From: an uncultured Acidobacteriaceae bacterium
Lineage (GTDB): Bacteria > Acidobacteriota > Terriglobia > Terriglobales > Acidobacteriaceae
NCBI GenBank assembly: GCA_903849645.1
Contig: CAINJJ010000030.1
Coordinates: 62,001 to 126,000, forward strand
Direction of reading: 5' to 3'
Length of the DNA stretch: 64,000 nucleotides
Both the position numbers and the translations under genes were made by a program. Positions 1-64,000 of the stretch are shown one piece after another (the first letter of the stretch is position 1; each line of letters opens with the position of its first letter). The notes beneath the pieces are model-generated. The model was not told where the DNA came from. It saw only the letters and a program-made list of their open reading frames with translations, and ran no database searches.

Positions 1-207
1 CCGGGCGAATCGAAGCACGCCAACCTGGGAATCAGCCTGCCGGGTACGTTTGAAGAGCCGAAGGCGCCGGTGTATGTGGACGGCAAGCTGTATACGACGC
101 TGAAGGGCGACTCGATTGTGGCGGAGTTCAAGCAGATTCTGGACAAGTACGTGGAGAGCCACTACGGGCAGGGGGCGAAGAGCGGGGAGCTGGTGGGGGC
201 GCGGTAG
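1..207 (+). CDS. ispG: 4-hydroxy-3-methylbut-2-enyl diphosphate synthase, C-terminal fragment
   Basis: The first 68 codons are the end of a gene cut by the window edge, closing with TAG at 205-207. The fragment opens with [20 protein letters not shown] and continues with a [13 protein letters not shown] stretch, which matches the conserved NGPGE region and tail of IspG/GcpE. The family enzyme is a [4Fe-4S] protein that converts methylerythritol cyclodiphosphate to HMBPP in the MEP isoprenoid pathway. The cluster-binding cysteines lie upstream of the window and cannot be checked. ispD and ispF of the same pathway are encoded near 56-58 kb. Confidence 0.82.
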
Positions 208-277
208 GGGCGGGGTAGCGCGGACGGCTTCCGCCTGCGCCAGTTCCTCCAAGGCAGGTTACCCTATCCGCCCGGAA

Positions 278-304
278 CGGATATACAATAGTCATGTATA
301 TCCG
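278..304. promoter_or_regulatory. inverted repeat operator over the vapBC-like promoter
   Basis: A perfect 9-bp inverted repeat, CGGATATAC-N9-GTATATCCG, lies just before the antitoxin start. A TACAAT -10-like hexamer (284-289) sits inside it, and the right arm abuts the GGAGG ribosome site at 304-308. AbrB/MazE-type antitoxins commonly autorepress by binding such palindromes. Its operator role here is inferred from position and symmetry. Confidence 0.6.
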
Positions 305-313
305 GAGGCGCGC

Positions 314-544
314 ATGAAGTTCGCAAAATGGGGGAACAGCATTGCCGTTCGCATTCCCGCGGACGTGGTGGCAAAGCTCGGAATCTCTGCCGACGACGAG
401 GCTCAGATCAGGGTCACCGGGGAGAGTTCCTTTGAGATCAGCCGTGACCGCGGCCGCGAGGAAGCGATTGAAAAGATGCGCAAGCTGAGATTCGCCGTCC
501 CAGAGGACTACGTCTTCAATCGCGACGAAATCTATGACCGCTAA
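314..544 (+). CDS. AbrB/MazE-family antitoxin (VapB-like)
   Basis: A 76-residue protein starting MKFAKWGNSIAVRIPADVV, the swapped-hairpin AbrB/SpoVT DNA-binding fold found in MazE and VapB antitoxins (residues about 1-45). The charged C-terminal half would wrap the toxin. The ATG at 314 is chosen because GGAGG (304-308) lies directly upstream and the family signature begins at that methionine. Its last 11 bases overlap the next gene, a PIN-domain protein, so the two are translationally coupled as a type II toxin-antitoxin pair. It probably represses its own promoter through the palindrome at 278-304. Family assignment is firm; the toxin-antitoxin role is inferred from the pairing. Confidence 0.85.
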   Translation: MKFAKWGNSIAVRIPADVVAKLGISADDEAQIRVTGESSFEISRDRGREEAIEKMRKLRFAVPEDYVFNRDEIYDR

Positions 545-962
545 GGCATTCTTCGATACGAATATACTGGTGTATGCGCTTGCGGTTCGAGCGGGGGCAG
601 ACTCTGATCCTCGAACCGAGTTGGCGGAGAAGACGCTGAGCCTCGGCGGGGTGGTGGGCGTTCAGGTGCTGAATGAATTCGCTGACGTTGCCACCCGCAG
701 GTTCAGGCTGGGCTGGGACCTGGTTGAACAGTATCTTTCCATCATTGATGCGCTTTGCGGGCGCGCCATCCCTTTGACCGCGGATACGCACGCGGTAGCG
801 ATTGAACTTTCAAAGCAATACGGCTATCGCATCTACGATTCGCTCATTCTGGCTGCCGCCGGGCAGGCAGGGTGCACGACGGTTTACAGCGAGGATATGC
901 AGCACGGCCAGACAATCGGGAAACTCACCATCGTGAATCCGTTCCTTGCGGCCGGGGGCTGA
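534..962 (+). CDS. PIN-domain ribonuclease toxin (VapC-like)
   Basis: A 142-residue PIN protein. The N-terminal FFDTNILVYAL carries the first conserved Asp; other acidic residues follow at VLNEFADV (Glu, about 47) and in the C-terminal IYDSLILAAA and VYSEDMQHG blocks, the usual four-acid Mg2+ site of VapC nucleases. These toxins cleave tRNA or rRNA when free of antitoxin. The gene overlaps the AbrB-type antitoxin by 11 bp. Length is normal for the family and no catalytic position looks lost. RNA target is unknown. Confidence 0.87.
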   Translation: MTAKAFFDTNILVYALAVRAGADSDPRTELAEKTLSLGGVVGVQVLNEFADVATRRFRLGWDLVEQYLSIIDALCGRAIPLTADTHAVAIELSKQYGYRIYDSLILAAAGQAGCTTVYSEDMQHGQTIGKLTIVNPFLAAGG

Positions 963-1013
963 TCTCTGTTCGTTTCGGCGCGTATGATGGGGCTTCGCAT
1001 TTTGTGAGGGTCC

Positions 1014-2873
1014 ATGAACAAATCCATTCGTTTGCTGGTTTCCACGCTGTTCCTGCTGGGCTGCACAAGCATGGCGCAGCAGGCTGCACGTTCGTTCAAG
1101 ACGCCGTATTACTCCATTGCATTGGCGCAGGATGTGCCGAAGGTCCTGGTGCTGTCCGTCGATTCGCTGGGACAGGGGCGGTTCCGGCCGAGCGCGCTGT
1201 TTGCGCCGGAGGGCGCGATCGAGGCTGGCCCGGCGAAGGGTTCGGGCGAGGCGGTGTATCCGGGCTGGCGGTTCCGGTTCAGCGCGCAATCCTTTGAGAT
1301 TGAGAGCGTCTATCGCGAGGGCGTGCTGTCGCCGCCGATTGTGCTGCGCTTTGACCCGGAACAGACCCATGCCACGCTGCTGGCAATGGACGCGGGAAGC
1401 CAGGCGAGCCTGCCCGCGGTGCTGCACCTGCCGGAGCAGGGGTCGCTGCGGATTGAGGCGGCGAGCGCGGAGCCGGTGAGCCTGGGCTACGACGCGCATC
1501 GCAAGGGCAAGGGCTATGTAGAGGTGAGTTTTCCGGCGGCGACGAAGGCCAATCCGCGGATTGCCTACACGCTGACAGCGGCGGCCATTTATCCGGCGCT
1601 TGCGGGCGTTGCCGGGGATGCGCGGTATGACGGGTTCCGCAGGAACTACTTGAACGCGCTGCAGGTGCATGCAGAGTACGGGGTGCTGGCGAATCATGCG
1701 GCGAGCGACCCATGCGCGTTTGTGATGCACATGTACTCCGAGGTGGCGAAGCATGCACCGCCGCTCGCCAAGGGGCTGACGGCGATGGACCTGGTGCGGG
1801 CGTCGCTGGACCGCTACCTGGGTGGATTCATCGGCTATGGGCTGCCGGGATTCAAGGGCTTTGACGCCGACAGCAGCGGACCGGATGAGGCGACGATCAC
1901 GTATCTCGACACCTACCCTTCCCTGCTGGTTGCGGCCGGGGACTACGTGGATACGACGCACGACACCAAGTGGCTTGCGGCGAACTACAAAGGGCTGCGG
2001 GCGTGGACGGAGGCGATGATCTCGACGGACACGAACGGGGACGGGCTGCTGAAGTACGCAGCGTCAGCGAACTCGGGCTCGTGGAAGCCGCGGACCGATG
2101 GAGGCATTGCGCTGCGGCCGTCGAACTGGTGGGACACGATCGGGTTCGGCTGGGAGGACGCCTACTCCAATGCGCTGGCCTATCACGCGCTGGAAGAGAT
2201 GGCGGAGATGGCGCGGCTGAACCACGAGGACGCGGACCGGGAGCGCTACCGGTCGCGGGCCAAGAAGCTGCGTGACGCCTTTGAGCCGGCGTTTCTGGAT
2301 GCGAAGACCGGAGTGCTGGCCGGGTGGCGCAGTCAGGACGGGGCGCTGCACGACTACTACTTTCCGTGGGTGAATGGGGCCGCGGTGGTGTATGGGCTGG
2401 TGGGCGCCAAGACGGGGAACGCCATCTATGACCGGTTGCTGGCGAAGATGAAGGAAGTGGGCTACCAGAACTTCGAGCTGGGCCTGCCGGGGAACCTGAT
2501 TCCGGTTCGCCGGGAAGACTATGTCGATCTTGATCCGCGCTGGGGCGGGCCCAAGAAGGAAGACGGCTCGGACGGATTCCAGACCTATGAGAACGGCGGG
2601 GCGACGGCGTCCTTCGCGTTCTACACAATTGCGGCTCTTTACAAGCTGGGGCGCGTCGAGGATGGCGACCGGATTCTGTTCCCGATGCTGAAGAGCTTCA
2701 AGGCGGGCGGGTTTGAGGGGCGAGGGGCCAACGGGATGACGTATGACTGGAAGGCGTGGGATGGGACGCCGAACGGGTACGAGGGGTTTCTGTCGGATAA
2801 CTTCATGGCGCTGGCGGCGGTGATGTACCGAAAGCCGGGGCATGAGTCGGGCGGGCAGGCCCCTCCGCGTTGA
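1014..2873 (+). CDS. secreted six-hairpin-type glycoside hydrolase
   Basis: A 619-residue protein with an N-terminal export signal ending in a lipobox-like LFLLGC, so it may be a lipoprotein facing the periplasm or outer membrane. From about residue 190 it has the helical repeats of (alpha/alpha)6-barrel glycosidases: DTYPSLLVAAGDYV, NWWDTIGFGWEDAYSNALAYHAL, and a C-terminal ENGGATASFAFYTIAALYKL then YEGFLSDNFMALAA. The overall pattern resembles the GH15/GH63/GH78 superfamily, but the exact GH family and substrate cannot be fixed by eye. It stands alone between the toxin pair and a small secreted protein. A GAGGG ribosome site precedes the ATG. It probably releases sugars from plant or microbial polysaccharide; that is inference. 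Confidence 0.7.
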   Translation: MNKSIRLLVSTLFLLGCTSMAQQAARSFKTPYYSIALAQDVPKVLVLSVDSLGQGRFRPSALFAPEGAIEAGPAKGSGEAVYPGWRFRFSAQSFEIESVYREGVLSPPIVLRFDPEQTHATLLAMDAGSQASLPAVLHLPEQGSLRIEAASAEPVSLGYDAHRKGKGYVEVSFPAATKANPRIAYTLTAAAIYPALAGVAGDARYDGFRRNYLNALQVHAEYGVLANHAASDPCAFVMHMYSEVAKHAPPLAKGLTAMDLVRASLDRYLGGFIGYGLPGFKGFDADSSGPDEATITYLDTYPSLLVAAGDYVDTTHDTKWLAANYKGLRAWTEAMISTDTNGDGLLKYAASANSGSWKPRTDGGIALRPSNWWDTIGFGWEDAYSNALAYHALEEMAEMARLNHEDADRERYRSRAKKLRDAFEPAFLDAKTGVLAGWRSQDGALHDYYFPWVNGAAVVYGLVGAKTGNAIYDRLLAKMKEVGYQNFELGLPGNLIPVRREDYVDLDPRWGGPKKEDGSDGFQTYENGGATASFAFYTIAALYKLGRVEDGDRILFPMLKSFKAGGFEGRGANGMTYDWKAWDGTPNGYEGFLSDNFMALAAVMYRKPGHESGGQAPPR

Positions 2874-2933
2874 GAAGAGTGAATGCGATAAGGCTGCTAT
2901 CCTTTGCGCATCTCACTTCCTGAGTTTGCAGCC

Positions 2934-3455
2934 ATGAATTCACGAGCGCTGGGCTGGTTCTTTGCCTTGATGTGCCTGGGTCCGGTGGATGCCTTCGCCG
3001 GGCGGCAGAAGGTGTGCGTGACGGCGGAGGAAGCCGCCAGACACCTCAACAAGGATGTGTGCGTGTCGGCGCACGTGTATGACGTGGTGGAGCTGCCCGA
3101 TGGGACGCGGTTTCTGGACGTGTGCGCGCCGGAGACGCCGGACGACCGGTGCCGGTTTACCATCGTGAGCCTGTGGGTGGACCGCGCCGATGTGGGCGAG
3201 CTGCGCAAGTACCGGGATATGGACGTGGAAGTGCGCGGGATCGTGCGTCCGATGCATGGGCGGGCGGGGGTGCTGCTGAGCCATGCGCGGCAGTTCTACG
3301 GCGGGCCGCCGAAGTTCAAGCCAAATCCCAAGCTGGCGCGGGGTTTCAGCGCCGACACGGACCGTCCGCCGGTCAGCGATCCCAACCTGCGCTCGCAGGG
3401 CGGGGGGCGTGTGTTCATGAATCAGCGGAATACGGAGACGCGACCGGCGAAGTAA
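2934..3455 (+). CDS. small secreted OB-fold-like protein
   Basis: A 173-residue protein. The ATG at 2934 is preferred to an in-frame ATG at 2904 because it starts a compact signal peptide (MNSRALGWFFALMCLGPVDAF). The mature part has strand-rich sequence with VCVSAHVYDVVEL, SLWVDRADVGELRKYRDMDV and VEVRGIVRPMHGRAGVLLSHA, an arrangement seen in OB-fold domains that bind oligonucleotides or small ligands. Three cysteines (KVCVT, DVCVSA, LDVCAPETPDDRCRF region) could form disulfides. The C-terminal 45 residues are low-complexity and probably unstructured. No partner gene suggests a role. The fold call is tentative. Confidence 0.55.
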   Translation: MNSRALGWFFALMCLGPVDAFAGRQKVCVTAEEAARHLNKDVCVSAHVYDVVELPDGTRFLDVCAPETPDDRCRFTIVSLWVDRADVGELRKYRDMDVEVRGIVRPMHGRAGVLLSHARQFYGGPPKFKPNPKLARGFSADTDRPPVSDPNLRSQGGGRVFMNQRNTETRPAK

Positions 3456-3570
3456 TGGCCCCTCAGGGGCTAAAGCCCTCTTGATTTGATTGACCTTGTG
3501 GCACGAATGAATTCGTGCCCTGACACTTCGATGGCATTTTTCGGAGTCTCTCCGGAGCCTGTAAAGCCCG
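3456..3570 (-). repeat. dispersed structured repeat, copy A
   Basis: Single copy of the repeat family that also forms the array at 6.9-7.4 kb, here inverted. It holds a GGGGC-TAAA-GCCC hairpin (3466-3478), a perfect 9-bp palindrome GGCACGAAT-GA-ATTCGTGCC (3500-3519), the shared GAAGTGTCAGGGCACGA block (read on the minus strand) and an end resembling GGGCTTTACAGGCT. It separates two convergent genes. No coding potential seen. Confidence 0.7.
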
Positions 3571-3614
3571 CGCCCTTCCAGGCGGATCAACGATCATCCA
3601 CTTGCGTTGCACCA

Positions 3615-4826
3615 TCAGCGCCAGCTTCCGGCGTGGCGGCGGAGTTCGGCGAGGGGGTAGCGGGTGCCGCGCCACTCCACGCCGCCGCGGGCCAGCGTGA
3701 GCACCATGGAGCGCAGGCACGCAAAGAGCAGGACAGCGACGGCGGGGGCGAAGAAGAGGCCCAGCCAGGGCGGCACCACGAGGGCGCGGCGGGCTCCGAA
3801 GTAGGTGAGCACAATGGCGGCGTAGGTGACGAGGCCGGCCACGGTGGTCCAGCCCCCGGAGGCAAGAGCCGCGAGGGGCAGCAGAATCTGCACCCCGAGG
3901 CCAAGGCAGGCGAGCAGGGCCACATCGACGCGGAAGCGGACCCCGGCAAAGCCGTTTTTCTCGAGATTCCGGACGAGGCCGAAGACGCCGCGGAGCCAGC
4001 GGACCCGAACCAGGCCGGGGCCGAGGGCGACCCGCTGGGCAAAGCCGGCGCGCTTGACCATCCAGCCGAGGCGGGCGTCTTCAATCACTTCCAGCCGCAG
4101 GGCCTCAAAGCCGCCGACCTGTTTGTAGACGTCGCGACGGATGAGGTTGAAGCCGCCGGCGCCGAAGAAGTCCCTGGCGCGGGGGTCGGCGACCTTCCAG
4201 AGGCGGATGGCCCACAGGCCCATCACGGGAAACGAGGCGAAGACCGCGCCCTCGGCAAAGGAGTGAAAGAGGACGGTGAGGCCGAGGACGAGGTGGTCGG
4301 CCTTTTCCTGGATGGCGTGGCGCAGGCCGAGTTCGAGGGCGCGGGGTGCAAAGAGGACGTCGCCGTCCGTGAACAGGAGCCAGGGCGCGGCGGCCTGGGC
4401 AGCGGCGACGGCCATGGCGTGGGTCTTGCCCAGCCAGCCGGGGGGAAGCCCGTCGATATGAATCGCGCGGAGGCGGTGAGGGCCGCCGGCGGCTTGCGCC
4501 TCGGCCGCGACCTGGTCCATGAGCGCGCCGGTCGCGTCGGTGGAGCGGTCGTTGACGGCCAGGATTTCAAGATGGAGGCCGGTGGAGGCGAGCAGCGAGC
4601 GCAGGGTTGCCTCGATGGAGTCGGCTTCATTGCAGGCGGGGACGATGACGGTGATGTGGGGTCCGGCAGTGGCGGGAAGGGCCGGGAGGGAGCCGGGGTC
4701 GATGCGGGTGAGGTCGGGGACGAGAGTCATGCCGCGCAGGACGGTGAGGGCTTTCCAGACCCAGGCCAGCGCCAGGACCCAGCTTGCGTAAAGAAGAATG
4801 TGTGCGGGGACGGGGGATAGACCCAT
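3615..4826 (-). CDS. membrane-anchored family 2 glycosyltransferase
   Basis: About 403 residues from the ATG at 4826 (a TTG seven codons earlier is an alternative; neither has a clear ribosome site). One N-terminal membrane helix is followed by a GT-A domain: ITVIVPACNEADSIEATLRSLL, LAVNDRSTDATG (nucleotide-binding DxS), PPGWLGKTHAM, LLFTDGDV (the metal-binding DxD-type motif), GAGGFNLIRRDVY and VIEDARLGWMVKR (catalytic ED). Three or so membrane helices follow at the C-terminus. This arrangement is that of GT2 enzymes that glycosylate lipid acceptors at the inner membrane. It runs convergently with the secreted OB-fold gene and co-directionally below an MFS carrier. Acceptor unknown; carotenoid or hopanoid-type acceptors are possible but unproven. 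Confidence 0.75.
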   Translation of the reverse strand: MGLSPVPAHILLYASWVLALAWVWKALTVLRGMTLVPDLTRIDPGSLPALPATAGPHITVIVPACNEADSIEATLRSLLASTGLHLEILAVNDRSTDATGALMDQVAAEAQAAGGPHRLRAIHIDGLPPGWLGKTHAMAVAAAQAAAPWLLFTDGDVLFAPRALELGLRHAIQEKADHLVLGLTVLFHSFAEGAVFASFPVMGLWAIRLWKVADPRARDFFGAGGFNLIRRDVYKQVGGFEALRLEVIEDARLGWMVKRAGFAQRVALGPGLVRVRWLRGVFGLVRNLEKNGFAGVRFRVDVALLACLGLGVQILLPLAALASGGWTTVAGLVTYAAIVLTYFGARRALVVPPWLGLFFAPAVAVLLFACLRSMVLTLARGGVEWRGTRYPLAELRRHAGSWR

Positions 4827-4890
4827 AGAGAAAGTATCGCCGATCAACGGCCTGAAATGGGGCAGGCAGGGCGAGGCGGCGTTGACGCGA

Positions 4891-6150
4891 TCAATGCGCG
4901 ATGGCAGGCGGGCTGGAGTCTTCTTCGAGGGCCGGGGCGAAGCGTGCGCCGGCGCGCAGGATGACGGCGGAGAGAACCATCATGACGAGTGTGGCGCCAA
5001 GGCCGAGGCGGAGGCTGCGGGTGCGGTCGGAGAGAAAGCCGATGATCTGGGGGGAAAACGTGTCGCCGAAGAAATGGATGATGAAGAGGTTGAGGGAGAT
5101 GGCGGTGGCGCGGACCGGAGCGGAGACGGAGTTGACGATGGCGGCGTTGAGGGGGCCGGTGTTGAGAAAGAGGAAGAACTCGGCGGCGAAAAGGGCGGGA
5201 ATGGCCCACGCCGCGGGACCGAAGAAGACCATCGCGCCGCACGGCAGGGTGAGGGCCACGCTCCAGAACGAGAGCAGGTAGAGGGCGCGGTGGTTGGTGC
5301 GCAGCCAGCGCTGGGCAACCCAGCCGCCGATGAGGGTTCCGGCGATGCCGTCAATGACCGTGGCCGCGCCGACAACGAGGCTGGCGTTGCCCACGGAGAG
5401 GCCGGCAGAGCGGTTGAGGAAGGTAGGGACCCAGGCCGAGATGCCACCCATGGCGAAGGTGAGGGTGGCCAGGCCGAAGGTGGCGGTGAGGTAGGCGGGG
5501 TTGCGAAAGAGGCCGAGGACAGTGGCGCGGTCGGCGGTGGGGCGGACGTGGTCGCTGGCGCCGCGGACTGGCTCGCTGCCGAGCCACCAGTAGAGCCCGG
5601 CAATGAGGATCCCAGGGATGGCGCAGACGAAGAAAGGGGCGCGCCAGCCCCAGAGGGAGCCGAGTTGCCCGCCGGCCAGATAGCCCAGCGCCGCGCCGAC
5701 CGGAATGGCGAGGTAAAAGATGGAGAGGATGCGGTTGCGGTCGCGCTCGGGGTAGAAGTCGGCCAGCACGGCGGGTGCGAAGATGCCGAAGGTGGCCTCG
5801 CCAACCCCGACAAGGGCATGGCGGATGTAGAGGGTCCAGTAGTCGTGGACCCAGGCGGTGGAGAGGGTGAGCAGGCTCCAGAGAACCGCGCCGAAGATGA
5901 TGAGAGGCTTGCGGGAGATGCGGTCGCCGAGCCAGCCGGTGAAGGGGGCGACGAGCATGTAGACCACGAAAAGGGCGGTGGTGAGCGCGCCCATCTGCTG
6001 GTCGGTGGAGTGGAACTCGCGCTGGATGAGGGAGACTTCGCCGGGGAGGATGTAGCGGTCAACGTAGTTGAGCAGGTTGAGGCCGAGCAGCAGAAGCAGC
6101 GTCCCCTGGGCGGGGCTGAGGCGGGGGCGGGGCGGGGGCAAGGTCGTCAA
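4891..6150 (-). CDS. MFS transporter, spinster-like
   Basis: A 12-helix major facilitator protein of about 420 residues. Helix 1 reads LNLLNYVDRYILPGEVSLI, the Spinster/Spns-like signature; the A-motif loop appears as GWLGDRISRKPLI between helices 2 and 3, and HALVGVGEATFGIFAPAVL is also typical. The TTG at 6150 is chosen because GGAG lies about 10 bp upstream; an upstream GTG at 6195 would add 15 residues without a ribosome site. The gene is 64 bp above the glycosyltransferase and on the same strand, so the two may be one transcript and the substrate could be a lipid or sugar-lipid. Substrate not inferable from sequence. Confidence 0.78.
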   Translation of the reverse strand: MTTLPPPRPRLSPAQGTLLLLLGLNLLNYVDRYILPGEVSLIQREFHSTDQQMGALTTALFVVYMLVAPFTGWLGDRISRKPLIIFGAVLWSLLTLSTAWVHDYWTLYIRHALVGVGEATFGIFAPAVLADFYPERDRNRILSIFYLAIPVGAALGYLAGGQLGSLWGWRAPFFVCAIPGILIAGLYWWLGSEPVRGASDHVRPTADRATVLGLFRNPAYLTATFGLATLTFAMGGISAWVPTFLNRSAGLSVGNASLVVGAATVIDGIAGTLIGGWVAQRWLRTNHRALYLLSFWSVALTLPCGAMVFFGPAAWAIPALFAAEFFLFLNTGPLNAAIVNSVSAPVRATAISLNLFIIHFFGDTFSPQIIGFLSDRTRSLRLGLGATLVMMVLSAVILRAGARFAPALEEDSSPPAIAH

Positions 6151-6360
6151 GATGCGGATTCTCCGTGGGAAAAACGGGAAGTCAAGAAATATCACAATGG
6201 GGCAGGGGCGGGGCGGAGGGAATGCAAGGAATGGAGCGAAAGAGAACGGGCAAAGATGGCGATCTCCACCCCGGAATCGGCAATCTCAAGCGCGCATTCT
6301 TCCATCGGGGCGCGGGGGTGGTATTCTGGCGCGTCGTCGCACGAGAACGAGGAGAAAGAC

Positions 6361-6891
6361 ATGAGAAACGGCATTCTCTGGGCAATCAGTGGGTTGGCGC
6401 TTTTGGCGGGCTGCGGAAACCAGGGGGACAAGGCTGCAAACGCCCCCGTCACACCCAAATGGAAGGGCCCGGCGTATCGTCTGACGTTTGACGCGAAGGC
6501 AGCCAAGCCAAACCCGTCAGGCGTGACCATTCCGGGCATCAAGTACACGGCGAACCCGGAGGCGCTCGAGAAGCGGGCCAGCCTGGTGGTGCGCTTTGAC
6601 GCATCGGCGGTGACCAAGACCGAGCCGATGATGAACCAGATGATCATGTCGCCGGTGGATATTTCCGGGGCGGAGGGCGCTCTTCCCGCCGACTACCTGG
6701 ATGTGGCGGACAAGGAACTGGCAACGTTTCTGGGCTCCTATTGCCTGAAGGGCAAGGTCAAGATTTCAGTGGCGCTGGCCTGGCCATCGCTCTCGCGCAC
6801 CGCGGGCGATGCCGAGGTGGACGGGAAGCGGCTTTCGGACTGGTCGCCGGTGGAGATTGACTTCAAGAATCGCAACCCGAAGTGCAAGTAG
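6361..6891 (+). CDS. predicted lipoprotein of unknown function
   Basis: A 176-residue protein starting at an ATG preceded by a GAGGAGAAAG ribosome site. The N-terminus MRNGILWAISGLALLAGCGN ends in a textbook lipobox (LLAGC), so residue 18 Cys should be lipidated. The mature part has no domain I recognise; it alternates polar and hydrophobic stretches (YRLTFDAKAAKPNPSG, LVVRFDASAV) suggesting a small beta-sandwich, and has two further Cys near the end (SYCLKGK, NPKCK). It is single and followed immediately by the repeat array. A long open frame running through from 4798 is antisense to the MFS gene and is not used as the start. Confidence 0.7.
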   Translation: MRNGILWAISGLALLAGCGNQGDKAANAPVTPKWKGPAYRLTFDAKAAKPNPSGVTIPGIKYTANPEALEKRASLVVRFDASAVTKTEPMMNQMIMSPVDISGAEGALPADYLDVADKELATFLGSYCLKGKVKISVALAWPSLSRTAGDAEVDGKRLSDWSPVEIDFKNRNPKCK

Positions 6892-6894
6892 GCA

Positions 6895-7424
6895 GGGGCT
6901 GAGCAGGCTGCGGCAAGACTTGATGGGCAAGGCCCGAAGTGTGGGGGCACAACTTCAGTCGTGCCGCCCAAGCCAATCAAAGCAACAGGGCTTCACAGGC
7001 TGCGGAAAAACTTGATGGGCAAGGCTCGAAGTGTCAAGGCACAACTTCAGTCTCGCCGCCCAAGCCAGTCAAAGCAACAGGGCTTCACAGGCTACGGAAA
7101 AACTCGATGGGCAAGGCTCGAAGTGTCAAGGCACAACTTCAGTCTCGCCGCCCAAGCCAATCAAAGCAACCGGGCTTCACAGGCTGCGGAAAAACTCGAT
7201 GGGCAAGGCTCGAAGTGTCAAGGCACAACTTCAGTCTCGCCGCCCAAGCCAATCAAAGCAACAGGGCTTCACAGGCTACGGAAAAACTTGATGGGCAAGG
7301 CTCGAAGTGTCAAGGCACAACTTCAGTCTCGCCGCCCAAGCCAATCAAAGCAACAGGGCTTCACAGGCTGCGGAAAAACTCGATGGGCAGGATCGAAGTG
7401 TCAGGGCACGACTTCAGTCGTGCC
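6895..7424 (+). repeat. 92-bp tandem repeat array, about 5.7 units
   Basis: The marker TTGATGGGCAAGG or its variants recurs at 6920, 7012, 7104, 7196, 7288 and 7380, an exact 92-bp period. Each unit contains GGGCTTCACAGGCTGCGGAAAAA, a GATGGGCAAGG block, CGAAGTGTCAAGGCACAACTTCAGTC and CCAAGCCAATCAAAGCAAC. The last unit is diverged and carries a perfect palindrome (7405-7424). Units are more than 95% alike internally. The period is not a multiple of three, and all forward frames stay open, which is a composition artefact and not evidence of coding. There are no unique spacers, so it is not CRISPR. Confidence 0.93.
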
Positions 7425-7580
7425 GTAAGTGCCCTATAATCAACGGGGCTTTAGCCCCTGAGGGATGCCTTGCGGGAATTCCGACCAATAGAGTGCCTTT
7501 TTCCGCAGCCTGTTCAGCCCCTGGGGGCCAGTTTTTGAGGCTTCCATCCCAAATACCGGCCTTTTCTCGCAGCCTCTGAA
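7425..7580 (+). repeat. terminal copy of the dispersed repeat and inverted flank
   Basis: Continues the last array unit into the single-copy form of the family: AATCAACGGGGCTTTAGCCCC, with a GGGGC-TTTA-GCCCC hairpin at 7445-7458. It ends with CTTTTTCCGCAGCCTGTTCAG followed by CCCC (about 7499-7523), an inverted relative of the array's left end (GGGGCTGAGCAGGCTGCGG, about 6896). The array is therefore bracketed by inverted repeats. A weaker relative (TTTTCTCGCAGCCTCTGAAG) lies near 7562-7581. Confidence 0.65.
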
Positions 7581-7676
7581 GTCGAGACCTTGCACGTCCA
7601 TGACTTTTGTCAAGGTCTGCTTCATACCGGCGGGGTATGAACGAGATGCGCAGCGGTAAAGCTGCAAGGGGAGCAA

Positions 7677-8177
7677 ATGGGGAAGATCTTCGGGGTTTCG
7701 AGGCGGCTGGCGGGGCCGCTGGCGGTGGCGCTGGCTGGCCTGATGACGCAAGTGGCCATGGGGCAGGGTCAGCACGGGGCTGGCGCACCCGCGCCGGGCA
7801 GGTTTGCGCTGGCAGCGGACAAGACTTTCAAGGAGGGCGTGGCCTCGAAACTGCCGCCCCATATCGCCACGCTGCTGGGTCTCGCCAGGGAAGCCGAGTG
7901 GCCGGCAAAGCAGGGTGTGCTGCGGTCGGGGAAACTGGTCGAAGGCATTGACGTCTCGGTGGCCAGGAAGAGCGACATTGTGCTCTTTGTGGTGGACGAG
8001 ATGACCAAGGACCAGGACTACTATCTGACTTCGCCCGAAGGCAAGCTGCGGAAGCTGGTTTCAGTGCGGGCGGGGGTAGGCGCCGTGACGCCGGTTACAG
8101 AGAAGGAACAGGGCGCGTTCAAGAAGGAAAAGCAGTTCTGGGCGGACCGGCTGGCTCCGGCGGCCGCGGCGAAGTAG
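7677..8177 (+). CDS. secreted protein of unknown function
   Basis: A 166-residue protein with an AAGGGGAGC ribosome site before its ATG. Residues 1-30 form a signal peptide with a positively charged start (GVSRRLAGPLAVALAGLM) and a cleavage-like AMGQGQ. The mature protein has an alternating pattern and a lysine-rich C-terminal helix (EKEQGAFKKEKQFWADRL) ending in alanines. A short stretch, KSDIVLFVVDEMTKDQDYYL, is reminiscent of periplasmic accessory domains but I recognise no family. It lies downstream of the repeat array and converges on queF. No operon partner. Confidence 0.6.
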   Translation: MGKIFGVSRRLAGPLAVALAGLMTQVAMGQGQHGAGAPAPGRFALAADKTFKEGVASKLPPHIATLLGLAREAEWPAKQGVLRSGKLVEGIDVSVARKSDIVLFVVDEMTKDQDYYLTSPEGKLRKLVSVRAGVGAVTPVTEKEQGAFKKEKQFWADRLAPAAAAK

Positions 8178-8217
8178 CGGCGGCCGGGCGGTTCCCTGCT
8201 GGCATCGGGACTCCGGC

Positions 8218-8616
8218 TCAGGCGGTGGGGCGGGGCCAGCGGGCTTCTACGGTGGTGCCGATGCCGCCGCGGGGGCGAAAGACGCCATGGACAACGGCCC
8301 AAACGGGGTCGGCGGCTTTGACCACGTCTTCAAGCACCTGGTTGACGATGTTCTCCTGGAAGATTCCCAGATTGCGGTAGCAGAAGAGATACTCCTTGAG
8401 GGATTTGAGCTCGAGGCAGCGGTGGCGCGGCATGTAACGGATGGTGAGGACGCCGAAGTCGGGAAGGCCGGTCTTGGGGCAGACGGAGGTCAGCTCGGGG
8501 TCGTCGATGAGAATTTCATAACCGGGAAACTGGTTGGGCCAGGTTTCAATGGCGGGGAAGGCGAAGTCAAGTCCGGCCTTGGCGTGGTCGTCGGTGTAAC
8601 GGGGTTCTATAGCCAT
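8218..8616 (-). CDS. queF: NADPH-dependent 7-cyano-7-deazaguanine reductase
   Basis: A 132-residue unimodular QueF that reduces preQ0 to preQ1 in queuosine synthesis. Seen: the catalytic Cys46 in TSVCPKTGLPDFG with Asp53 just after it, the substrate-binding LELKSLKEYLF block, and NIVNQVLEDVV. The start at 8616 (MAIEPRY) is preferred to an upstream in-frame ATG at 8652 because it matches the family's short N-terminus. The gene is alone; no queC, queD or queE is in the window and no preQ1 riboswitch is evident upstream. The T-fold single-domain form is the one usual outside gammaproteobacteria. Confidence 0.95.
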   Translation of the reverse strand: MAIEPRYTDDHAKAGLDFAFPAIETWPNQFPGYEILIDDPELTSVCPKTGLPDFGVLTIRYMPRHRCLELKSLKEYLFCYRNLGIFQENIVNQVLEDVVKAADPVWAVVHGVFRPRGGIGTTVEARWPRPTA

Positions 8617-8728
8617 GGTTCGATTGTACGAGGCAGATGAATGAGCGGCCAATTCTGGCAGGGCGCGTGGAATTTCTGCTCCCTCGGGCTGGGTAAGTGA
8701 GTCTTATATACTGGCTCAGGTTGGCTGA

Positions 8729-9967
8729 ATGACACAAGAAAGAAAGCAATTGGACCGGCGCTGGCTTTGGCTGGGCGCGGTTCTCCTTCTCATAGCCGTG
8801 TTTTTCTCGGTGCGGACCCTGACACGGGAGCGTCTGCCAGTGCGCGCGGCGGAGGCATCGCACGCGCCGCTGGTGAGCACCATCAGCACCAACGGGCGAG
8901 TTGAGCCGCTGGATAACCACGAGGTGCACAGCCCGCTGTCGACGACGGTGAAGGCGGTGTATGTGGAGGCAGGCGACAAGGTGGCGGCAGGCAAGCTGCT
9001 GCTGACGCTGGACGACACGCAGGCGCGCGCGCGGGTGGCCTCAGCCGAGAGCGGCGTAAAGGCGGCGCAGGCGCAACTGGAAGCAGCCACGCACAACGGA
9101 ACCCAGCAGGAACGGCAGGCGGCGGCAGCCGACCTGGCGCGGGCGCGGCTGGAGCGCGACGAGGCAAAGCGCGGCCTGGATGCGCTGACACGGCTGAGTT
9201 CCACAGGCGCGGCGGCGCCCAGCGAAGTGACCTCGGCCCGGCAGCGTCTGGAGAACGCCGAGGCCAATCTGCGGGCCATCGAAGAGAGCTCGCAGAAGCG
9301 CTACTCGACGGCGGAGATTGACCGCGCAAGGGCGGCGCTGGCCGATGCGGAGGCGAACCTGGAAGCAGCGCGGCAGGTGCTGGCGCGAACGAGTGTTCAC
9401 GCTCCCGCGGCGGGAACGGTCTACAGCGTGAATGTGCAGCCGACCGAGTATGCCGAGGAAGGCAAGCTGCTGTTGCAGTTGGCGGACCTGAGCCATGAAC
9501 GCGTGCGGGCCTACTTTGACGAGCCGGAGCTGGGGCGGCTGGCGGTGGGACAGAAGATCCAGATCAAGTGGGACGCCCGGCCGGGCAAGGTGTGGAACGG
9601 GCACATCGACCGTACGCCGGTCACGGTCATCACCTTCGGGACGCGCAATGTGGGCGAGGTGCTGGTGGCGGTGGACGATATCGACAGCGAACTGTTGCCG
9701 GACACAAACGTGACGGTGACGGTGACTGTTTCCAGCGAGACGAACGCGCTCAGCGTTCCGCGCGAGGCGCTGCACTCGGAGAACGGGAAGTTTTACGTAT
9801 ACAAGGTGGCGGGCGACGAGTTGAAGCGGACGCCGGTGACGACCGGAACCATTAACCTGACCCAGGTTGCGATTATCTCCGGACTGCAGGATGGGGACAT
9901 GGTGGCCACGGGGACAACGAGCGGACAGCCCTTGCAGGAGGGCATACCGATCAAGGTTGCCCATTGA
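8729..9967 (+). CDS. HlyD-family periplasmic adaptor (efflux membrane fusion protein)
   Basis: A 412-residue adaptor. One membrane helix at about 11-28 is followed by a lipoyl half-motif (STTVKAVYVEAGDKVAAGKLLLTLDD), a long alpha-helical hairpin (about residues 90-215, rich in Ala/Glu/Arg heptads), the second lipoyl half (SVHAPAAGTVYSVNVQPTEY), a beta-barrel domain and a membrane-proximal domain. Such proteins join an inner-membrane ABC or RND pump to a TolC channel. It begins a three-gene operon (adaptor, TPR protein, TolC); its stop TGA overlaps the next gene's TTG start. No transporter subunit is encoded next to it, which is odd. Substrate unknown. Confidence 0.88.
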   Translation: MTQERKQLDRRWLWLGAVLLLIAVFFSVRTLTRERLPVRAAEASHAPLVSTISTNGRVEPLDNHEVHSPLSTTVKAVYVEAGDKVAAGKLLLTLDDTQARARVASAESGVKAAQAQLEAATHNGTQQERQAAAADLARARLERDEAKRGLDALTRLSSTGAAAPSEVTSARQRLENAEANLRAIEESSQKRYSTAEIDRARAALADAEANLEAARQVLARTSVHAPAAGTVYSVNVQPTEYAEEGKLLLQLADLSHERVRAYFDEPELGRLAVGQKIQIKWDARPGKVWNGHIDRTPVTVITFGTRNVGEVLVAVDDIDSELLPDTNVTVTVTVSSETNALSVPREALHSENGKFYVYKVAGDELKRTPVTTGTINLTQVAIISGLQDGDMVATGTTSGQPLQEGIPIKVAH

Positions 9968-10929
9968 GGGCGCTGGCGGGCTTCGTGCTGGCCGCGGCCT
10001 TGGCGGCCGGGGCGCAGGCTCCACGCGAGCCGTTGGCCCAGGCGAGGGCTGCGTTGCAGGCCGGCGAAGCCGACAAGGCGCTGGATCTGCTGAAGTCGCT
10101 GGGTTCGGCAGGAGCGGGACTGGCCGAGGCGCACAATCTGCGCTGCCGGGTGCTGCTGACCCTGGAACACTGGGACGGCGCGGCCGGCGAGTGCGAAGAG
10201 GCCGTGCGGCTGGACGGCCAAAACGCGGTCAATCACCTTTGGCTGGGCAGGGCGCTGGGCGAGAGGGCGGAGAGGGCTTCGTTCCTGAGCGCTTATTCTC
10301 TGGCCAAGCAGGTGCGCAGCGAGTTTGAAGAAGCGGTCCGGCTGAATCCGAAGGATGCCGAGGCGCTGGCCGACCTGGGCGAGTTCTATGAGTCGGCGCC
10401 GGGCGTAGTGGGCGGCGGCATCGGCAAGGCAGAAGCCGTGGCCGGCCAACTGGACAAGGTTGACCCGGCGCGCGCCCACGAGTTGAGGGGCCGCATTGCC
10501 GAGGAACGCAAGGACCTGGATGCCGCGGAGCGGGAGTACAAGCAGGCGATCTCTGCCGGAGCGCACCCGGCCTTCCAATGGGCGACGATGGCCAGCTTTT
10601 TCAAGCGCCGCCAGCGGTGGCAGGAGATGGAAGCGGCGGTGAGCAGTTGTGAGTCTGCCGCGACACGCGACAAGCACGCGACGGTGGCGATGTACCTGGG
10701 CGCGTCTGTTTTGCGCGCGACCAACAGACAGCCGGCCCAGGCAGCACGGATGCTGGAGGCTTACCTGGCAAGCCCGGAGAAGACCGAAGAGGCGCCGGCG
10801 TTTGTGGCGCACACCTGGCTGGCCCGGCTGAAGGAACAACTTGGCGACCCGGCGGCTGCCCGGCGGGAGAGGGCTGCCGCTCTGGCCCTGGCCCATGATT
10901 TCAAGCCAGCTCAGGATTTGGCCCATTGA
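9964..10929 (+). CDS. secreted TPR-repeat protein
   Basis: A 321-residue protein starting with TTG inside a TTGA overlap with the adaptor gene. The N-terminus MRALAGFVLAAALAAGAQ is a signal peptide, so the protein is probably periplasmic. The rest is helical repeat: ARAALQAGEADKALDLL, AHNLRCRVLLTLEHWDGAAGE and DAEALADLGEFYESAPG are TPR-like 34-residue units; further weak units run to the C-terminus. TPR domains serve as protein-docking scaffolds. Its position between an adaptor and a TolC protein, with 4-nt overlaps on both sides, suggests it belongs to the same export machine, perhaps as an assembly or specificity factor. That role is inferred only from coupling. Confidence 0.75.
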   Translation: MRALAGFVLAAALAAGAQAPREPLAQARAALQAGEADKALDLLKSLGSAGAGLAEAHNLRCRVLLTLEHWDGAAGECEEAVRLDGQNAVNHLWLGRALGERAERASFLSAYSLAKQVRSEFEEAVRLNPKDAEALADLGEFYESAPGVVGGGIGKAEAVAGQLDKVDPARAHELRGRIAEERKDLDAAEREYKQAISAGAHPAFQWATMASFFKRRQRWQEMEAAVSSCESAATRDKHATVAMYLGASVLRATNRQPAQAARMLEAYLASPEKTEEAPAFVAHTWLARLKEQLGDPAAARRERAAALALAHDFKPAQDLAH

Positions 10930-12266
10930 TCGATAGAGCGAAAACCGGGAGCAGGGGCGCACGGATGTGCACGGCAGCCTGGATGACGGCCGCGCTGACG
11001 CTGGCGGCTGGTTCGGCAGCGGCCCAGGTTTCACTGGGAACCGTAGTGGACCTGGCGCAGCGCAACAGCTACACGGTGAAGCTGGCCGAGGCAGACGCGC
11101 AGAAGGCATCCGCTACGCTGGCGCAGGCGCAGGTGGTGTATGTGCCAAACCTGACCATTGGCTCGACGGTGGGATTCTCGGTTGGATTTCCGGCCGGGCA
11201 ACCCTCGATCGCCAACGCGTCGATGCAGTCGCTGGTGTTCAACTTTTCGCAGCAGCAGTACATCCGCGCCGCGCACGCCGCATTGGATGCAGCTTCGCTG
11301 AGCCTGAAAGAGGCGCGGGAGAAGGTGGCGCTGGACGCATCGACGGCTTACCTCGAGCTGGATGTGGTGACCCGCGAGCTGGACGCGGCGCGCCGGCAGC
11401 AGGAGTTTGCCGACCGGCTGGTAATGATCGAACAGCAGCGGACCGAGGCGGGGGTAGACCCGCTCAACGACTGGCTGCAGGCGCGGCTGACGGCAGCGGA
11501 ACTGAAGCTCAAGCGGCTGCATCTGGAGACCCGCGCCGCCACCGTGGCTGGGCAGCTCAGCCTGCTGACCGGGCTGCCAACGGGGTCGATCACGCCGGAC
11601 CATGGCAGCATTCCGGAGATACCGGCGATCCGTGCGGATGAGGGGCCGCGGACCAATCCCGGCGTGGATTCGGCGCGGGCGCTGGCGCGTTCCCGGCAGG
11701 CGCAGGCAAAAGGAGACGGACTTGCGGGACGGCGGCCTCAGCTCTCCTTTGGGGCGCAATACAATCTGGACTCGGACAAGCTGAATAACTACGCGACTTA
11801 TTACAAGAACTTCACGCCGAATAACTTCAGTCTCGGGGTCTCGATCCAGATACCGATCTTTGACCTGGGGCTGCATGCCAGGGCCCGTGAGTCAGCGGCC
11901 GACGCGCTGCGCGCCAGAGTTGAGGCGGAACAGGCGCAACACCAGAACGACGAGCAGATTGCGGAACTGATGGGGACGCTGCGGGAACTCGACGAGGTGG
12001 CGGAGATTGCGGCCCTGAAGCAGCAGATTGCGGCGCAGCAGTTGTCTGCCGTGCTGGCGCAACTGGAGCTGGGCAATGGCGCGGCGAGCGGGCCGGGAGC
12101 CACACCGCAACTCTCGCCCAAGGCGGAGCAACTGGCGCGCATCGACGAGCAGCAGAAGCTCGCGGATGCGCTGGATGCCGGGTTTGACCTGGCCAAGGCG
12201 CGGTTGAGCCTGCTGCGCGCCTTCGGGCACCTCGAGGACTGGCTGCACGAGGTCCATTCAAAGTAG
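10926..12266 (+). CDS. TolC-family outer-membrane efflux channel
   Basis: A 446-residue outer-membrane factor. The TTG at 10926 overlaps the TPR gene's stop (TTGA); an ATG 13 codons later (MCTAAWMTAAL) is an alternative start directly before the signal peptide ending AAGSAAAQ. The mature protein shows two structural repeats typical of the family, each with long coiled-coil helices (EADAQKASATLAQAQ; AALDAASLSLKEAREKV; AESAADALRARVEAEQAQH), and QLSFGAQYNLDS plus FSLGVSIQIPIFDLG, the usual second-repeat beta segment. It would form the trimeric exit duct with the adaptor encoded two genes upstream. Confidence 0.9.
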   Translation: MIDRAKTGSRGARMCTAAWMTAALTLAAGSAAAQVSLGTVVDLAQRNSYTVKLAEADAQKASATLAQAQVVYVPNLTIGSTVGFSVGFPAGQPSIANASMQSLVFNFSQQQYIRAAHAALDAASLSLKEAREKVALDASTAYLELDVVTRELDAARRQQEFADRLVMIEQQRTEAGVDPLNDWLQARLTAAELKLKRLHLETRAATVAGQLSLLTGLPTGSITPDHGSIPEIPAIRADEGPRTNPGVDSARALARSRQAQAKGDGLAGRRPQLSFGAQYNLDSDKLNNYATYYKNFTPNNFSLGVSIQIPIFDLGLHARARESAADALRARVEAEQAQHQNDEQIAELMGTLRELDEVAEIAALKQQIAAQQLSAVLAQLELGNGAASGPGATPQLSPKAEQLARIDEQQKLADALDAGFDLAKARLSLLRAFGHLEDWLHEVHSK

Positions 12267-12481
12267 GCAGAGGGCCGCCAACCATGACTGAAATGTCATT
12301 CGGCCATAGCACTTTCGGGGCAGACAGAGAGCCTGCCAACGGAAGCTTGATCTCCCTTGAATCCTTCTGTCGTGTGTTAGCTTGGAATGGGAATGTGGCT
12401 TTGCCATTCCCTGCTGCAGAGACCGGGGGCGCACCTCAACGAGGGGATGCTTGGAACCGGACAGACTCACTCGGAGCAGGT

Positions 12482-12501
12482 TGAACGGACAATACCGTTC
12501 A
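12482..12501. promoter_or_regulatory. inverted repeat upstream of asnB
   Basis: A perfect 7-bp inverted repeat, TGAACGG-ACAATA-CCGTTCA, ends 37 bp before the asnB start. A second hairpin, GGGAATG-N9-CATTCCC, lies at 12389-12411. Size and spacing suit a dimeric repressor site. No known consensus was matched, so this is a candidate operator only. Confidence 0.4.
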
Positions 12502-12538
12502 CACGCAGAATCGTTGGCTCGATGGAAGTGGTGTTTGC

Positions 12539-14356
12539 ATGTGCGGCATAGCGGGATTTGTTTCGCGGAACGCCGGGCCCAACAACTCGAAGCTTGAAGC
12601 AGTCCGCCGCATGACTGACCGGATGAGCCCGAGGGGACCGGACGCCGTGGGCGTCTGGAGCGGGGATGGGGTTGTTCTTGGCCATCGCCGCCTGGCCATT
12701 CTGGATCTAGATCCCCGCTCGAACCAGCCGATGATCTCCAGCGACGGGAATTACAGCATTTCCTTCAATGGGGAGATCTATAACTTCCGCGCCCTGCGGG
12801 AGGAGTTGGAAACTCAAGGGGTAACATTCCGCACCACATCGGACACAGAGGTCCTGCTGGCGCTGTATGCGCGGGACGGAGAAGGTATGCTGCCCAGGCT
12901 TCGCGGCATGTTTGCCCTCGCGATCTGGGATTTGCGTTCCCGCGAACTGTTCCTGGCGCGCGACCCATACGGGATCAAGCCTCTTTACTATTCAGCGGTG
13001 GAAGGCGGGCTGATTTTCGCTTCCCAGGTGAAGGCGCTGGTAGCTTCGGGGCTGATATCGACCGAGCCCGAGAGCGCGGGAGTGGCTGGATTTTACCTGT
13101 GGGGCAGCGTTCCTGAGCCTTGGACCCTCTATCGCGGGGTGTATTCGGTACCGGCGGGTTCATGGCTTCGCGTGCAGGGTGGCGTGGCTTCGGCGCCCGT
13201 CCGCTGGAATGACATTCGCAAGAACTGGCAGCAGCCGCCCCATCGCCAATCGAATGAAGAGATGTACGCCCATGTGCGCAAGGCGGTAACTGAGTCTGTG
13301 CGCGCTCACCTGGTTTCCGACGTGCCGGTCAGCGTGTTTTTGTCCGGGGGCATCGATTCGGGAGCGATTGCGGGGCTTGCCGCGCAGTTGGGAGCAAAGG
13401 TCGAGGGCATCACGGTCGCTTTTGACGAGTTCGCCTCTCACCCTCAGGATGAGGCGCCGCTGGCAGCGGTCCTGGCCGCGCATTACGGGCTGCCGCACCA
13501 TGTACGCCGGGTGGAGCGGAGCGAGTTTGAGCAGGACGTGCCCGCCATTCTCAACGCCATGGACCAACCCTCGATTGATGGCGTGAACACCTGGTTCGCC
13601 AGCAAGGCGGCGGCGGAACGGGGCTACAAGGTGGTCCTCTCCGGCGTGGGGGGAGATGAGCTCCTTTACGGCTACGCGCTGATGACGCAGATTCCCCAGC
13701 ACGCGCTTCTGGGCGGGGCTATCGCGGCAATTCCGGGGGCGCGTGCGCTGCTCAAGGCGCCATTCACGGCTCTGGCCAAGGGCCGCAGGCACCCCAAGCT
13801 CAAAGGCGTGCCGGAGTTCATGGGATCGCTGGAGGGAGCGTATTTTCTGAAGCGCTGTCTTTTCCTTCCCCAGGAGTTGCCTTCGCTCATGGGCGCGGAG
13901 GCGGCGCGCGAGGGGATCGAGAAGCTGGGTGGTTCGCCTCCGGGAATGAGCAAAGCCAATGCCGTGAACGGCGGCGGCGCGGTATGCCTGCTGGATTCGA
14001 CGCTTTACTTGAGAAACCAATTGCTCCGCGACAGCGACTGGGCGAGCATGGAGCATTCCCTGGAGCTGCGTACCCCGCTGGTGGACGCGAAGCTGCTGGA
14101 GGAACTCCAGTTCATTCACACCAGCTTCACGGGCGGAGAGGGCAAGAAGATGCTCGCCAATGCGCCGCTGCGTCCTTTGCCGGAGAGCATCATCCACCGC
14201 GAGAAGTCGGGGTTCGAGATCCCTATCACGGAGTGGCTGGCCGCTTCAACCAATCTCCATGACTGGGCGGGATCTCCGCTGCTGGAGCCTTCAGGAACGC
14301 CGTGGACGCGCCGGTGGGCGAAGACGGTGATGGACACCTTCCTGCCGCAAAAATAG
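12539..14356 (+). CDS. asnB: glutamine-hydrolysing asparagine synthetase
   Basis: A 605-residue two-domain enzyme. MCGIAGFV places the nucleophilic Cys directly after the initiator Met, fixing the start at 12539. The glutaminase domain shows RGPDAVGVW, GHRRLAILDLDPRSNQP and SFNGEIYNFRALREEL; the ATP-pyrophosphatase domain shows the PP-loop VSVFLSGGIDSGAIAGLAA and SGVGGDELLYGY. It makes Asn from Asp, Gln and ATP, or amidates another substrate. The family also includes dedicated amidotransferases in envelope or natural-product pathways, and the next gene, 138 bp downstream, is hopanoid-related, so a non-housekeeping role cannot be excluded. A candidate operator lies just upstream. Confidence 0.88.
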   Translation: MCGIAGFVSRNAGPNNSKLEAVRRMTDRMSPRGPDAVGVWSGDGVVLGHRRLAILDLDPRSNQPMISSDGNYSISFNGEIYNFRALREELETQGVTFRTTSDTEVLLALYARDGEGMLPRLRGMFALAIWDLRSRELFLARDPYGIKPLYYSAVEGGLIFASQVKALVASGLISTEPESAGVAGFYLWGSVPEPWTLYRGVYSVPAGSWLRVQGGVASAPVRWNDIRKNWQQPPHRQSNEEMYAHVRKAVTESVRAHLVSDVPVSVFLSGGIDSGAIAGLAAQLGAKVEGITVAFDEFASHPQDEAPLAAVLAAHYGLPHHVRRVERSEFEQDVPAILNAMDQPSIDGVNTWFASKAAAERGYKVVLSGVGGDELLYGYALMTQIPQHALLGGAIAAIPGARALLKAPFTALAKGRRHPKLKGVPEFMGSLEGAYFLKRCLFLPQELPSLMGAEAAREGIEKLGGSPPGMSKANAVNGGGAVCLLDSTLYLRNQLLRDSDWASMEHSLELRTPLVDAKLLEELQFIHTSFTGGEGKKMLANAPLRPLPESIIHREKSGFEIPITEWLAASTNLHDWAGSPLLEPSGTPWTRRWAKTVMDTFLPQK

Positions 14357-14494
14357 TCGTCATCCTGGCTCGCATTCACCTGCAAAAGGCGCACTCGCGC
14401 GCGTGCAAGCTCATGCCAATGAACTACTTCCGACCTGATGTGACAGGTTGGACTGCAGCGCGAACGCCGCGATGTTAGAATTGGAGGGATGCCT

Positions 14495-15970
14495 ATGCCT
14501 TTGAAGACCCTGCTCCTGAATCCGCCTTCGTTTGAAAACTTCGACGGAGGCGCGAGTTCGCGCTGGCCCGCAACCCGTGAGATTGAATCCTATTGGTACC
14601 CGGTGTGGCTTGCCTATCCGGCCGGCCTGCTGGAGGGTTCGCGCCTTTTGGATGCCCCCCCGCATCACGTTTCGGCGGAAGAGACCATCAAGATCTGCAA
14701 GGACTACGAGTTCCTGGTGCTGTTCACCTCGACGGTGGGCTGGGAAGGCGACCAGCGGCTGGCGGAGGCGATCAAGGAGGCCAATCCTTCGATCCGCATC
14801 GCCTTTGTTGGTCCGCCGGTGACCACGGACCCGGACCGCGCGCTGAACGAGTGTTCCTCGCTGGACTTCATCTGCCGCCGCGAGTTTGACTACTCGGTTG
14901 TGGAGTTTGCCCAGGGCAAGCCGCTGAGCGAGATTCTGGGAATCAGCTACAAGCTGGACGGCAAGATTGTGCACAACGCGGACCGCCCGCAGGTGGAAGA
15001 CCTGGACGCGATGCCGTGGGCGACCAAGATCTACAAGCGGGACATGGACGTGACCCGCTACAACGTGCCCTTCCTGTTGCATCCGTATATCGCGCTTTAT
15101 TCAACCCGCGGCTGTCCGGCGCAGTGCACGTTTTGCCTGTGGCCCCAGACACTGAGCGGGCACGCCTGGCGGAAGCGCTCGACCGACGACGTGGCGGCGG
15201 AGCTGGCCTGGGCCAAGGCGAACTTCCCCGAGGTCAAGGAGTTTTTCTTTGACGACGACACCTTCAACATCCAGAAGGCGCGCACCATCGAGCTGTGCGC
15301 CAAACTGAAGCCGCTGGGGCTCACCTGGAGCTGCACTTCGCGCGTGACCACGGACCGCGAGACGCTGCAGGCGATGAAGGAAGCCGGCTGCCGGCTGCTG
15401 ATTGTGGGCTTTGAATCAGGCGACCCGCAGATCTTGAAGAACATCAAGAAGGGCGCAACCGTGGAGCGCGCGCGGGCATTTGCCAAGGACTGCAACGACC
15501 TGGGGCTGACCATCCACGGGGACTTCATCCTCGGGCTGCCGGGCGAGACCAAGGAGTCGATTCGCAACACCATCAACTTCGCCAAGGGGCTGGATTGCGA
15601 GACCATTCAGGTTTCCATCGCGCACGCCTATCCGGGAACAGAATTTTATGACTACGCCAAGGCCAACGGCTTCATTGTGAACACCGAAGCCATGATGGAC
15701 TCGGGCGGGCACCAGATGGCGCACATCGAGTATCCGGGGCTGCCGACAGACTATGTGATGGAGATGGTGCACCGGTTCTATGACGAGTACTACTTCCGTC
15801 CCAAGGCGGCCTTCCGCGTGGTGTGGAAGGCGATTGTGAACCGCGACGTGCCCAGGCTTTATGTGGAGGCCAAGGCCTTCCTGAAGCTGCGTTCGCAGCG
15901 CAACAAAATGGTGAAAGACAAGCGCAGCCGGCAGGCAGACCCGCCCGCGCCGGTCAGCGCCGGGGTCTAA
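14495..15970 (+). CDS. hpnJ: B12-binding-type radical SAM protein, HpnJ-like (hopanoid cyclitol ether formation)
   Basis: About 491 residues. The second of two close ATGs is chosen because GGAGGG (14483-14488) sits 6 bp before it and touches the first. The N-terminus (MPLKTLLLNPPSF) and first 150 residues look like a cobalamin-binding-like Rossmann domain. The radical SAM core carries RGCPAQCTFCLWPQTL, giving the CxxxCxxC cluster site at Cys207, Cys211 and Cys214, then FFFDDDTFNI, LLIVGFESGD and GDFILGLPGET. The CTFCLWPQT run is characteristic of HpnJ, which makes the bacteriohopanetetrol cyclitol ether side chain. Two small DMT-like membrane genes follow. No squalene-hopene cyclase or hpnG/H/I/K gene is in the window, so the pathway must be completed elsewhere. 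Confidence 0.8.
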   Translation: MPLKTLLLNPPSFENFDGGASSRWPATREIESYWYPVWLAYPAGLLEGSRLLDAPPHHVSAEETIKICKDYEFLVLFTSTVGWEGDQRLAEAIKEANPSIRIAFVGPPVTTDPDRALNECSSLDFICRREFDYSVVEFAQGKPLSEILGISYKLDGKIVHNADRPQVEDLDAMPWATKIYKRDMDVTRYNVPFLLHPYIALYSTRGCPAQCTFCLWPQTLSGHAWRKRSTDDVAAELAWAKANFPEVKEFFFDDDTFNIQKARTIELCAKLKPLGLTWSCTSRVTTDRETLQAMKEAGCRLLIVGFESGDPQILKNIKKGATVERARAFAKDCNDLGLTIHGDFILGLPGETKESIRNTINFAKGLDCETIQVSIAHAYPGTEFYDYAKANGFIVNTEAMMDSGGHQMAHIEYPGLPTDYVMEMVHRFYDEYYFRPKAAFRVVWKAIVNRDVPRLYVEAKAFLKLRSQRNKMVKDKRSRQADPPAPVSAGV

Positions 15971-16058
15971 GCGCGGCCCGAACACCCACTCGCGAGGGCG
16001 GCGCAGCAGCGTCGCCCTCGATGATTTTCAGCCCGCAACAAGGAACGCGAAGACCCCG

Positions 16059-16502
16059 ATGGCGCACGCAAAACTCCTGCCGCGGCAGTACATGATCCTG
16101 GGATTGGTGGCCGTTTCGGCGCCGCTGGGGGATGCCTGCCTTTCGCGCGGTATGACCTATCTGCCGGCCATCTCGCTGGCGCATCCGGCAGAGTTGATCG
16201 GGGCGGTGTTCACGCCCTGGATTGGCGCGGGCATCGCGCTGCTGATTGGCTTCTTCGCCAGCTACCTGACTGCGCTCTCGTGGGCCGACCTGACGTTTGT
16301 GCTGCCGGCCACTGCGTTTGGCAACGTGATTGTGGCGCTGCTGTCGCGCTTCTGGCTGCACGACCAGATCTCATTGGAGCGCTGGGCGGGGATTGCCCTG
16401 ATTACCCTGGGCGTGGGATTTGTGGCGCAGGGGCCGTCACTCACCGAGAGGCCCGCGCTGACCGCCGACGCTGCCGCCGCCGAGCAGGGGGACGCGCAAT
16501 GA
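16059..16502 (+). CDS. half-size DMT-superfamily membrane protein, subunit 1
   Basis: A 147-residue protein with four predicted membrane helices: LGLVAVSAPLGDACLSRG, LIGAVFTPWIGAGIALLIG, LTALSWADLTFVLPATAFGN and WAGIALITLGVGFVAQG. The ALSWADLTFVLPATA segment resembles the EamA/SMR-type helix 3. At half the size of a normal EamA carrier it probably works as a dimer. It overlaps the next gene by ATGA; that gene also encodes a four-helix protein, so a heterodimer like paired SMR or ArnE/ArnF proteins is likely. Position downstream of hpnJ suggests a lipid or hopanoid-linked substrate; this is inference. Confidence 0.72.
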   Translation: MAHAKLLPRQYMILGLVAVSAPLGDACLSRGMTYLPAISLAHPAELIGAVFTPWIGAGIALLIGFFASYLTALSWADLTFVLPATAFGNVIVALLSRFWLHDQISLERWAGIALITLGVGFVAQGPSLTERPALTADAAAAEQGDAQ

Positions 16503-16906
16503 CAGTTCCCTTCCCTGCGACTCAAACCGGACCATGGACAGCCGCGGCCATGATTGCCGCCGTGGTGCTGACCTCGACCACCGGTGAGGTGCTGACGGCC
16601 GCGGCCATGAAATCCATCGGGGACCTCGACGAGATTCGTGCCGTGTCCGGAATGAAGGGCGCCATTCGCGCCGTGGTCACCTGCCCGCAGTTCTTTGCAG
16701 GGGTGGGTTTTCTGGCGCTGGCCTTCTTTTCGCTGCTCTTCGCGCTCAATCATTTGAACCTGAGCCTGGTGGCGCCGGCCTCGGCGTCCCTTACTTTGGT
16801 AACCAATGCGATCGCCGGAAAGATCTTCCTCAAGGAGAATGTGGACCGTCGGCGCTGGACGGCCGCAGTGCTGGTCTGCATCGGGGTCTACCTGCTGGCC
16901 CATTGA
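16499..16906 (+). CDS. half-size DMT-superfamily membrane protein, subunit 2
   Basis: A 135-residue four-helix protein. The ATG at 16499 overlaps the TGA of the previous gene by 4 nt, which fixes the start. Helices include AAMIAAVVLTSTTGEVLTAA, FFAGVGFLALAFFSLLFAL, NLSLVAPASASLTLVTNAIA and WTAAVLVCIGVYLLAH; the third is the EamA/SMR pattern with small residues followed by a charged loop (LKENVDRRRW) typical before the last helix. It is similar in plan to the neighbouring subunit but not closely alike in sequence. Together they resemble paired flippase-like proteins. Confidence 0.72.
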   Translation: MTVPFPATQTGPWTAAAMIAAVVLTSTTGEVLTAAAMKSIGDLDEIRAVSGMKGAIRAVVTCPQFFAGVGFLALAFFSLLFALNHLNLSLVAPASASLTLVTNAIAGKIFLKENVDRRRWTAAVLVCIGVYLLAH

Positions 16907-17081
16907 CGGCTGGTCTCGGACAACTGCCGCCGGAAGAATCATTTACAGACAATCGAAACTGGGACCGTGCTCCGTATCTTGAGCGCTGAGCGGGTGAGCC
17001 GTGCGGTCAAAGGCCGGCGATGGCCTGCACCCCGGCCCGAGACGAGTTTATACGGTCAAATGCTCTGTTCGCTTTATCCAT

Positions 17082-17128
17082 AGGAGGCTCGAAAATTGAC
17101 TGGCGTCCCGGCTGATTTCGTTTCATGA
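17082..17128 (+). promoter_or_regulatory. AGGAGG with ten-codon leader ORF
   Basis: A perfect AGGAGG (17082-17087) is followed after 8 nt by a TTG codon and a 10-codon reading frame ending TCATGA at 17123-17128. The final ATGA overlaps an in-frame ATG (17125) that reads into the cytochrome gene 22 codons before its signal peptide. It could be a leader peptide that couples translation. Evidence is purely positional. Confidence 0.3.
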
Positions 17129-17190
17129 TTTGCTCAACATTCATACGCTTCAGTGCCGATAGTAGACCGTCACAGAATTGGGGCAAATCC

Positions 17191-18033
17191 ATGTCACGCG
17201 TTCGGTCGTATTTCATCGTTCTTGTTGTTGCCACCGGAGTGGCCGCAGCTCAACACCCCGGCGCCTCCACAGACGCCCTGGGGGCTCATCTCAACTCGGT
17301 GCGCGGCTGCCCGGCGTGCCATGCTCCTCACTCAGGAAATCAGCGCGGGGAGAGCACCGCTCGGCAGAGCGCGCCTCAGGAGATGCTGTGGGGCAACGAT
17401 GCGCTCAGTACCTATCCGCGCGAAGAAATCAAGTCAGTCCAAGCCGCGTTAGCTGGCTCGCCCGAGGCCTCCGGGGTGCTCGTGTGCATGAGCTGCCACG
17501 ATGGCAACTATGCGCCGAAGGCGATGATGAAGAACAGCATCTATGAGATCGTGCCCGCCGAGGTGTACGGTGCGCCCGAATCCGTTCCGACGCTGTTTGA
17601 CAAGCGCGATGTGAACCTGACCAAAGACATCAGCGAGCACCCGATAGGCGTGGACACCCGGGTGAAGTGCGGAGGGGCTGCCAATTGGGACTGCTCGGAC
17701 CGCGATGGCGTGCTCCGCATGGAGGGGCAGCGCTCCTCCCGGTTCGCGGCGAACTATGGCTTCTTTATCAAGCCGCACAGTTACGGCAACGCCTCCGTGG
17801 TGGTCTGCACGAGCTGCCATAACCCGCACTCGATGAATGCGACCAAGGTGACAAAGAGCACGGCCTCGACCATCTTTCCGGAGGGCGTCTACTCCACACG
17901 GAATTTCCTGCGCGCGCCGTACGGTCCCACGATCCTGTCCAGAGTCAGCAACCAGTCGGCGCAGTTCTGCCGGCAGTGTCATGCGGAGATGTCAAACGAG
18001 TTGAACGGAAGCAAGGTGGGGACGGTGCAGTAG
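17191..18033 (+). CDS. secreted tetraheme c-type cytochrome
   Basis: A 280-residue protein with a signal peptide (MSRVRSYFIVLVVATGVAAAQ) and four haem-attachment motifs: CPACH (about residue 47), CMSCH, CTSCH and CRQCH. The CHAPHSGN and CHNPHSMN contexts are the doubled CXXCH-type seen in exported multihaem cytochromes. The ATG at 17191 is chosen because it opens the signal peptide; an earlier in-frame ATG at 17125 adds 22 residues of non-signal sequence. It should carry electrons in the periplasm or on the cell surface. No partner oxidoreductase, porin or maturation gene is adjacent, so its redox partners are unknown. Confidence 0.85.
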   Translation: MSRVRSYFIVLVVATGVAAAQHPGASTDALGAHLNSVRGCPACHAPHSGNQRGESTARQSAPQEMLWGNDALSTYPREEIKSVQAALAGSPEASGVLVCMSCHDGNYAPKAMMKNSIYEIVPAEVYGAPESVPTLFDKRDVNLTKDISEHPIGVDTRVKCGGAANWDCSDRDGVLRMEGQRSSRFAANYGFFIKPHSYGNASVVVCTSCHNPHSMNATKVTKSTASTIFPEGVYSTRNFLRAPYGPTILSRVSNQSAQFCRQCHAEMSNELNGSKVGTVQ

Positions 18034-18049
18034 CGCAGTCCGCCAGGGC

Positions 18050-19567
18050 TCAGCCGAAAGACCGGTATTTGCGCCAAAACTCGGGCCAGCCGAGTTGCGG
18101 GGCTCCGCAGACGAAGATGTCTGGGTGGTATTGGCTCTCTTCGTTCCGGATGCCTTCAGAGTTGCCGTTGTGACCGGCGAGCCGGCACCCTGTGAAGATC
18201 TTCTCAGCGTCTTCGTGGGAGACGCCCACCACAATCAACGTGGTCGGCGGCTGCTGCGGATAGCCGCGCAGCCAGGCGGAATTTGTCAGGCTGATGGGCA
18301 GAGGCAGGCCGTAGGCGGGCCCGAGCAGTTCAATGGCTCCCTGCTCGCCGTAGTTGCCCACCAGGACGCCCGCGGCGGCGCGCTGCTCCGGTGGCAAGGC
18401 GTCGCGAATGGCAGCGACGTTGCGAACCAGCTCGGGCCAACCGAACTCTTCGCGCAGGTCGCCGTTGCGCTGGAGGGCGAAGTCGCGCAGGGGGCCGCTG
18501 GACTGGATGGGCAGAATGATCGCGCAGATATAGGCACCGGAGACCGAGAAACCTGCACAGAAGACCGCCTGAACCGCAATCCGACCGGGCCGTCGAAGGG
18601 TGGCGAGCCACCGCTCCGCCATTGCCGCGCCCATGGCGATCAGCATGGGGTAGGCGGCGGCCATGTAGTAGCCCCGGCCCCTGGCGATAAAGAACAGTGC
18701 CAAGGGGATGAGATACATCCAGGCCAGCATCCGGTAGCGCGGACTCCGCAGGAAGCCGGCCAGTCCGGCAAGGCAGAGCGGCGCGGCAAAGATGTTGACG
18801 CAGATGAGGAGCTGATCCTTGAGGAATCCGTTGGTGCGGCCCTCGCCCACATCGCGGATGTGGATGTGTTGGAGGAACTGGTAGGAGATGAAGTCATGGC
18901 GGACCAGCCAGAGGAAGTTGGGCAGGAAAAGCAGAAGCGCCAGGGCGATGCCGGCCCAGAACCAGCCGTTGCGCAGAGAGCGCCGGGCGCGTGAGAGAAC
19001 CACGCCGCCAATGATTCCGGCGGTGAAGAAGACAATGGAGTACTTGGTGAGGAGCCCCATGCCCACGGCGGCGCCGATGGCCAGCCACCAGCGCGGGTTG
19101 CCGCTGCCGAGCAGGCGCACGGTGAAGTAGGCAATGAGGACCCACCAGAGAAAATCGAAGGAGGAGTACTGGAACTCCGTGCCCTCAAAGAGAGGCAGGG
19201 GCGAGAGTGCGACGGCGATGACCGCCGTGGCCTGGGCGAGACGGCCGCCGCCCAACTGGCGGGCCATGAGGCCCGTGACGATGAGGGCGATGGCCTGCGC
19301 GAGGACGGAAAACAGGCGCAGACCAACGAGGGATATGCCGAAGACCGCCAGACCGATGTGTTCAAGGAACGGGGTCAGCGGCGGATAGGCGACAAAGCCC
19401 CAGTCAAGATGGCGCGCATCGCTCAGGAACTGGAACTCGTCGCGGTGGAAGCCGTACCGGCCGTTGGTGGCCAGATGAGCGGCCGTAACGGCAAGGGCAA
19501 CCAGGGCGAGAATGGCCCACTCTGTGCGCGGCAGCTCTCTTGGGCGCTCGTATTCGATCGTGGTCAC
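18050..19567 (-). CDS. GT39-type membrane glycosyltransferase (ArnT/PMT-like)
   Basis: A 505-residue polytopic protein. After a short cytoplasmic start it has about ten membrane helices. The first periplasmic loop reads YGFHRDEFQFLSDARHLDWG; the acidic DE pair is typical of the catalytic site of GT-C enzymes that use polyprenyl-phosphate sugars. YPPLTPFLEHIGLAVFG also fits the PMT/ArnT group. The GTG at 19567 has GGAG 6 bp upstream. The soluble C-terminal domain is about 150 residues. It would transfer a sugar to lipid or protein at the outer face of the inner membrane. Its gene converges with the cytochrome gene, 16 bp apart. Acceptor unknown. Confidence 0.8.
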   Translation of the reverse strand: MTTIEYERPRELPRTEWAILALVALAVTAAHLATNGRYGFHRDEFQFLSDARHLDWGFVAYPPLTPFLEHIGLAVFGISLVGLRLFSVLAQAIALIVTGLMARQLGGGRLAQATAVIAVALSPLPLFEGTEFQYSSFDFLWWVLIAYFTVRLLGSGNPRWWLAIGAAVGMGLLTKYSIVFFTAGIIGGVVLSRARRSLRNGWFWAGIALALLLFLPNFLWLVRHDFISYQFLQHIHIRDVGEGRTNGFLKDQLLICVNIFAAPLCLAGLAGFLRSPRYRMLAWMYLIPLALFFIARGRGYYMAAAYPMLIAMGAAMAERWLATLRRPGRIAVQAVFCAGFSVSGAYICAIILPIQSSGPLRDFALQRNGDLREEFGWPELVRNVAAIRDALPPEQRAAAGVLVGNYGEQGAIELLGPAYGLPLPISLTNSAWLRGYPQQPPTTLIVVGVSHEDAEKIFTGCRLAGHNGNSEGIRNEESQYHPDIFVCGAPQLGWPEFWRKYRSFG

Positions 19568-19653
19568 GGACGGCTCCAGGGGCCTGCGGAGTACCTTGCA
19601 GGAATCTTACGCGAAGGAGCCGGGTATAGTTCCCTGCTGCCACGGCCCCTCCG

Positions 19654-20247
19654 TTAGCGCCTCCCCAGCGGAAGCGGCACTTTGACGGAGGCCATGCCGG
19701 CGGCGGTGGCCGCCTGGATGCCGAGGTCGGTGTCTTCAAAGACGAGGCAGTCGGCGGGGGCGACGCCGAGGCGTTCAGCCGCAAGCAGGAAGCAATCCGG
19801 AGCGGGCTTGCCGTTCTTGTAGTCTTCCGCGGCCACGATGGTGTCGAACTTGTCGAGCAGGCCGAGGATTCCGAGCGAGCCGGTGACCGAGCTGCGGCGG
19901 CTGCCAGAGACGACGGCCATCGGAATGCGCCCATGCTGGGCCTCAATGTGCTCGAGCACCTCGGGAATGACCTTGAGGTTGGGGAGTTGCTCCAGGTAGA
20001 AGCCCTCCTTGCGCTCGGCGAGCGAGTCCACGGGCATGTTGAGCCCCTGCATGGCGTTGAGGTCGGCAATGATCTCACGGACCGGCTTGCCGCCCCAGGA
20101 GTAGAAGAGATCTTCTTCGTAGGTGCAGTTCCACTCCGCGAGGGCCTTCTTCCAGGCGATGTAATGCAGGGGCATGGAGTCGGCGATGGTGCCGTCACAG
20201 TCAAAGAGATAGGCCCGGAACGCGCCGTCGGGAAGCTTGAGCTTCAT
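19654..20247 (-). CDS. HAD-family phosphatase (phosphoglucomutase/phosphatase subgroup)
   Basis: A 197-residue HAD hydrolase. Motif I is AYLFDCDGTIADSMPLHY (nucleophile Asp and acid/base Asp); motif II is MAVVSGSRR; motif III is the Lys in GKPAPDCF; motif IV is VFEDTDLGIQAA. The helical cap inserted after motif I (KALAEWNCTYEEDLFYSWGG) places it in subclass I with beta-phosphoglucomutase and small sugar-phosphate phosphatases. The start is the ATG at 20247 (MKLKLPDG); an open frame continues upstream but belongs to the neighbouring gene's antisense space. It lies 43 bp below the AhpD-like gene on the same strand. Substrate unknown. Confidence 0.85.
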   Translation of the reverse strand: MKLKLPDGAFRAYLFDCDGTIADSMPLHYIAWKKALAEWNCTYEEDLFYSWGGKPVREIIADLNAMQGLNMPVDSLAERKEGFYLEQLPNLKVIPEVLEHIEAQHGRIPMAVVSGSRRSSVTGSLGILGLLDKFDTIVAAEDYKNGKPAPDCFLLAAERLGVAPADCLVFEDTDLGIQAATAAGMASVKVPLPLGRR

Positions 20248-20290
20248 GAGTGGAAAGGACTCCTGGGTCGAAGTTGAGGAGCGTTTGGGG

Positions 20291-20869
20291 TCAGCCGGCC
20301 GATTCCTGTTCGAGGGCGGGCACGGCGCATCCGCCTTCGCCAGGCTTGGTTGGCTCCATGCGCAGGGCGTTGTTGAAGCGGTTGAAGTAGTTGAACAGGC
20401 CAATGGCGCAGAGCAGCTCCACCACTTCGCCCTCGGAGTAGAAGCCGCGCAGCTCGGCAAACTGCTCGTCGGAGACGGCATTGGCGTCGCGGGTTACGGT
20501 CTCCGCCAGGCGCAGGGCTGCCTTTTCCGCGGGCGTAAAGTCGTCGCGCTGCGGCCAGTCGGCAAGGTGGGCGAGCTGGTCATCGCTCCAGCCCAGCCCG
20601 CGCGCCAGGATGGTGTGACTCGCCAGGCAGTAGGGCGTCTGGTTGACCTGGCTGGTGCGCACAATGATGAGTTCCTTGAGCCGGGTGGAGACGGTGCCGG
20701 TGTTGAGAACCGCGCCGAAGTGAGCCTGCATGGAGGCAAAGATCTCGGGCCGATGGGCCATCACGCGAAACATGTTGGGCACATTGCCCCGCTGAGCGAA
20801 GGCCTTGTCGTAGAGCTCCGCCATTTCCGGGGTGACTTCACTGCGGTCCAGCCGCGCGATACGAGACAT
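20291..20869 (-). CDS. carboxymuconolactone decarboxylase/AhpD-like protein
   Basis: A 192-residue all-helical protein with an AGGAGGATC ribosome site. It matches the CMD/AhpD family: NVPNMFRVMAHRPEIFASM, LKELIIVRTSQVN, then QTPYCLASHTILARGLG where AhpD-like enzymes have CxxC followed by His. Here only the second cysteine is present; the first position is Thr, so disulfide-type peroxidase chemistry is doubtful. C-terminal FYSEGEVVELLCAIGLFNYFNRFNNAL is typical of the family. It precedes the HAD gene in a likely two-gene unit. Confidence 0.8.
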   Translation of the reverse strand: MSRIARLDRSEVTPEMAELYDKAFAQRGNVPNMFRVMAHRPEIFASMQAHFGAVLNTGTVSTRLKELIIVRTSQVNQTPYCLASHTILARGLGWSDDQLAHLADWPQRDDFTPAEKAALRLAETVTRDANAVSDEQFAELRGFYSEGEVVELLCAIGLFNYFNRFNNALRMEPTKPGEGGCAVPALEQESAG

Positions 20870-21006
20870 CGATCCTCCTGCTGCTTTCCCTATGGTACCG
20901 CCGGGAGTTGGCTTCCTTCCCCCTTGGCGGACCCAGACGCATGGCGCAACGAAAATGGCGGCGCCTGCCGGCCGCGTGGCAGGCGGGACGGACAAGACTC
21001 GCTTCT

Positions 21007-21035
21007 TTGACGTGGTCCGTGGTCTCTGCTACCTT
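21007..21035 (+). promoter_or_regulatory. putative promoter of tRNA-Asn
   Basis: TTGACG (21007-21012), 17-bp spacer, TACCTT (21030-21035), ending about 29 bp before the mature tRNA. The -35 is strong; the -10 keeps only the T, A and final T of the consensus. Confidence 0.4.
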
Positions 21036-21063
21036 GATAGAGGACAATTCATAAACGAGACAC

Positions 21064-21138
<75 letters not shown>

Positions 21139-21305
21139 AAGAATCAGCAACTTACAGCGATTTCTTCGATTCCGAACCCCACAGAACCCCATAGACAATT
21201 AGACAGCCATCGCCTGCTGCCCAGTTTCAGCCTTTGCTTGTGGAATGACATCCAGGGGCACGACCCGCTTCGATCGCCCCGCTTCTTCCCTGTAAACTAG
21301 CCTCC

Positions 21306-23018
21306 ATGAAGCGCATGGCCCTCGCCCCAACTCTCGCTCTCACCCTGCTCCTCCCCGCTGTTCTCGCCGCCCAGTCCTTCTCCGTCACCTTCCCCAAGGA
21401 AGTCAGCGCCCAGGCTCTCGACGGGCGACTGCTGCTCGTTCTTTCCACAAACCCGAGCGACGAGCCGCGCAACCAGATTGACGACACGCCGCGGTCGCAG
21501 ATGGTGTTTGGCGTGACGCTGGACGGCTGGAAGCCAGGCCAGCCCGCGGCTGTGGATGCCGCTGCCTGGGGCTATCCCGTGCGGACCCTCAAGGACGTGC
21601 CGCCGGGCGAGTACACCGTCCAGGCCGTGCTCAACAAGTACGAGACCTTCCACCGCAGCGACGGCAAGACCGTCAAGCTGCACATGGACCAGGGCGAAGG
21701 GCAGCACTGGAACTCGTCCCCAGGCAACCTGTACTCCAAGCCTGTGAAGGTGACGGTCAAGCCGGGGGCGACCATCGCGGTCTCCCTCAGCGAGGTCATC
21801 GCGCCCATCGCCGTCCCGGCAGACACGAAGTACGTCCGCCACATCCGCATCCAGAGCGCGGCGCTGACCAGGTTCTGGGGCCGCCCGATGTTTGTAAGCG
21901 CCATTGTGCTGGTGCCGGAGGGCTTTGACGAGCACCCCGACGCGCATTTCCCGCTCATCATCTTCCACGACCACTTTGTCGGCGAGTTTGACAACTTCCG
22001 CACCACCCCGCCCGACCCCGACCTAAAGCCGGACTACAGCGAGCGCTTTCACCTGGCCGGGTACAATCGCATCGAGCAGGAGGAGGCCTACAAGTTTTAC
22101 CAGCAGTGGACCGCCCCGGGGTTTCCGCGCGTGCTGATCATCAAGATCCAGCACGCCAACCCTTTCTATGACGACTCCTATGCGGTCAACTCGGCCAATG
22201 TGGGCCCTTATGGCGACGCCCTTGAAAATGAGCTGATTCCGGCCGTGGAGAAGCAGTTCAGGGGCATCGGACAGGGCTGGGCGCGCTTCGTCTACGGCGG
22301 CTCGACCGGCGGCTGGGAGGCTCTGGCGGTGCAGGTCTTCTACCCGGACCACTACAACGGGGCCTTCGCCGCATGCCCAGACCCGATCGACTTCCACGAG
22401 TTCACCAACATCGACCTCTACAACGACAAGAACGCCTTCTACCTGGAAGGGGCGCACAAGCGCGTGCCGCAGCCGGCGATGCGGGACTACCTGGGGCACA
22501 CCCTGATCACGACCGAGGACAATAACGCTTACGAGCTGGCCCTCGGCGACCATGGGCGCAGCGGCGAGCAGTTTGACATCTGGCAGGCGGTCTACGGGCC
22601 GGTGGGCGCGGACGGCTACCCGGCGCAGATATTTGACAAGGTCACCGGCGCAATCGACCACAGCGTGGCCGATTACTGGCGACAGCACTATGATCTGGAA
22701 GCGATTCTGGAGCGGGATTGGGCGAAGCTGGGGCCCGAGCTGGCGGGCAAGATCCACATCTACGTGGGGTCGGACGACACGTATTTTCTCAACAATGCCG
22801 TCTACCGCATGGAGGACTTCCTCAACTCGACAAAGAACCCGCCCTATGGGGGCGAGGTGACCTATGGTCCGCGCGCCGAACACTGCTGGAACGGCGACCC
22901 CACGCTGCCCAACGCCTATTCGCGGCTGCACTACAACACGCAGTACATGCCGAAGATTCTGGACCAGATCCAGAAGACGGCGCCCAAGGGCGCGGACCTG
23001 ACGAGCTGGCGCTACTGA
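21306..23018 (+). CDS. secreted esterase-like alpha/beta hydrolase
   Basis: A 570-residue protein with a signal peptide (MALAPTLALTLLLPAVLAAQ). Residues about 30-190 form a beta-rich N-terminal domain. The C-terminal region is an esterase-D/enterochelin-esterase-like alpha/beta hydrolase: HFPLIIFHDHFVGEFDN, then the nucleophile elbow VYGGSTGGWEALAVQVFYP with Ser333, and late DDTYFLNN and GPRAEHCWNG blocks that could supply the catalytic Asp and His. It probably acts on ester-linked substrates in the periplasm or outside the cell. It stands alone, downstream of tRNA-Asn and converging on the sulP gene. Substrate cannot be inferred. Confidence 0.72.
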   Translation: MKRMALAPTLALTLLLPAVLAAQSFSVTFPKEVSAQALDGRLLLVLSTNPSDEPRNQIDDTPRSQMVFGVTLDGWKPGQPAAVDAAAWGYPVRTLKDVPPGEYTVQAVLNKYETFHRSDGKTVKLHMDQGEGQHWNSSPGNLYSKPVKVTVKPGATIAVSLSEVIAPIAVPADTKYVRHIRIQSAALTRFWGRPMFVSAIVLVPEGFDEHPDAHFPLIIFHDHFVGEFDNFRTTPPDPDLKPDYSERFHLAGYNRIEQEEAYKFYQQWTAPGFPRVLIIKIQHANPFYDDSYAVNSANVGPYGDALENELIPAVEKQFRGIGQGWARFVYGGSTGGWEALAVQVFYPDHYNGAFAACPDPIDFHEFTNIDLYNDKNAFYLEGAHKRVPQPAMRDYLGHTLITTEDNNAYELALGDHGRSGEQFDIWQAVYGPVGADGYPAQIFDKVTGAIDHSVADYWRQHYDLEAILERDWAKLGPELAGKIHIYVGSDDTYFLNNAVYRMEDFLNSTKNPPYGGEVTYGPRAEHCWNGDPTLPNAYSRLHYNTQYMPKILDQIQKTAPKGADLTSWRY

Positions 23019-23128
23019 AGGGGCTCGGCACCCGGCCACCTGCGGTGAGGCCAGCGGCTCGCTCTTCGCTCACATGGGGTTCGAGGTTTCCCAGGTCCCC
23101 AAGTGCGAGGGACCTGGGCCACCCGGCT

Positions 23129-24817
23129 TTAGACCGAGTAATCGACGGCGACTTCAACCGGCTCGCCGTAGATCTCCCGCGCGCGGTCGAGGGCAGCCTG
23201 CACGTTGGGCATGAAGTTCTCCGGGCCAATGTGCTCGAGAAACCGGCTCCCCGTGAGGAGCTTGGAAGGCTGCTCCATGGCGCCGCAGAGGATAAGGCTT
23301 CTGCCTGAATCCCTGAGACGTTTGGAGAAGGTCTCAATGGCGTGAATTCCGGTGGCGTCGATGGCGGTCATGTTACGCAGGCGGAGAATCACGACCGGCT
23401 GAAAGGCCTCGATGTTGACTGTGGCCTCCACCAGTTTCTCGGTGGTGCCAAACAGAAACGGCCCGTGAATGCGGAGCAGGGTCACATAAGGCGGGACGAT
23501 GCGACCCTGCAGCACGTGCGGCAGGCCATCGCGGATATAGTCCTCCGTGACCGGAGTGACGGTGGTGGTGTCGGCAACGCGGTAGATATAGAGCAGCGCG
23601 GCGAGCGCCAGACCCACGCCCACGGCCACGGTCAAATCGGCAAAGACCGTGAGCGCGAAGGTGACGATCCAGACCGAGATGGCGGTGAAATCCAGCTTGA
23701 GAATGCCGCCGATCTCGTGCCACTCGCCCATGTTGTAGGCCACCACAAACAGCACCCCCGCCAGCGTCGCGAGGGGAATGTAGCTGGCCAGCGGCGCGGC
23801 CACCAGCAGAATCAGCAGCAGCGTGAGCGCGTGCACCATGCCCGCCACAGGCGAGCGCGCGCCGGAGCGGATGTTGGTCGCGGTGCGGGCGATGGCGCCC
23901 GTGGCGGGGATGCCGCCAAAGACCGGGGAGAGGATGTTGGCCACTCCCTGCGCCACCAGCTCCACGTTGGAGTTGTGCCGGTCGCCGGTCATCCCGTCTG
24001 CCACCACGGCGGAGAGCATGCTCTCCAGCGCCGCCAGCAGCGCCACGGTAAAGGCCGAGGGAATCAGCGGCAAAATGTGCTCGGAGTGGAAGTCAGGAAT
24101 GGCAAAGGGCGGCAGCCCGCGGGGGATGCCACCAAACTTGCTGCCGATGGTCTCCACGGGCAGGTGAAAGACAAGAGCAACGCCGGTACACACCAGCAGA
24201 GCCACGATGGAGGCTGGAACACGGCGCGTAATCCGGGGCAGGAAGATGAGGATCGCCAGGGTGCCGACGCCCAGTCCGAGGGCCGCCCAGTTCACCGTGG
24301 CATAGTGCGCCAGGAGCAGCTTGATGCGGGGCAGAAACTCGCTGGGCACCGGCCCCGTATGCAGCCCGAAGAAGTCCTTGATCTGCGTGGAAGCAATGAG
24401 GATGGCGATGCCGTTGGTGAAGCCGACCACAACCATGCGGGGGATGAAGCGCACGGCCGCGCCCAGCCCGGTGAGCCCCATGGCCACGAGCAGGATGCCC
24501 GCCATCAGGGTGACCATGGCCAGGCCGGCCATGCCAAAGCGCAGGACGATGCCGGCGATGATGACCACGAAGGCGCCGGTAGGCCCCCCAATCTGCGTCC
24601 GCGAGCCGCCCAGGGCGGAGATCAGGAAACCGGCCACCACAGCCGTATAGAGGCCCGCCTGCGGGGTTACCCCAGAAGCGATGCCGAAGGCCATGGCCAG
24701 CGGCAGGGCCACAAGGCCCACCGTAATGCCAGCCAGCAGGTCGTGGAAGAAGTCCTGGCGGGTATAGCCCTTGAAGAGAAGGAACGATTTGGGGAGGTTC
24801 GGATTGCTGATAGACAT
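23129..24817 (-). CDS. SulP-family anion transporter with STAS domain
   Basis: A 562-residue protein. The membrane part (about residues 15-420) carries SulP signatures: LAGITVGLVALPLAMAFGIA near the start, GGSRTQIGGPTGAFVVIIAG, and GIPATGAIARTATNIRSGA. The cytoplasmic STAS domain (about 440-550) shows VVILRLRNMTAIDATGIHAI, where the Ser/Thr-containing loop sits in anti-sigma-antagonist-like domains. These carriers move sulfate, bicarbonate, chloride or dicarboxylates. No carbonic anhydrase or sulfate-assimilation gene is adjacent, so the anion is unknown. Length and domain order are normal. Confidence 0.9.
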   Translation of the reverse strand: MSISNPNLPKSFLLFKGYTRQDFFHDLLAGITVGLVALPLAMAFGIASGVTPQAGLYTAVVAGFLISALGGSRTQIGGPTGAFVVIIAGIVLRFGMAGLAMVTLMAGILLVAMGLTGLGAAVRFIPRMVVVGFTNGIAILIASTQIKDFFGLHTGPVPSEFLPRIKLLLAHYATVNWAALGLGVGTLAILIFLPRITRRVPASIVALLVCTGVALVFHLPVETIGSKFGGIPRGLPPFAIPDFHSEHILPLIPSAFTVALLAALESMLSAVVADGMTGDRHNSNVELVAQGVANILSPVFGGIPATGAIARTATNIRSGARSPVAGMVHALTLLLILLVAAPLASYIPLATLAGVLFVVAYNMGEWHEIGGILKLDFTAISVWIVTFALTVFADLTVAVGVGLALAALLYIYRVADTTTVTPVTEDYIRDGLPHVLQGRIVPPYVTLLRIHGPFLFGTTEKLVEATVNIEAFQPVVILRLRNMTAIDATGIHAIETFSKRLRDSGRSLILCGAMEQPSKLLTGSRFLEHIGPENFMPNVQAALDRAREIYGEPVEVAVDYSV

Positions 24818-24889
24818 GGCTCTGTGTCTATTTTACGCCTCGGTTCCGAAACGCCTTCTCCTGGAATCAAACCATGATGAATGAACGAT

Positions 24890-25366
24890 TTATGATTCCT
24901 GTCCCGGCGTAGAAAGAGCCAGTTCCAGGGCCATGACGAGGGCAGGGCCACCCGCGGGGTAGTAGTCTTCGAGGCGACCCACCACCAGGAATCCGTGGCG
25001 CTGATAGAGGCGGATGGCTCCCTCATTGGCCTCGGCCACATGGAGCCAGATCACCACCGAACCCGCCACGCGCGCCGAGTGCACGCACCGGGCGAGCAGT
25101 TCCCTGCCCACGCCTCGCCCCCGATGGCCCGGCGCAACCTCAAGCGTCTGAATGTGGGCTTGCAGCCCCTGTCTGCGGCGGTTCCACTCCACGATGACGA
25201 AGCCGGCCATCCGCCCGTCCTCTTCCGCAATCCAGACTGCCGCGGTCTTCCGCCTCACCAGGCTGCGCATATAGCGGCGGTCAAAGCGCAGCGCCGGGGC
25301 AAAGCAGGACTCTTCGATCGCGTAGAGTTGCTCGAAGTCGTCGGGAGCAAACGGGCGAAGGTGCAT
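24890..25366 (-). CDS. GNAT N-acetyltransferase (RimI-like)
   Basis: A 158-residue GNAT protein: MHLRPFAPDDFEQLYAIEESCF at the N-terminus, AGFVIVEWNRRRQGLQAHIQ as strand 4, and the acetyl-CoA pyrophosphate loop VAPGHRGRGVGRELLARCV (Q/RxxGxG/A type) followed by EANEGAIRLYQRHGF, the classic motif B. The overall pattern matches ribosomal-protein acetyltransferase RimI, but many GNATs of this kind act on small molecules. It is 77 bp below the phosphofructokinase gene and separated from it by a terminator. Confidence 0.82.
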   Translation of the reverse strand: MHLRPFAPDDFEQLYAIEESCFAPALRFDRRYMRSLVRRKTAAVWIAEEDGRMAGFVIVEWNRRRQGLQAHIQTLEVAPGHRGRGVGRELLARCVHSARVAGSVVIWLHVAEANEGAIRLYQRHGFLVVGRLEDYYPAGGPALVMALELALSTPGQES

Positions 25367-25385
25367 TGTGCCAATCCTAAAGCCT

Positions 25386-25421
25386 CAAACAAAAGAGCCA
25401 CCCCCGGTGGAGGATGGCTCT
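25386..25421 (-). terminator. rho-independent terminator after phosphofructokinase
   Basis: On the minus strand a hairpin AGAGCCA...TGGCTCT (25394-25421) is followed by TTTTGTTTGAGG. It lies 23 bp after the phosphofructokinase stop. Confidence 0.75.
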
Positions 25422-25443
25422 CTGGTGAGGCAGTGCGATGAGG

Positions 25444-26478
25444 CTAGACCTTCACTTCCAGGTCCTTGATGACGTCAAAGAACCGCTGATCGAGGCGGCG
25501 GTTGGTGGCGATGGCTTCCTTGATGGTGATGTCGGTGACGTCAAGGCCCTTGAGCACGGCGATGCGGCCCCACTTCTTGTCGTGGACCATGTCGATGGCG
25601 TGGAGGCCGTAGCGCTGGCCGAGCAGCCGGTCGTAGGCGGTGGGCACGCCGCCGCGCTGGGTGTGGCCCAGGTTGACAGAGCGGGTCTCAAAGCCGGTCT
25701 TCTTTTCGATCAGGTCGGCAAGCGCTTCGCCGATGCCCGAGAGGCGGGCGTGACCAAACGAGTCCACCTCGGCCGAGCCGATCACCTGGCCGACCTCGGG
25801 CAGGTGGCAGCCCTCGGCGACCACCACGATGCCGTAGTGCTTGCCGTGGTCGTAGTTGTACTTGAGCAGAGCCGACACGTGGTCGATGTCGATCTCCTGC
25901 TCGGGAACGAGCGTGACATCGGCGCCGCCGGCCACGCCGGAGGCATAGGCGATCCAGCCGGCGTCGCGGCCCATCACTTCAATCACGATGACGCGATTGT
26001 GCGAGTCCGCCGTGGTGCGGATGCGGTCGACCGCCTCGGTGGCGATGGAGACAGCCGTATCAAAGCCGAAGGTCTGGTCGGTGCCGTTGATGTCGTTGTC
26101 GATGGTCTTGGGCACGCCCACGCTGGGGACGCCGTTTTCGCTCAGGAAGAGCGTGACCGACTGGGTGTCGTCGCCGCCCAAGGCAATCAGGGCGTCGATC
26201 TTGTTGGCCTTCAGCACTTCCTGGACCTTGTCGATGCCGCCAGGAATCTTTTTCACGTTGGTGCGTGAAGAGTGGAGGATGGTGCCGCCCTTCAGCTGGA
26301 TGCCGTCGATGCTCTCCAGGGTGAGGGGAATCCAGTTGTTGTCGAGCACGCCGCGCCAGCCGTTGAGGAAGCCGATGAATTCATCGCCATAGGTGTTGAT
26401 GCCCTTCTTCACGGCCGCATAGATCACAGCATTCAAGCCGGGGCAGTCGCCGCCGCCGGTCAACAAAGCAACTCGCAT
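25444..26478 (-). CDS. 6-phosphofructokinase with pyrophosphate-type active site
   Basis: A 344-residue PfkA-family enzyme: MRVALLTGGGDCPGLNAVI at the start, GGDDT at 101-105, PKTIDND at 123-129, MGRDAGWIA, and LGHTQRGGVPTAYDR near the C-terminus. In ATP-dependent E. coli PfkA positions 104 and 124 are both Gly; Asp104 with Lys124 is the established signature of pyrophosphate-dependent enzymes. Both are seen here, in identical numbering. The reaction fructose-6-P + PPi to fructose-1,6-P2 + Pi would be reversible and spare ATP. The gene has its own terminator and no glycolytic neighbours. Family certain; phosphoryl donor inferred. Confidence 0.92.
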   Translation of the reverse strand: MRVALLTGGGDCPGLNAVIYAAVKKGINTYGDEFIGFLNGWRGVLDNNWIPLTLESIDGIQLKGGTILHSSRTNVKKIPGGIDKVQEVLKANKIDALIALGGDDTQSVTLFLSENGVPSVGVPKTIDNDINGTDQTFGFDTAVSIATEAVDRIRTTADSHNRVIVIEVMGRDAGWIAYASGVAGGADVTLVPEQEIDIDHVSALLKYNYDHGKHYGIVVVAEGCHLPEVGQVIGSAEVDSFGHARLSGIGEALADLIEKKTGFETRSVNLGHTQRGGVPTAYDRLLGQRYGLHAIDMVHDKKWGRIAVLKGLDVTDITIKEAIATNRRLDQRFFDVIKDLEVKV

Positions 26479-27287
26479 CGTAGAGTCTCCTGATCAGATT
26501 TGCGCGGCCGGTGAAGCCGAGCCGGGAACCAGTCCCTGAACCGTGCGCCGACAAAGGATAAAACGCCTGTCTCGACGCCTTACCCAGTGTACTCTGCCCC
26601 TGTAAAGGGAAATCGTGACCGCGCTCACGGTTGCCCTTGTCCCTCCCAATTTGAGTCGGCCGCGCAGGCCGTTGGACTATGATTCACAATTAGATATGCC
26701 CGGAACCGGAACATTGCTGCTGCTTGCCTTCGCCAGCCTGGTCGTGGTGGTCTTGCTGGTACTGCTGCAGCTCACCCGGCTCGGTTTCGTGGTGCGCTCC
26801 ACCATCCCGGACCGCCCGCGACGCCGTATGTTCATCGCCTCGGTCTCGTTTCTGTTTACCTTTGTCGGCGTGAGGATTCTGGTCCGCCTCATCGTGCACA
26901 ATGAAGGGCCGTTCCAGTGGGTAATGGTCCACGGACGCCACATCCATCACCTGGTCTGGGGCATTCTGATACTGCTGCTGGTGGGCTATGGATGGCTGCT
27001 GGACCTGGGCCGGTCGCACACGCCGCTCTCCATCTTTCTGAGCCGCCTGATGTCGGTCAGCTACGGCGTGGGCGCGGCGCTCACTCTGGACGAGTTCTCG
27101 CTCTGGCTCAACCTCGAGCCGGACGCATACTGGTCCGACGCCGGCCGCCTGAGCATCGACGCGGTGATTCTTTTTGGCAGCGTGCTCGCGGTGGGCGCAT
27201 GGGGTGCGCCCTTCTTCCGCGGCCTGCACCTGATGTGGGACAAGCGCGGTCTCTTCGGCCGCGAGCTGGGCCGGGGACTGACCTTTC

Positions 27288-29093
<1,806 letters not shown>

Positions 29094-29212
29094 AGGAATG
29101 TCAATCGGGCAGGAGCGCATGCCGCGCCGTTGCCAGTCGAGAGTGTATCAGCGCAATGCTGTGATCGTCCCATGCCCCGGTTCGCCGGAGCGCCCGTCTC
29201 CCGTGGTCCAGC

Positions 29213-29251
29213 GTTGCATACTTATTCATTTCTGTTGTATATTTATGCAAG
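29213..29251 (+). promoter_or_regulatory. tandem ARG boxes over the arg operon promoter
   Basis: Two 18-bp sites, 29213-29230 and 29234-29251, have cores TGCATACTTATTCA and TGTATATTTATGCA. Each core fits 12 of 14 positions of the E. coli ARG box core TGAATWWWWATTCA. They are 3 bp apart (21 bp centre to centre, two helical turns), the classic layout for the ArgR hexamer. A TATATT -10 (29238-29243) with TTGCAT 18 bp upstream lies inside the pair, so bound ArgR would block polymerase. Confidence 0.8.
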
Positions 29252-29280
29252 CGCGGCCGCCGTTCTGCGGGCCGCGCTTT
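29249..29280 (+). promoter_or_regulatory. leader hairpin before argR
   Basis: Perfect 10-bp stem AAGCGCGGCC/GGCCGCGCTT with an 11-nt loop, followed by TCAATTTG. It begins at the predicted transcription start and ends 22 bp before argR. It may act as a weak attenuator or stabilise the 5' end. The T-tract is too short for a strong intrinsic terminator. Confidence 0.5.
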
Positions 29281-29301
29281 CAATTTGTCTGGGAACGCTG
29301 G

Positions 29302-29763
29302 ATGAAGCTGCAACGGCACAATGCGATTCGCGAACTGGTCGCTCAATCCCTGGTCTCAAACCAGGATGAGCTGCGGCGCAAGCTCCACCGCCGCGGCTTT
29401 GAGGTCACGCAGGCCACGCTCTCGCGCGATATCCATGAGCTGCGCCTCTCCAAGGGACCGAGCGGCTATTCCCTGCCCAACGGAAACGGAAATGGCAGCA
29501 GCGTTGCGGTGGAAGACAACAGCCCGCCCTCCGTGGCGGAGATGATGGAAAGCTTTGGAATGCGTGTGCGCCAGGCCATGAATCAGGTGGTGGTGGGCAC
29601 CGTGATGGGAGGGGCTCAGCCCGTGGCCGCCGCGCTGGACCACGAGGGCTGGGAGGAAGTGGTGGGCACGGTGGCAGGCGATGACACGGTGCTGGTCATC
29701 TGCCCCGACATTCGCCGCGCAAGTGAAGTGGAATCCAGATTGAGGACGATGCTGGAGTCATGA
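29302..29763 (+). CDS. argR: arginine repressor
   Basis: A 153-residue ArgR. The winged helix is MKLQRHNAIRELVAQSLVSN then EVTQATLSRDIHELRL (recognition helix with the SR pair). After a Gly/Asn linker, the C-terminal oligomerisation and arginine-binding domain carries VVVGTVMGGAQPVAAALDHE, EVVGTVAGDDTVLVICPD; the GDD triad is the arginine-binding signature. The start at 29302 begins the DNA-binding domain. Hexameric ArgR with bound arginine would repress its own operon through the ARG boxes upstream. Its stop overlaps argC by ATGA. Confidence 0.94.
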   Translation: MKLQRHNAIRELVAQSLVSNQDELRRKLHRRGFEVTQATLSRDIHELRLSKGPSGYSLPNGNGNGSSVAVEDNSPPSVAEMMESFGMRVRQAMNQVVVGTVMGGAQPVAAALDHEGWEEVVGTVAGDDTVLVICPDIRRASEVESRLRTMLES

Positions 29764-30827
29764 CCGATAAAGTGCAAACAGCAGTCATGGGAGTCACAGG
29801 GTACGCGGGCGCGGAGTTGGCCCGGCTGCTGTTGCGGCATCCCCGCCTGAAGGGCGCGCCTCCGGTCTTTGCCGGGCGCGTGGATGAAAAAGACGCGGCG
29901 CGCGGAGGTGTGCCGCTGGCCGAGATTCACCCGCAACTGGCTGATAACGCCGGCAACGGCGATCTCCGGCTGGAGCCCTTCTCCTGGGAACTGCTGGAAG
30001 CGCGCGGCGTCCAGTTGCTGTTCCTGGCCACGCCGCACGAGCAGTCGCGTGAGTGGGCGCCGGAGGCCCTGGCCCGCGGCATCCGCGTCATCGACCTGAG
30101 CGGCGCATGGCGGCTGACGGACGAGGCCAATCGAGCTGTTTATGCCTTTGACGACGACGGCACGGAGCTGGCCGCGGCCACCCAGGCGCAGGCCGTCTAC
30201 GGCATGCCCGAGCTGCATCGCGCTCAGATTGCCTCAGCACGGCTGGTCGCCAACCCCGGCTGTTACGCCACCTCAATCATCCTCGCCTTGCGGCCGCTGG
30301 TTGCCGCGGGACTGCTCGACCTGGCCCACGGCATTGTGGCCGACGCCAAGAGCGGCGTGAGCGGAGCGGGCAAGGCGCCCACCGCCAAGACGCATTACAT
30401 GTACGCGGCCGACAACCTTTCGGCTTACGGCGCATTTACGCATCGCCACACCGGCGAATTGCTGGAGCAGGTTGGGCTGCGCAATAGCGAAATTGTGTTT
30501 ACTCCGCACCTACTGCCCATTCCGCGCGGCATTCTTTCCACAATCTACGTGCGCTTTCGCGCGCCCCAGTCCAGGGCCTCTGTTGCTCAGGTGTACCGGC
30601 AGTTCTTTGCGGGCAGCCCCATGGTGCGGCTCCATGACAAGGCGCTGCCGCAGATTCAGCACTCTGTGCGCACCTGTTACGCCGACATCGGCTTCCAGCT
30701 CGCGCCGGACGGGCAGCGCGCGGTCATCGTGAGCTGTCTTGATAACTTGTTAAAGGGCGCGTCCGGCCAGGCCGTGCAAAACCTGAACGTGATGCATGGC
30801 TGGCCTGAGGCCGAAGGCCTGGAATGA
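29760..30827 (+). CDS. argC: N-acetyl-gamma-glutamyl-phosphate reductase
   Basis: A 355-residue ArgC. The NADP-binding GVTGYAGAELARLLLRHP opens the protein; the active-site cysteine is Cys168 in LVANPGCYATSIILAL, and PKTAKTHYMYAADNL-type sequence (here APTAKTHYMYAADN) and FTPHLLPIPRGILSTIYV are family blocks. It reduces N-acetylglutamyl-5-phosphate to the semialdehyde, step three of arginine synthesis. It overlaps argR by 4 nt and precedes argB by 22 bp. Confidence 0.96.
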   Translation: MTDKVQTAVMGVTGYAGAELARLLLRHPRLKGAPPVFAGRVDEKDAARGGVPLAEIHPQLADNAGNGDLRLEPFSWELLEARGVQLLFLATPHEQSREWAPEALARGIRVIDLSGAWRLTDEANRAVYAFDDDGTELAAATQAQAVYGMPELHRAQIASARLVANPGCYATSIILALRPLVAAGLLDLAHGIVADAKSGVSGAGKAPTAKTHYMYAADNLSAYGAFTHRHTGELLEQVGLRNSEIVFTPHLLPIPRGILSTIYVRFRAPQSRASVAQVYRQFFAGSPMVRLHDKALPQIQHSVRTCYADIGFQLAPDGQRAVIVSCLDNLLKGASGQAVQNLNVMHGWPEAEGLE

Positions 30828-30849
30828 ATCCAGTCGCTGAGGGGATCGA

Positions 30850-31632
30850 ATGAAGTACGTCGTCAAATTGGGTGGAGCTGGGCTGGAGACTCCGTCGCTT
30901 CTCGATGGCTGCACGCGCGCCATCGCCGATCTTGTGCGCGATGGCAACCAGGTGGCTGTGGTCCACGGCGGCGGCGTCCAGTTGACCCGCATGCTCAAGG
31001 CCCTGGGCAAGCAAAGCGAATTTGTCAATGGCCTGCGGATCACCGATGCTGAAACCCGCGATGTGGCCCTCATGGTCCTCGCCGGCAAGGTGAACAAGGG
31101 CCTGGTGGCCGCGCTCGGCTCGCTTGGCGTGCCCGGCGTGGGCCTCTCCGGAGGCGACGGCCTGATCTTCCGCGCCCGCAAAAAGCGCACTGCGCCTGAC
31201 CTCGGCTTTGTGGGCGAGATCGCCTCCAGCGACCCGCGCTGGCTCGAGGCCATATGGCAGTTGGGCGGCGTGCCCGTGCTCTCGTCCATGGCCCTCGGCT
31301 TTGACGGTGAGTACTACAACATCAACGCCGACGAGATGGCCGCGGCCTGCGCAATCGCCTGCCGCGCCGACGCCCTCGTCTTCCTCACCGATGTGCCCGG
31401 CGTCAAGGGCGCCACCGGCGAAGTGCTCCGATGGCTCTCCATCGACCAGATTGCCGAGATGGCCAAGACCGCCGTGATCTCCGGCGGCATGTTGCCCAAG
31501 CTCAGCGCCTGCCGCGAGGCTCTGCTTAACGGCGTCAAGCGCGTTCGCATTCTTCCCGCGGAAGCTGCCGGTTCCCTTCCCGACCTGTGCAGCTCCCGCG
31601 TAGCCCACGGCACCGAAGTGATGGTGGCCTAG
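30850..31632 (+). CDS. argB: acetylglutamate kinase
   Basis: A 260-residue amino-acid kinase: MKYVVKLGGAGLETPSLL (phosphate-binding Gly-rich start), VVHGGGVQLTRML, FVNGLRITDAETRDVALMVLAGKVNK (acetylglutamate site), NINADEMAAACAIACRAD (ATP/substrate), and VFLTDVPGVKG. It phosphorylates N-acetylglutamate. It lacks the long N-terminal helix that arginine-feedback-regulated hexameric kinases carry, so control may rest mainly on ArgR and the upstream synthase. Spaced 38 bp before argD. Confidence 0.95.
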   Translation: MKYVVKLGGAGLETPSLLDGCTRAIADLVRDGNQVAVVHGGGVQLTRMLKALGKQSEFVNGLRITDAETRDVALMVLAGKVNKGLVAALGSLGVPGVGLSGGDGLIFRARKKRTAPDLGFVGEIASSDPRWLEAIWQLGGVPVLSSMALGFDGEYYNINADEMAAACAIACRADALVFLTDVPGVKGATGEVLRWLSIDQIAEMAKTAVISGGMLPKLSACREALLNGVKRVRILPAEAAGSLPDLCSSRVAHGTEVMVA

Positions 31633-31670
31633 CGGTCCGCACCAAACACGGACCAGGAGAAACCAAGGTG

Positions 31671-32924
31671 ATGAAACTCGATCAGATTCGCGCCGCAGAA
31701 GCCAAGCTGCTGCTGCCCACTTACGACCGCAACCCCATCCTCTTCGTGGCGGGTGAGGGTGTTCATATCAAAGACGAGAACGGCACGAAGTACCTCGACT
31801 TGTTGAGCGGCATCGGCGTCAACGCTCTCGGCTACAGCCATCCCGCGATTGAAGAAGCCATCGCACGCCAGAGCCGCGCGCTCATCCACACCTCCAACCT
31901 CTACTACCACGAGGGCCAGGCGGAGCTTGCCCTGCGCCTCACCGAGCGCACCGGCCTTGACCGCGTCTTCTTCTCCAACACCGGCACGGAAGCCTGGGAA
32001 GGCGCCATGAAGATGGCCCGCGCCCATGCGGGCCTGTTGCGCAGTGAAGGCAAGCAGATCGGCACCAAGTTCCTCGCCCTTGAGCAGAGCTTTCACGGCC
32101 GCACCTACGGCTCCATCTCCACTACCTACAAGGCCAAGTACCGCGAGCCCTTCGGCCCTGTCGTACCGGGCGTGGAGTTTGTGCGCTTCAACGACGTCGC
32201 CGACCTGCGCGCCAAGTTCTCCACCGAGGTCTGCGCCATTCTTGTTGAATCCATCCAGGGTGAGGGCGGCGTCCGTCCGCTGACGCAGGAGTTCTTCGCC
32301 GAAGCCCGCGCCCTTGCCAGCTCCACCGGCGCGCTGCTCATCGTGGACGAGATTCAGTCTGGCATGGGCCGCACCGGCAAGTGGTGCGCCTATCAGCACT
32401 ATGGAATTCAGCCCGACATCACGACCCTCGCCAAGCCCCTTGCCGGCGGCATCCCCATCGGCGCGGTGCTCTGCACGGAAGAGGTCTCGCGCGCCTTCCA
32501 CGCCGGCATGCATGGCACCACCTTCGGCGGCGGTCCGCTGGCCTGCGCCGTGGCCATCGCTGTCATTGACACCATCGAGAAAGAAGGCCTGCTGGCCAAC
32601 GCCGCTGAAGTAGGCGACTACTTTCAGCAGCAGTTGCGCGGCCTTGCGCAGCGCCACGAAGCCATTGTGGATGTGCGCGGCAAGGGGCTCATGGTCGCCG
32701 CCGAACTCGACTCCGCCGACCTTGCCAAGCTCACCGTGGCTGAGATGCTCAAGCGCCATATTCTCATCAACTGCACCAGCGACACGGTCCTGCGCTTCCT
32801 GCCGCCGTACATCCTGGAGCGCGCCCACGTGGACACCGCCATCGCGGCGCTGGACGAAATCTTTACCGAGCACCCGGCAGCCCATGCCGCAGCGTCACCC
32901 GCAGGAGAACAAACCCATGTCTAG
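31671..32924 (+). CDS. argD: acetylornithine aminotransferase
   Basis: A 417-residue class III PLP aminotransferase. Seen: FVAGEGVHIKDENGTKYLDL at the N-terminus, FFSNTGTEAWEGAMKMAR, SFHGRTYGSIS, LIVDEIQSGMGRTGKWCAY with the PLP-binding Asp, and PDITTLAKPLAGGIPIGAV with the Schiff-base Lys. It converts acetylglutamate semialdehyde to N-acetylornithine. The ATG at 31671 (MKLDQIRAAE) is used; a GTG one codon earlier is possible. The 3' end overlaps argF by 8 bp. Confidence 0.93.
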   Translation: MKLDQIRAAEAKLLLPTYDRNPILFVAGEGVHIKDENGTKYLDLLSGIGVNALGYSHPAIEEAIARQSRALIHTSNLYYHEGQAELALRLTERTGLDRVFFSNTGTEAWEGAMKMARAHAGLLRSEGKQIGTKFLALEQSFHGRTYGSISTTYKAKYREPFGPVVPGVEFVRFNDVADLRAKFSTEVCAILVESIQGEGGVRPLTQEFFAEARALASSTGALLIVDEIQSGMGRTGKWCAYQHYGIQPDITTLAKPLAGGIPIGAVLCTEEVSRAFHAGMHGTTFGGGPLACAVAIAVIDTIEKEGLLANAAEVGDYFQQQLRGLAQRHEAIVDVRGKGLMVAAELDSADLAKLTVAEMLKRHILINCTSDTVLRFLPPYILERAHVDTAIAALDEIFTEHPAAHAAASPAGEQTHV

Positions 32925-33945
32925 CAGAGCAACACTCGACCGCCCGGAGGCCGCCGTGCCCGTGCAAAAAGACCCCGACATTCTCGCCGCCGCAGCGCGA
33001 CTCGCCGGCGAAGACATGTGCTCCATCGCGGACCTCTCCAGCGCCGAGGTCCGCGCCATCCTCAAGCTCGCTCACGACGTCAAGCGCAATCCGCGGGAGT
33101 ATCGCCATGCTCTTGACGCCAAGCAGATGGTGCTGATGTTTGAGAAGGCCAGCCTGCGCACGCGGCTGAGCTTTGAGGCCGGCATCAACACGCTGGGCGG
33201 CAACGCCATCTTCTTTGACCAGACGAATTCGCCTTTGGGCGAGCGCGAGTCCATCGCCGATGTGGCGCGCAACGTGGAGCGCTGGGTTGATGTGATCGTG
33301 CTGCGCACCTATGCCCACGACACCATCACCGAGATGGCCGCCAACGCGCGCGTGCCGGTCATCAACGCGCTCTCTGACTTCGAGCATCCCTGCCAGGCGC
33401 TGGCCGATTTCATGACTCTCGAAGAACACATGGGCTCGGTCGCCGGAGCCAACTTCACCTACGTCGGCGACGGCAACAACGTCTGCCACTCGCTCATGCT
33501 GACCGGCGCGCAGCTCGGCGCCAACGTCACCGTGGCCACGCCGCGCGGCTACTCGCCGGACATCGAGATCGTGACCCTGGCCCGCGACATCGCGCAGGCC
33601 AACGGCTGCGAGCTGCGCCTGCTGCAGGACCCGCAGGCCGCCGTTGAAGGCGCCGACGCGGTATACACAGATGTGTGTGTGAGTATGGGCTTCGAACACG
33701 AGTCCACCAAGCGCGCGCCCATCTTCCGGCCCTTCCAGGTGAACGAGGCGCTTATGCAGAAAGCCTTGCCCAGCGCGGTCTTCATGCATTGCCTGCCCGC
33801 GCGCCGCAACGCCGAAGTCACCGACGCAGTGCTCGACGGTCCGCAGTCCATCGTCTTCGACCAGGCTGAGAACCGCATGCATGCGCAGAAGGCGTTGCTG
33901 CTGCTGCTGCTTGGCGGGTTGGCGAATACAGCAAGCTTTCAGTAG
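32917..33945 (+). CDS. argF: ornithine carbamoyltransferase
   Basis: A 342-residue carbamoyltransferase. Carbamoyl-phosphate site: MVLMFEKASLRTRLSFEAGI, where the usual STRTR is SLRTR. Also HPCQALADFMT, TDVCVSMGFE (the ornithine-binding SMG loop) and FMHCLPARRNAEVTDAV (HCLP). These support ornithine transcarbamylase. SLRTR and HCLPARR also occur among acetyl- or succinyl-ornithine enzymes, so substrate is probable but not certain. A roughly 35-residue N-terminal extension precedes the normal start of the fold (DMCSIADLSSAEV). The start overlaps argD and has GCAGGAG upstream. Confidence 0.88.
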   Translation: MSSRATLDRPEAAVPVQKDPDILAAAARLAGEDMCSIADLSSAEVRAILKLAHDVKRNPREYRHALDAKQMVLMFEKASLRTRLSFEAGINTLGGNAIFFDQTNSPLGERESIADVARNVERWVDVIVLRTYAHDTITEMAANARVPVINALSDFEHPCQALADFMTLEEHMGSVAGANFTYVGDGNNVCHSLMLTGAQLGANVTVATPRGYSPDIEIVTLARDIAQANGCELRLLQDPQAAVEGADAVYTDVCVSMGFEHESTKRAPIFRPFQVNEALMQKALPSAVFMHCLPARRNAEVTDAVLDGPQSIVFDQAENRMHAQKALLLLLLGGLANTASFQ

Positions 33946-33948
33946 CAG

Positions 33949-35392
<1,444 letters not shown>

Positions 35393-35412
35393 CGGAAGGT
35401 AAGCCAGAATCA

Positions 35413-36846
35413 ATGTCCAACGAACAACAATCCGTAAAGATGTGGTCCGGCCGCTTTCGCGAGCCGCTCGACAGGGAGTTTGAACAGTGGCAGCGTTCGA
35501 TCGTCTTTGACTGGCAGCTCCTCAATGAAGAGATAGCCGCCAGCAAGGCCCATGCCTCCGCCATTGCAGCCGCCGGCATCCTAACGGCTGATGAGCTGGC
35601 CGTGATTCGCGGCGCGCTCGACGCCATCGCCGCAGCGCACGCCTCCGCGGAAGGCAAAGCACAGGTGCGCGACCATGCATCGGCCGAGGACATCCATCAC
35701 TTTGTCGAGCTCTCGCTCGTTGAGCGCATTGGCTCGCTCGGCCTCAAGCTCCACACCGGGCGCAGCCGCAACGAGCAGATCGCCACAGACCTGCGCCTCT
35801 ATGTACGCCGCCAGATCGGCCTCACCATCAACTCTCTCGCCGCTTGGGCCCATGCCCTTGTTGGACAGGCGCGCGCCGCCGGCGAGGCCGTCATGCCCAG
35901 CTACACCCACCTGCAGCGGGCCGAGCCTGTGCTCGTCGCTCACTGGCTGCTGGCCTATGTCGAGATGATTCTGCGCGACGCCGCGCGCCTCCAGGACTGC
36001 GCCGCCCGCCTCAACCACTGCCCGCTGGGCTCAGGCGCTGTGGCCGGCGCCACGCTCGCCCTCGACCGCACCATTGCATCGCGCGAACTGGACTTCACCG
36101 CGCCCACGGCCAACTCGATGGACGCCACGAGCGATCGCGACTTTGTCCTGGAGTATCTCCAGGCGCTCACCTTCGTCGGCCTTCACCTGAGCCGGTTCGC
36201 CGAGGAGATTACCCTTTTCGCCACCGCGGAGTTCGGCTTCGTCACCCTGCCCGAGGCCTTCTCCACCGGCTCCAGCGCCATGCCGCAGAAGAAGAACCCC
36301 GACCTCACCGAGCTCATCCGCGCCAAGGTCGGCCGCATTCACGGAGCCGCCGAGGCGGTCACCCTGCAACTCAAAGGCCTCCCTTTGGCCTACAATAAGG
36401 ACATGCAGGAAACCCAGGAGCCGGCCTTCTCCGCCGGATTTGTGCCGCAGATGATCGGGCTGGTGGCGCGCTTCACCTCCGCGCTCCAGTTCAATCGCGA
36501 GCGCATGAGCGAGGCGGCCCAGTCGGGCTATCTGAACGCCATGGCCGCGGCCACATACCTTGTCCACAAGGGCGTGCCCTTCCGCACCGCTCATGAAAAG
36601 ATCGGCAACGCCGTCCGCTATGCCCTCGAGAAGGGCGTTGAGCTGAACAGCCTCACCCTCGACGAGTTGCGCTCCTTCGGCGATGAGTTTTCTGAGGACT
36701 TTTACGCCGCCGTCTCGCTCGCCGCGACCCTTGACTGCCACGACGTGATCGGAGGGACGGCGCGCACGCGTGTGCGCCAGGCCCTCGACGCGGCCACCGC
36801 GCGCATCGCCGCGCTCTCCCAGGAGGTGGCCCATGCTGGTGCGTAA
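35413..36846 (+). CDS. argH: argininosuccinate lyase
   Basis: A 477-residue fumarase/aspartase-superfamily enzyme: MWSGRFREPLDREFEQW start, LHTGRSRNEQIATDLRLYV, PSYTHLQRAEPVLVAHWLL, and the signature GSSAMPQKKNPDLTELIRAK containing the catalytic Ser loop. It splits argininosuccinate to arginine and fumarate, the last step. Placed 20 bp after argG; its final 14 bp overlap the acetyltransferase gene. Confidence 0.97.
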   Translation: MSNEQQSVKMWSGRFREPLDREFEQWQRSIVFDWQLLNEEIAASKAHASAIAAAGILTADELAVIRGALDAIAAAHASAEGKAQVRDHASAEDIHHFVELSLVERIGSLGLKLHTGRSRNEQIATDLRLYVRRQIGLTINSLAAWAHALVGQARAAGEAVMPSYTHLQRAEPVLVAHWLLAYVEMILRDAARLQDCAARLNHCPLGSGAVAGATLALDRTIASRELDFTAPTANSMDATSDRDFVLEYLQALTFVGLHLSRFAEEITLFATAEFGFVTLPEAFSTGSSAMPQKKNPDLTELIRAKVGRIHGAAEAVTLQLKGLPLAYNKDMQETQEPAFSAGFVPQMIGLVARFTSALQFNRERMSEAAQSGYLNAMAAATYLVHKGVPFRTAHEKIGNAVRYALEKGVELNSLTLDELRSFGDEFSEDFYAAVSLAATLDCHDVIGGTARTRVRQALDAATARIAALSQEVAHAGA

Positions 36847-37354
36847 GGCACGGCTCCAGGACGCCTCCAACGTCTACGACCTGGTCAACTCGCTCTCCAC
36901 GGACGGCACACTGCTCAAGCGCGCCTTCGCCGAGATCTGCGAAAACATCCGCGACTTCACCGTCGCCGAGTCCGATAGCGGCGTCTTTCTCGGCTGCGGC
37001 GCGCTGCACCTCTACGGGCCGCATCTCTCCGAGGTGCGCTCCATCGTGGTCTCGCCCGGCGCCAAGGGCCAGGGCGCGGGCGGGCGCATCCTCGGCGCGC
37101 TTATTGAGGAAGCGGAAGACCACGGCATCCAGTCCGTCTGCCTCTTCACACGGATCCCCGACTTCTTCTTCAAATACGGCTTCCGCACCGTTGAAGACAA
37201 GGCCGAGCTGCCCGACAAGATCTTCAAGGACTGCCAGAACTGCCCGCGCCTGCACCGCTGCGATGAAGTCGCGATGGTGCGCGGGCGCATCCCGCGCATG
37301 TCCATCCTGGGCCCGCGCCAGGAGGCGCAGCAACTGGTCCGCCTCTCCGGCTGA
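36833..37354 (+). CDS. single-domain N-acetylglutamate synthase (GNAT)
   Basis: A 173-residue GNAT protein, the same size as short N-acetylglutamate synthases such as mycobacterial ArgA. It starts MLVRKARLQDASNVYDLVN, has LSEVRSIVVSPGAKGQGAGG (acetyl-CoA loop) and FFFKYGFRTVEDKAELPDKI, and a Cys group CQNCPRLHRCDE near 134-145. Such enzymes make N-acetylglutamate from glutamate and acetyl-CoA, the first committed step, and can be inhibited by arginine. Being last in the arg operon and overlapping argH by 14 bp fits that role. No argJ is present, so a linear route with separate deacylation is likely. Confidence 0.85.
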   Translation: MLVRKARLQDASNVYDLVNSLSTDGTLLKRAFAEICENIRDFTVAESDSGVFLGCGALHLYGPHLSEVRSIVVSPGAKGQGAGGRILGALIEEAEDHGIQSVCLFTRIPDFFFKYGFRTVEDKAELPDKIFKDCQNCPRLHRCDEVAMVRGRIPRMSILGPRQEAQQLVRLSG

Positions 37355-37520
37355 CAACACCCTCGATCCGCTGCTTGTTCATTGGATCACAGCTTCGACC
37401 TGCGCTTCTCAGCCTCACGCGTTCGCCCTGGTGCCTTTGCGCTTCGCGTCACTCCCTCTGAGCAGCTTGTGACGGGGCTTGAATCCGCAAGAGCGCACCT
37501 ATGCTGGGCGCGCCAATGCA

Positions 37521-37550
37521 GAAAAAGCCGCCCTGGGGGCGGCTTTTTCT
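37521..37550. terminator. bidirectional rho-independent terminator
   Basis: AAAAAGCCGCC-CTGGG-GGCGGCTTTTT: a strong GC stem with A and T tracts on both sides. It ends the arg operon (plus) and the penicillin-binding protein gene (minus). Confidence 0.92.
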
Positions 37551-37577
37551 CTGAGATCGAAAGGACGTGAGCGGAAT

Positions 37578-38855
37578 CTAGCGCTGGGCTTCGGGCTGGG
37601 GAGCGGTCGGAAGCATCTCGGCCTGCTGACTCTTGTCGGCGAAGTAGTTGCGGTCCCAAAGATTGCGGTAGAAGGCGCCGGTGAGTTCGGCGGCACGGGG
37701 GCCGAAGGTGGGGCGGCCGCCCTCGAGGAAGAAGACGGTGACGAGGCTGCCCTGGGGCGAGTCGGAGAAGGAGGCGAACCAGCCAAAGCGGGTTCCCTTG
37801 TCGGAGCAGGTGCCGGTCTTGCCGAAGACGGGCAGTTCGCTGAAGTTGGCCCGGAGGCGGCGCGCGGTGCCGTATTCGACCGCGCCGGCCATGCCGTCCT
37901 GGAGGTCGGGGACGAAGCGGGCGATGTCGAGGGTGCGCTTGACCTTGGGTTCAAGGGCGGCTGCGTCCTGCTGGGTGGCTGGATGCTGGAGGTAGTAGAG
38001 GGTTCCGCCATTGGCGATGGCGGCTACGAAAGCGCCGAGCTGGAGGGGGGTCATGGAGACGCCCTGGCCAAAGCTGCACATGCGGCCCACACCACCCTCG
38101 GAGGCGGGGAGTTCCTGGTCGGGGTAGACACCCAACTGCTCGCCCTCGATGTTGTAGCCGGCGAGCTCGCCGAGGCCGAACTGGTTGGCGTAGTGGCGGA
38201 CGCGGTCAAAGCCGAGTTCGCGGCCGAGCTCCTCGAAGTAGAGGTTGTTGCTCTTGGCCAGGGCGTCGGTCATGTTCATGCGGAAGCCGGCCAACTGAAC
38301 CGGCGTGTCCCGGGTGACGAGCCCCTCGGAGAGAGCAGCGAGCGCGACGGAGAGCTTGATCGTGGAGCAGGGCTCCGCGCCGGGGGACAGGGCCAGCCGC
38401 TGGTTGACCATGGCGAGGATGCGGCCGTTGGCGGGATTGATGACAACTGCGGTGCCGTTCATGCCGTCAAGGGCGTCAATGGCTGCCTGGCGGACGACGG
38501 GGTCCTCGCCCGCAGTGACGTCTGCGGCGAAGATGTCAGAGGAGGCAAAGGAACTGGCGGTAAAGCGCTCGTAGGAGTGATGGCGGCGGCTGCCAACGGC
38601 GGCGCGGTGGGCGGTTGCCCTGGCCTGGCCCCTGGGCGTGAGGCGGGCCTGCTGGCCGGCAGGAGCGGCCTTGGAGGGCTTCGCTGAGCGGGCTGCCGCA
38701 TGATGAGCCGGGGCGCGGTGCGTCTCAGTCAAGTGCTGGGTGGCCGGCCGGGGGCGGTGCAATGTGTGCGGAGCATCGAGCGCGGCGGCGCTTGGAGCGC
38801 CGACACCGCAGAGAACCAGAACAGATCCCATGAACCAAACCCAAGACAGCTTCAT
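37578..38855 (-). CDS. penicillin-binding transpeptidase
   Basis: A 425-residue protein with an N-terminal signal anchor, a basic His/Ala/Pro-rich linker (residues 30-95) and a transpeptidase domain. Active-site motifs are present: SxxK as CSTIK (Ser164, Lys167), SxN as SNN (202-204) and KTG as KTGTC (346-350). GQGVSMTPLQLGAFVAAIANGG is the normal PBP2/FtsI-type helix. The PBP dimer domain seen in large class B enzymes is missing, so it is a compact cross-linking or resistance-type enzyme acting in the periplasm. It should bind beta-lactams. It shares the terminator with the arg operon. Confidence 0.86.
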   Translation of the reverse strand: MKLSWVWFMGSVLVLCGVGAPSAAALDAPHTLHRPRPATQHLTETHRAPAHHAAARSAKPSKAAPAGQQARLTPRGQARATAHRAAVGSRRHHSYERFTASSFASSDIFAADVTAGEDPVVRQAAIDALDGMNGTAVVINPANGRILAMVNQRLALSPGAEPCSTIKLSVALAALSEGLVTRDTPVQLAGFRMNMTDALAKSNNLYFEELGRELGFDRVRHYANQFGLGELAGYNIEGEQLGVYPDQELPASEGGVGRMCSFGQGVSMTPLQLGAFVAAIANGGTLYYLQHPATQQDAAALEPKVKRTLDIARFVPDLQDGMAGAVEYGTARRLRANFSELPVFGKTGTCSDKGTRFGWFASFSDSPQGSLVTVFFLEGGRPTFGPRAAELTGAFYRNLWDRNYFADKSQQAEMLPTAPQPEAQR

Positions 38856-39161
38856 CCAGTCAGCACCCTCTCAACGGTGGAATCCTTGCCGTGCGCCTGC
38901 CCGTGGGGCAGCCTGCTGTTCTACTTATCGGCTCATCGTCCGGGCGAATCAAGTTCGCGAACTGCGATGAGTCTTTTGGCTATCCAGCCCGCGCGGTCCG
39001 TGCGGTGCTTTGCCGTCCCGATTGATACCGCGGTCCCTTGGGGCTGTTGCTTCCTTTTACAATACGCCAAAAGTTCGGGACGGTGAGCTGGTTTGTTCAT
39101 ACGGTACTGTTTCCGGCACGGTAGGGGCCGCCGGATGGAGTGGGGAGTTCTGAGGGGACAC
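38856..39161. other. 306-bp intergenic region, promoter side of the transpeptidase gene
   Basis: No gene is convincing here. It should hold the promoter of the minus-strand penicillin-binding protein gene at its left end. A perfect 10-bp palindrome GTTCGCGAAC is at 38953-38962. No promoter hexamers were clear. Confidence 0.4.
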
Positions 39162-40361
39162 TCATACCTGAGAGGTTGGGGCCGGGTCGGGATGATCGGC
39201 GAGCGAAACGGCAAAGCGGTTGCGACCGGTCTTCTTGGCTCGATACATGGCGTCGTCGGCCAATCGGACAAGAAATCCGAAATCGAGCCCCTCCCCTTCA
39301 TCGGTCATGATGCCAGCGCTGAGCTGAATGGGGATGATCTTTCCATCGACGGCGAATTGCAATTCTTCGATGGCCATGAGAATGCGGCGGACGGCGCTCT
39401 CCGCCTGATCGCCTCTTGCCCGGGGAAGCAATGCGCAGAACTCGTCACCTCCCCAGCGGCAGAGAAAATCCTCATCGCGCAGGCTGCGGCGCAGTGTGGC
39501 CGCGGCGGCGCAGAGGACAGCATCGCCTGCGGCATGACCAAACTCGTCGTTGACCTGCTTGAAATGGTCGATATCGAGCATGATTACGGAGATCGCCTGG
39601 CGGTTGCGCGATGCTCCGGATATCTCGCGGAACGCGATCTCATCAAAGGCCCGGCGGTTGAAAAGACCCGTCAAGGCATCGCGCATGGCCTGGACTTCAA
39701 GCGTGCGGTTGAGCCTTTCAGAAACCATCATCAGGAAGAGGGGGAAGACAATGCCCTCGGTGACGATACCGGCGACATTGTTGAAGATGGAGCGCGAACT
39801 GTTGAAGTTGTACTCGGGAGTGAAACCGCTGGAGCGGAAGTAGTCGACGATGACAGCGGAGGTGCTTAAGGCGAGCACAGAATAGGCGATGGCGGTAACC
39901 ACGTCGGCAAATGGCCTTCGGCCCTCTTCAGCCTTGAGTAGAGAGCCTGCCATGAGAATCAGCAACGTCATGTTGATGAAGTTGAAGATGACGTGCTGGA
40001 TGCTGATGTTTCTATAGGCAAAGGTGAACCAGCAGCTGCCGACGAACATGAGGGCGGGGGGCAGCATTAACCAGGGCGCTACAACCTGTTGCCTCTTGAG
40101 GACGCGCACCGCCAGCAACTCGATGCTGAGGCAGGCGGCCACCAGCGTCTGGCTCACAACATTGAAGACAAACTCGCCCGCCCATGCCCGCTCGAAGCGC
40201 GCCAAGTAGGAGGCGCCAAGGCAAATGTTGGCCGCTCCCCAGAGGAGGAGTACCCTTCCAAGGTAAGCGGGGTAGGCCCTGCGTACAATCAGCACCAAGA
40301 TGCCAAAGCCTGTTCCGCAGCAGGCGCCCATCAGCCAGAGAGTGCGAACATCAAAGGTCAC
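39162..40361 (-). CDS. membrane-bound diguanylate cyclase
   Basis: A 399-residue protein. Seven or so N-terminal helices (residues 5-215) form a membrane sensor; the C-terminal GGDEF domain begins MRDALTGLFNRRAFDEI. The active site CRWGGDEFCALL (304-308) is canonical, and an allosteric I-site RDED (295-298) sits exactly five residues before it, so product inhibition is expected. It makes cyclic di-GMP from two GTP. The GTG at 40361 has GGGAGGGG 6 bp upstream. The signal sensed by the membrane part is unknown, and no EAL or PilZ gene is nearby. Confidence 0.92.
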   Translation of the reverse strand: MTFDVRTLWLMGACCGTGFGILVLIVRRAYPAYLGRVLLLWGAANICLGASYLARFERAWAGEFVFNVVSQTLVAACLSIELLAVRVLKRQQVVAPWLMLPPALMFVGSCWFTFAYRNISIQHVIFNFINMTLLILMAGSLLKAEEGRRPFADVVTAIAYSVLALSTSAVIVDYFRSSGFTPEYNFNSSRSIFNNVAGIVTEGIVFPLFLMMVSERLNRTLEVQAMRDALTGLFNRRAFDEIAFREISGASRNRQAISVIMLDIDHFKQVNDEFGHAAGDAVLCAAAATLRRSLRDEDFLCRWGGDEFCALLPRARGDQAESAVRRILMAIEELQFAVDGKIIPIQLSAGIMTDEGEGLDFGFLVRLADDAMYRAKKTGRNRFAVSLADHPDPAPTSQV

Positions 40362-40421
40362 GTGTGCGCCCCTCCCATGGAATCAGCCCGCCGTGGCCGG
40401 GAGAGTTGACCCCGTGGACCG

Positions 40422-42395
40422 CTATTCGTCGGACTCGCGGAGTTTGGCGATCACGGTGAAGTCTTCAAGGGTTGTGGTGTCGCCCTTGATTTCGCCGTGT
40501 GTGGCCAGTTCGCGAAGCAGGCGGCGCATGATCTTGCCGGAGCGGGTCTTGGGCAGGCCGTCTGTGAAGCGGATGTCGTCGGGCCGGGCGAGGGCGCCGA
40601 TCTCCTTGGTGACCCACTTGCGGAGCTCGTCCTTGAGGCCATCGGAGGGCTCGTTGCCGCTTTCAAGGGTGACGAAAGCGGAGATGGCCTGGCCCTTGAG
40701 CTCGTCGGGGCGGCCGACAACGGCAGCCTCGGCCACCTTGGGATGGGCCACGAGGGCGGATTCGACCTCCATGGTGCCGAGACGATGCCCGCTGACGTTG
40801 ATGACGTCGTCGACGCGGCCCATGAGCCAGAAGTAGCCGTCAGCGTCCTGGCGCGCGCCGTCGCCGGTGAAGTAGCAGCCCTCGACATCGCTCCAGTAGG
40901 TCTTCTGGTAGCGTTCGGGGTCGCCATAGACGGTGCGGGCCATGGAGGGCCAGGGCTTGCGGACAATGAGCAGGCCGCCGCTGCCGGCGGGGACGGGCAC
41001 ACCCTCTTTGGTAACGACTTCCGGCTGAATGCCGAAGAAGGGGCGGGTGGCGGAGCCGGGCTTGGCGGCAACCGCGCCGGGGATGGGGGCGATCATGATG
41101 GCGCCGGTCTCGGTTTGCCACCAGGTATCGACGATGGGGCAGCGGTTGTGGCCGATCTTCTCGCGGTACCACATCCAGGCTTCAGGGTTGATGGGCTCGC
41201 CGACGGTGCCGAGCAGGCGGAGCGTGGCGAGGGAGAACTTTTCCACGTGCTGATCGCCCCACTTGATGAAGGCGCGAATGGCGGTGGGGGCGGTGTAGAA
41301 GATGGTGACCTTGTGCTCGTCGATGATCTTCCAGAAGCGGGAGAAGTCGGGCCAGTTGGGCGCGCCCTCGTACATCAGGACGGTGGTGCCGTTCTGGAGG
41401 GGGCCGTAGACGACGTAGGAGTGCCCGGTGACCCAGCCGATATCGGCGGTGCACCAGAACACGTCTTCGTCCTTGAGGTCGAAGACGTACTTGGAGGTGA
41501 TGTAGGTCTGGACGGCGTAGCCGCCGGTGGTGTGGACCAGGCCCTTGGGCTTGCCGGTGGTGCCGGAGGTGTAGAGGATGTAGAGCGGGTCTTCGGAGTC
41601 GAGGTGCTCGGCGGGGCAGATGGGGTCGGCGGCGGCGACCAGTTCGTGCCACCAGTGATCGCGGCCCTCGACCATCTTGATGGGCGAGCCGGAGCGGCGG
41701 TAGACGACCACGTGCTTGACGGTGGGACAGCCGCCCATGGCTTCGTCAACCGTGCGCTTGAGCTGGATTTCGTTGCCGCGGCGGAAGCTGGTGTCCTGGG
41801 TGAGGATGGCGACGCAGGAGGAGTCATTGACGCGGTCGGCGATGGCGGTGGCGGCGAAACCGCCGAAGATAACGGAGTGGACGGCGCCGATACGGGAACA
41901 AGCCAGCAGGGCGATGGCCAGCTCGGGGCTCATGCCCATATAAACGGCGACGCGGTCGCCCTTCTGGATGCCAAGGCTCTTGAGGGCGTTGGCGACCTTC
42001 ATGACCTCGGCGTGCAGCTCGGCATAGGTGAAGCGGCGGATTTCGCCCGGCTCGCCCTCCCAGATGAGCGCGGTCTTGTCGCGGCGGGGCCCGTCGAGAT
42101 GGCGGTCGAGGCAGTTGTAGCTGAGGTTGGTCTGGCCGCCGACGAACCACTTGGCGACGGGCAGATTCCAGTCGAGAACCTTGTCCCAGGGCTTGAACCA
42201 GTGCAGGTCCTGGGCGACGCCGGCCCAGAAGGTCTCCGGGTCGTCGATGGACTGCTTGTAGAGGGCCTCATACTGCTCCAGGCTCTGGATGTGCGCCTTT
42301 TCAGCGAACTCCGCGGGCGGCGGAAAGACGCGGTTTTCGCGGAGCATGGAGTCGAGGTCTTGACTGGCGAGGGAGGAGACGGGCAAGGAAGACAT
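40422..42395 (-). CDS. acs: acetyl-CoA synthetase (AMP-forming)
   Basis: A 657-residue enzyme, close to the 652 residues of E. coli Acs. Motifs: [56 protein letters not shown] and the C-terminal [17 protein letters not shown] with the acetylatable regulatory Lys. It turns acetate, CoA and ATP into acetyl-CoA. The start at 42395 (MSSLPVSS) is chosen because AAAAGGA is suitably spaced; an ATG three codons earlier overlaps that site. The MHS-type symporter gene 223 bp upstream on the same strand may supply the acid substrate. Confidence 0.95.
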
Positions 42396-42564
42396 GGAGG
42401 GCATCCTTTTAGGCGTTGAGAGATCAATCCATCCGCGACGCTGGCCGGAGCGATCTTCGGCGAGGATTGCGCGTGGGAGACACTTTACCGAGGCAGGGGC
42501 ACAAAGGGCAAGTTGGACGGAATCCACCCGGAAAACGGTAGTTTGCGGGTCGGAGGTTGCGCCT

Positions 42565-42601
42565 GCTCCCGGTTGCCCGCGGGAAGCGGGAAGCCGGGAG
42601 C
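42565..42601 (-). terminator. nested hairpin between the symporter gene and acs
   Basis: An 8-bp outer stem GCTCCCGG/CCGGGAGC encloses CCCGC/GCGGG. It follows the symporter stop (minus strand) by about 18 bp. No T-tract follows, so it may be a weak terminator or mRNA-stability hairpin. Confidence 0.5.
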
Positions 42602-42618
42602 GGCACGAGGTTGCGGCG

Positions 42619-44097
42619 CTACTTTTCGACCGCCATGGGACCCGAGGGGCCGCCCTCGCCCCAGATGAGGGTGCCGTGGGTCTCCTTGAGCAGGAAGACG
42701 CCGAAGAGGAAGCAGACAGCGGCGACGGCGATGGGGTAGTAGAGGCCGGCGTAGATGTTGCCTGTCGAAGCGCACAAGCCGAGCCCGATGAGCGGCAGCA
42801 GCCCGCCGAAGACCCCGTTTCCTATGTGATAGGGCAAGGAGACCGAGGTGTAGCGAACCTTGGCCGGGAAGGCCTCGACCAGGTAGGCGGCGATGGGCCC
42901 GTAGATCATGCAGACCAGGATGACCTGGATCCAGACCAGGAGCATGAGGACAGGCTGGTTGGCGTTGACGGCTTCCTTGGCGGGTACCTTGGCGCCCGTG
43001 ACTGGATCAAGGGTGAGGGGCGTGAGCTTGATGGCGCCGGTGACCTTGTCCTTGACGGAGCTGACCTCGACCACGTTGTTGCCGGCGGCCTGCTGCATGC
43101 CCTTGTAGATGGGGATGTAGAAGATGCAGGCCAGAAGCAGGGCGGACATCATCAGCTTTTTCCGGCCGATCTTGTCGCTGAGAGCGCCAAAGGCGGTGAA
43201 GAAAGGCATGGAGAGGAGCAGGGCGACGGCGACGATGATGTTGGCCATCTTGCCGTTGACCTTGAGCACGGTCTGGAGATAGAAGAGCGCGTAGAACTGG
43301 CCGGTGTACCAGACGACGCCCTGGCCCATGGTGGCGCCGAGCAGTGAGATGAGCACCGCCTTGAGATTCGGCCACTTGGTGAAGGCGTCGGTAAGCGGCT
43401 TGGTGGAGGTCATGCCGGCTGCCTTGATTTGCTTGAAGATGGGCGACTCTTTCATCTTGAGGCGGATGTAAAGCGAGATGGCGACCAGAACGATGGAGAT
43501 GAGGAAGGGCAGGCGCCATCCCCAGGCCTGGAAGGCGGCCGGAGTCATGCTCTGCTGGGTGGCGACGATGACCATGAGGGAAACGAACAGGCCGAGGGTC
43601 GCGGTGATCTGGATGAAGCTGGTGTAGAAGCCGCGCCGGTTGTCGGGCACGTGTTCAGCCACAAAGACAGCCGCGCCGCCGTACTCGCCGCCGAGGGCCA
43701 GGCCCTGGAGGACGCGAATAAGAATCAGCACGATGGGCGAGAACCAGCCCGCGGTCTTGAAGGTGGGCAGCAGGCCGATGGAAGCCGTTGCTCCGCCCAT
43801 GATGCTGAGGGTGATGATGAAGGCGATTCTGCGACCGACGAGATCGCCGATGCGACCGAAGAAGAGGGCTCCAAAGGGGCGGACCAGGAAGCCGACGGCG
43901 AAGGTAGCCAGGTAGGCGATCAGGGCAAAGGTGTCGTTGCCGGTGGGATAGAACTTGAGGGCCAGGGTGGTGGTGAGCGAGCCGAAGATATAGAAGTCGT
44001 ACCACTCGATCATGGTGCCCGTGGAGGAGCCCAGGATCACATGCATAAGGGAGTTGGGGATATCCGCGCCGGGGCGGGTGGAAACCTGAGATGCCAT
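42619..44097 (-). CDS. MHS-family MFS symporter (organic acid type)
   Basis: A 492-residue twelve-helix carrier. The start [17 protein letters not shown] is the MHS (ProP/KgtP/ShiA) signature; [20 protein letters not shown] is the loop 2-3 motif, and [22 protein letters not shown] is the helix 4-5 block. The central periplasmic loop after helix 8 is extended (about residues 330-385, [19 protein letters not shown]). MHS carriers import carboxylates or compatible solutes with H+. Its position above acs suggests acetate, propionate or a related acid. An AT-rich inverted repeat lies about 80-110 bp before the start. Substrate is inferred. Confidence 0.82.
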
Positions 44098-44173
44098 GTA
44101 CTTTCAACCTCACAGAGAACCGCGCGGCCTTGGGTGAAGTGGTAGATTCCAGGGCGCGGCACTGGGGAATTTG

Positions 44174-44206
44174 GATTTCAGTTGGCAAGATTGCTTGCTG
44201 GAAATC
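44174..44206. promoter_or_regulatory. AT-rich inverted repeat upstream of the symporter gene
   Basis: GATTTC...GCAAG-ATTG-CTTGC...GAAATC: two paired segments, 6 and 5 bp, forming one interrupted palindrome about 77-109 bp before the start on the minus strand. The region is much richer in A/T than its surroundings. A candidate regulator site or hairpin. Confidence 0.4.
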
Positions 44207-44251
44207 ATGAATGTCAAGTTAATTTATTGAAATCAATCCCCATGGGCGCGT

Positions 44252-44392
44252 TCAGAGGGATTTCTTTTGGGCGTGGACGTATTCGCGGAGGGCGGCGTTG
44301 ATGCGGCTCTGGTAGCGGCGGCCGGTGGCGCGAAAGAAATCAAGAACATCGGCGTCGAGGCGGAGGGTGATCTGCTGCTTGCTTTCGGACAC
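44252..44392 (-). CDS. BrnA-like antitoxin, short or truncated
   Basis: A reading frame ending at TGA (44252-44254) encodes QITLRLDADVLDFFRATGRR, then YQSRINAALREYVHAQKKSL. This matches the C-terminal ribbon-helix-helix half of BrnA-type antitoxins (LRLDADVLxxFRAxGxxYQxRIN). From a GTG at 44392 it would be 46 residues; the frame continues upstream without stop into galE's end but has no ATG. Full-length BrnA proteins are about 80-100 residues and lie after a BrnT toxin; neither is seen, so this may be a remnant. It sits 57 bp below galE on the same strand. Confidence 0.55.
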   Translation of the reverse strand: MSESKQQITLRLDADVLDFFRATGRRYQSRINAALREYVHAQKKSL

Positions 44393-44448
44393 TTGGAAGC
44401 CGGTTTCCAGGTGCTCCCGTCCCTGAATGGCCGGGAGCAGAACCGGAC

Positions 44449-45459
44449 TCAGGCGTAGCGCTTCTGGTGCCAGACCCAGGCGGTGCGGAGGATGTCGTCG
44501 AGCTGCGTGTAGCGGGGCTTCCAGCCGAGTTCACGGATGGCCTTGTCGGAGCCGGCGACGAGGAAGGCGGGATCGCCGGGACGGCGCGGGTGGACCTCGG
44601 CTGGGATGGGGTGGCCGGTGACGCGGCGGGCCGACTCGATCACCTCGCGGACGCTGAAGCCCTGGCCGTTGCCGAGGTTGAAGACGAGGCGGGATTGTGC
44701 GGCGGACTCGGTTTCGAGAGCGGCGAGGGCCAGCAGGTGGGCATCGGCAAGGTCGGAGACATGGATGTAGTCGCGGATGCAGGTGCCGTCGGGGGTGGGG
44801 TAGTCTTCGCCGTAGATACGGATGGAGGAGCGGCGGCCGAGGGCTACGTCGAGAATGATGGGGATGAGGTGGGACTCGGGGTCGTGGGCCTCGCCGCGGG
44901 TGATGCCGCCGGGGCCCTCGGGAGCGCCGGCCACGTTGAAGTAGCGCAGGGAGGCGGAGCGGAGGCCGTGGATGCGGTGCATCCAGCCGAGCATGTGCTC
45001 GACGAGGAGCTTGGATTCGCCATAGGCGTTGGTGGGCTGGAGGCGGGCATTCTCTGGGATGGGCACGACCTCGGGCTCGCCGTAGACGGCGGCGGTGGAG
45101 GAGAAGACGAGGCGGCGGGGACCGCTCTCCAGCATGGCCTCGAGCAGGGTGAGGGTGGAGGCGGTGTTGTTACGGAAGAACTGCTCGGGATGGACCATGG
45201 ACTCGCCGGCTTCGATCAGGGCGGCGAAGTGAAGGACCCCGTCGAAGGGTTGGCCGTGATCTAGCGCACTTTTGAAAATGTTTTCAAGCGTGGGCCGGTC
45301 GGCCAGCTCTCCCTGGATGAAATCCACTCCGGGCGGCAGAAGATCGCGGCGTCCGTGGCTGAGGTTGTCGAAAACTACAGCAGAATGACCATTTTGGGCC
45401 AGGAGGCCGGCAACGGTTCCGCCAATGTAGCCTGCTCCACCGGTAATGAGTACTTTCAC
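44449..45459 (-). CDS. galE: UDP-glucose 4-epimerase
   Basis: A 336-residue short-chain dehydrogenase: MKVLITGGAGYIGGTVAGLL is the NAD-binding GxxGxxG; FSSTAAVYGEP holds the catalytic Ser/Thr and the YxxxK pair is YGESK; RYFNVAGA and IRDYIHVSDLADAHLLAL are GalE blocks. It interconverts UDP-glucose and UDP-galactose for envelope polysaccharides. Start is GTG. The gene is alone on the minus strand with an extended upstream region. Confidence 0.93.
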   Translation of the reverse strand: MKVLITGGAGYIGGTVAGLLAQNGHSAVVFDNLSHGRRDLLPPGVDFIQGELADRPTLENIFKSALDHGQPFDGVLHFAALIEAGESMVHPEQFFRNNTASTLTLLEAMLESGPRRLVFSSTAAVYGEPEVVPIPENARLQPTNAYGESKLLVEHMLGWMHRIHGLRSASLRYFNVAGAPEGPGGITRGEAHDPESHLIPIILDVALGRRSSIRIYGEDYPTPDGTCIRDYIHVSDLADAHLLALAALETESAAQSRLVFNLGNGQGFSVREVIESARRVTGHPIPAEVHPRRPGDPAFLVAGSDKAIRELGWKPRYTQLDDILRTAWVWHQKRYA

Positions 45460-46104
45460 GAGGAGAGATACCTTTCCTAGAAACTTTGGTCTAAACTAAA
45501 GAGTCAACCCGCCGATATTTCTGGCTACACCCATGGATGAATCGGGAGAACGGCGCTCAGTTCACTCTCACAGGGGATTGTCGCACAGGAGCGGACCGGG
45601 AGGCGGGAGGGGCAGGTCGATTGTGCTCTTTAAAGCGGCGTTGAGATGAGATAGCCTTTAGAAGAGAGTTTGCTATGGAATCCCATTTGTGGTTGGATAG
45701 TGCCACAACGGGAAACCATGGCGCATTTACAGTTCCCTGGGAATTGCCCGGACGGTCAAGATTGAAGAAAGGCTGGCCTTGAGTCTCCCATCCGTCGATA
45801 GTTTGAAATGAAGTTTCGAACAATCCACGAGAAGGAACAAGAGTTTTCATCGGGTGAACAGAGGTGGGGTTGCAGCGGGCGATTACCGGGGTTACTAAAG
45901 TGCGAGTGACCTACATCACGGCAAATTGCGACAAAAGCGCGTTTGCTTAGGGATGTCAATTGATTTTCTGAGCAAAACAGGTGGGCGGAGGGCCAGCAAG
46001 AGCCTCCTAATGGAATTCGTACCGGACATCTTATTCGCATTTCGCGCCGGCTCCGAGATCATGAGACAAAGCCGTCTTTCGAGACGCAAACGAGGACTGA
46101 AACC
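45460..46104. other. 645-bp gene-free region between galE and tonB
   Basis: Divergent promoters of galE and tonB should lie here. Base composition is lower in G/C than the flanking genes, and short open frames on both strands lack ribosome sites and family resemblance. A cAMP-receptor-like palindrome, GTGA-N6-TCAC, is at 45906-45919. Nothing else stands out. Confidence 0.5.
45905..45920. promoter_or_regulatory. CRP/FNR-like palindrome
   Basis: AGTGACCTACATCACG has perfect GTGA-N6-TCAC half-sites, 185 bp before tonB. This matches the CRP core, but one such site can arise by chance in 64 kb. Confidence 0.3.
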
Positions 46105-47154
46105 ATGTCGGCAAGACCCTCCCCAGGACGAGCCACTTTTGGATTGCTACCCGAGCCGGAACGCAACCCTGCCTCGATCCTCACCAGCATCATCGTCAAC
46201 GGATTGATCATGGGCCTGCTTTTTTATATTGGAACGACGGCCAAGCACATGATCGACCAGCACCGGTATGAGCAGACGCTCCTGATCTTGCCGACCAAAC
46301 CGCCACCGCCGGTGGAGAAGGTGAAGCTTCCGCCTCCGCCCAGGATTGAGGCGCCGCCGATTCCGCAGGTGAAGCTGGATGCCCCCAGGATTTTTGTGCC
46401 TCGGCCGGAGCCCAAACCGGAGCCGAAGCCGATCATCATGGAGTCAAAGCTGATTGCGCCGGTGATCAAGGCGGCCAAGCCATCGGTGATTCTGGCGCCG
46501 CAGCCCAAAGCAGCTCTGACGGCGGCCATGCCGGCCCAGGACAACCATTTGAAGGCTTCCACCGCCCCGGTGCATCTGGGCGAGACATTTGGCGTGACGC
46601 CGAATCCGAACGCGTCGCGGCCCGCGACGATTGCGGCCATCGGCAACCCATATGGCGGGATGGAAGGTCCGGCGGTGGCGCCGCACGGCGTAGTGGGTTC
46701 GACCGGAATCGGCAACGGCACCAAGTCGGGCTCGAACGCGGGCATCGTGGGCAAGGTGGCTTCGGCGGGTATTCCGGGCGCCACCAACGCGGCGCCCACC
46801 GGCAGCGTGGGCAGAGTGGCCTCGACCGGGATTCCGGCGATGACGGCATCCGCAGTGGTAACGCCGCGCATGACGGGCATTCCGGCCTCCACCAATCTGG
46901 AGGTGCTGTCGAAGCCGCAGGTGCAGTACACGAGCGAAGCCAAGCAGCTCAAGGTGCAGGGCGACGTGATTTTGCGGGTGACGTTCACGGCCAGCGGGCA
47001 GGTGCTGGTGCAGGGTCTGGTGCATGGGTTGGGACACGGGCTGGATGAAGAGGCGCGGCGGGTTGCCGAGCAGATTCGGTTCCGCCCGGCGACGCGCAAC
47101 GGTCAGGCCGTGGACATGACGACCAACATTACCATCACGTTCCAACTGGCGTAG
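46105..47154 (+). CDS. TonB-like energy transducer
   Basis: A 349-residue protein. One signal anchor (ASILTSIIVNGLIMGLLFYI, about 23-42) is followed by a Pro-rich spacer with KPPPPVEKVKLPPPPRIEAP and PRPEPKPEPKPI that would span the periplasm, a Gly/Ala/Pro middle region with three loose repeats (GKVASAGIPGAT, GRVASTGIPAMT, PRMTGIPAST), and a C-terminal TonB domain ending GDVILRVTFTASGQV ... RFRPATRNGQAVDMTTNITI. It couples proton-motive force from ExbBD to outer-membrane receptors. No exbB, exbD or receptor gene is adjacent. Confidence 0.85.
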   Translation: MSARPSPGRATFGLLPEPERNPASILTSIIVNGLIMGLLFYIGTTAKHMIDQHRYEQTLLILPTKPPPPVEKVKLPPPPRIEAPPIPQVKLDAPRIFVPRPEPKPEPKPIIMESKLIAPVIKAAKPSVILAPQPKAALTAAMPAQDNHLKASTAPVHLGETFGVTPNPNASRPATIAAIGNPYGGMEGPAVAPHGVVGSTGIGNGTKSGSNAGIVGKVASAGIPGATNAAPTGSVGRVASTGIPAMTASAVVTPRMTGIPASTNLEVLSKPQVQYTSEAKQLKVQGDVILRVTFTASGQVLVQGLVHGLGHGLDEEARRVAEQIRFRPATRNGQAVDMTTNITITFQLA

Positions 47155-47261
47155 CATCTAGATAGAGCCCGGAAGCAAAGCGGCCCTGAGCCGCGACAAG
47201 CCGGACATGTGTGATCGGCCAGCAGCAAACTTGTACCAACTCATCCAAGGAGATTGAACTC

Positions 47262-49064
47262 ATGTTTCGGAAGCTCCCCCTCGCCTTCCTCATCATCACC
47301 CTGGGTGTGTCCTGCGCATACGCCAAGAAGCAGCCCAAGTACGAACAAGCGCACCAGCTCACCCCGGATCAGGCTGCGCTTGTTGAAAAGGCGATTGGCC
47401 GCGAAAAGGTGCTGATCAAGAACATCCAGCAGCGCACACCGCTGGTCGAGACCTACATCCAGAACACCAAGCCGGACATCAAGCTCTACCAGGTGCCAAT
47501 CCAGGACGAGTACATGCTGAGCCGGGTGGACTTTGGCAGGGGCTTCTTTGACAAGAGCTATCAGCCGCGCGGCAAGAGCGCCAAAAAGGGGTTCTTCAAG
47601 GGCTCCCTCACTTCGATCATGGGCCTGACCAAGGCTCTGAAGCTGGACACGCGGGTGATGTATAACCCGCTCGGCTTTACGGAGATGATGTTCCTGGACC
47701 CGTCCAGCTTTGACAACCAGCACTATGTGTTCAGTTATGTGCGGCGGGAGTTTCTTGGCTCGGTGCGGACCTGGGTCTATGACGTGCATCCCAAGGTCAG
47801 CGGGATGGGGCGCTTCTATGGGCGCATCTGGATTGAGGACGAAGCGGGCAACGTGGTGCGTTTCAATGGCACCTTTACACCGCCCCGCTCGGAGGACGAC
47901 TCCCGGCTTTACTTCCACTTCGACAGCTGGCGCATGAACGTGCAGCCAGGCATCTGGCTGCCGGTGGCCATTTATGTGGAAGAGACGGAGCGGGTGGAGG
48001 GCGACAAGAAGGTCGGCCTGAAGGCGCAGACGCACTTCTGGGGCTACTCGTTGAAGCTGCCCACGCGGGAGAGCGAAAACGTCAGCGTGAAGGTGGACGA
48101 CGCGGTAGACAAGAGCGACGACACGCAGGATGTGGGTCCGCTGCAGGCCACGCGCGCCTGGATTACGCAGGCGGAGAATAACGTGATCGACCGCCTGGTG
48201 GAAGCCGGGTTGGTGGCGCCTCTGAACGCGGGCGGCTATGAAACCTCGGTGCTGGACCAGATTGTGATCAACCTGGCGGTGCCCAACAACCTGGCGTTCA
48301 CTGACCCGGTGCATTGCCGCATCCTGCTCTCGACCACGGTGGAGGCGACGACGGTGGGCAACACGATTCTCATCAGCAAGGGCCTGGTGGACGCGCTGCC
48401 CAATGAGGAATCGATCGCCTCGGTGGTCTCAATGCAACTGGCGCACATCGCCATGGGCCATCACATCGACACGCGGTATGCCTTCAATGACCGCCTTCTG
48501 TTTCCCGACGAGTCGACCTTCCAGCGCATCGACATGTACCACACGGAGCACGACAATATCGACGCGGCGAAGCGGGCGCAGGAGTACCTGCAGGCCTCGA
48601 TGTACAAGGACAAGCTGCCCAGCGCGGGACTCTTCTGGGCGCAACTGGCGGACCGCGGCAAGGTGCTGAAGTCTCTGAACACGCCGAAGCTGGGCGACTC
48701 GCTGCTGAAGGCCGATGGAACGCCTTGGATGGCCGAGCTGGCGCACGGCGCGCCCAAGATCAACTGGGACGATTTGACCCAGATTGCGGCGCTGCCCCTG
48801 GGGAGCTGGCTCAAGACCGACCCCTGGGACGACAAGGTGCACATGCTGAACGCCAAGCGGTATACGCCGATGAATGCGCGCGACAAGATGCCGCTGGAAG
48901 TAACGCCCATCTACTACAAGCTGCAGCGGTATGACGCCTCCAAGCTGACGGCGCCGGCTGCTCCGGCAGCCACCCAGCCGGCAGCCACGGATCAGCCTGC
49001 GGCGCAACCGGCCGAAAGTGACCCGGCAGGCCAGCCAACAGGCTCGACCGCGAGCCCGAAGTAG
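47262..49064 (+). CDS. secreted protein with degenerate M48-like domain
   Basis: A 600-residue protein; CCAAGGAGAT precedes the ATG at 47262, which starts a signal peptide (KLPLAFLIITLGVSCAYA). The N-terminal 270 residues are beta-rich, with YNPLGFTEMMFLDPSSFDNQ and VRTWVYDVHPK, LolA/outer-membrane-carrier-like in look. Residues about 365-420 resemble the core of M48 peptidases: ILISKGLVDALPNEESIASV leads into SMQLAHIAMGHHID, where HExxH should be; here it is MQLAH (391-395), losing the first His and catalytic Glu. It should be catalytically dead or rebuilt. The last 50 residues are Ala/Pro/Gln-rich. It sits 107 bp after tonB. Confidence 0.62.
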   Translation: MFRKLPLAFLIITLGVSCAYAKKQPKYEQAHQLTPDQAALVEKAIGREKVLIKNIQQRTPLVETYIQNTKPDIKLYQVPIQDEYMLSRVDFGRGFFDKSYQPRGKSAKKGFFKGSLTSIMGLTKALKLDTRVMYNPLGFTEMMFLDPSSFDNQHYVFSYVRREFLGSVRTWVYDVHPKVSGMGRFYGRIWIEDEAGNVVRFNGTFTPPRSEDDSRLYFHFDSWRMNVQPGIWLPVAIYVEETERVEGDKKVGLKAQTHFWGYSLKLPTRESENVSVKVDDAVDKSDDTQDVGPLQATRAWITQAENNVIDRLVEAGLVAPLNAGGYETSVLDQIVINLAVPNNLAFTDPVHCRILLSTTVEATTVGNTILISKGLVDALPNEESIASVVSMQLAHIAMGHHIDTRYAFNDRLLFPDESTFQRIDMYHTEHDNIDAAKRAQEYLQASMYKDKLPSAGLFWAQLADRGKVLKSLNTPKLGDSLLKADGTPWMAELAHGAPKINWDDLTQIAALPLGSWLKTDPWDDKVHMLNAKRYTPMNARDKMPLEVTPIYYKLQRYDASKLTAPAAPAATQPAATDQPAAQPAESDPAGQPTGSTASPK

Positions 49065-49192
49065 GCTTTTTGCGAAGAACGTGCCGGCCTTGCAAGCAGC
49101 AACCTCCCTGCAAGGCCGGCGGTCTTCAATATCCCTCTGCCCTTTTCCCTCGGTAACCAGACATTCACACGGAATGGACGTACGTGGTGCCC

Positions 49193-49801
49193 ATGAGACG
49201 ATTTGGCTTGTTTTTTTCATGCATCCTGTTCGCAACCGGCGCGGCGGCGCATGCACAAGTGGTTCCGGCGGCAACCAGCCGGAGTGTTTCCGTGACGGCC
49301 GGCGGTGTGGCCACGGTGTTGCAGCCGGACTACGCCGGAGCCTGGACCAACACCTCCCCCTATTACCCGATAGCAGGCGCGAGCACCTGGCCGCTCTTCG
49401 GCGTGGGGGCGTATGTGGACGTGAAGCTCAAGAAGTGGGTGCAGTTTGAGGCAGAGGCGCGCTTTAACCGCTTCAACCAGTACGCCAACATCCACGAGGA
49501 CAGCTACCTGATTGGTCCGCGGCTGCCGGTTTACCGGTTCTGGAAGGCGACAGTCTATGGCAAGGGCCTGGTGGGGTTTACCAGCATGGACCTGGGGCCG
49601 ACGCCCGTGGCGTGCACGACCCACTGCGAGGTCACGGGGCGGTTCACCGACGTTGCCTTTGGCGGCGGGCTGGACATCAAACTGACCAGGCGGCTCAGCT
49701 TCAGGGCTGCGGACATCGAATACCACTACTGGCCGACCTGGGGCAGGACATCGCTCTCGCCCTACGGGGCGGCGATGGGGTTTGGCTACCGGGTGTTCTA
49801 G
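49193..49801 (+). CDS. outer-membrane beta-barrel protein
   Basis: A 202-residue protein with a signal peptide (MRRFGLFFSCILFATGAAAH). The mature sequence has alternating hydrophobic/polar strands ending in aromatics (WVQFEAEARFNRF, VYGKGLVGFTSM, DVAFGGGLDIKL, AADIEYHYW) and finishes GAAMGFGYRVF, with C-terminal Phe as needed for barrel assembly. Size suits an eight-stranded barrel. Two Cys (ACTTHCEV) lie in an outer loop. It follows the degenerate M48-like gene. A GTG three codons earlier is an alternative start. Confidence 0.75.
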   Translation: MRRFGLFFSCILFATGAAAHAQVVPAATSRSVSVTAGGVATVLQPDYAGAWTNTSPYYPIAGASTWPLFGVGAYVDVKLKKWVQFEAEARFNRFNQYANIHEDSYLIGPRLPVYRFWKATVYGKGLVGFTSMDLGPTPVACTTHCEVTGRFTDVAFGGGLDIKLTRRLSFRAADIEYHYWPTWGRTSLSPYGAAMGFGYRVF

Positions 49802-49827
49802 CAGCCCGTGGTGAAAGTCCTGCTTTG

Positions 49828-49890
49828 CAAGGGGCACGACCTTAGTCGTGCCGCAAGAGCTTAAGAATCAACGCGGATTTAGCCGCCGAG
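49828..49890 (+). repeat. dispersed structured repeat, copy C
   Basis: A diverged single copy of the family: palindrome GGCACGACC-TT-AGTCGTGCC (49833-49852, one mismatch), then AATCAACGCGGATTTAGCCGC with hairpin GCGG-ATTTAG-CCGC (49873-49886). Compared with copy B the second stem changed from GGGG/CCCC to GCGG/CCGC, so pairing is preserved. Confidence 0.6.
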
Positions 49891-50046
49891 CGACGGCTCT
49901 TCCGAAATTCCAACTTCCACCACCGGCTGCTACGGAGCGGGGACTGGCGGGTTTCATGAGAATTTCACCTGCACCGGAAACTATCGATTGAAACTTTTCC
50001 CAATGGGGAATAGGATTCGCGGTAGTCTTTTCGAGGTGATTTCCCT

Positions 50047-51573
50047 GTGAACATGAAAGTCTCAAGCACAACAGCCGCAGCCCTGGCCGGGCTTTCCCTG
50101 GCGCTCGCCGCCTGCGTAGCGGCCAGCGCGCAGGCGCCGGAGCAGACGCAGATTGACTGGAACAAGGTGGTGCTGGTTTCGCACTCCACCCCCACGCTCC
50201 AGGTTGTAACCAACCCCATGCTCAACCCAGGGTCGCCCATCCACGATGGGTCGTTTGCGGCGCTGAAGGCGCTGGGCGCGGATTATGTGCGCTATGTGCC
50301 GTGGCTTCCCTACCCCAAGATCGCGGTGGCCGAACTGGACGCGCCGACGGCGGAGAAGACCTCCTGGGACTTCACTTACATCGACCCGGTGACGAAGGAT
50401 TTTCTGGCGGCGACCGAGGGGCACAGCACCATCGTCAACTTCAGCACCATTCCCGCGTGGATGTTCAAGACCGACAAGCCGGTGAAGTATCCTGCCGACC
50501 CGAACCAGGTTTTCTGGGACTACACGCAGGGGACCGAGTTGCGCGACCCGAGCGGCAAGGAAGTGGGCGACTACTTCGGGCGGCTGGTGAGCTGGTATAC
50601 CAAGGGCGGGTTCAGCGACGAGAACGGCAAACGGCACGAGTCGGGCTACCACTACAAGCTGCCCTACTGGGAGGTGCTGAACGAGGTGGAGTCCGAGCAC
50701 CACACCACGCCAGAGGACTACACAAAGCGCTACGACGCGATTGTGGAGGGCATCCGCAAGGTGAGCCCGGAGACGAAGTTCGTGGGTCTGGCGCTGGGCA
50801 ACGCGGGCGGCAATCCGCAGTTCTACGAGTACTTCCTGAACGCGAAGAACCACAAGGCCGGGGTCCCGCTGGACTACATCTCGTTCCACTTTTACGCCAT
50901 GCCAGGGCTGGACGAGTCGCTGGACGGCTGGCAGCACACGTTCTTCAACCAGGCGGATGGATTCCTGGCGACGACGCGGTTCATCATTGCCATCCGGGAC
51001 CGGCTCTCACCCGCGACCAAGCTGGACACGGATGAGCTGGGGGTGATTTTGCCCACGGACCTCCAGGAGATTGCAGCCTCCAAGGCACAGCCGGACCACA
51101 TTCCCCACCGCTACTGGAATGCGGCCGGCGCGCTGTATGGGTACCTGTTTGTGGAGCTGACCAAGCTGGGCGTGGACGTGATCGGCGAGTCGCAACTGGT
51201 GGGGTATCCGTCGCAGTTCCCGAGCGTGTCCATGATCGACTACAACAACGGCAAGCCCAATGCGCGGCTGCGGGTGCTTGGGCTGATCAAGGACAACTTC
51301 CACGCGGGCGACAAGCTGGCAGCGAATGCGGAGCAGGGCTTTGGGCCGACCAACATCGTGGTGCAGGGGTTCCTGACGCCGCAGGGGAAGAAAGTCCTGC
51401 TCATCAACAAGTCGAACAGCGAACAGACCCTGAAGCTGCAGGCAGAGCTGGCCAACGGGGCAACGCTGACCGTGGATGAGCAGACCGGCGACGAAGCGCC
51501 GCGGGCGGGCGAGGCAGAGGGCGCGGAGCTGAAGCTCGCGCCATTTGCGGTGACCGTGCTGACGGCGCCGTAG
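50047..51573 (+). CDS. secreted glycoside hydrolase, clan GH-A-like
   Basis: A 508-residue protein with signal peptide (TAAALAGLSLALAACVAASAQ). A GTG start is chosen because GAGG at 50033-50036 is 10 bp upstream. The TIM-barrel part shows LPYWEVLNEVESEHHTTPED, where NE is the acid/base pattern of clan GH-A, then ISFHFYAMPG, and DTDELGVILP as well as GVDVIGESQLVGYP, one of which likely bears the nucleophile Glu. A C-terminal beta domain (VLLINKSNSEQTLKLQ) is typical of GH39 and GH30-like enzymes. It probably acts on xylan- or arabinan-derived sugars; family number not certain. Confidence 0.7.
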   Translation: MNMKVSSTTAAALAGLSLALAACVAASAQAPEQTQIDWNKVVLVSHSTPTLQVVTNPMLNPGSPIHDGSFAALKALGADYVRYVPWLPYPKIAVAELDAPTAEKTSWDFTYIDPVTKDFLAATEGHSTIVNFSTIPAWMFKTDKPVKYPADPNQVFWDYTQGTELRDPSGKEVGDYFGRLVSWYTKGGFSDENGKRHESGYHYKLPYWEVLNEVESEHHTTPEDYTKRYDAIVEGIRKVSPETKFVGLALGNAGGNPQFYEYFLNAKNHKAGVPLDYISFHFYAMPGLDESLDGWQHTFFNQADGFLATTRFIIAIRDRLSPATKLDTDELGVILPTDLQEIAASKAQPDHIPHRYWNAAGALYGYLFVELTKLGVDVIGESQLVGYPSQFPSVSMIDYNNGKPNARLRVLGLIKDNFHAGDKLAANAEQGFGPTNIVVQGFLTPQGKKVLLINKSNSEQTLKLQAELANGATLTVDEQTGDEAPRAGEAEGAELKLAPFAVTVLTAP

Positions 51574-51588
51574 GCAGGATGAGCATTG

Positions 51589-51631
51589 CACTGCCAACGG
51601 GCCGCTCTTTTCGAGCGGCCCGTTGGCAGTG
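51589..51631. terminator. 19-bp perfect hairpin between convergent genes
   Basis: CACTGCCAACGGGCCGCTC pairs perfectly with its partner (51613-51631) around a TTTTC loop. It lies 15 bp after the glycosidase stop and 13 bp after the minus-strand gene's stop. No T-tract on either side, so termination would rely on the very stable stem. Confidence 0.7.
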
Positions 51632-51644
51632 CGGTCAAGCCATT

Positions 51645-52091
51645 TCAGTAATACAGACCGACGTTGGTTGCAGTCCATGAAGCACTTCTTTGTTCTACCG
51701 TCACCCAGACTGGGCCGCCAAAAGTGCCATGGCCACCGCCGGTGCGCGTCACCCAATAACGGAAAATAATCGATCCTGGGTGGGTATATTTCCCGGTGAG
51801 TTTCCACTTATTCATGACAAAGTTCCTGTCGATAGCACAGTCTTCTGAACTAACTGGCATCGCCTTGCAGTCGCCGGACCGCATGGCAAGCAGAACCCGT
51901 TCCCCTTCCCGCTCCGGGGCACGATCGCGGAGTGGATTCCAGAGGGCGAACCGCTGCTCATCGATTGGGTCCTCGCATTCGCAGGCCCTCGCCTTCGTTT
52001 CCAGGTAGCGAAGGCCGAGCCAGCCGGCACCGGCGAGGATCAGCAAAAGCAAAAACCCGCCGCCAATCAATCCTCTTTTTCGCGGTGTCAT
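51645..52091 (-). CDS. membrane-anchored hypothetical protein
   Basis: A 148-residue protein starting MTPRKRGLIGGGFLLLLILAG with one transmembrane helix (residues 7-27). The C-terminal part faces the periplasm and contains four cysteines (ACECEDP, DCKAM, DCAIDRN) that could form two disulfides, and HPGSIIFRYWVTRTGGG near the end. No family recognised. It is downstream of hicBA on the same strand, separated by 46 bp. The upstream ATG at 52133 lies in the hicA end and is not used. Confidence 0.55.
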   Translation of the reverse strand: MTPRKRGLIGGGFLLLLILAGAGWLGLRYLETKARACECEDPIDEQRFALWNPLRDRAPEREGERVLLAMRSGDCKAMPVSSEDCAIDRNFVMNKWKLTGKYTHPGSIIFRYWVTRTGGGHGTFGGPVWVTVEQRSASWTATNVGLYY

Positions 52092-52137
52092 GCGCCCAAG
52101 TATAGGTCGTGAGGTCGGCCGAGCGATATCCAAACGC

Positions 52138-52380
52138 CTAAAGATCGAGCTTGGCGAGAAGCTGCTCCATCGTCAGATCGTGATGAGCGGCGATTCGCTT
52201 GAGGATGCTGGAGAGGGTTCCGGTCTTGAGGGGCTGGTGGTGGGGGATGACTTCGTGATTCTCGCCGTCCAGTTGGGTCGTTACGCGAATATGCGATCCA
52301 TGCTGGCGGGTCTGTTCGTAACCGAGAACGCGGAGGGCCTTCACCAGAGTGGCGCCGTCGATATCGCGCGGCAGCTTCAT
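52138..52380 (-). CDS. hicA: HicA-family mRNA interferase toxin
   Basis: An 80-residue double-stranded-RNA-binding-fold protein: MKLPRDIDGATLVKALRVLG, YEQTRQHGSHIRVTT with the catalytic His in GSH, and HQPLKTGTLSSILKRIA with the typical P-K-GTL. These cleave mRNA when not bound by HicB. It overlaps hicB by 4 nt (ATGA) and follows it, the reverse of the common toxin-first order. Confidence 0.92.
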   Translation of the reverse strand: MKLPRDIDGATLVKALRVLGYEQTRQHGSHIRVTTQLDGENHEVIPHHQPLKTGTLSSILKRIAAHHDLTMEQLLAKLDL

Positions 52381-52589
52381 GCAGCCAGGACTTCGTCACG
52401 GACAAAGTGAAGGCGGATCAGTTTCGGCATCGCGTCCGGGTCATCGAAGTAGCAGCGGACGGCGTCGCGGACCATCTGGCGCAACTCGTCCAACGTCTCG
52501 CCCTGGGTGTGGATGCCGTAGCCAAGACACGAGGCTGTGTAGCCACCGTCCACCTCGTCCTCGCGCACCTCAAAGATGATTTCGGTCAT
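52377..52589 (-). CDS. hicB: HicB-family antitoxin, short form
   Basis: A 70-residue protein, MTEIIFEVREDEVDGGYTA, SCLGYGIHTQGETLDELRQM: the partial RNase H-like HicB fold. It lacks the C-terminal DNA-binding domain of long HicBs, so promoter autoregulation would need another part or the HicA complex. The ATG at 52589 is chosen; an ATG three codons earlier is possible. First gene of the hicBA pair. Confidence 0.88.
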   Translation of the reverse strand: MTEIIFEVREDEVDGGYTASCLGYGIHTQGETLDELRQMVRDAVRCYFDDPDAMPKLIRLHFVRDEVLAA

Positions 52590-52641
52590 GGTAACCAATA
52601 CCTCTCAATTTCCGATGGTAGCAAACTTTGAGAAAAAGAAA

Positions 52642-52664
52642 GGGCCGCTCGATGAGAGCGGCCC
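52642..52664 (-). terminator. rho-independent terminator after ftsH
   Basis: On the minus strand, GGGCCGCTC-TCATC-GAGCGGCCC is followed by TTTCTTTTTCTC. It is 68 bp after the ftsH stop. The stem sequence is shared with the hairpin at 51599-51621. Confidence 0.85.
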
Positions 52665-52731
52665 GTTGGCGTTTCGAGTTGTGGATGAGGGCGAGTGCGG
52701 CGCAAGCCGCTGTTGGCCCCACCGCATGTGG

Positions 52732-54651
<1,920 letters not shown>

Positions 54652-54880
54652 CAGTAATCCTCTTTTCGGGCGATGGAGAAACCGCTGACTGCGCCAGCCG
54701 GTTCGCCTGCACCTTTTCCTTAGACGCTGTGACGTTCCACGAAGTCACAGAAACTACGCCGACCCTCCGGAGCAGAAAGGGACCCCGGCCGCCCGCAAGG
54801 GCAGTAACTCTGATTGTACTCCCGAACAAGTGGAAATGAGCGGCCTTGCGGAAGGCAGTTCCAAGCTGGAATTGAGCCGG

Positions 54881-56290
54881 CTAACAAGTGCCGGAAACGT
54901 CCGGGGAGGAGGGCTTTGGGGTAGCGGAGAGCGCCGTGACCGCGATGCCGAAACCGGGGGCAGGCTCCAGTTCCACGCCCTGCATCCAGAGGATGCGGCC
55001 ACCGGCCTCAACAACGGGCCAAAGCGCGCGGGCGGAGCCGGTAACGCGCAGACGCTCCAGCACTTCCTTGACCTTGCGGGGGCCGGAGGAGTGGCGGAGG
55101 GTGACGCGGTCGCCGGGACGCCAGTTGCGGAGGGTTGCTGCGCTGGGCTGCTCGGCCGGGGAGGCGGCCGGTGAACCCGGAGCGAGATCAATGCGCACGC
55201 GGAGGCCGAAGGCGGGGGCGTCCGTCTCGCCGGGAATGGGGAGGGAATATTCGGGTGGGGGCTGGGCCGTTGCCGAGCCTGCCCCGGAGGCGGGGAGGAC
55301 GGCGAGGCGCAGTTCGCGGGGGGTGCGCTCTGCCTGGAGCCCCTGGGCCAACTGGAGCTTTTGGCCCGCACGGCCCGTGAGGGCCAGGGTGCGAAGGGCT
55401 TCGGTGGCGGGGAAATCCGGCGCCGCGCCGAGAAGCCCGGCAACGTGGCGCAGCAGGCGGCGCTGCAGAGCGGAAGCGAGAGCGGCAAAGCGGATGACGT
55501 CGAGGGCCAGATCGTCGCCGCCGGCGCGCCCTCCGCCCCGGACGGGCCGTCCGGAGAGGATGAGCTGCGGGGCGACACGGGCCAGCTCCGCCTGCCACCA
55601 TGCCTCCTCGTCGCGGGCAAGCTGGGACATCTGGGAGAGGTGGTCGCGCAGGCGAGGGTTCCAGCCCTCAAGGAGGGGCAGGAGTTCATGGCGGATGCGG
55701 TTGCGGGTGAAGGCGGTGTCGCGGTTGGAGGAGTCGTCGCGCCAGGGCTGGCCGAGATCGTTGAGGAAGGACTCCACCTGCGCCCGGGTGGCGGCCAGCA
55801 GGGGGCGGAGGATGCGGCCCTCGGGGAAGTCGACCACGGGATGGATGCCGCCGAGACCCTCGGTCCATGCGCCGCGGAGAAACTTGGCCAGGACGGTCTC
55901 CGCCTGGTCGTCGAGGGTGTGGGCGGTGGCGACGGCGTCGAGGGGCGTTTCGGCCAGCAGGCGGCGGAACCAGGCGTAGCGCAGGCGGCGGGCGGCTTCC
56001 TCGATAGATTCGCCGGACTCTCGGGCCTCGGCTGCGGTATCGACCCGGGCCTCGTGGAAGGGCAGGTTGAGCTCCGCCGCTAGACTGTGGGCGAAGGCGA
56101 GGTCGGCGTCGGCCTCCGCGCCGCGCAGACCGTGGTGCAGGTGGGCGGCGTGGAGGACAAGGCCGAGTTCCCTGCGCTGCTCGGCGAGAGCGCGGAGCAG
56201 CGCCACTGAGTCTGCCCCCCCGGAGAGGCCGACGGCGAGGCGCAGGCCGGGACGGAGCAGCGTGGCGTCAATGGGAAGGGTGGAGCGCAC
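54881..56290 (-). CDS. tilS: tRNA(Ile)-lysidine synthase
   Basis: A 469-residue enzyme beginning at GTG 56290. The PP-loop LAVGLSGGADSVALLRAL (SGGADS, 23-28) binds ATP; LHAAHLHHGLRGAEADAD and TAHTLDDQAETVLAKFLRG are family motifs, and DDSSNRDTAFTRNRIRHELL is the substrate-contact region. The C-terminal domain (about 330-469) includes LRNWRPGDRVTLR. It modifies C34 of the minor tRNA-Ile to lysidine so AUA is read. The open frame continues upstream to 57703 but there it is antisense to ispD/ispF, so the GTG is used. Divergent from ispD by 84 bp. Confidence 0.92.
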   Translation of the reverse strand: MRSTLPIDATLLRPGLRLAVGLSGGADSVALLRALAEQRRELGLVLHAAHLHHGLRGAEADADLAFAHSLAAELNLPFHEARVDTAAEARESGESIEEAARRLRYAWFRRLLAETPLDAVATAHTLDDQAETVLAKFLRGAWTEGLGGIHPVVDFPEGRILRPLLAATRAQVESFLNDLGQPWRDDSSNRDTAFTRNRIRHELLPLLEGWNPRLRDHLSQMSQLARDEEAWWQAELARVAPQLILSGRPVRGGGRAGGDDLALDVIRFAALASALQRRLLRHVAGLLGAAPDFPATEALRTLALTGRAGQKLQLAQGLQAERTPRELRLAVLPASGAGSATAQPPPEYSLPIPGETDAPAFGLRVRIDLAPGSPAASPAEQPSAATLRNWRPGDRVTLRHSSGPRKVKEVLERLRVTGSARALWPVVEAGGRILWMQGVELEPAPGFGIAVTALSATPKPSSPDVSGTC

Positions 56291-56374
56291 CAGAGGATGA
56301 TAGCGCCTGGGCGGTCGATGCCCCCGTAAGTTGCAGGGCTGAACCGGCGCGGTTCGATGTATACTCCACCCCGT

Positions 56375-57076
56375 ATGCAAGTCTTTGCGATTCTTCCAGC
56401 GGCGGGCCTGGGGACCCGGATGGCAGGCCCTCAGCCCAAACAGTTTCTCGCCCTCGATGGAGTTCCCATCCTGATTCACTCGCTGCGCGCCTTTGCGGCG
56501 GTGGAGCGGGTGACGGCGATTTATGTGGCGGTGCGCAAGCCGGAGATGGAGCGCGTGGAGGCACAGGTGGCCGAGTACGGGTTTACCGGCCGGGTGCGCA
56601 TGGTGGAGGGCGGCAACAACCGGCAGGAGTCGGTGAGCCACGCGCTGGCCGCGCTGCCGGCCGCGGACGACGACATTGTGCTGGTGCACGACGCGGTGCG
56701 CCCGCTGATTGACGCGGCCACCATTGAGCGGACCATCGACGCAGTCATCGAACATGGCGCGGCCATCGTGGGCCTGCCGGCGGTGGACACCATCAAGCAG
56801 GTGGAGCGGACGGCGCATGGGGCATTGATCACCTCGACGATTCCGCGCGAGTTTGTGGTGCTGGCGCAGACGCCGCAGGGCTTCCGCTATGGGCTGCTGC
56901 AGAGGGCCTTTGCGGAGGCCACGGAGGATGGGTTTGTAGGCACCGACGAGGCCTCGGTTGTGGAGCGGGCCGGAGCGCCGGTGGCCGTGGTGCACGGTTC
57001 TCAGGTTAATCTGAAGATTACCCAGCCGGGCGACCTGGAGCTGGCGGAGTTTTACCTGAAGCAACGCGCGCGCTGA
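56375..57076 (+). CDS. ispD: 2-C-methyl-D-erythritol 4-phosphate cytidylyltransferase
   Basis: A 233-residue nucleotidyltransferase: MQVFAILPAAGLGTRMAGPQ is the CTP loop; GGNNRQESVSHAL, DIVLVHDAVRPLID and AQTPQGFRYGLLQRAF are IspD motifs. It makes CDP-ME in the MEP pathway. Start at 56375 begins the signature directly. ispF follows 66 bp downstream, the standard ispDF pair. Confidence 0.95.
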   Translation: MQVFAILPAAGLGTRMAGPQPKQFLALDGVPILIHSLRAFAAVERVTAIYVAVRKPEMERVEAQVAEYGFTGRVRMVEGGNNRQESVSHALAALPAADDDIVLVHDAVRPLIDAATIERTIDAVIEHGAAIVGLPAVDTIKQVERTAHGALITSTIPREFVVLAQTPQGFRYGLLQRAFAEATEDGFVGTDEASVVERAGAPVAVVHGSQVNLKITQPGDLELAEFYLKQRAR

Positions 57077-57142
57077 ACGCCGCTGATCGAAGAGGCCGGA
57101 GACCCGGCCGCCGTACGCTACTCTCGGACAGGCACGGAGACC

Positions 57143-57760
57143 ATGGAAACACGGATTGGATTTGGCTTTGACTCGCACGTATTCAAGCCGGGCGTGACGC
57201 TGCGCATTGGCGGGCTGACGCTGGACCACCCCGAGGGCCTGGCCGGCCACTCCGACGGCGACGTGCTGCTGCACGCCATTACCGACGCCCTGCTGGGCTC
57301 GGTGGCGGCGGGCGACATCGGGAGCTTTTTTCCGCCGGGCGACCCGCGCTGGAAGGACGCCGACTCGGCCATCTTCCTGAACCTGGCGCTGGAGGAGTTG
57401 CAGCACGCGGGATTCCGCATTGTGAACGTGGATACCACGCTGATTCTGGCGGCGCCCAAGATTTCGCCCATCTCCGGGGAGATGCGCGTGCGGGTGGCCG
57501 ACCTGCTGGGCGTGGAGATGGACCAGGTAAGCATCAAGGCCAAGACCCCCGAGGGGCTGAACCTGGACCACGTGGCGCAGTGCCACGCAGTGGTGCTGGT
57601 GGAGCGCGCCGCGGAGCCGGAAGAGCTGAAGAGCATGAGCGCGGTGATTGAGAGCCAGCGGCAGCTTGAAGACGTGGTCGAGGACCTGCTGAGTTCGGTG
57701 CACGGCGTGCCGAAGAAGCGGGTAATCGCGCCGCTCTATGACACGGACGACATTACGTAG
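57143..57760 (+). CDS. ispF: 2-C-methyl-D-erythritol 2,4-cyclodiphosphate synthase, C-terminally extended
   Basis: A 205-residue protein. The IspF core (about 1-157) shows RIGFGFDSHVFKPG with the zinc-binding DxH, LAGHSDGDVLLHAITDALLG and VSIKAKTPEGL. It cyclises CDP-ME2P. The normal family length is about 157-160 residues; here about 48 further residues follow (EELKSMSAVIESQRQLEDVV and VHGVPKKRVIAPLYDT). The extension is charged and helical at first. Its function is unknown, and no fused family domain is recognised. Confidence 0.93.
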   Translation: METRIGFGFDSHVFKPGVTLRIGGLTLDHPEGLAGHSDGDVLLHAITDALLGSVAAGDIGSFFPPGDPRWKDADSAIFLNLALEELQHAGFRIVNVDTTLILAAPKISPISGEMRVRVADLLGVEMDQVSIKAKTPEGLNLDHVAQCHAVVLVERAAEPEELKSMSAVIESQRQLEDVVEDLLSSVHGVPKKRVIAPLYDTDDIT

Positions 57761-57803
57761 GGGCAGGGGTCAGCTTTTGCTGAGACGGGGGCAGGCAGGC
57801 GGC

Positions 57804-58187
57804 CTAGACCAGCAGAACCGGGACTCCGTACCGGGTGAGCTGCTTGTCGCTGGTCACCAGGATCAGGCCTTCCGCCAGCGCTTGCGCCACCAATAGCCTG
57901 TCGAACGGGTCGCGATGATGAAATGGCAGGGCAGTTGCAGTTTCCACGTGCCGGAAGGTGATCAAGAGCTCGTTGAACCCGTATGCCGCCGCCAACTCGC
58001 TGACAGGAATGCGCAGACTCAGCTGGTTCAAGGCGAAGTTGATGCCCAGTTCCCAGGCGGTCGCTGCACTCACAAAGACGCTGGACCGCGGCAATCGAGT
58101 GAGGAGTTGGGTTCGAGCAAGACGCTGATTTTCCCCATCAAGCCAAAGCAACACATGAGAATCAAGCAGGTACCCGGCAGGACTCAA
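57804..58187 (-). CDS. PIN-domain toxin of a Phd-associated pair
   Basis: A 127-residue PIN protein: YLLDSHVLLWLDGENQRL starts with the first Asp, AATAWELGINFAL has the Glu, and HHRDPFDRLLVAQALAEGLI plus LVTSDKQLTRYG complete the acidic site. The HRDPFDRLLVAQA block is typical of this Phd-linked subgroup, a likely RNA-cleaving toxin. It overlaps the antitoxin gene by 4 nt. Confidence 0.9.
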   Translation of the reverse strand: MSPAGYLLDSHVLLWLDGENQRLARTQLLTRLPRSSVFVSAATAWELGINFALNQLSLRIPVSELAAAYGFNELLITFRHVETATALPFHHRDPFDRLLVAQALAEGLILVTSDKQLTRYGVPVLLV

Positions 58188-58459
58188 CGAAGGGCCTCAC
58201 GAAGCGGGTCTTCTTCGTCTCCCAGAAAATAGTCGATGGGAATGTCCTCATAGAAGGCCTCGGGAAGTTTCGGAAGCCCGAGCAAATTCTGACCAAAGGG
58301 CAGTGGGCCGGAGGCAGTTTCCTCTGGAATTGCCGCAGACAGCCTCGCCATCGGCTTGCCGGCCTTGGCAATCACGATCTCCTCGCCCTTCGCGGCCCGC
58401 TCCACCAGGCTGGAGAGCTGGGTCTTTGCCTCGTAGAGATTGACCTGGGTGACGGCCAT
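58184..58459 (-). CDS. Phd/YefM-family antitoxin
   Basis: A 91-residue protein starting MAVTQVNLYEAKTQLSSLVE then AAKGEEIVIAKAGKPMARL, the standard Phd/YefM DNA-binding half. The C-terminal half (FYEDIPIDYFLGDEEDPL) should block the toxin. The ATG at 58459 has GGAGG 8 bp upstream; an upstream in-frame ATG at 58519 would precede the promoter. Probably autorepressed. Confidence 0.9.
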   Translation of the reverse strand: MAVTQVNLYEAKTQLSSLVERAAKGEEIVIAKAGKPMARLSAAIPEETASGPLPFGQNLLGLPKLPEAFYEDIPIDYFLGDEEDPLREALR

Positions 58460-58481
58460 GGAACGGACCTCCGACGCTCTG

Positions 58482-58519
58482 ATTGTGCGCCTCTTGGTGG
58501 TGTTGGTCAAGTTGGTCAA
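58482..58519 (-). promoter_or_regulatory. promoter and direct repeats of the Phd-PIN operon
   Basis: On the minus strand, TTGACC (58510-58505), 17-bp spacer, CACAAT (58487-58482). The -35 is part of two adjacent 9-bp direct repeats TTGACCAAC (58519-58511 and 58510-58502), which may be antitoxin binding sites. Confidence 0.6.
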
Positions 58520-58650
58520 GTCAAGGTACTGTCCGGGCGATGCCGGAGAATCCAGGGGAATGTCGCGCGGGTTCTCTTTTTTATTTGCGGATTTGGCGGT
58601 TTGGCCTTACCTTGGCTCTGAGTTCCCAACCCAACCCTGGAGCGTTCCTT

Positions 58651-58944
58651 ATGCACTTTGTGGCAATGATGATGCAGAGCACCCCTGACCCGGCGGCAAT
58701 CCAGAAGGCGATGATCGCCATCATTCCAATCTTCATGCTCTTCCTATTGCTGGTTCTGGCCATCGTGATCGTGCCCTTCTGGTTCATCTGCAAGAAGGCC
58801 GGCTTCTCGCCCTGGCTTTCCCTGTTGAACGTGGTGCCCTTCGGCAATCTGATCCTGATCTATGTTCTGGCCTTCGCCGACTGGAAGGTTGTGCCCGCGC
58901 CTGTGCCGGGATGGCAGCAACCGCCGTATCCGCCGCAAAGCTAG
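58651..58944 (+). CDS. small membrane protein
   Basis: A 97-residue protein from an ATG at 58651 (MHFVAMMMQSTPDP). Two membrane segments: AIIPIFMLFLLLVLAIVIVP and LSLLNVVPFGNLILIYVLAF, with CKKAGFSPWLS between. The FWFICKKAGFSPW...GNLILIYVLAFADW pattern recurs in short bacterial proteins of unknown function near signal-peptidase-like or DUF-type families. The Pro-rich end (PAPVPGWQQPPYPPQS) is cytoplasmic or periplasmic. Divergent from the Phd-PIN operon. Confidence 0.65.
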   Translation: MHFVAMMMQSTPDPAAIQKAMIAIIPIFMLFLLLVLAIVIVPFWFICKKAGFSPWLSLLNVVPFGNLILIYVLAFADWKVVPAPVPGWQQPPYPPQS

Positions 58945-59014
58945 CAGCCCATTTGCAAGGGAGAGAAGTGGAAACATCGATTCTGCTTCTATCGGAAATA
59001 TTGTGGAACGATTT

Positions 59015-59103
59015 TGGTGCCCGGAGGGGGACTTGAACCCCCACGACCTGTCATAGTCTGCGGATTTTAAGTCCGCTGCGTCTGCCAGTTTCGCCATCCG
59101 GGC
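59015..59103 (-). tRNA. tRNA-Leu (TAA)
   Basis: On the minus strand: acceptor GCCCGGA/TCCGGGC, D-arm GGCGAAACTGGCAGACGC, anticodon stem GCGGA/TCCGC with loop CTTAAAA (anticodon TAA), a long variable arm typical of tRNA-Leu, T-arm GGGGGTTCAAGTCCCCC, and encoded CCA (59017-59015). A GATAAT -10-like hexamer lies at 59130-59125. Confidence 0.97.
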
Positions 59104-59198
59104 ACGGGTTGGCTTCCACCACGCATTATCGTACCTGAGCGCAGGAGGCACGAATACCCTGGAGCTTGGCAGGATTGCATCCCTGGACCGGGCTAACT

Positions 59199-59462
59199 CT
59201 ATTGCGACTTGCGGAAATTGATCGCTTCTCCGTCGAGCCGATATTCGGCAGAGCAGACATCGCCGCCGCAGATCATTGCGTCCCCGCAGCATAGCTGGCG
59301 GCGTGTGATCAAGCCCATGGTGCCGCAGCGGGGGCAGGACATGACGGCAACGTAGGGGTTTTGCGCATGACCCATCTTCGCCTGGTTTTCCAGCACGAAT
59401 ACCGTTCCGGGGTCCATTCTTTCGGGGATCCATTCTTCCAGAAACTGCAAATCGGCTGACAT
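59199..59462 (-). CDS. small cysteine-rich (zinc-ribbon-like) protein
   Basis: An 87-residue protein from the ATG at 59462 (MSADLQFLEEWIPERMDPG). Residues about 40-75 have MSCPRCGTMGLITRRQLCCG, then MICGGDVCSAEYRL: a CxxC followed by CC, C and C that could bind zinc, then a short tail. The RxxxCCGDxxxCGG pattern is not one I know by name. A longer frame to 59621 adds a low-complexity start and is not used. It is single. Confidence 0.55.
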   Translation of the reverse strand: MSADLQFLEEWIPERMDPGTVFVLENQAKMGHAQNPYVAVMSCPRCGTMGLITRRQLCCGDAMICGGDVCSAEYRLDGEAINFRKSQ

Positions 59463-59672
59463 GGTGCCCTCCGGTTTGGTTGAAAAAACGGGGCAACCCA
59501 TCGACCGGCCGCTCCCGTTGCACAACAACAGCAGGCTGCGAATGGCTTCCCGGAGGATGGAACTCCTCCGGTCAAGGACAGTGTGGGCTGCGGTGGCCGT
59601 TGAAGTCAACCGGAATCGCAAGCCTCGCTTGATGAAATGGATTCCCTTCGGGCCCGGCTCAAACGGGAACGG

Positions 59673-62036
59673 CTATCTGCCAGCCCCTGAGGCCGCGCTT
59701 TGCGGGCCGGCCAGCGCATCGATAGCCCGGTATGTTTCCATGTTGCGCAGGATTCCTTCAACGTACTCGCGGGTCTGGGTAAAGGGAATCGACTCAACGA
59801 ACTCGTCCATGCCCTGGTAGGGGCCGGCGGCCTCCCAATCGACCACGCGCTCGTCGCCTGCGTTGTAGGAGGCCAGCGCGTACTCGGTCACCCCGCCAAA
59901 GCGTTCCAGTCTCTCGCGGAGATAACGTGTGCCCAGGCGAATGTTGGTGGCCGGATCGAGCAGTTGAAAGGTCTCAAAGTGGCTCATTCCTTCTTCATGG
60001 GCCATCGCCTTGCCCACCGAAGGCAGCAACTGCATCAGCCCGTAGGCGTTCGCGTAGGAGATCACGGAAGGGTTGAACTCCGACTCCTGGCGAATGAGCG
60101 ACGCTACGAGGTAGGGATCGAGATTGTTCTTGGCCGACTCCGCCTTGATGGTGCCCCACCATGGCTCGGGAAAGAGGATGCGCCAGTATGCCAAGGGAAT
60201 CGCTTTGATGGGGGCGGTTGCGGCATACGGCAGCGCCCGCTTGAGCGCGCGCATGGCCCGGAATGCCTCGCCATACGAGGCGTAGATCTGCGCCTCAGCC
60301 AGAGCGCTCCAGGAGGAAGAGTCCGGGTCGGCCGCGATCTCCTGCGCGATGTAGTCGTTCAGCCCAGCATTGGCGAGCAGCTTTGCCTTGGCCAGGTGTG
60401 GGCTGTTGGTGGGGAAGCTCTCCTGCAACTGCGGCACCGGGGGCGCCTGAATGCGATCGAGTTCAGGGGTGGCCTCAACCGGCGCATTCCCCAGCGCTGT
60501 GAGCCGCTGACGAGCCATCTGCGCATAGAAAAAGTGCTGGTAGGCGCGAACCAGGGTGCGGTAGTTGGCTGCCGCCTGGGCCGGCTTGCGGTCCTGGGTC
60601 TCGTAGAGGCGGCCGCGCCAGTAGAGGGCTGAAACCGTCTCCGTGGCGCCTGGATAGAGGCGGATTTGCTCGTCAAAAAGTCGGGTGGCGTCGGCATAGA
60701 GCCCCTGCCGGTAGCTCAGCCAACCTGCACGCCAGTGGGCGGCGGCCGCGTATTTGTGCGACGGGAAATGCGTGGCCAGATAGCTGTAGTAGCCTGCCGC
60801 AACCGCATAGTCACGGCGCAGCATGTACATGTTTCCACTGGAGTAGAGCGCCTCGGCCAGCCACTGGCTCTGCGGAAACCTCGACTTCAGGGCGTCCACC
60901 ACCTGGGCCTGGTAGCTGAGATCACTGCGATTCCGCGCCAGTTCCATCAGCAGGTAGAGGCGGCGCGCGCCATTCTCGTTCTGCGCGTCGGCCAGCGCCT
61001 CGGCCTGCGCGGTGGACAGCTTTTTCAGCTTCAGATCGCAGGCCGCCGCCGCCACGGCAAAGCCGTTACGGCTCTCCGGGTCCAGGCTCGACTGGCGCGC
61101 CAGTGCACGGTACTGCTCTCCGGCGTCGCCATAGCGCCCGGCGTTGTAATAGGCGTCGCCCAGACTGCGCAACTCCGCAATGGTGAGGCTGGTTTCGGCT
61201 CCCATCGCCGTGAGCCGTGCCCGCGCAACCTCCGCCTCAGAACTGAGCGGATGCGCCAGCAGCAGGCGCTTGAAGAGGCGGTCGGCATCCTGCGTCTTAC
61301 CCAGGGCAAAGGCTACCTGCCCCTGCGCAAGCTGGTAGCCTGGGCGGTCCTCTGCGCCTGTGCCGGCGGCCGCCGTCAGCTCGCGCTGCGCTCCCGCGGC
61401 GTCTCCCATGGCAACCAGCGCGCTGGCCTCGAGTTCCGGGGCCTGGTCGACAAAGATGCTGTCTGGATAGCGCAGGGCAAACCCTTGCAGAAGCTGCTCG
61501 GCCGCTGCCTCGCTGCCCGCCTCGTGATTGGCGCGCGCCGCCAGAAAGTCGGCGTAGTCGGCCAGTTCCCCACCCGCCTGCCGCGCCTGCCGCAGGCTGG
61601 TGACAGCCTCCGAAAAGCGCTTGTCCAGCAGATAGGCGTGGCCCAGCGCCAGGTAAGCCGCGCCCGCCGCTTCTCCGGTGTGATGGTGCGCGTAATCCGT
61701 GACGCCGGTGTAAGCGGCCGGCGTGCGAAGAGTCGCCAATTGCTGGGCCATGGGCCGCAGTTCCGCCGAGGCAACGAACGCCAGCTTGATCCGCGCCGCA
61801 CGCGCGCGCCTCTTCGCCTTGGTTGCGGGACTGGCAGCGACCCTTCCCTTCTTGCCTTTTTTGGCCGGCGCTTTGGCTTTGTGCGTCTTCGATGCAGTCC
61901 TGGCGGCTGGGCTTGCCGCAGCAGCTGTCGAGCTCTGAGCGCAGGCCGGGAAGGTCAAGAGAAAAAGCGCCAGCAGGCACGCAAGGGAGCGGGAGAAGAA
62001 GACCGGGATGGAAGATGGGGAAGGCGCGACCCTCAT
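59673..62036 (-). CDS. soluble lytic murein transglycosylase with TPR-like region
   Basis: A 787-residue periplasmic protein with a signal peptide (SLACLLALFLLTFPACAQ), a basic Ala/Lys-rich linker (45-90), about 450 residues of helical TPR-like repeats (e.g. AAYLALGHAYLLDKRFSEAV, YNAGRYGDAGEQYRALAR) and a C-terminal GH23 domain. The catalytic Glu is in LIRQESEFNPSVIS; NAYGLMQLLPSVGKAMA, NIRLGTRYLRERLERFGG and YALASYNAGDERVVDW are GH23 motifs. It cleaves peptidoglycan glycan strands. The ATG at 62036 is used; a GTG two codons before is possible. Confidence 0.92.
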   Translation of the reverse strand: MRVAPSPSSIPVFFSRSLACLLALFLLTFPACAQSSTAAAASPAARTASKTHKAKAPAKKGKKGRVAASPATKAKRRARAARIKLAFVASAELRPMAQQLATLRTPAAYTGVTDYAHHHTGEAAGAAYLALGHAYLLDKRFSEAVTSLRQARQAGGELADYADFLAARANHEAGSEAAAEQLLQGFALRYPDSIFVDQAPELEASALVAMGDAAGAQRELTAAAGTGAEDRPGYQLAQGQVAFALGKTQDADRLFKRLLLAHPLSSEAEVARARLTAMGAETSLTIAELRSLGDAYYNAGRYGDAGEQYRALARQSSLDPESRNGFAVAAAACDLKLKKLSTAQAEALADAQNENGARRLYLLMELARNRSDLSYQAQVVDALKSRFPQSQWLAEALYSSGNMYMLRRDYAVAAGYYSYLATHFPSHKYAAAAHWRAGWLSYRQGLYADATRLFDEQIRLYPGATETVSALYWRGRLYETQDRKPAQAAANYRTLVRAYQHFFYAQMARQRLTALGNAPVEATPELDRIQAPPVPQLQESFPTNSPHLAKAKLLANAGLNDYIAQEIAADPDSSSWSALAEAQIYASYGEAFRAMRALKRALPYAATAPIKAIPLAYWRILFPEPWWGTIKAESAKNNLDPYLVASLIRQESEFNPSVISYANAYGLMQLLPSVGKAMAHEEGMSHFETFQLLDPATNIRLGTRYLRERLERFGGVTEYALASYNAGDERVVDWEAAGPYQGMDEFVESIPFTQTREYVEGILRNMETYRAIDALAGPQSAASGAGR

Positions 62037-62254
62037 ACTCACACTTTAAGCTGCTTTGATCGGCAGTTGCCGGCCGGGAACCATCGCCGTTACGCCGTTA
62101 CTCACCATTGTGGGATATCGACTCATCCCCCAGGACGGCGGCCGGCGCCACTTCTCCGGTTTGGTCCACCCCGCTGCCGTCCTTTACACTCATCTTTTGC
62201 GGGCCTCGCTTCTGCCGAGTCTTCTGGCCTGCGGAAATTTCGCAACCAACCTTC

Positions 62255-62881
62255 ATGGCGACCATCCAACCTATTGCAGGTGAACTCGAGCCGCATCCCG
62301 ACGTAGCCCTTGTTGAGAGGGTACGCGGCGGCGATGTGTCGGCCTACGACACCCTGGTGCGCAAGTACGAGCGCCAGGTCTTTCGTATCGCCCAGCACAT
62401 CACGCAGAACCGGGAGGATGCTGAAGACGTCATGCAGGACGCATTCCTGAAGGCGTATGAAAAGCTCGAGCAATTTCAAGGGAATTCGAAGTTCTACACA
62501 TGGCTGGTTCGGATTGCGGTCAACGAAAGCCTGATGCGCCTGCGCAAGCGGCGCACTGGAAAAATGGTCTCGATCGACGAAGATATCGAGACCGACGAGG
62601 GCAGTGTTCCGCGCGACCTGGCCGACTGGGCGCCGGACCCCGAGCAGAACTACAGCCAGACGGAGCTGGCCGAGATTCTGGAGAAGACCATCAAGGGATT
62701 GCCGCCGGGGTTCAAGGTTGTGTTCGAGTTGCGCGACGTGCAGGGGCTCTCGACCGAGGACACGGCAGAGGCGCTCGGGTTGAGCGTGCCGGCAGTCAAG
62801 TCGCGGCTGCTTCGGGCGCGGTTGCAATTGCGCGAGCGGCTGAGCCGCTACTTCCGCAGGAAAAAAGGGGTTGAGAAATGA
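62255..62881 (+). CDS. ECF-type RNA polymerase sigma factor (RpoE-like)
   Basis: A 208-residue sigma-70 family factor. Region 2: DVSAYDTLVRKYERQVFRIA, then EDAEDVMQDAFLKAYEKLEQ (region 2.1-2.2) and FYTWLVRIAVNESLMRLRKR (2.3-2.4). Region 4: GLPPGFKVVFELRDVQGLST and AEALGLSVPAVKSRLLRARL (helix-turn-helix). It resembles the RpoE/SigW group. The start (MATIQPIAG) is the first Met giving a normal N-terminus. Its stop overlaps the anti-sigma gene by ATGA, so activity is probably held by that partner until an envelope signal arrives. Confidence 0.93.
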   Translation: MATIQPIAGELEPHPDVALVERVRGGDVSAYDTLVRKYERQVFRIAQHITQNREDAEDVMQDAFLKAYEKLEQFQGNSKFYTWLVRIAVNESLMRLRKRRTGKMVSIDEDIETDEGSVPRDLADWAPDPEQNYSQTELAEILEKTIKGLPPGFKVVFELRDVQGLSTEDTAEALGLSVPAVKSRLLRARLQLRERLSRYFRRKKGVEK

Positions 62882-63114
62882 CGTGCACCGAGTTTCTGGC
62901 CCTTCTGGACGACCTGATCGACGACTCGGTAAGCACCGAGACGCGCGCGGAACTGCAGGAACACCTGCGCGGGTGCGACCACTGCGAAGTGACCCTCAAC
63001 ACGACGCGCAAGACCATTGAGATTTATCGCTCCCATGAGATCTATGACCTTCCCGCGGGCCTCCGCGAGCGGCTCCATGCCGCCATCATGGCGCGGTGCA
63101 AGAAGGGCTGCTGA
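62878..63114 (+). CDS. zinc-finger anti-sigma factor
   Basis: A 78-residue protein: MTCTEFLALLDDLIDDSVST, HLRGCDHCEVTLNTTRKTIE. The HxxxCxxC (HLRGCDHC) with an upstream Cys is the ZAS/zf-HC2 motif of sigma-binding proteins. It has no membrane helix, so it is likely a cytoplasmic redox- or zinc-responsive inhibitor of the ECF factor just upstream. Two more Cys end the protein (RCKKGC). Confidence 0.88.
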   Translation: MTCTEFLALLDDLIDDSVSTETRAELQEHLRGCDHCEVTLNTTRKTIEIYRSHEIYDLPAGLRERLHAAIMARCKKGC

Positions 63115-63195
63115 TCCGTTCAGCCTTGGAGCGGTGGGTCCCTTCGCTTCCCTTCTGGCACTCACCCCGCGGCATCATTTACCCTTGGCGAAGGT

Positions 63196-63918
63196 ATGAA
63201 TCTCAAGCAGACACTTCTGTTTCCCGCATTTGCAGTGGCCTTTGCTGCCGCGGCATCGACCGTGGCATTTGCCCAGCAGGCCGCCAAGCCCGCCGACGAC
63301 CTGCCCGACGCGCCCCAGGCAACCGCCGCGGCGCTCATTGCGCCCAACGGGCCAACCGTCGTCATGGACACCTCCATGGGGCGCATCACCTGCCAGTTCT
63401 TTGAGAAGCAGGCGCCCAAGACGGTGGCCAACTTCATCGCTCTGGCGGAGGGCGCCAAGGACTGGATCGACCCCGCCACCTCCCGCAAGGTGCACAACAA
63501 GTCCCTTTACAACGGCACGGTCTTTCATCGCGTGATTCCGGAGTTCATGGTCCAGGGCGGCGACCCCACCGGAACCGGCATGGGCGACCCCGGCTACTCC
63601 TTTGAAGACGAACTCGACCCCGACCTGAACTTCAACGTGCCGGGACGGCTGGCGATGGCCAACTCCGGGCCCAACACCAACGGCAGCCAGTTCTTTATTG
63701 CCGAGGTGCCCGTGGAGCACCTCAACCAGCACCACACCATCTTTGGCCAGTGCGACGAGTCGAGCTTGCTGGTGGTCAAGACCATCGCCCGCGTGGAGCG
63801 CGACAGCCAGGATAAGCCACTTACGCCGGTGGTGCTGAAGAAGGTGACCATCGTCCGCGAAGGGCAGCCGATGCCGCCTGCCCCCGCAGCAGCACCAGCC
63901 GCCGCGCCGAAGTCGTAG
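63196..63918 (+). CDS. periplasmic cyclophilin-type peptidyl-prolyl isomerase
   Basis: A 240-residue protein with signal peptide (KQTLLFPAFAVAFAAAASTV). The cyclophilin domain (about 50-215) shows VVMDTSMGRITCQFFEKQAP, YNGTVFHRVIPEFMVQGGDP, LAMANSGPNTNGSQFFIAEV and HHTIFGQC, with the FHR, Gln and Phe active-site residues. It speeds proline isomerisation in exported proteins. An Ala/Pro tail ends it. It follows the sigma/anti-sigma pair by 81 bp. Confidence 0.94.
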   Translation: MNLKQTLLFPAFAVAFAAAASTVAFAQQAAKPADDLPDAPQATAAALIAPNGPTVVMDTSMGRITCQFFEKQAPKTVANFIALAEGAKDWIDPATSRKVHNKSLYNGTVFHRVIPEFMVQGGDPTGTGMGDPGYSFEDELDPDLNFNVPGRLAMANSGPNTNGSQFFIAEVPVEHLNQHHTIFGQCDESSLLVVKTIARVERDSQDKPLTPVVLKKVTIVREGQPMPPAPAAAPAAAPKS

Positions 63919-64000
63919 ATTAGGACGTTCAACCCAACAGGATTCAGGCGCCTCAGGTATTCACTTCCATGACCTGCGATGTCCTGGACCGCACGCTGAA

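Follow-up and report, generated by a model that had tools for sequence, protein, structure and literature searches.

Radical SAM enzymes such as HpnJ act in the cytosol, and the lipid product of this hopanoid cyclitol-ether enzyme must therefore switch leaflets before it can enter the outer membrane. Which protein mediates this step is the question raised by a 64,000-nucleotide stretch of DNA from an uncultured Acidobacteriaceae bacterium (the window, positions 62,001-126,000 of contig C30), in which hpnJ is followed by two overlapping genes for half-size DMT/EamA proteins. An initial annotation of the window had proposed that these two genes encode a likely heterodimeric flippase dedicated to a hopanoid head group or precursor, and that the AsnB-type amidotransferase encoded just upstream could modify the head group. 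Sequence and profile searches confirm all four genes on the plus strand at the positions listed in Table 1. Comparisons of sequences and gene neighborhoods now lend strong support to the flippase proposal, through both co-occurrence and linkage, whereas its extension to the AsnB-type enzyme is not supported. The closest named relatives of the window HpnJ are Acidobacteriaceae, at about 91% identity, and at a related locus (L113) DMT2 exceeds the EamA cut-off (32.7 versus 28.2 bits).

Table 1. Features of the hpnJ locus, in window coordinates.
Feature	Positions	Strand	Evidence
HlyD adaptor, TPR protein and TolC-type outer-membrane protein	8729-12266	+	PF16576, TPR, PF02321
AsnB-type amidotransferase gene	12539-14356	+	605 aa; TIGR01536 380.8 bits (cut-off 267.1); N-terminal MCGIAG, SGGIDS
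hpnJ, cobalamin-dependent radical SAM, hopanoid cyclitol-ether enzyme	14489-15970	+	493 aa; TIGR03471 748.4 bits (cut-off 577.6)
DMT1, four-helix half-size DMT/EamA protein, probably N-in	16059-16502	+	147 aa; PF00892 (EamA) 28.6 bits (cut-off 28.2); model pLDDT 82.3
DMT2, half-size DMT/EamA protein, probably N-out	16499-16906	+	135 aa; PF00892 27.3 bits (slightly below the cut-off of 28.2); model pLDDT 90.5
ATGA four-base overlap of DMT1 stop and DMT2 start	16499-16502	+	read in sequence

Hopanoid genes of the host

The window HpnJ exceeds the cut-offs for both the Radical_SAM (PF04055) and the B12-binding (PF02310, 41.8 versus 32.1 bits) domains, and the three cysteines of its radical SAM motif (C209, C213 and C216) are invariant among the 11 sequences of alignment A1. 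The same genome encodes a squalene-hopene cyclase (736 bits) with HpnH adjoining (532 bits), as well as an HpnI over its cut-off (327 bits) and a second copy of it (300 bits), and a host with this predicted gene set should make hopanoids. In profile searches of the window's genome and of the 33 f1/f2 genomes, no HpnK exceeds its cut-off. The best YdjC protein of the window's genome (contig C12, 181 bits) was considered as HpnK and rejected, as it adjoins BshA and is better read as a part of thiol biosynthesis. PMC5462960 describes acidobacteria of subdivisions SD1 and SD3 as having hpnI and hpnJ and lacking hpnK; the subdivision labels used here are our own assignments, made from record names and that paper. 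Since the window's lineage has no clear HpnK, its lipid may carry a variant head group and may not be BHT cyclitol ether.

Linkage to hpnJ

Linkage was assessed in 80 loci, the top-ranking 80 among at least 553 confirmed relatives, a choice that biases them to Acidobacteriota. DMT1 is present in 72 and DMT2 in 71 of these loci, an arrangement beyond chance. The start of DMT1 lies no more than 310 bases from the end of hpnJ in 65 of 71 measured pairs, and a four-base overlap joins DMT1 to DMT2 in 57 of 72 (both counts include the window). Of the eight loci without DMT1, four (L050, L079, L101 and L103) end shortly past hpnJ; in L052, L089, L092 and L096, which are assessable, hpnJ is accompanied by neither the DMT pair nor HpnL.

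The AsnB-type gene behaves differently. It shares the strand of hpnJ and ends about 130 bases 5′ of it, a position consistent with the idea that the amidotransferase modifies the hopanoid head group along with HpnJ and the pair, and in one genome (G225) a second DMT pair adjoins a different AsnB-type gene (35% identical), and an HpnI-like gene lies within a few kb. Against this idea, an AsnB-type gene lies beside hpnJ in none of the 80 related loci, and the relative from the same genus (69% identity) is found on contig C56, with hpnJ on contig C87. AsnB-type matches occur in 22 of the 33 f1/f2 genomes, and among the matches listed only the window's own adjoins hpnJ. A part for this enzyme in head-group modification is thus barely credible; it was rejected as a member of the unit on these counts, and its gene is judged from these comparisons to be a neighbor outside the putative hopanoid unit.

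Co-occurrence across the phylum

The association of the pair with HpnJ extends to 297 genomes drawn evenly across the phylum. HpnJ exceeds its cut-off in 45 genomes and a tandem DMT pair is found in 47, the pair being present in 42 of the 45 HpnJ genomes versus 5 of the 252 others (Fisher p = 8e-42 over 297 genomes, with relatedness ignored). Counted by family (n = 80), seven families hold both, three hold HpnJ only and two hold the pair only (Fisher p = 1.3e-6). The 47 pair genomes were read by eye as those with two adjoining matches, the best A2 match reaching at least 109 bits. Genomes with a single match were left out, such as G203 (109 bits) and G037, G066, G196, G235 and G274 (92-99 bits), and weaker additional tandem pairs in genomes already counted (G171, G217, G233, G249 and G273) were left uncounted. 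A2 and A3 draw on 18 and 17 selected sequences, A4 and A5 on 65 and 64. HpnJ occurs without the pair in G029, G192 and G278, and the pair without an intact HpnJ in G074, G169, G201, G215 and G103. A pair occurring mostly without hpnJ, the outcome that the initial annotation had named as telling against it, is the reverse of what is found: 42 of the 47 pair genomes have HpnJ, and G103, whose hpnJ is broken into two pieces, is a 43rd.

The pair also stays close to hopanoid genes where the two co-occur. In 37 of the 42 genomes no more than 2 kb separates it from hpnJ, and in 28 of those no more than 0.5 kb, and in the remaining five it adjoins hpnE (G130, G289 and G187) or hpnK (G267 and G291), so that the pair is near some hopanoid gene in all 42. 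Four pair-bearing genomes from two families (G074, G169, G201 and G215) have no squalene-hopene cyclase, HpnI or HpnJ over cut-off. Their pairs form one clade (support 100/96), and Pfam scans of the neighboring genes reveal no common partner beside them.

HpnL in place of the pair

All three HpnJ genomes without the pair hold an HpnL-like protein, which adjoins hpnJ in G029 (112 bits, in the order hpnI-hpnJ-hpnK-HpnL) and G278 (152 bits, the phylum's best, in the order hpnJ-hpnK-hpnI-HpnL) and lies at a contig edge in G192. None of the 297 genomes has an HpnL over its cut-off, and such a match is informative only where it adjoins hpnJ. HpnL-like matches (E <= 0.001) occur in eight of the 45 HpnJ genomes, five of which also bear the pair: in G257, G095 and G291 the match is on a different contig from hpnJ, and for G063 and G259 its place is not among the matches listed, the hpnJ stretch of G063 (L133) being without HpnL. 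Neither DMT1 nor DMT2 matches an HpnL or LPG_synthase_TM profile in Pfam and NCBIfam searches.

In proteobacterial records, HpnL is near hpnJ in seven of seven and the DMT pair is in none; in the other lineage, not one of the 80 loci has HpnL. These records (L114-L117 and L143-L145; six Burkholderiaceae and one Methylobacterium) were picked from the top 17 rows (about 46% identity) among the 126 plasmid records that gave a match. Seven proteins of L114-L119 went into the local HpnL profile, which leaves L143-L145 as the only ones of the seven proteobacterial records that are independent of it; L114-L117 score over the cut-off of the curated TIGR03476. In a tree of 88 HpnJ sequences, the HpnL-type HpnJs (four proteobacterial ones, G029, G278 and the contig-edge G192) lie on one side of a long branch with 100% support, and all pair-linked HpnJs lie on the other. 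The pair of the acidobacterial HpnJ lineage stands where the other HpnJ lineage has the MprF-flippase-like HpnL. Because the split coincides with one branch of the HpnJ tree, this exclusivity may be a single historical event. The exchange predicts one job common to both; PMC12583986 gives the function of HpnL as not established.

Gene orders and head-group chemistry

Deeper branches of the phylum show the pair inside cassettes of the orders hpnJ-DMT1-DMT2-hpnI (for example L113, G095 and G226) and hpnJ-hpnK-DMT1-DMT2-hpnI (L104, G096, G123, G165 and G259). In 10 of the 42 genomes (G063, G095, G096, G123, G165, G179, G226, G259, G281 and G291), the first hopanoid gene recognised past the pair is hpnI. 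A peptidase gene lies between the pair and hpnI in G063. G096, G123 and G165 encode an FMO protein (about 288 bits), from which we infer that they are Chloracidobacterium, and they have no HpnL match. BHT cyclitol ether production is reported for C. thermophilum B in PMC5462960, and this report, together with the assignment to Chloracidobacterium, ties the pair to a lineage of known chemistry.

These genomes bear on the possibility that HpnJs of the DMT-type lineage serve to make another head group, the pair moving that lipid or a small precursor of it. The long, fully supported branch that sets the DMT-type HpnJs apart is consistent with this, as are the scarcity of HpnK, which exceeds its cut-off in just 8 of the 42 genomes where hpnJ and the pair co-occur, and the hpnI and hpnJ without hpnK of SD1 and SD3 acidobacteria (PMC5462960). 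However, the inferred Chloracidobacterium genomes bear both the pair and hpnK, and their genus is reported to make the ordinary BHT cyclitol ether; moreover, another deacetylase could stand in for HpnK. A different head group is therefore unlikely, although it keeps some weight.

Charge, conserved residues and predicted fold

Charge counts support the initial annotation in calling the pair heterodimeric. The K+R bias of DMT2 is negative in 72 of 72 sequences (mean −8.15), and that of DMT1 is weakly opposite (mean +1.45; positive in 47, zero in 17 and negative in 9 of 73), in counts for which loop borders were placed by hand and the start codons of relatives were picked by script. In the first transmembrane helix (TM1), residue 30 of DMT2 is D or E in 69 of 72 sequences, and residue 25 of DMT1 is D in 56 of 73 sequences and N in a further 15. 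On motif spacing, we take this acid to be the equivalent of E14 in EmrE. DMT1 D77, E102 and R108 and DMT2 E113 and R119 are near invariant. An SMR review (PMC9574504) describes an opposite Arg/Lys bias as the pattern of antiparallel heterodimers. Both DMT proteins are modeled as four-helix bundles, with EmrE and Gdx-Clo as top PDB matches and, in DMT2, an extra helix (residues 43-61) between TM1 and TM2. Alignments to EmrE and Gdx give Z values of 10.8-11.6 and rmsd values of 2.6-3.2 over 98-103 aligned residues, with all Foldseek E-values above 0.001; the DMT2 alignment with EmrE (Z 11.6, rmsd 2.6, 103 aligned) has a Z below the level that the tool deems safe for helical bundles. The charge biases, the conserved TM1 acid and the EmrE/Gdx-like models fit an antiparallel heterodimer, as predicted from sequence and modeling.

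Such a fold may also suggest that the pair is a general small-molecule exporter, for drugs, polyamines or guanidinium-like compounds as in SMR proteins, and that it stays linked to hpnJ through an operon arrangement that arose by chance long ago. Among solved structures, EmrE and Gdx come closest in fold, and Qac and Gdx exporters bind their cation through the TM1 acid (PMC9574504). Yet the linkage is kept across several gene orders and seven families, and the five pairs distant from hpnJ adjoin another hopanoid gene, making this explanation improbable.

The likeness to ArnE/ArnF drawn in the initial annotation holds for architecture, two small four-helix genes in tandem, but fails for membership. 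The NCBIfam library presumably contains the ArnE and ArnF models, and neither is among the NCBIfam matches of DMT1 or DMT2 at E <= 0.001; strict membership was rejected on this ground and because DMT2 keeps an acid, and not Asn, in TM1. A strictly ArnE/ArnF-like pair would flip a polyprenyl-phosphate-linked amino sugar, the donor for a periplasmic glycosyltransferase, and share with hpnJ only an envelope program. In its favor are the common architecture, the Asn at DMT1 residue 25 in 15 of 73 sequences, resembling lipid SMRs of the ArnE/ArnF type, in which Asn often replaces the central Glu (PMC9574504), and the retention of the pair in the four genomes without hopanoid genes. However, no recurrent polyprenyl-phosphate sugar synthase or ArnT-type neighbor is seen, the recurrent neighbors being hpnJ, hpnI, hpnK and hpnE, and the lack of an ArnE/ArnF model match and the TM1 acid in 69 of 72 DMT2 proteins add to this, so that such a role is quite unlikely, if less so than that of a general exporter.

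A proposed hopanoid flippase

It appears somewhat probable, on the sequence comparisons and structural models, that DMT1 and DMT2 form a dedicated flippase for amino-headgroup hopanoids and do the presumed job of HpnL. HpnI, HpnK and HpnJ would act at the cytoplasmic leaflet, DMT1 and DMT2 would assemble into an antiparallel heterodimer like those of paired SMRs, and this heterodimer would flip a hopanoid with an amino-sugar or aminocyclitol group, BHT cyclitol ether or a lipid close to it, out of the cytoplasmic leaflet; once in the periplasmic leaflet, the lipid could proceed to the outer membrane. The TM1 acid, if placed in the cavity, would suit an amine-bearing substrate, such as glucosaminyl- and cyclitol-hopanoids. 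Gene content and linkage, the mutual exclusion of the pair and HpnL, charge bias, conserved residues and a predicted fold are what the comparisons show; heterodimer formation, flipping, substrate, direction and proton coupling, whether present or not, are what we infer from them, and the pair is the best candidate for the leaflet change of HpnJ's lipid product. It thus offers a small candidate for how hopanoids cross the inner membrane after synthesis at its cytoplasmic face. Paired SMR/DMT flippases are a known kind and the hopanoid link is what is new; titles and abstract openings, which leave the subscription literature mostly uncovered, contain no earlier report of a hopanoid flippase or of a link between hopanoids and DMT/EamA/SMR proteins.

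The onward route may also differ. A search for HpnN, which PMC12583986 credits with hopanoid delivery to the outer membrane, turned up no copy in 51 acidobacterial genomes (E <= 1e-40) and recovered it from a Methylobacterium record that served as positive control (994 bits). Among the 56 loci with at least 5 kb of upstream sequence, HlyD is found 5′ of hpnJ in 34, TPR in 33 and TolC in 37; the HlyD-TPR-TolC genes were not found directly upstream of hpnJ in the congener G007. They are a possible downstream export module, as judged from gene position. A wider reading, which we offer tentatively and as somewhat less probable than not, is that amino-headgroup hopanoids need a dedicated inner-membrane flippase, that this slot has been filled twice by unrelated proteins, HpnL and an SMR-like antiparallel DMT heterodimer, and that Acidobacteriota use a different onward route, for which the HlyD-TPR-TolC genes and a LolA-like protein next to hpnJ are candidates. 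If true, this would provide a first function for HpnL. The pair, as a hopanoid flippase, would bring triterpenoid lipids within the reach of SMR-like flippases and shed light on how an outer membrane is made in the absence of HpnN by Acidobacteriota, hopanoid producers that abound in soil.

Comparison with known systems

ArnE/ArnF, a proposed flippase of an amino-sugar lipid to the periplasmic leaflet, resembles the DMT pair in consisting of two small adjacent four-helix genes in a biosynthetic operon. It differs in that this is the arn operon and not a set of hopanoid genes, in that TM1 often carries Asn where DMT2 has an acid, and in the extra helix of the DMT2 model. The paired SMRs EbrAB and MdtIJ share with the pair the tandem genes, the opposite charge bias, the conserved TM1 acid and, as the models predict, an EmrE-like fold. 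They serve drug or polyamine export, where the pair is linked to hopanoid genes, and are only weakly similar in sequence (EbrA 23.3 bits versus a cut-off of 160). HpnN is, like the proposed pair, a hopanoid transporter, but this RND protein moves hopanoids to the outer membrane and is not found in the 51 acidobacterial genomes. HpnL (TIGR03476, LPG_synthase_TM, with a flippase-like domain) occupies the same slot in hpnI/hpnJ/hpnK cassettes and is also a multi-helix membrane protein with a presumed role in transport; unlike the pair, it belongs to a separate protein family of about 350 aa and to the other HpnJ lineage, and the two are not seen together beside hpnJ.

Possible routes of export to the outer membrane

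In a search whose positive control worked, all 51 acidobacterial genomes examined lacked a match to HpnN, which carries hopanoids to the outer membrane. Directly 5' of hpnJ, at locus L113 and in the F14 family (9 loci), there is a protein that weakly resembles LolA (26.8 bits for the L113 protein, below the cut-off of 30), and it is a possible candidate for a periplasmic lipid carrier. In many relatives, counterparts of the window's HlyD, TPR and TolC genes lie a short way 5' of hpnJ; of the 56 loci whose sequence extends 5 kb or more upstream, HlyD was present in 34, TPR in 33 and TolC in 37. These sets frequently lack an obvious pump gene, and in some deeper loci, such as L090, a MacB-like permease is added to them. 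A run of near-identical repeat units in the window was seen in ORF translations.

Features discussed in the text
Feature	Locus or contig	Coordinates	Strand
Repeat run	window	6939-7440	
HlyD, TPR, TolC genes	window	8729-12266	
LolA-like protein	L113	9101-9982	
Amidinotransferase-like protein	L116 (Methylobacterium)	7464-8648	-
Amidinotransferase-like protein	L089 (cyanobacterial MAG)	15650-17944	
Second DMT pair and neighbours	L131 (G225:C2)	9464-16848	
hpnJ match in two pieces	G103:C34	196718-198254	
BshA and HpnK-like YdjC protein	L141 (G000:C12)	7486-9577	

Related genes and other contexts

Two hpn clusters, L116 and L089, encode proteins that, judged by a sequence motif, resemble amidinotransferases; Pfam returned no match or a weak arginine deiminase match, and they are possible candidates for making guanidino head groups. 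In the HpnJ tree, the hpnJ genes of L045 and L108 fall inside Acidobacteriota; they come from MAG contigs named Verrucomicrobia and Acidimicrobiia, which are probably misbinned. Genome G103 yielded an hpnJ match split into two pieces, the adjoining DMT pair being matched as well. The second DMT pair of G225 adjoins another AsnB-type gene; genes for a PMT-like glycosyltransferase and an epimerase also lie there, as does an HpnI-like gene (299 bits), and the group is perhaps another glycolipid cassette. Elsewhere in the window's own genome, BshA is adjoined by an HpnK-like YdjC protein, which may act as the deacetylase of a bacillithiol-like pathway.
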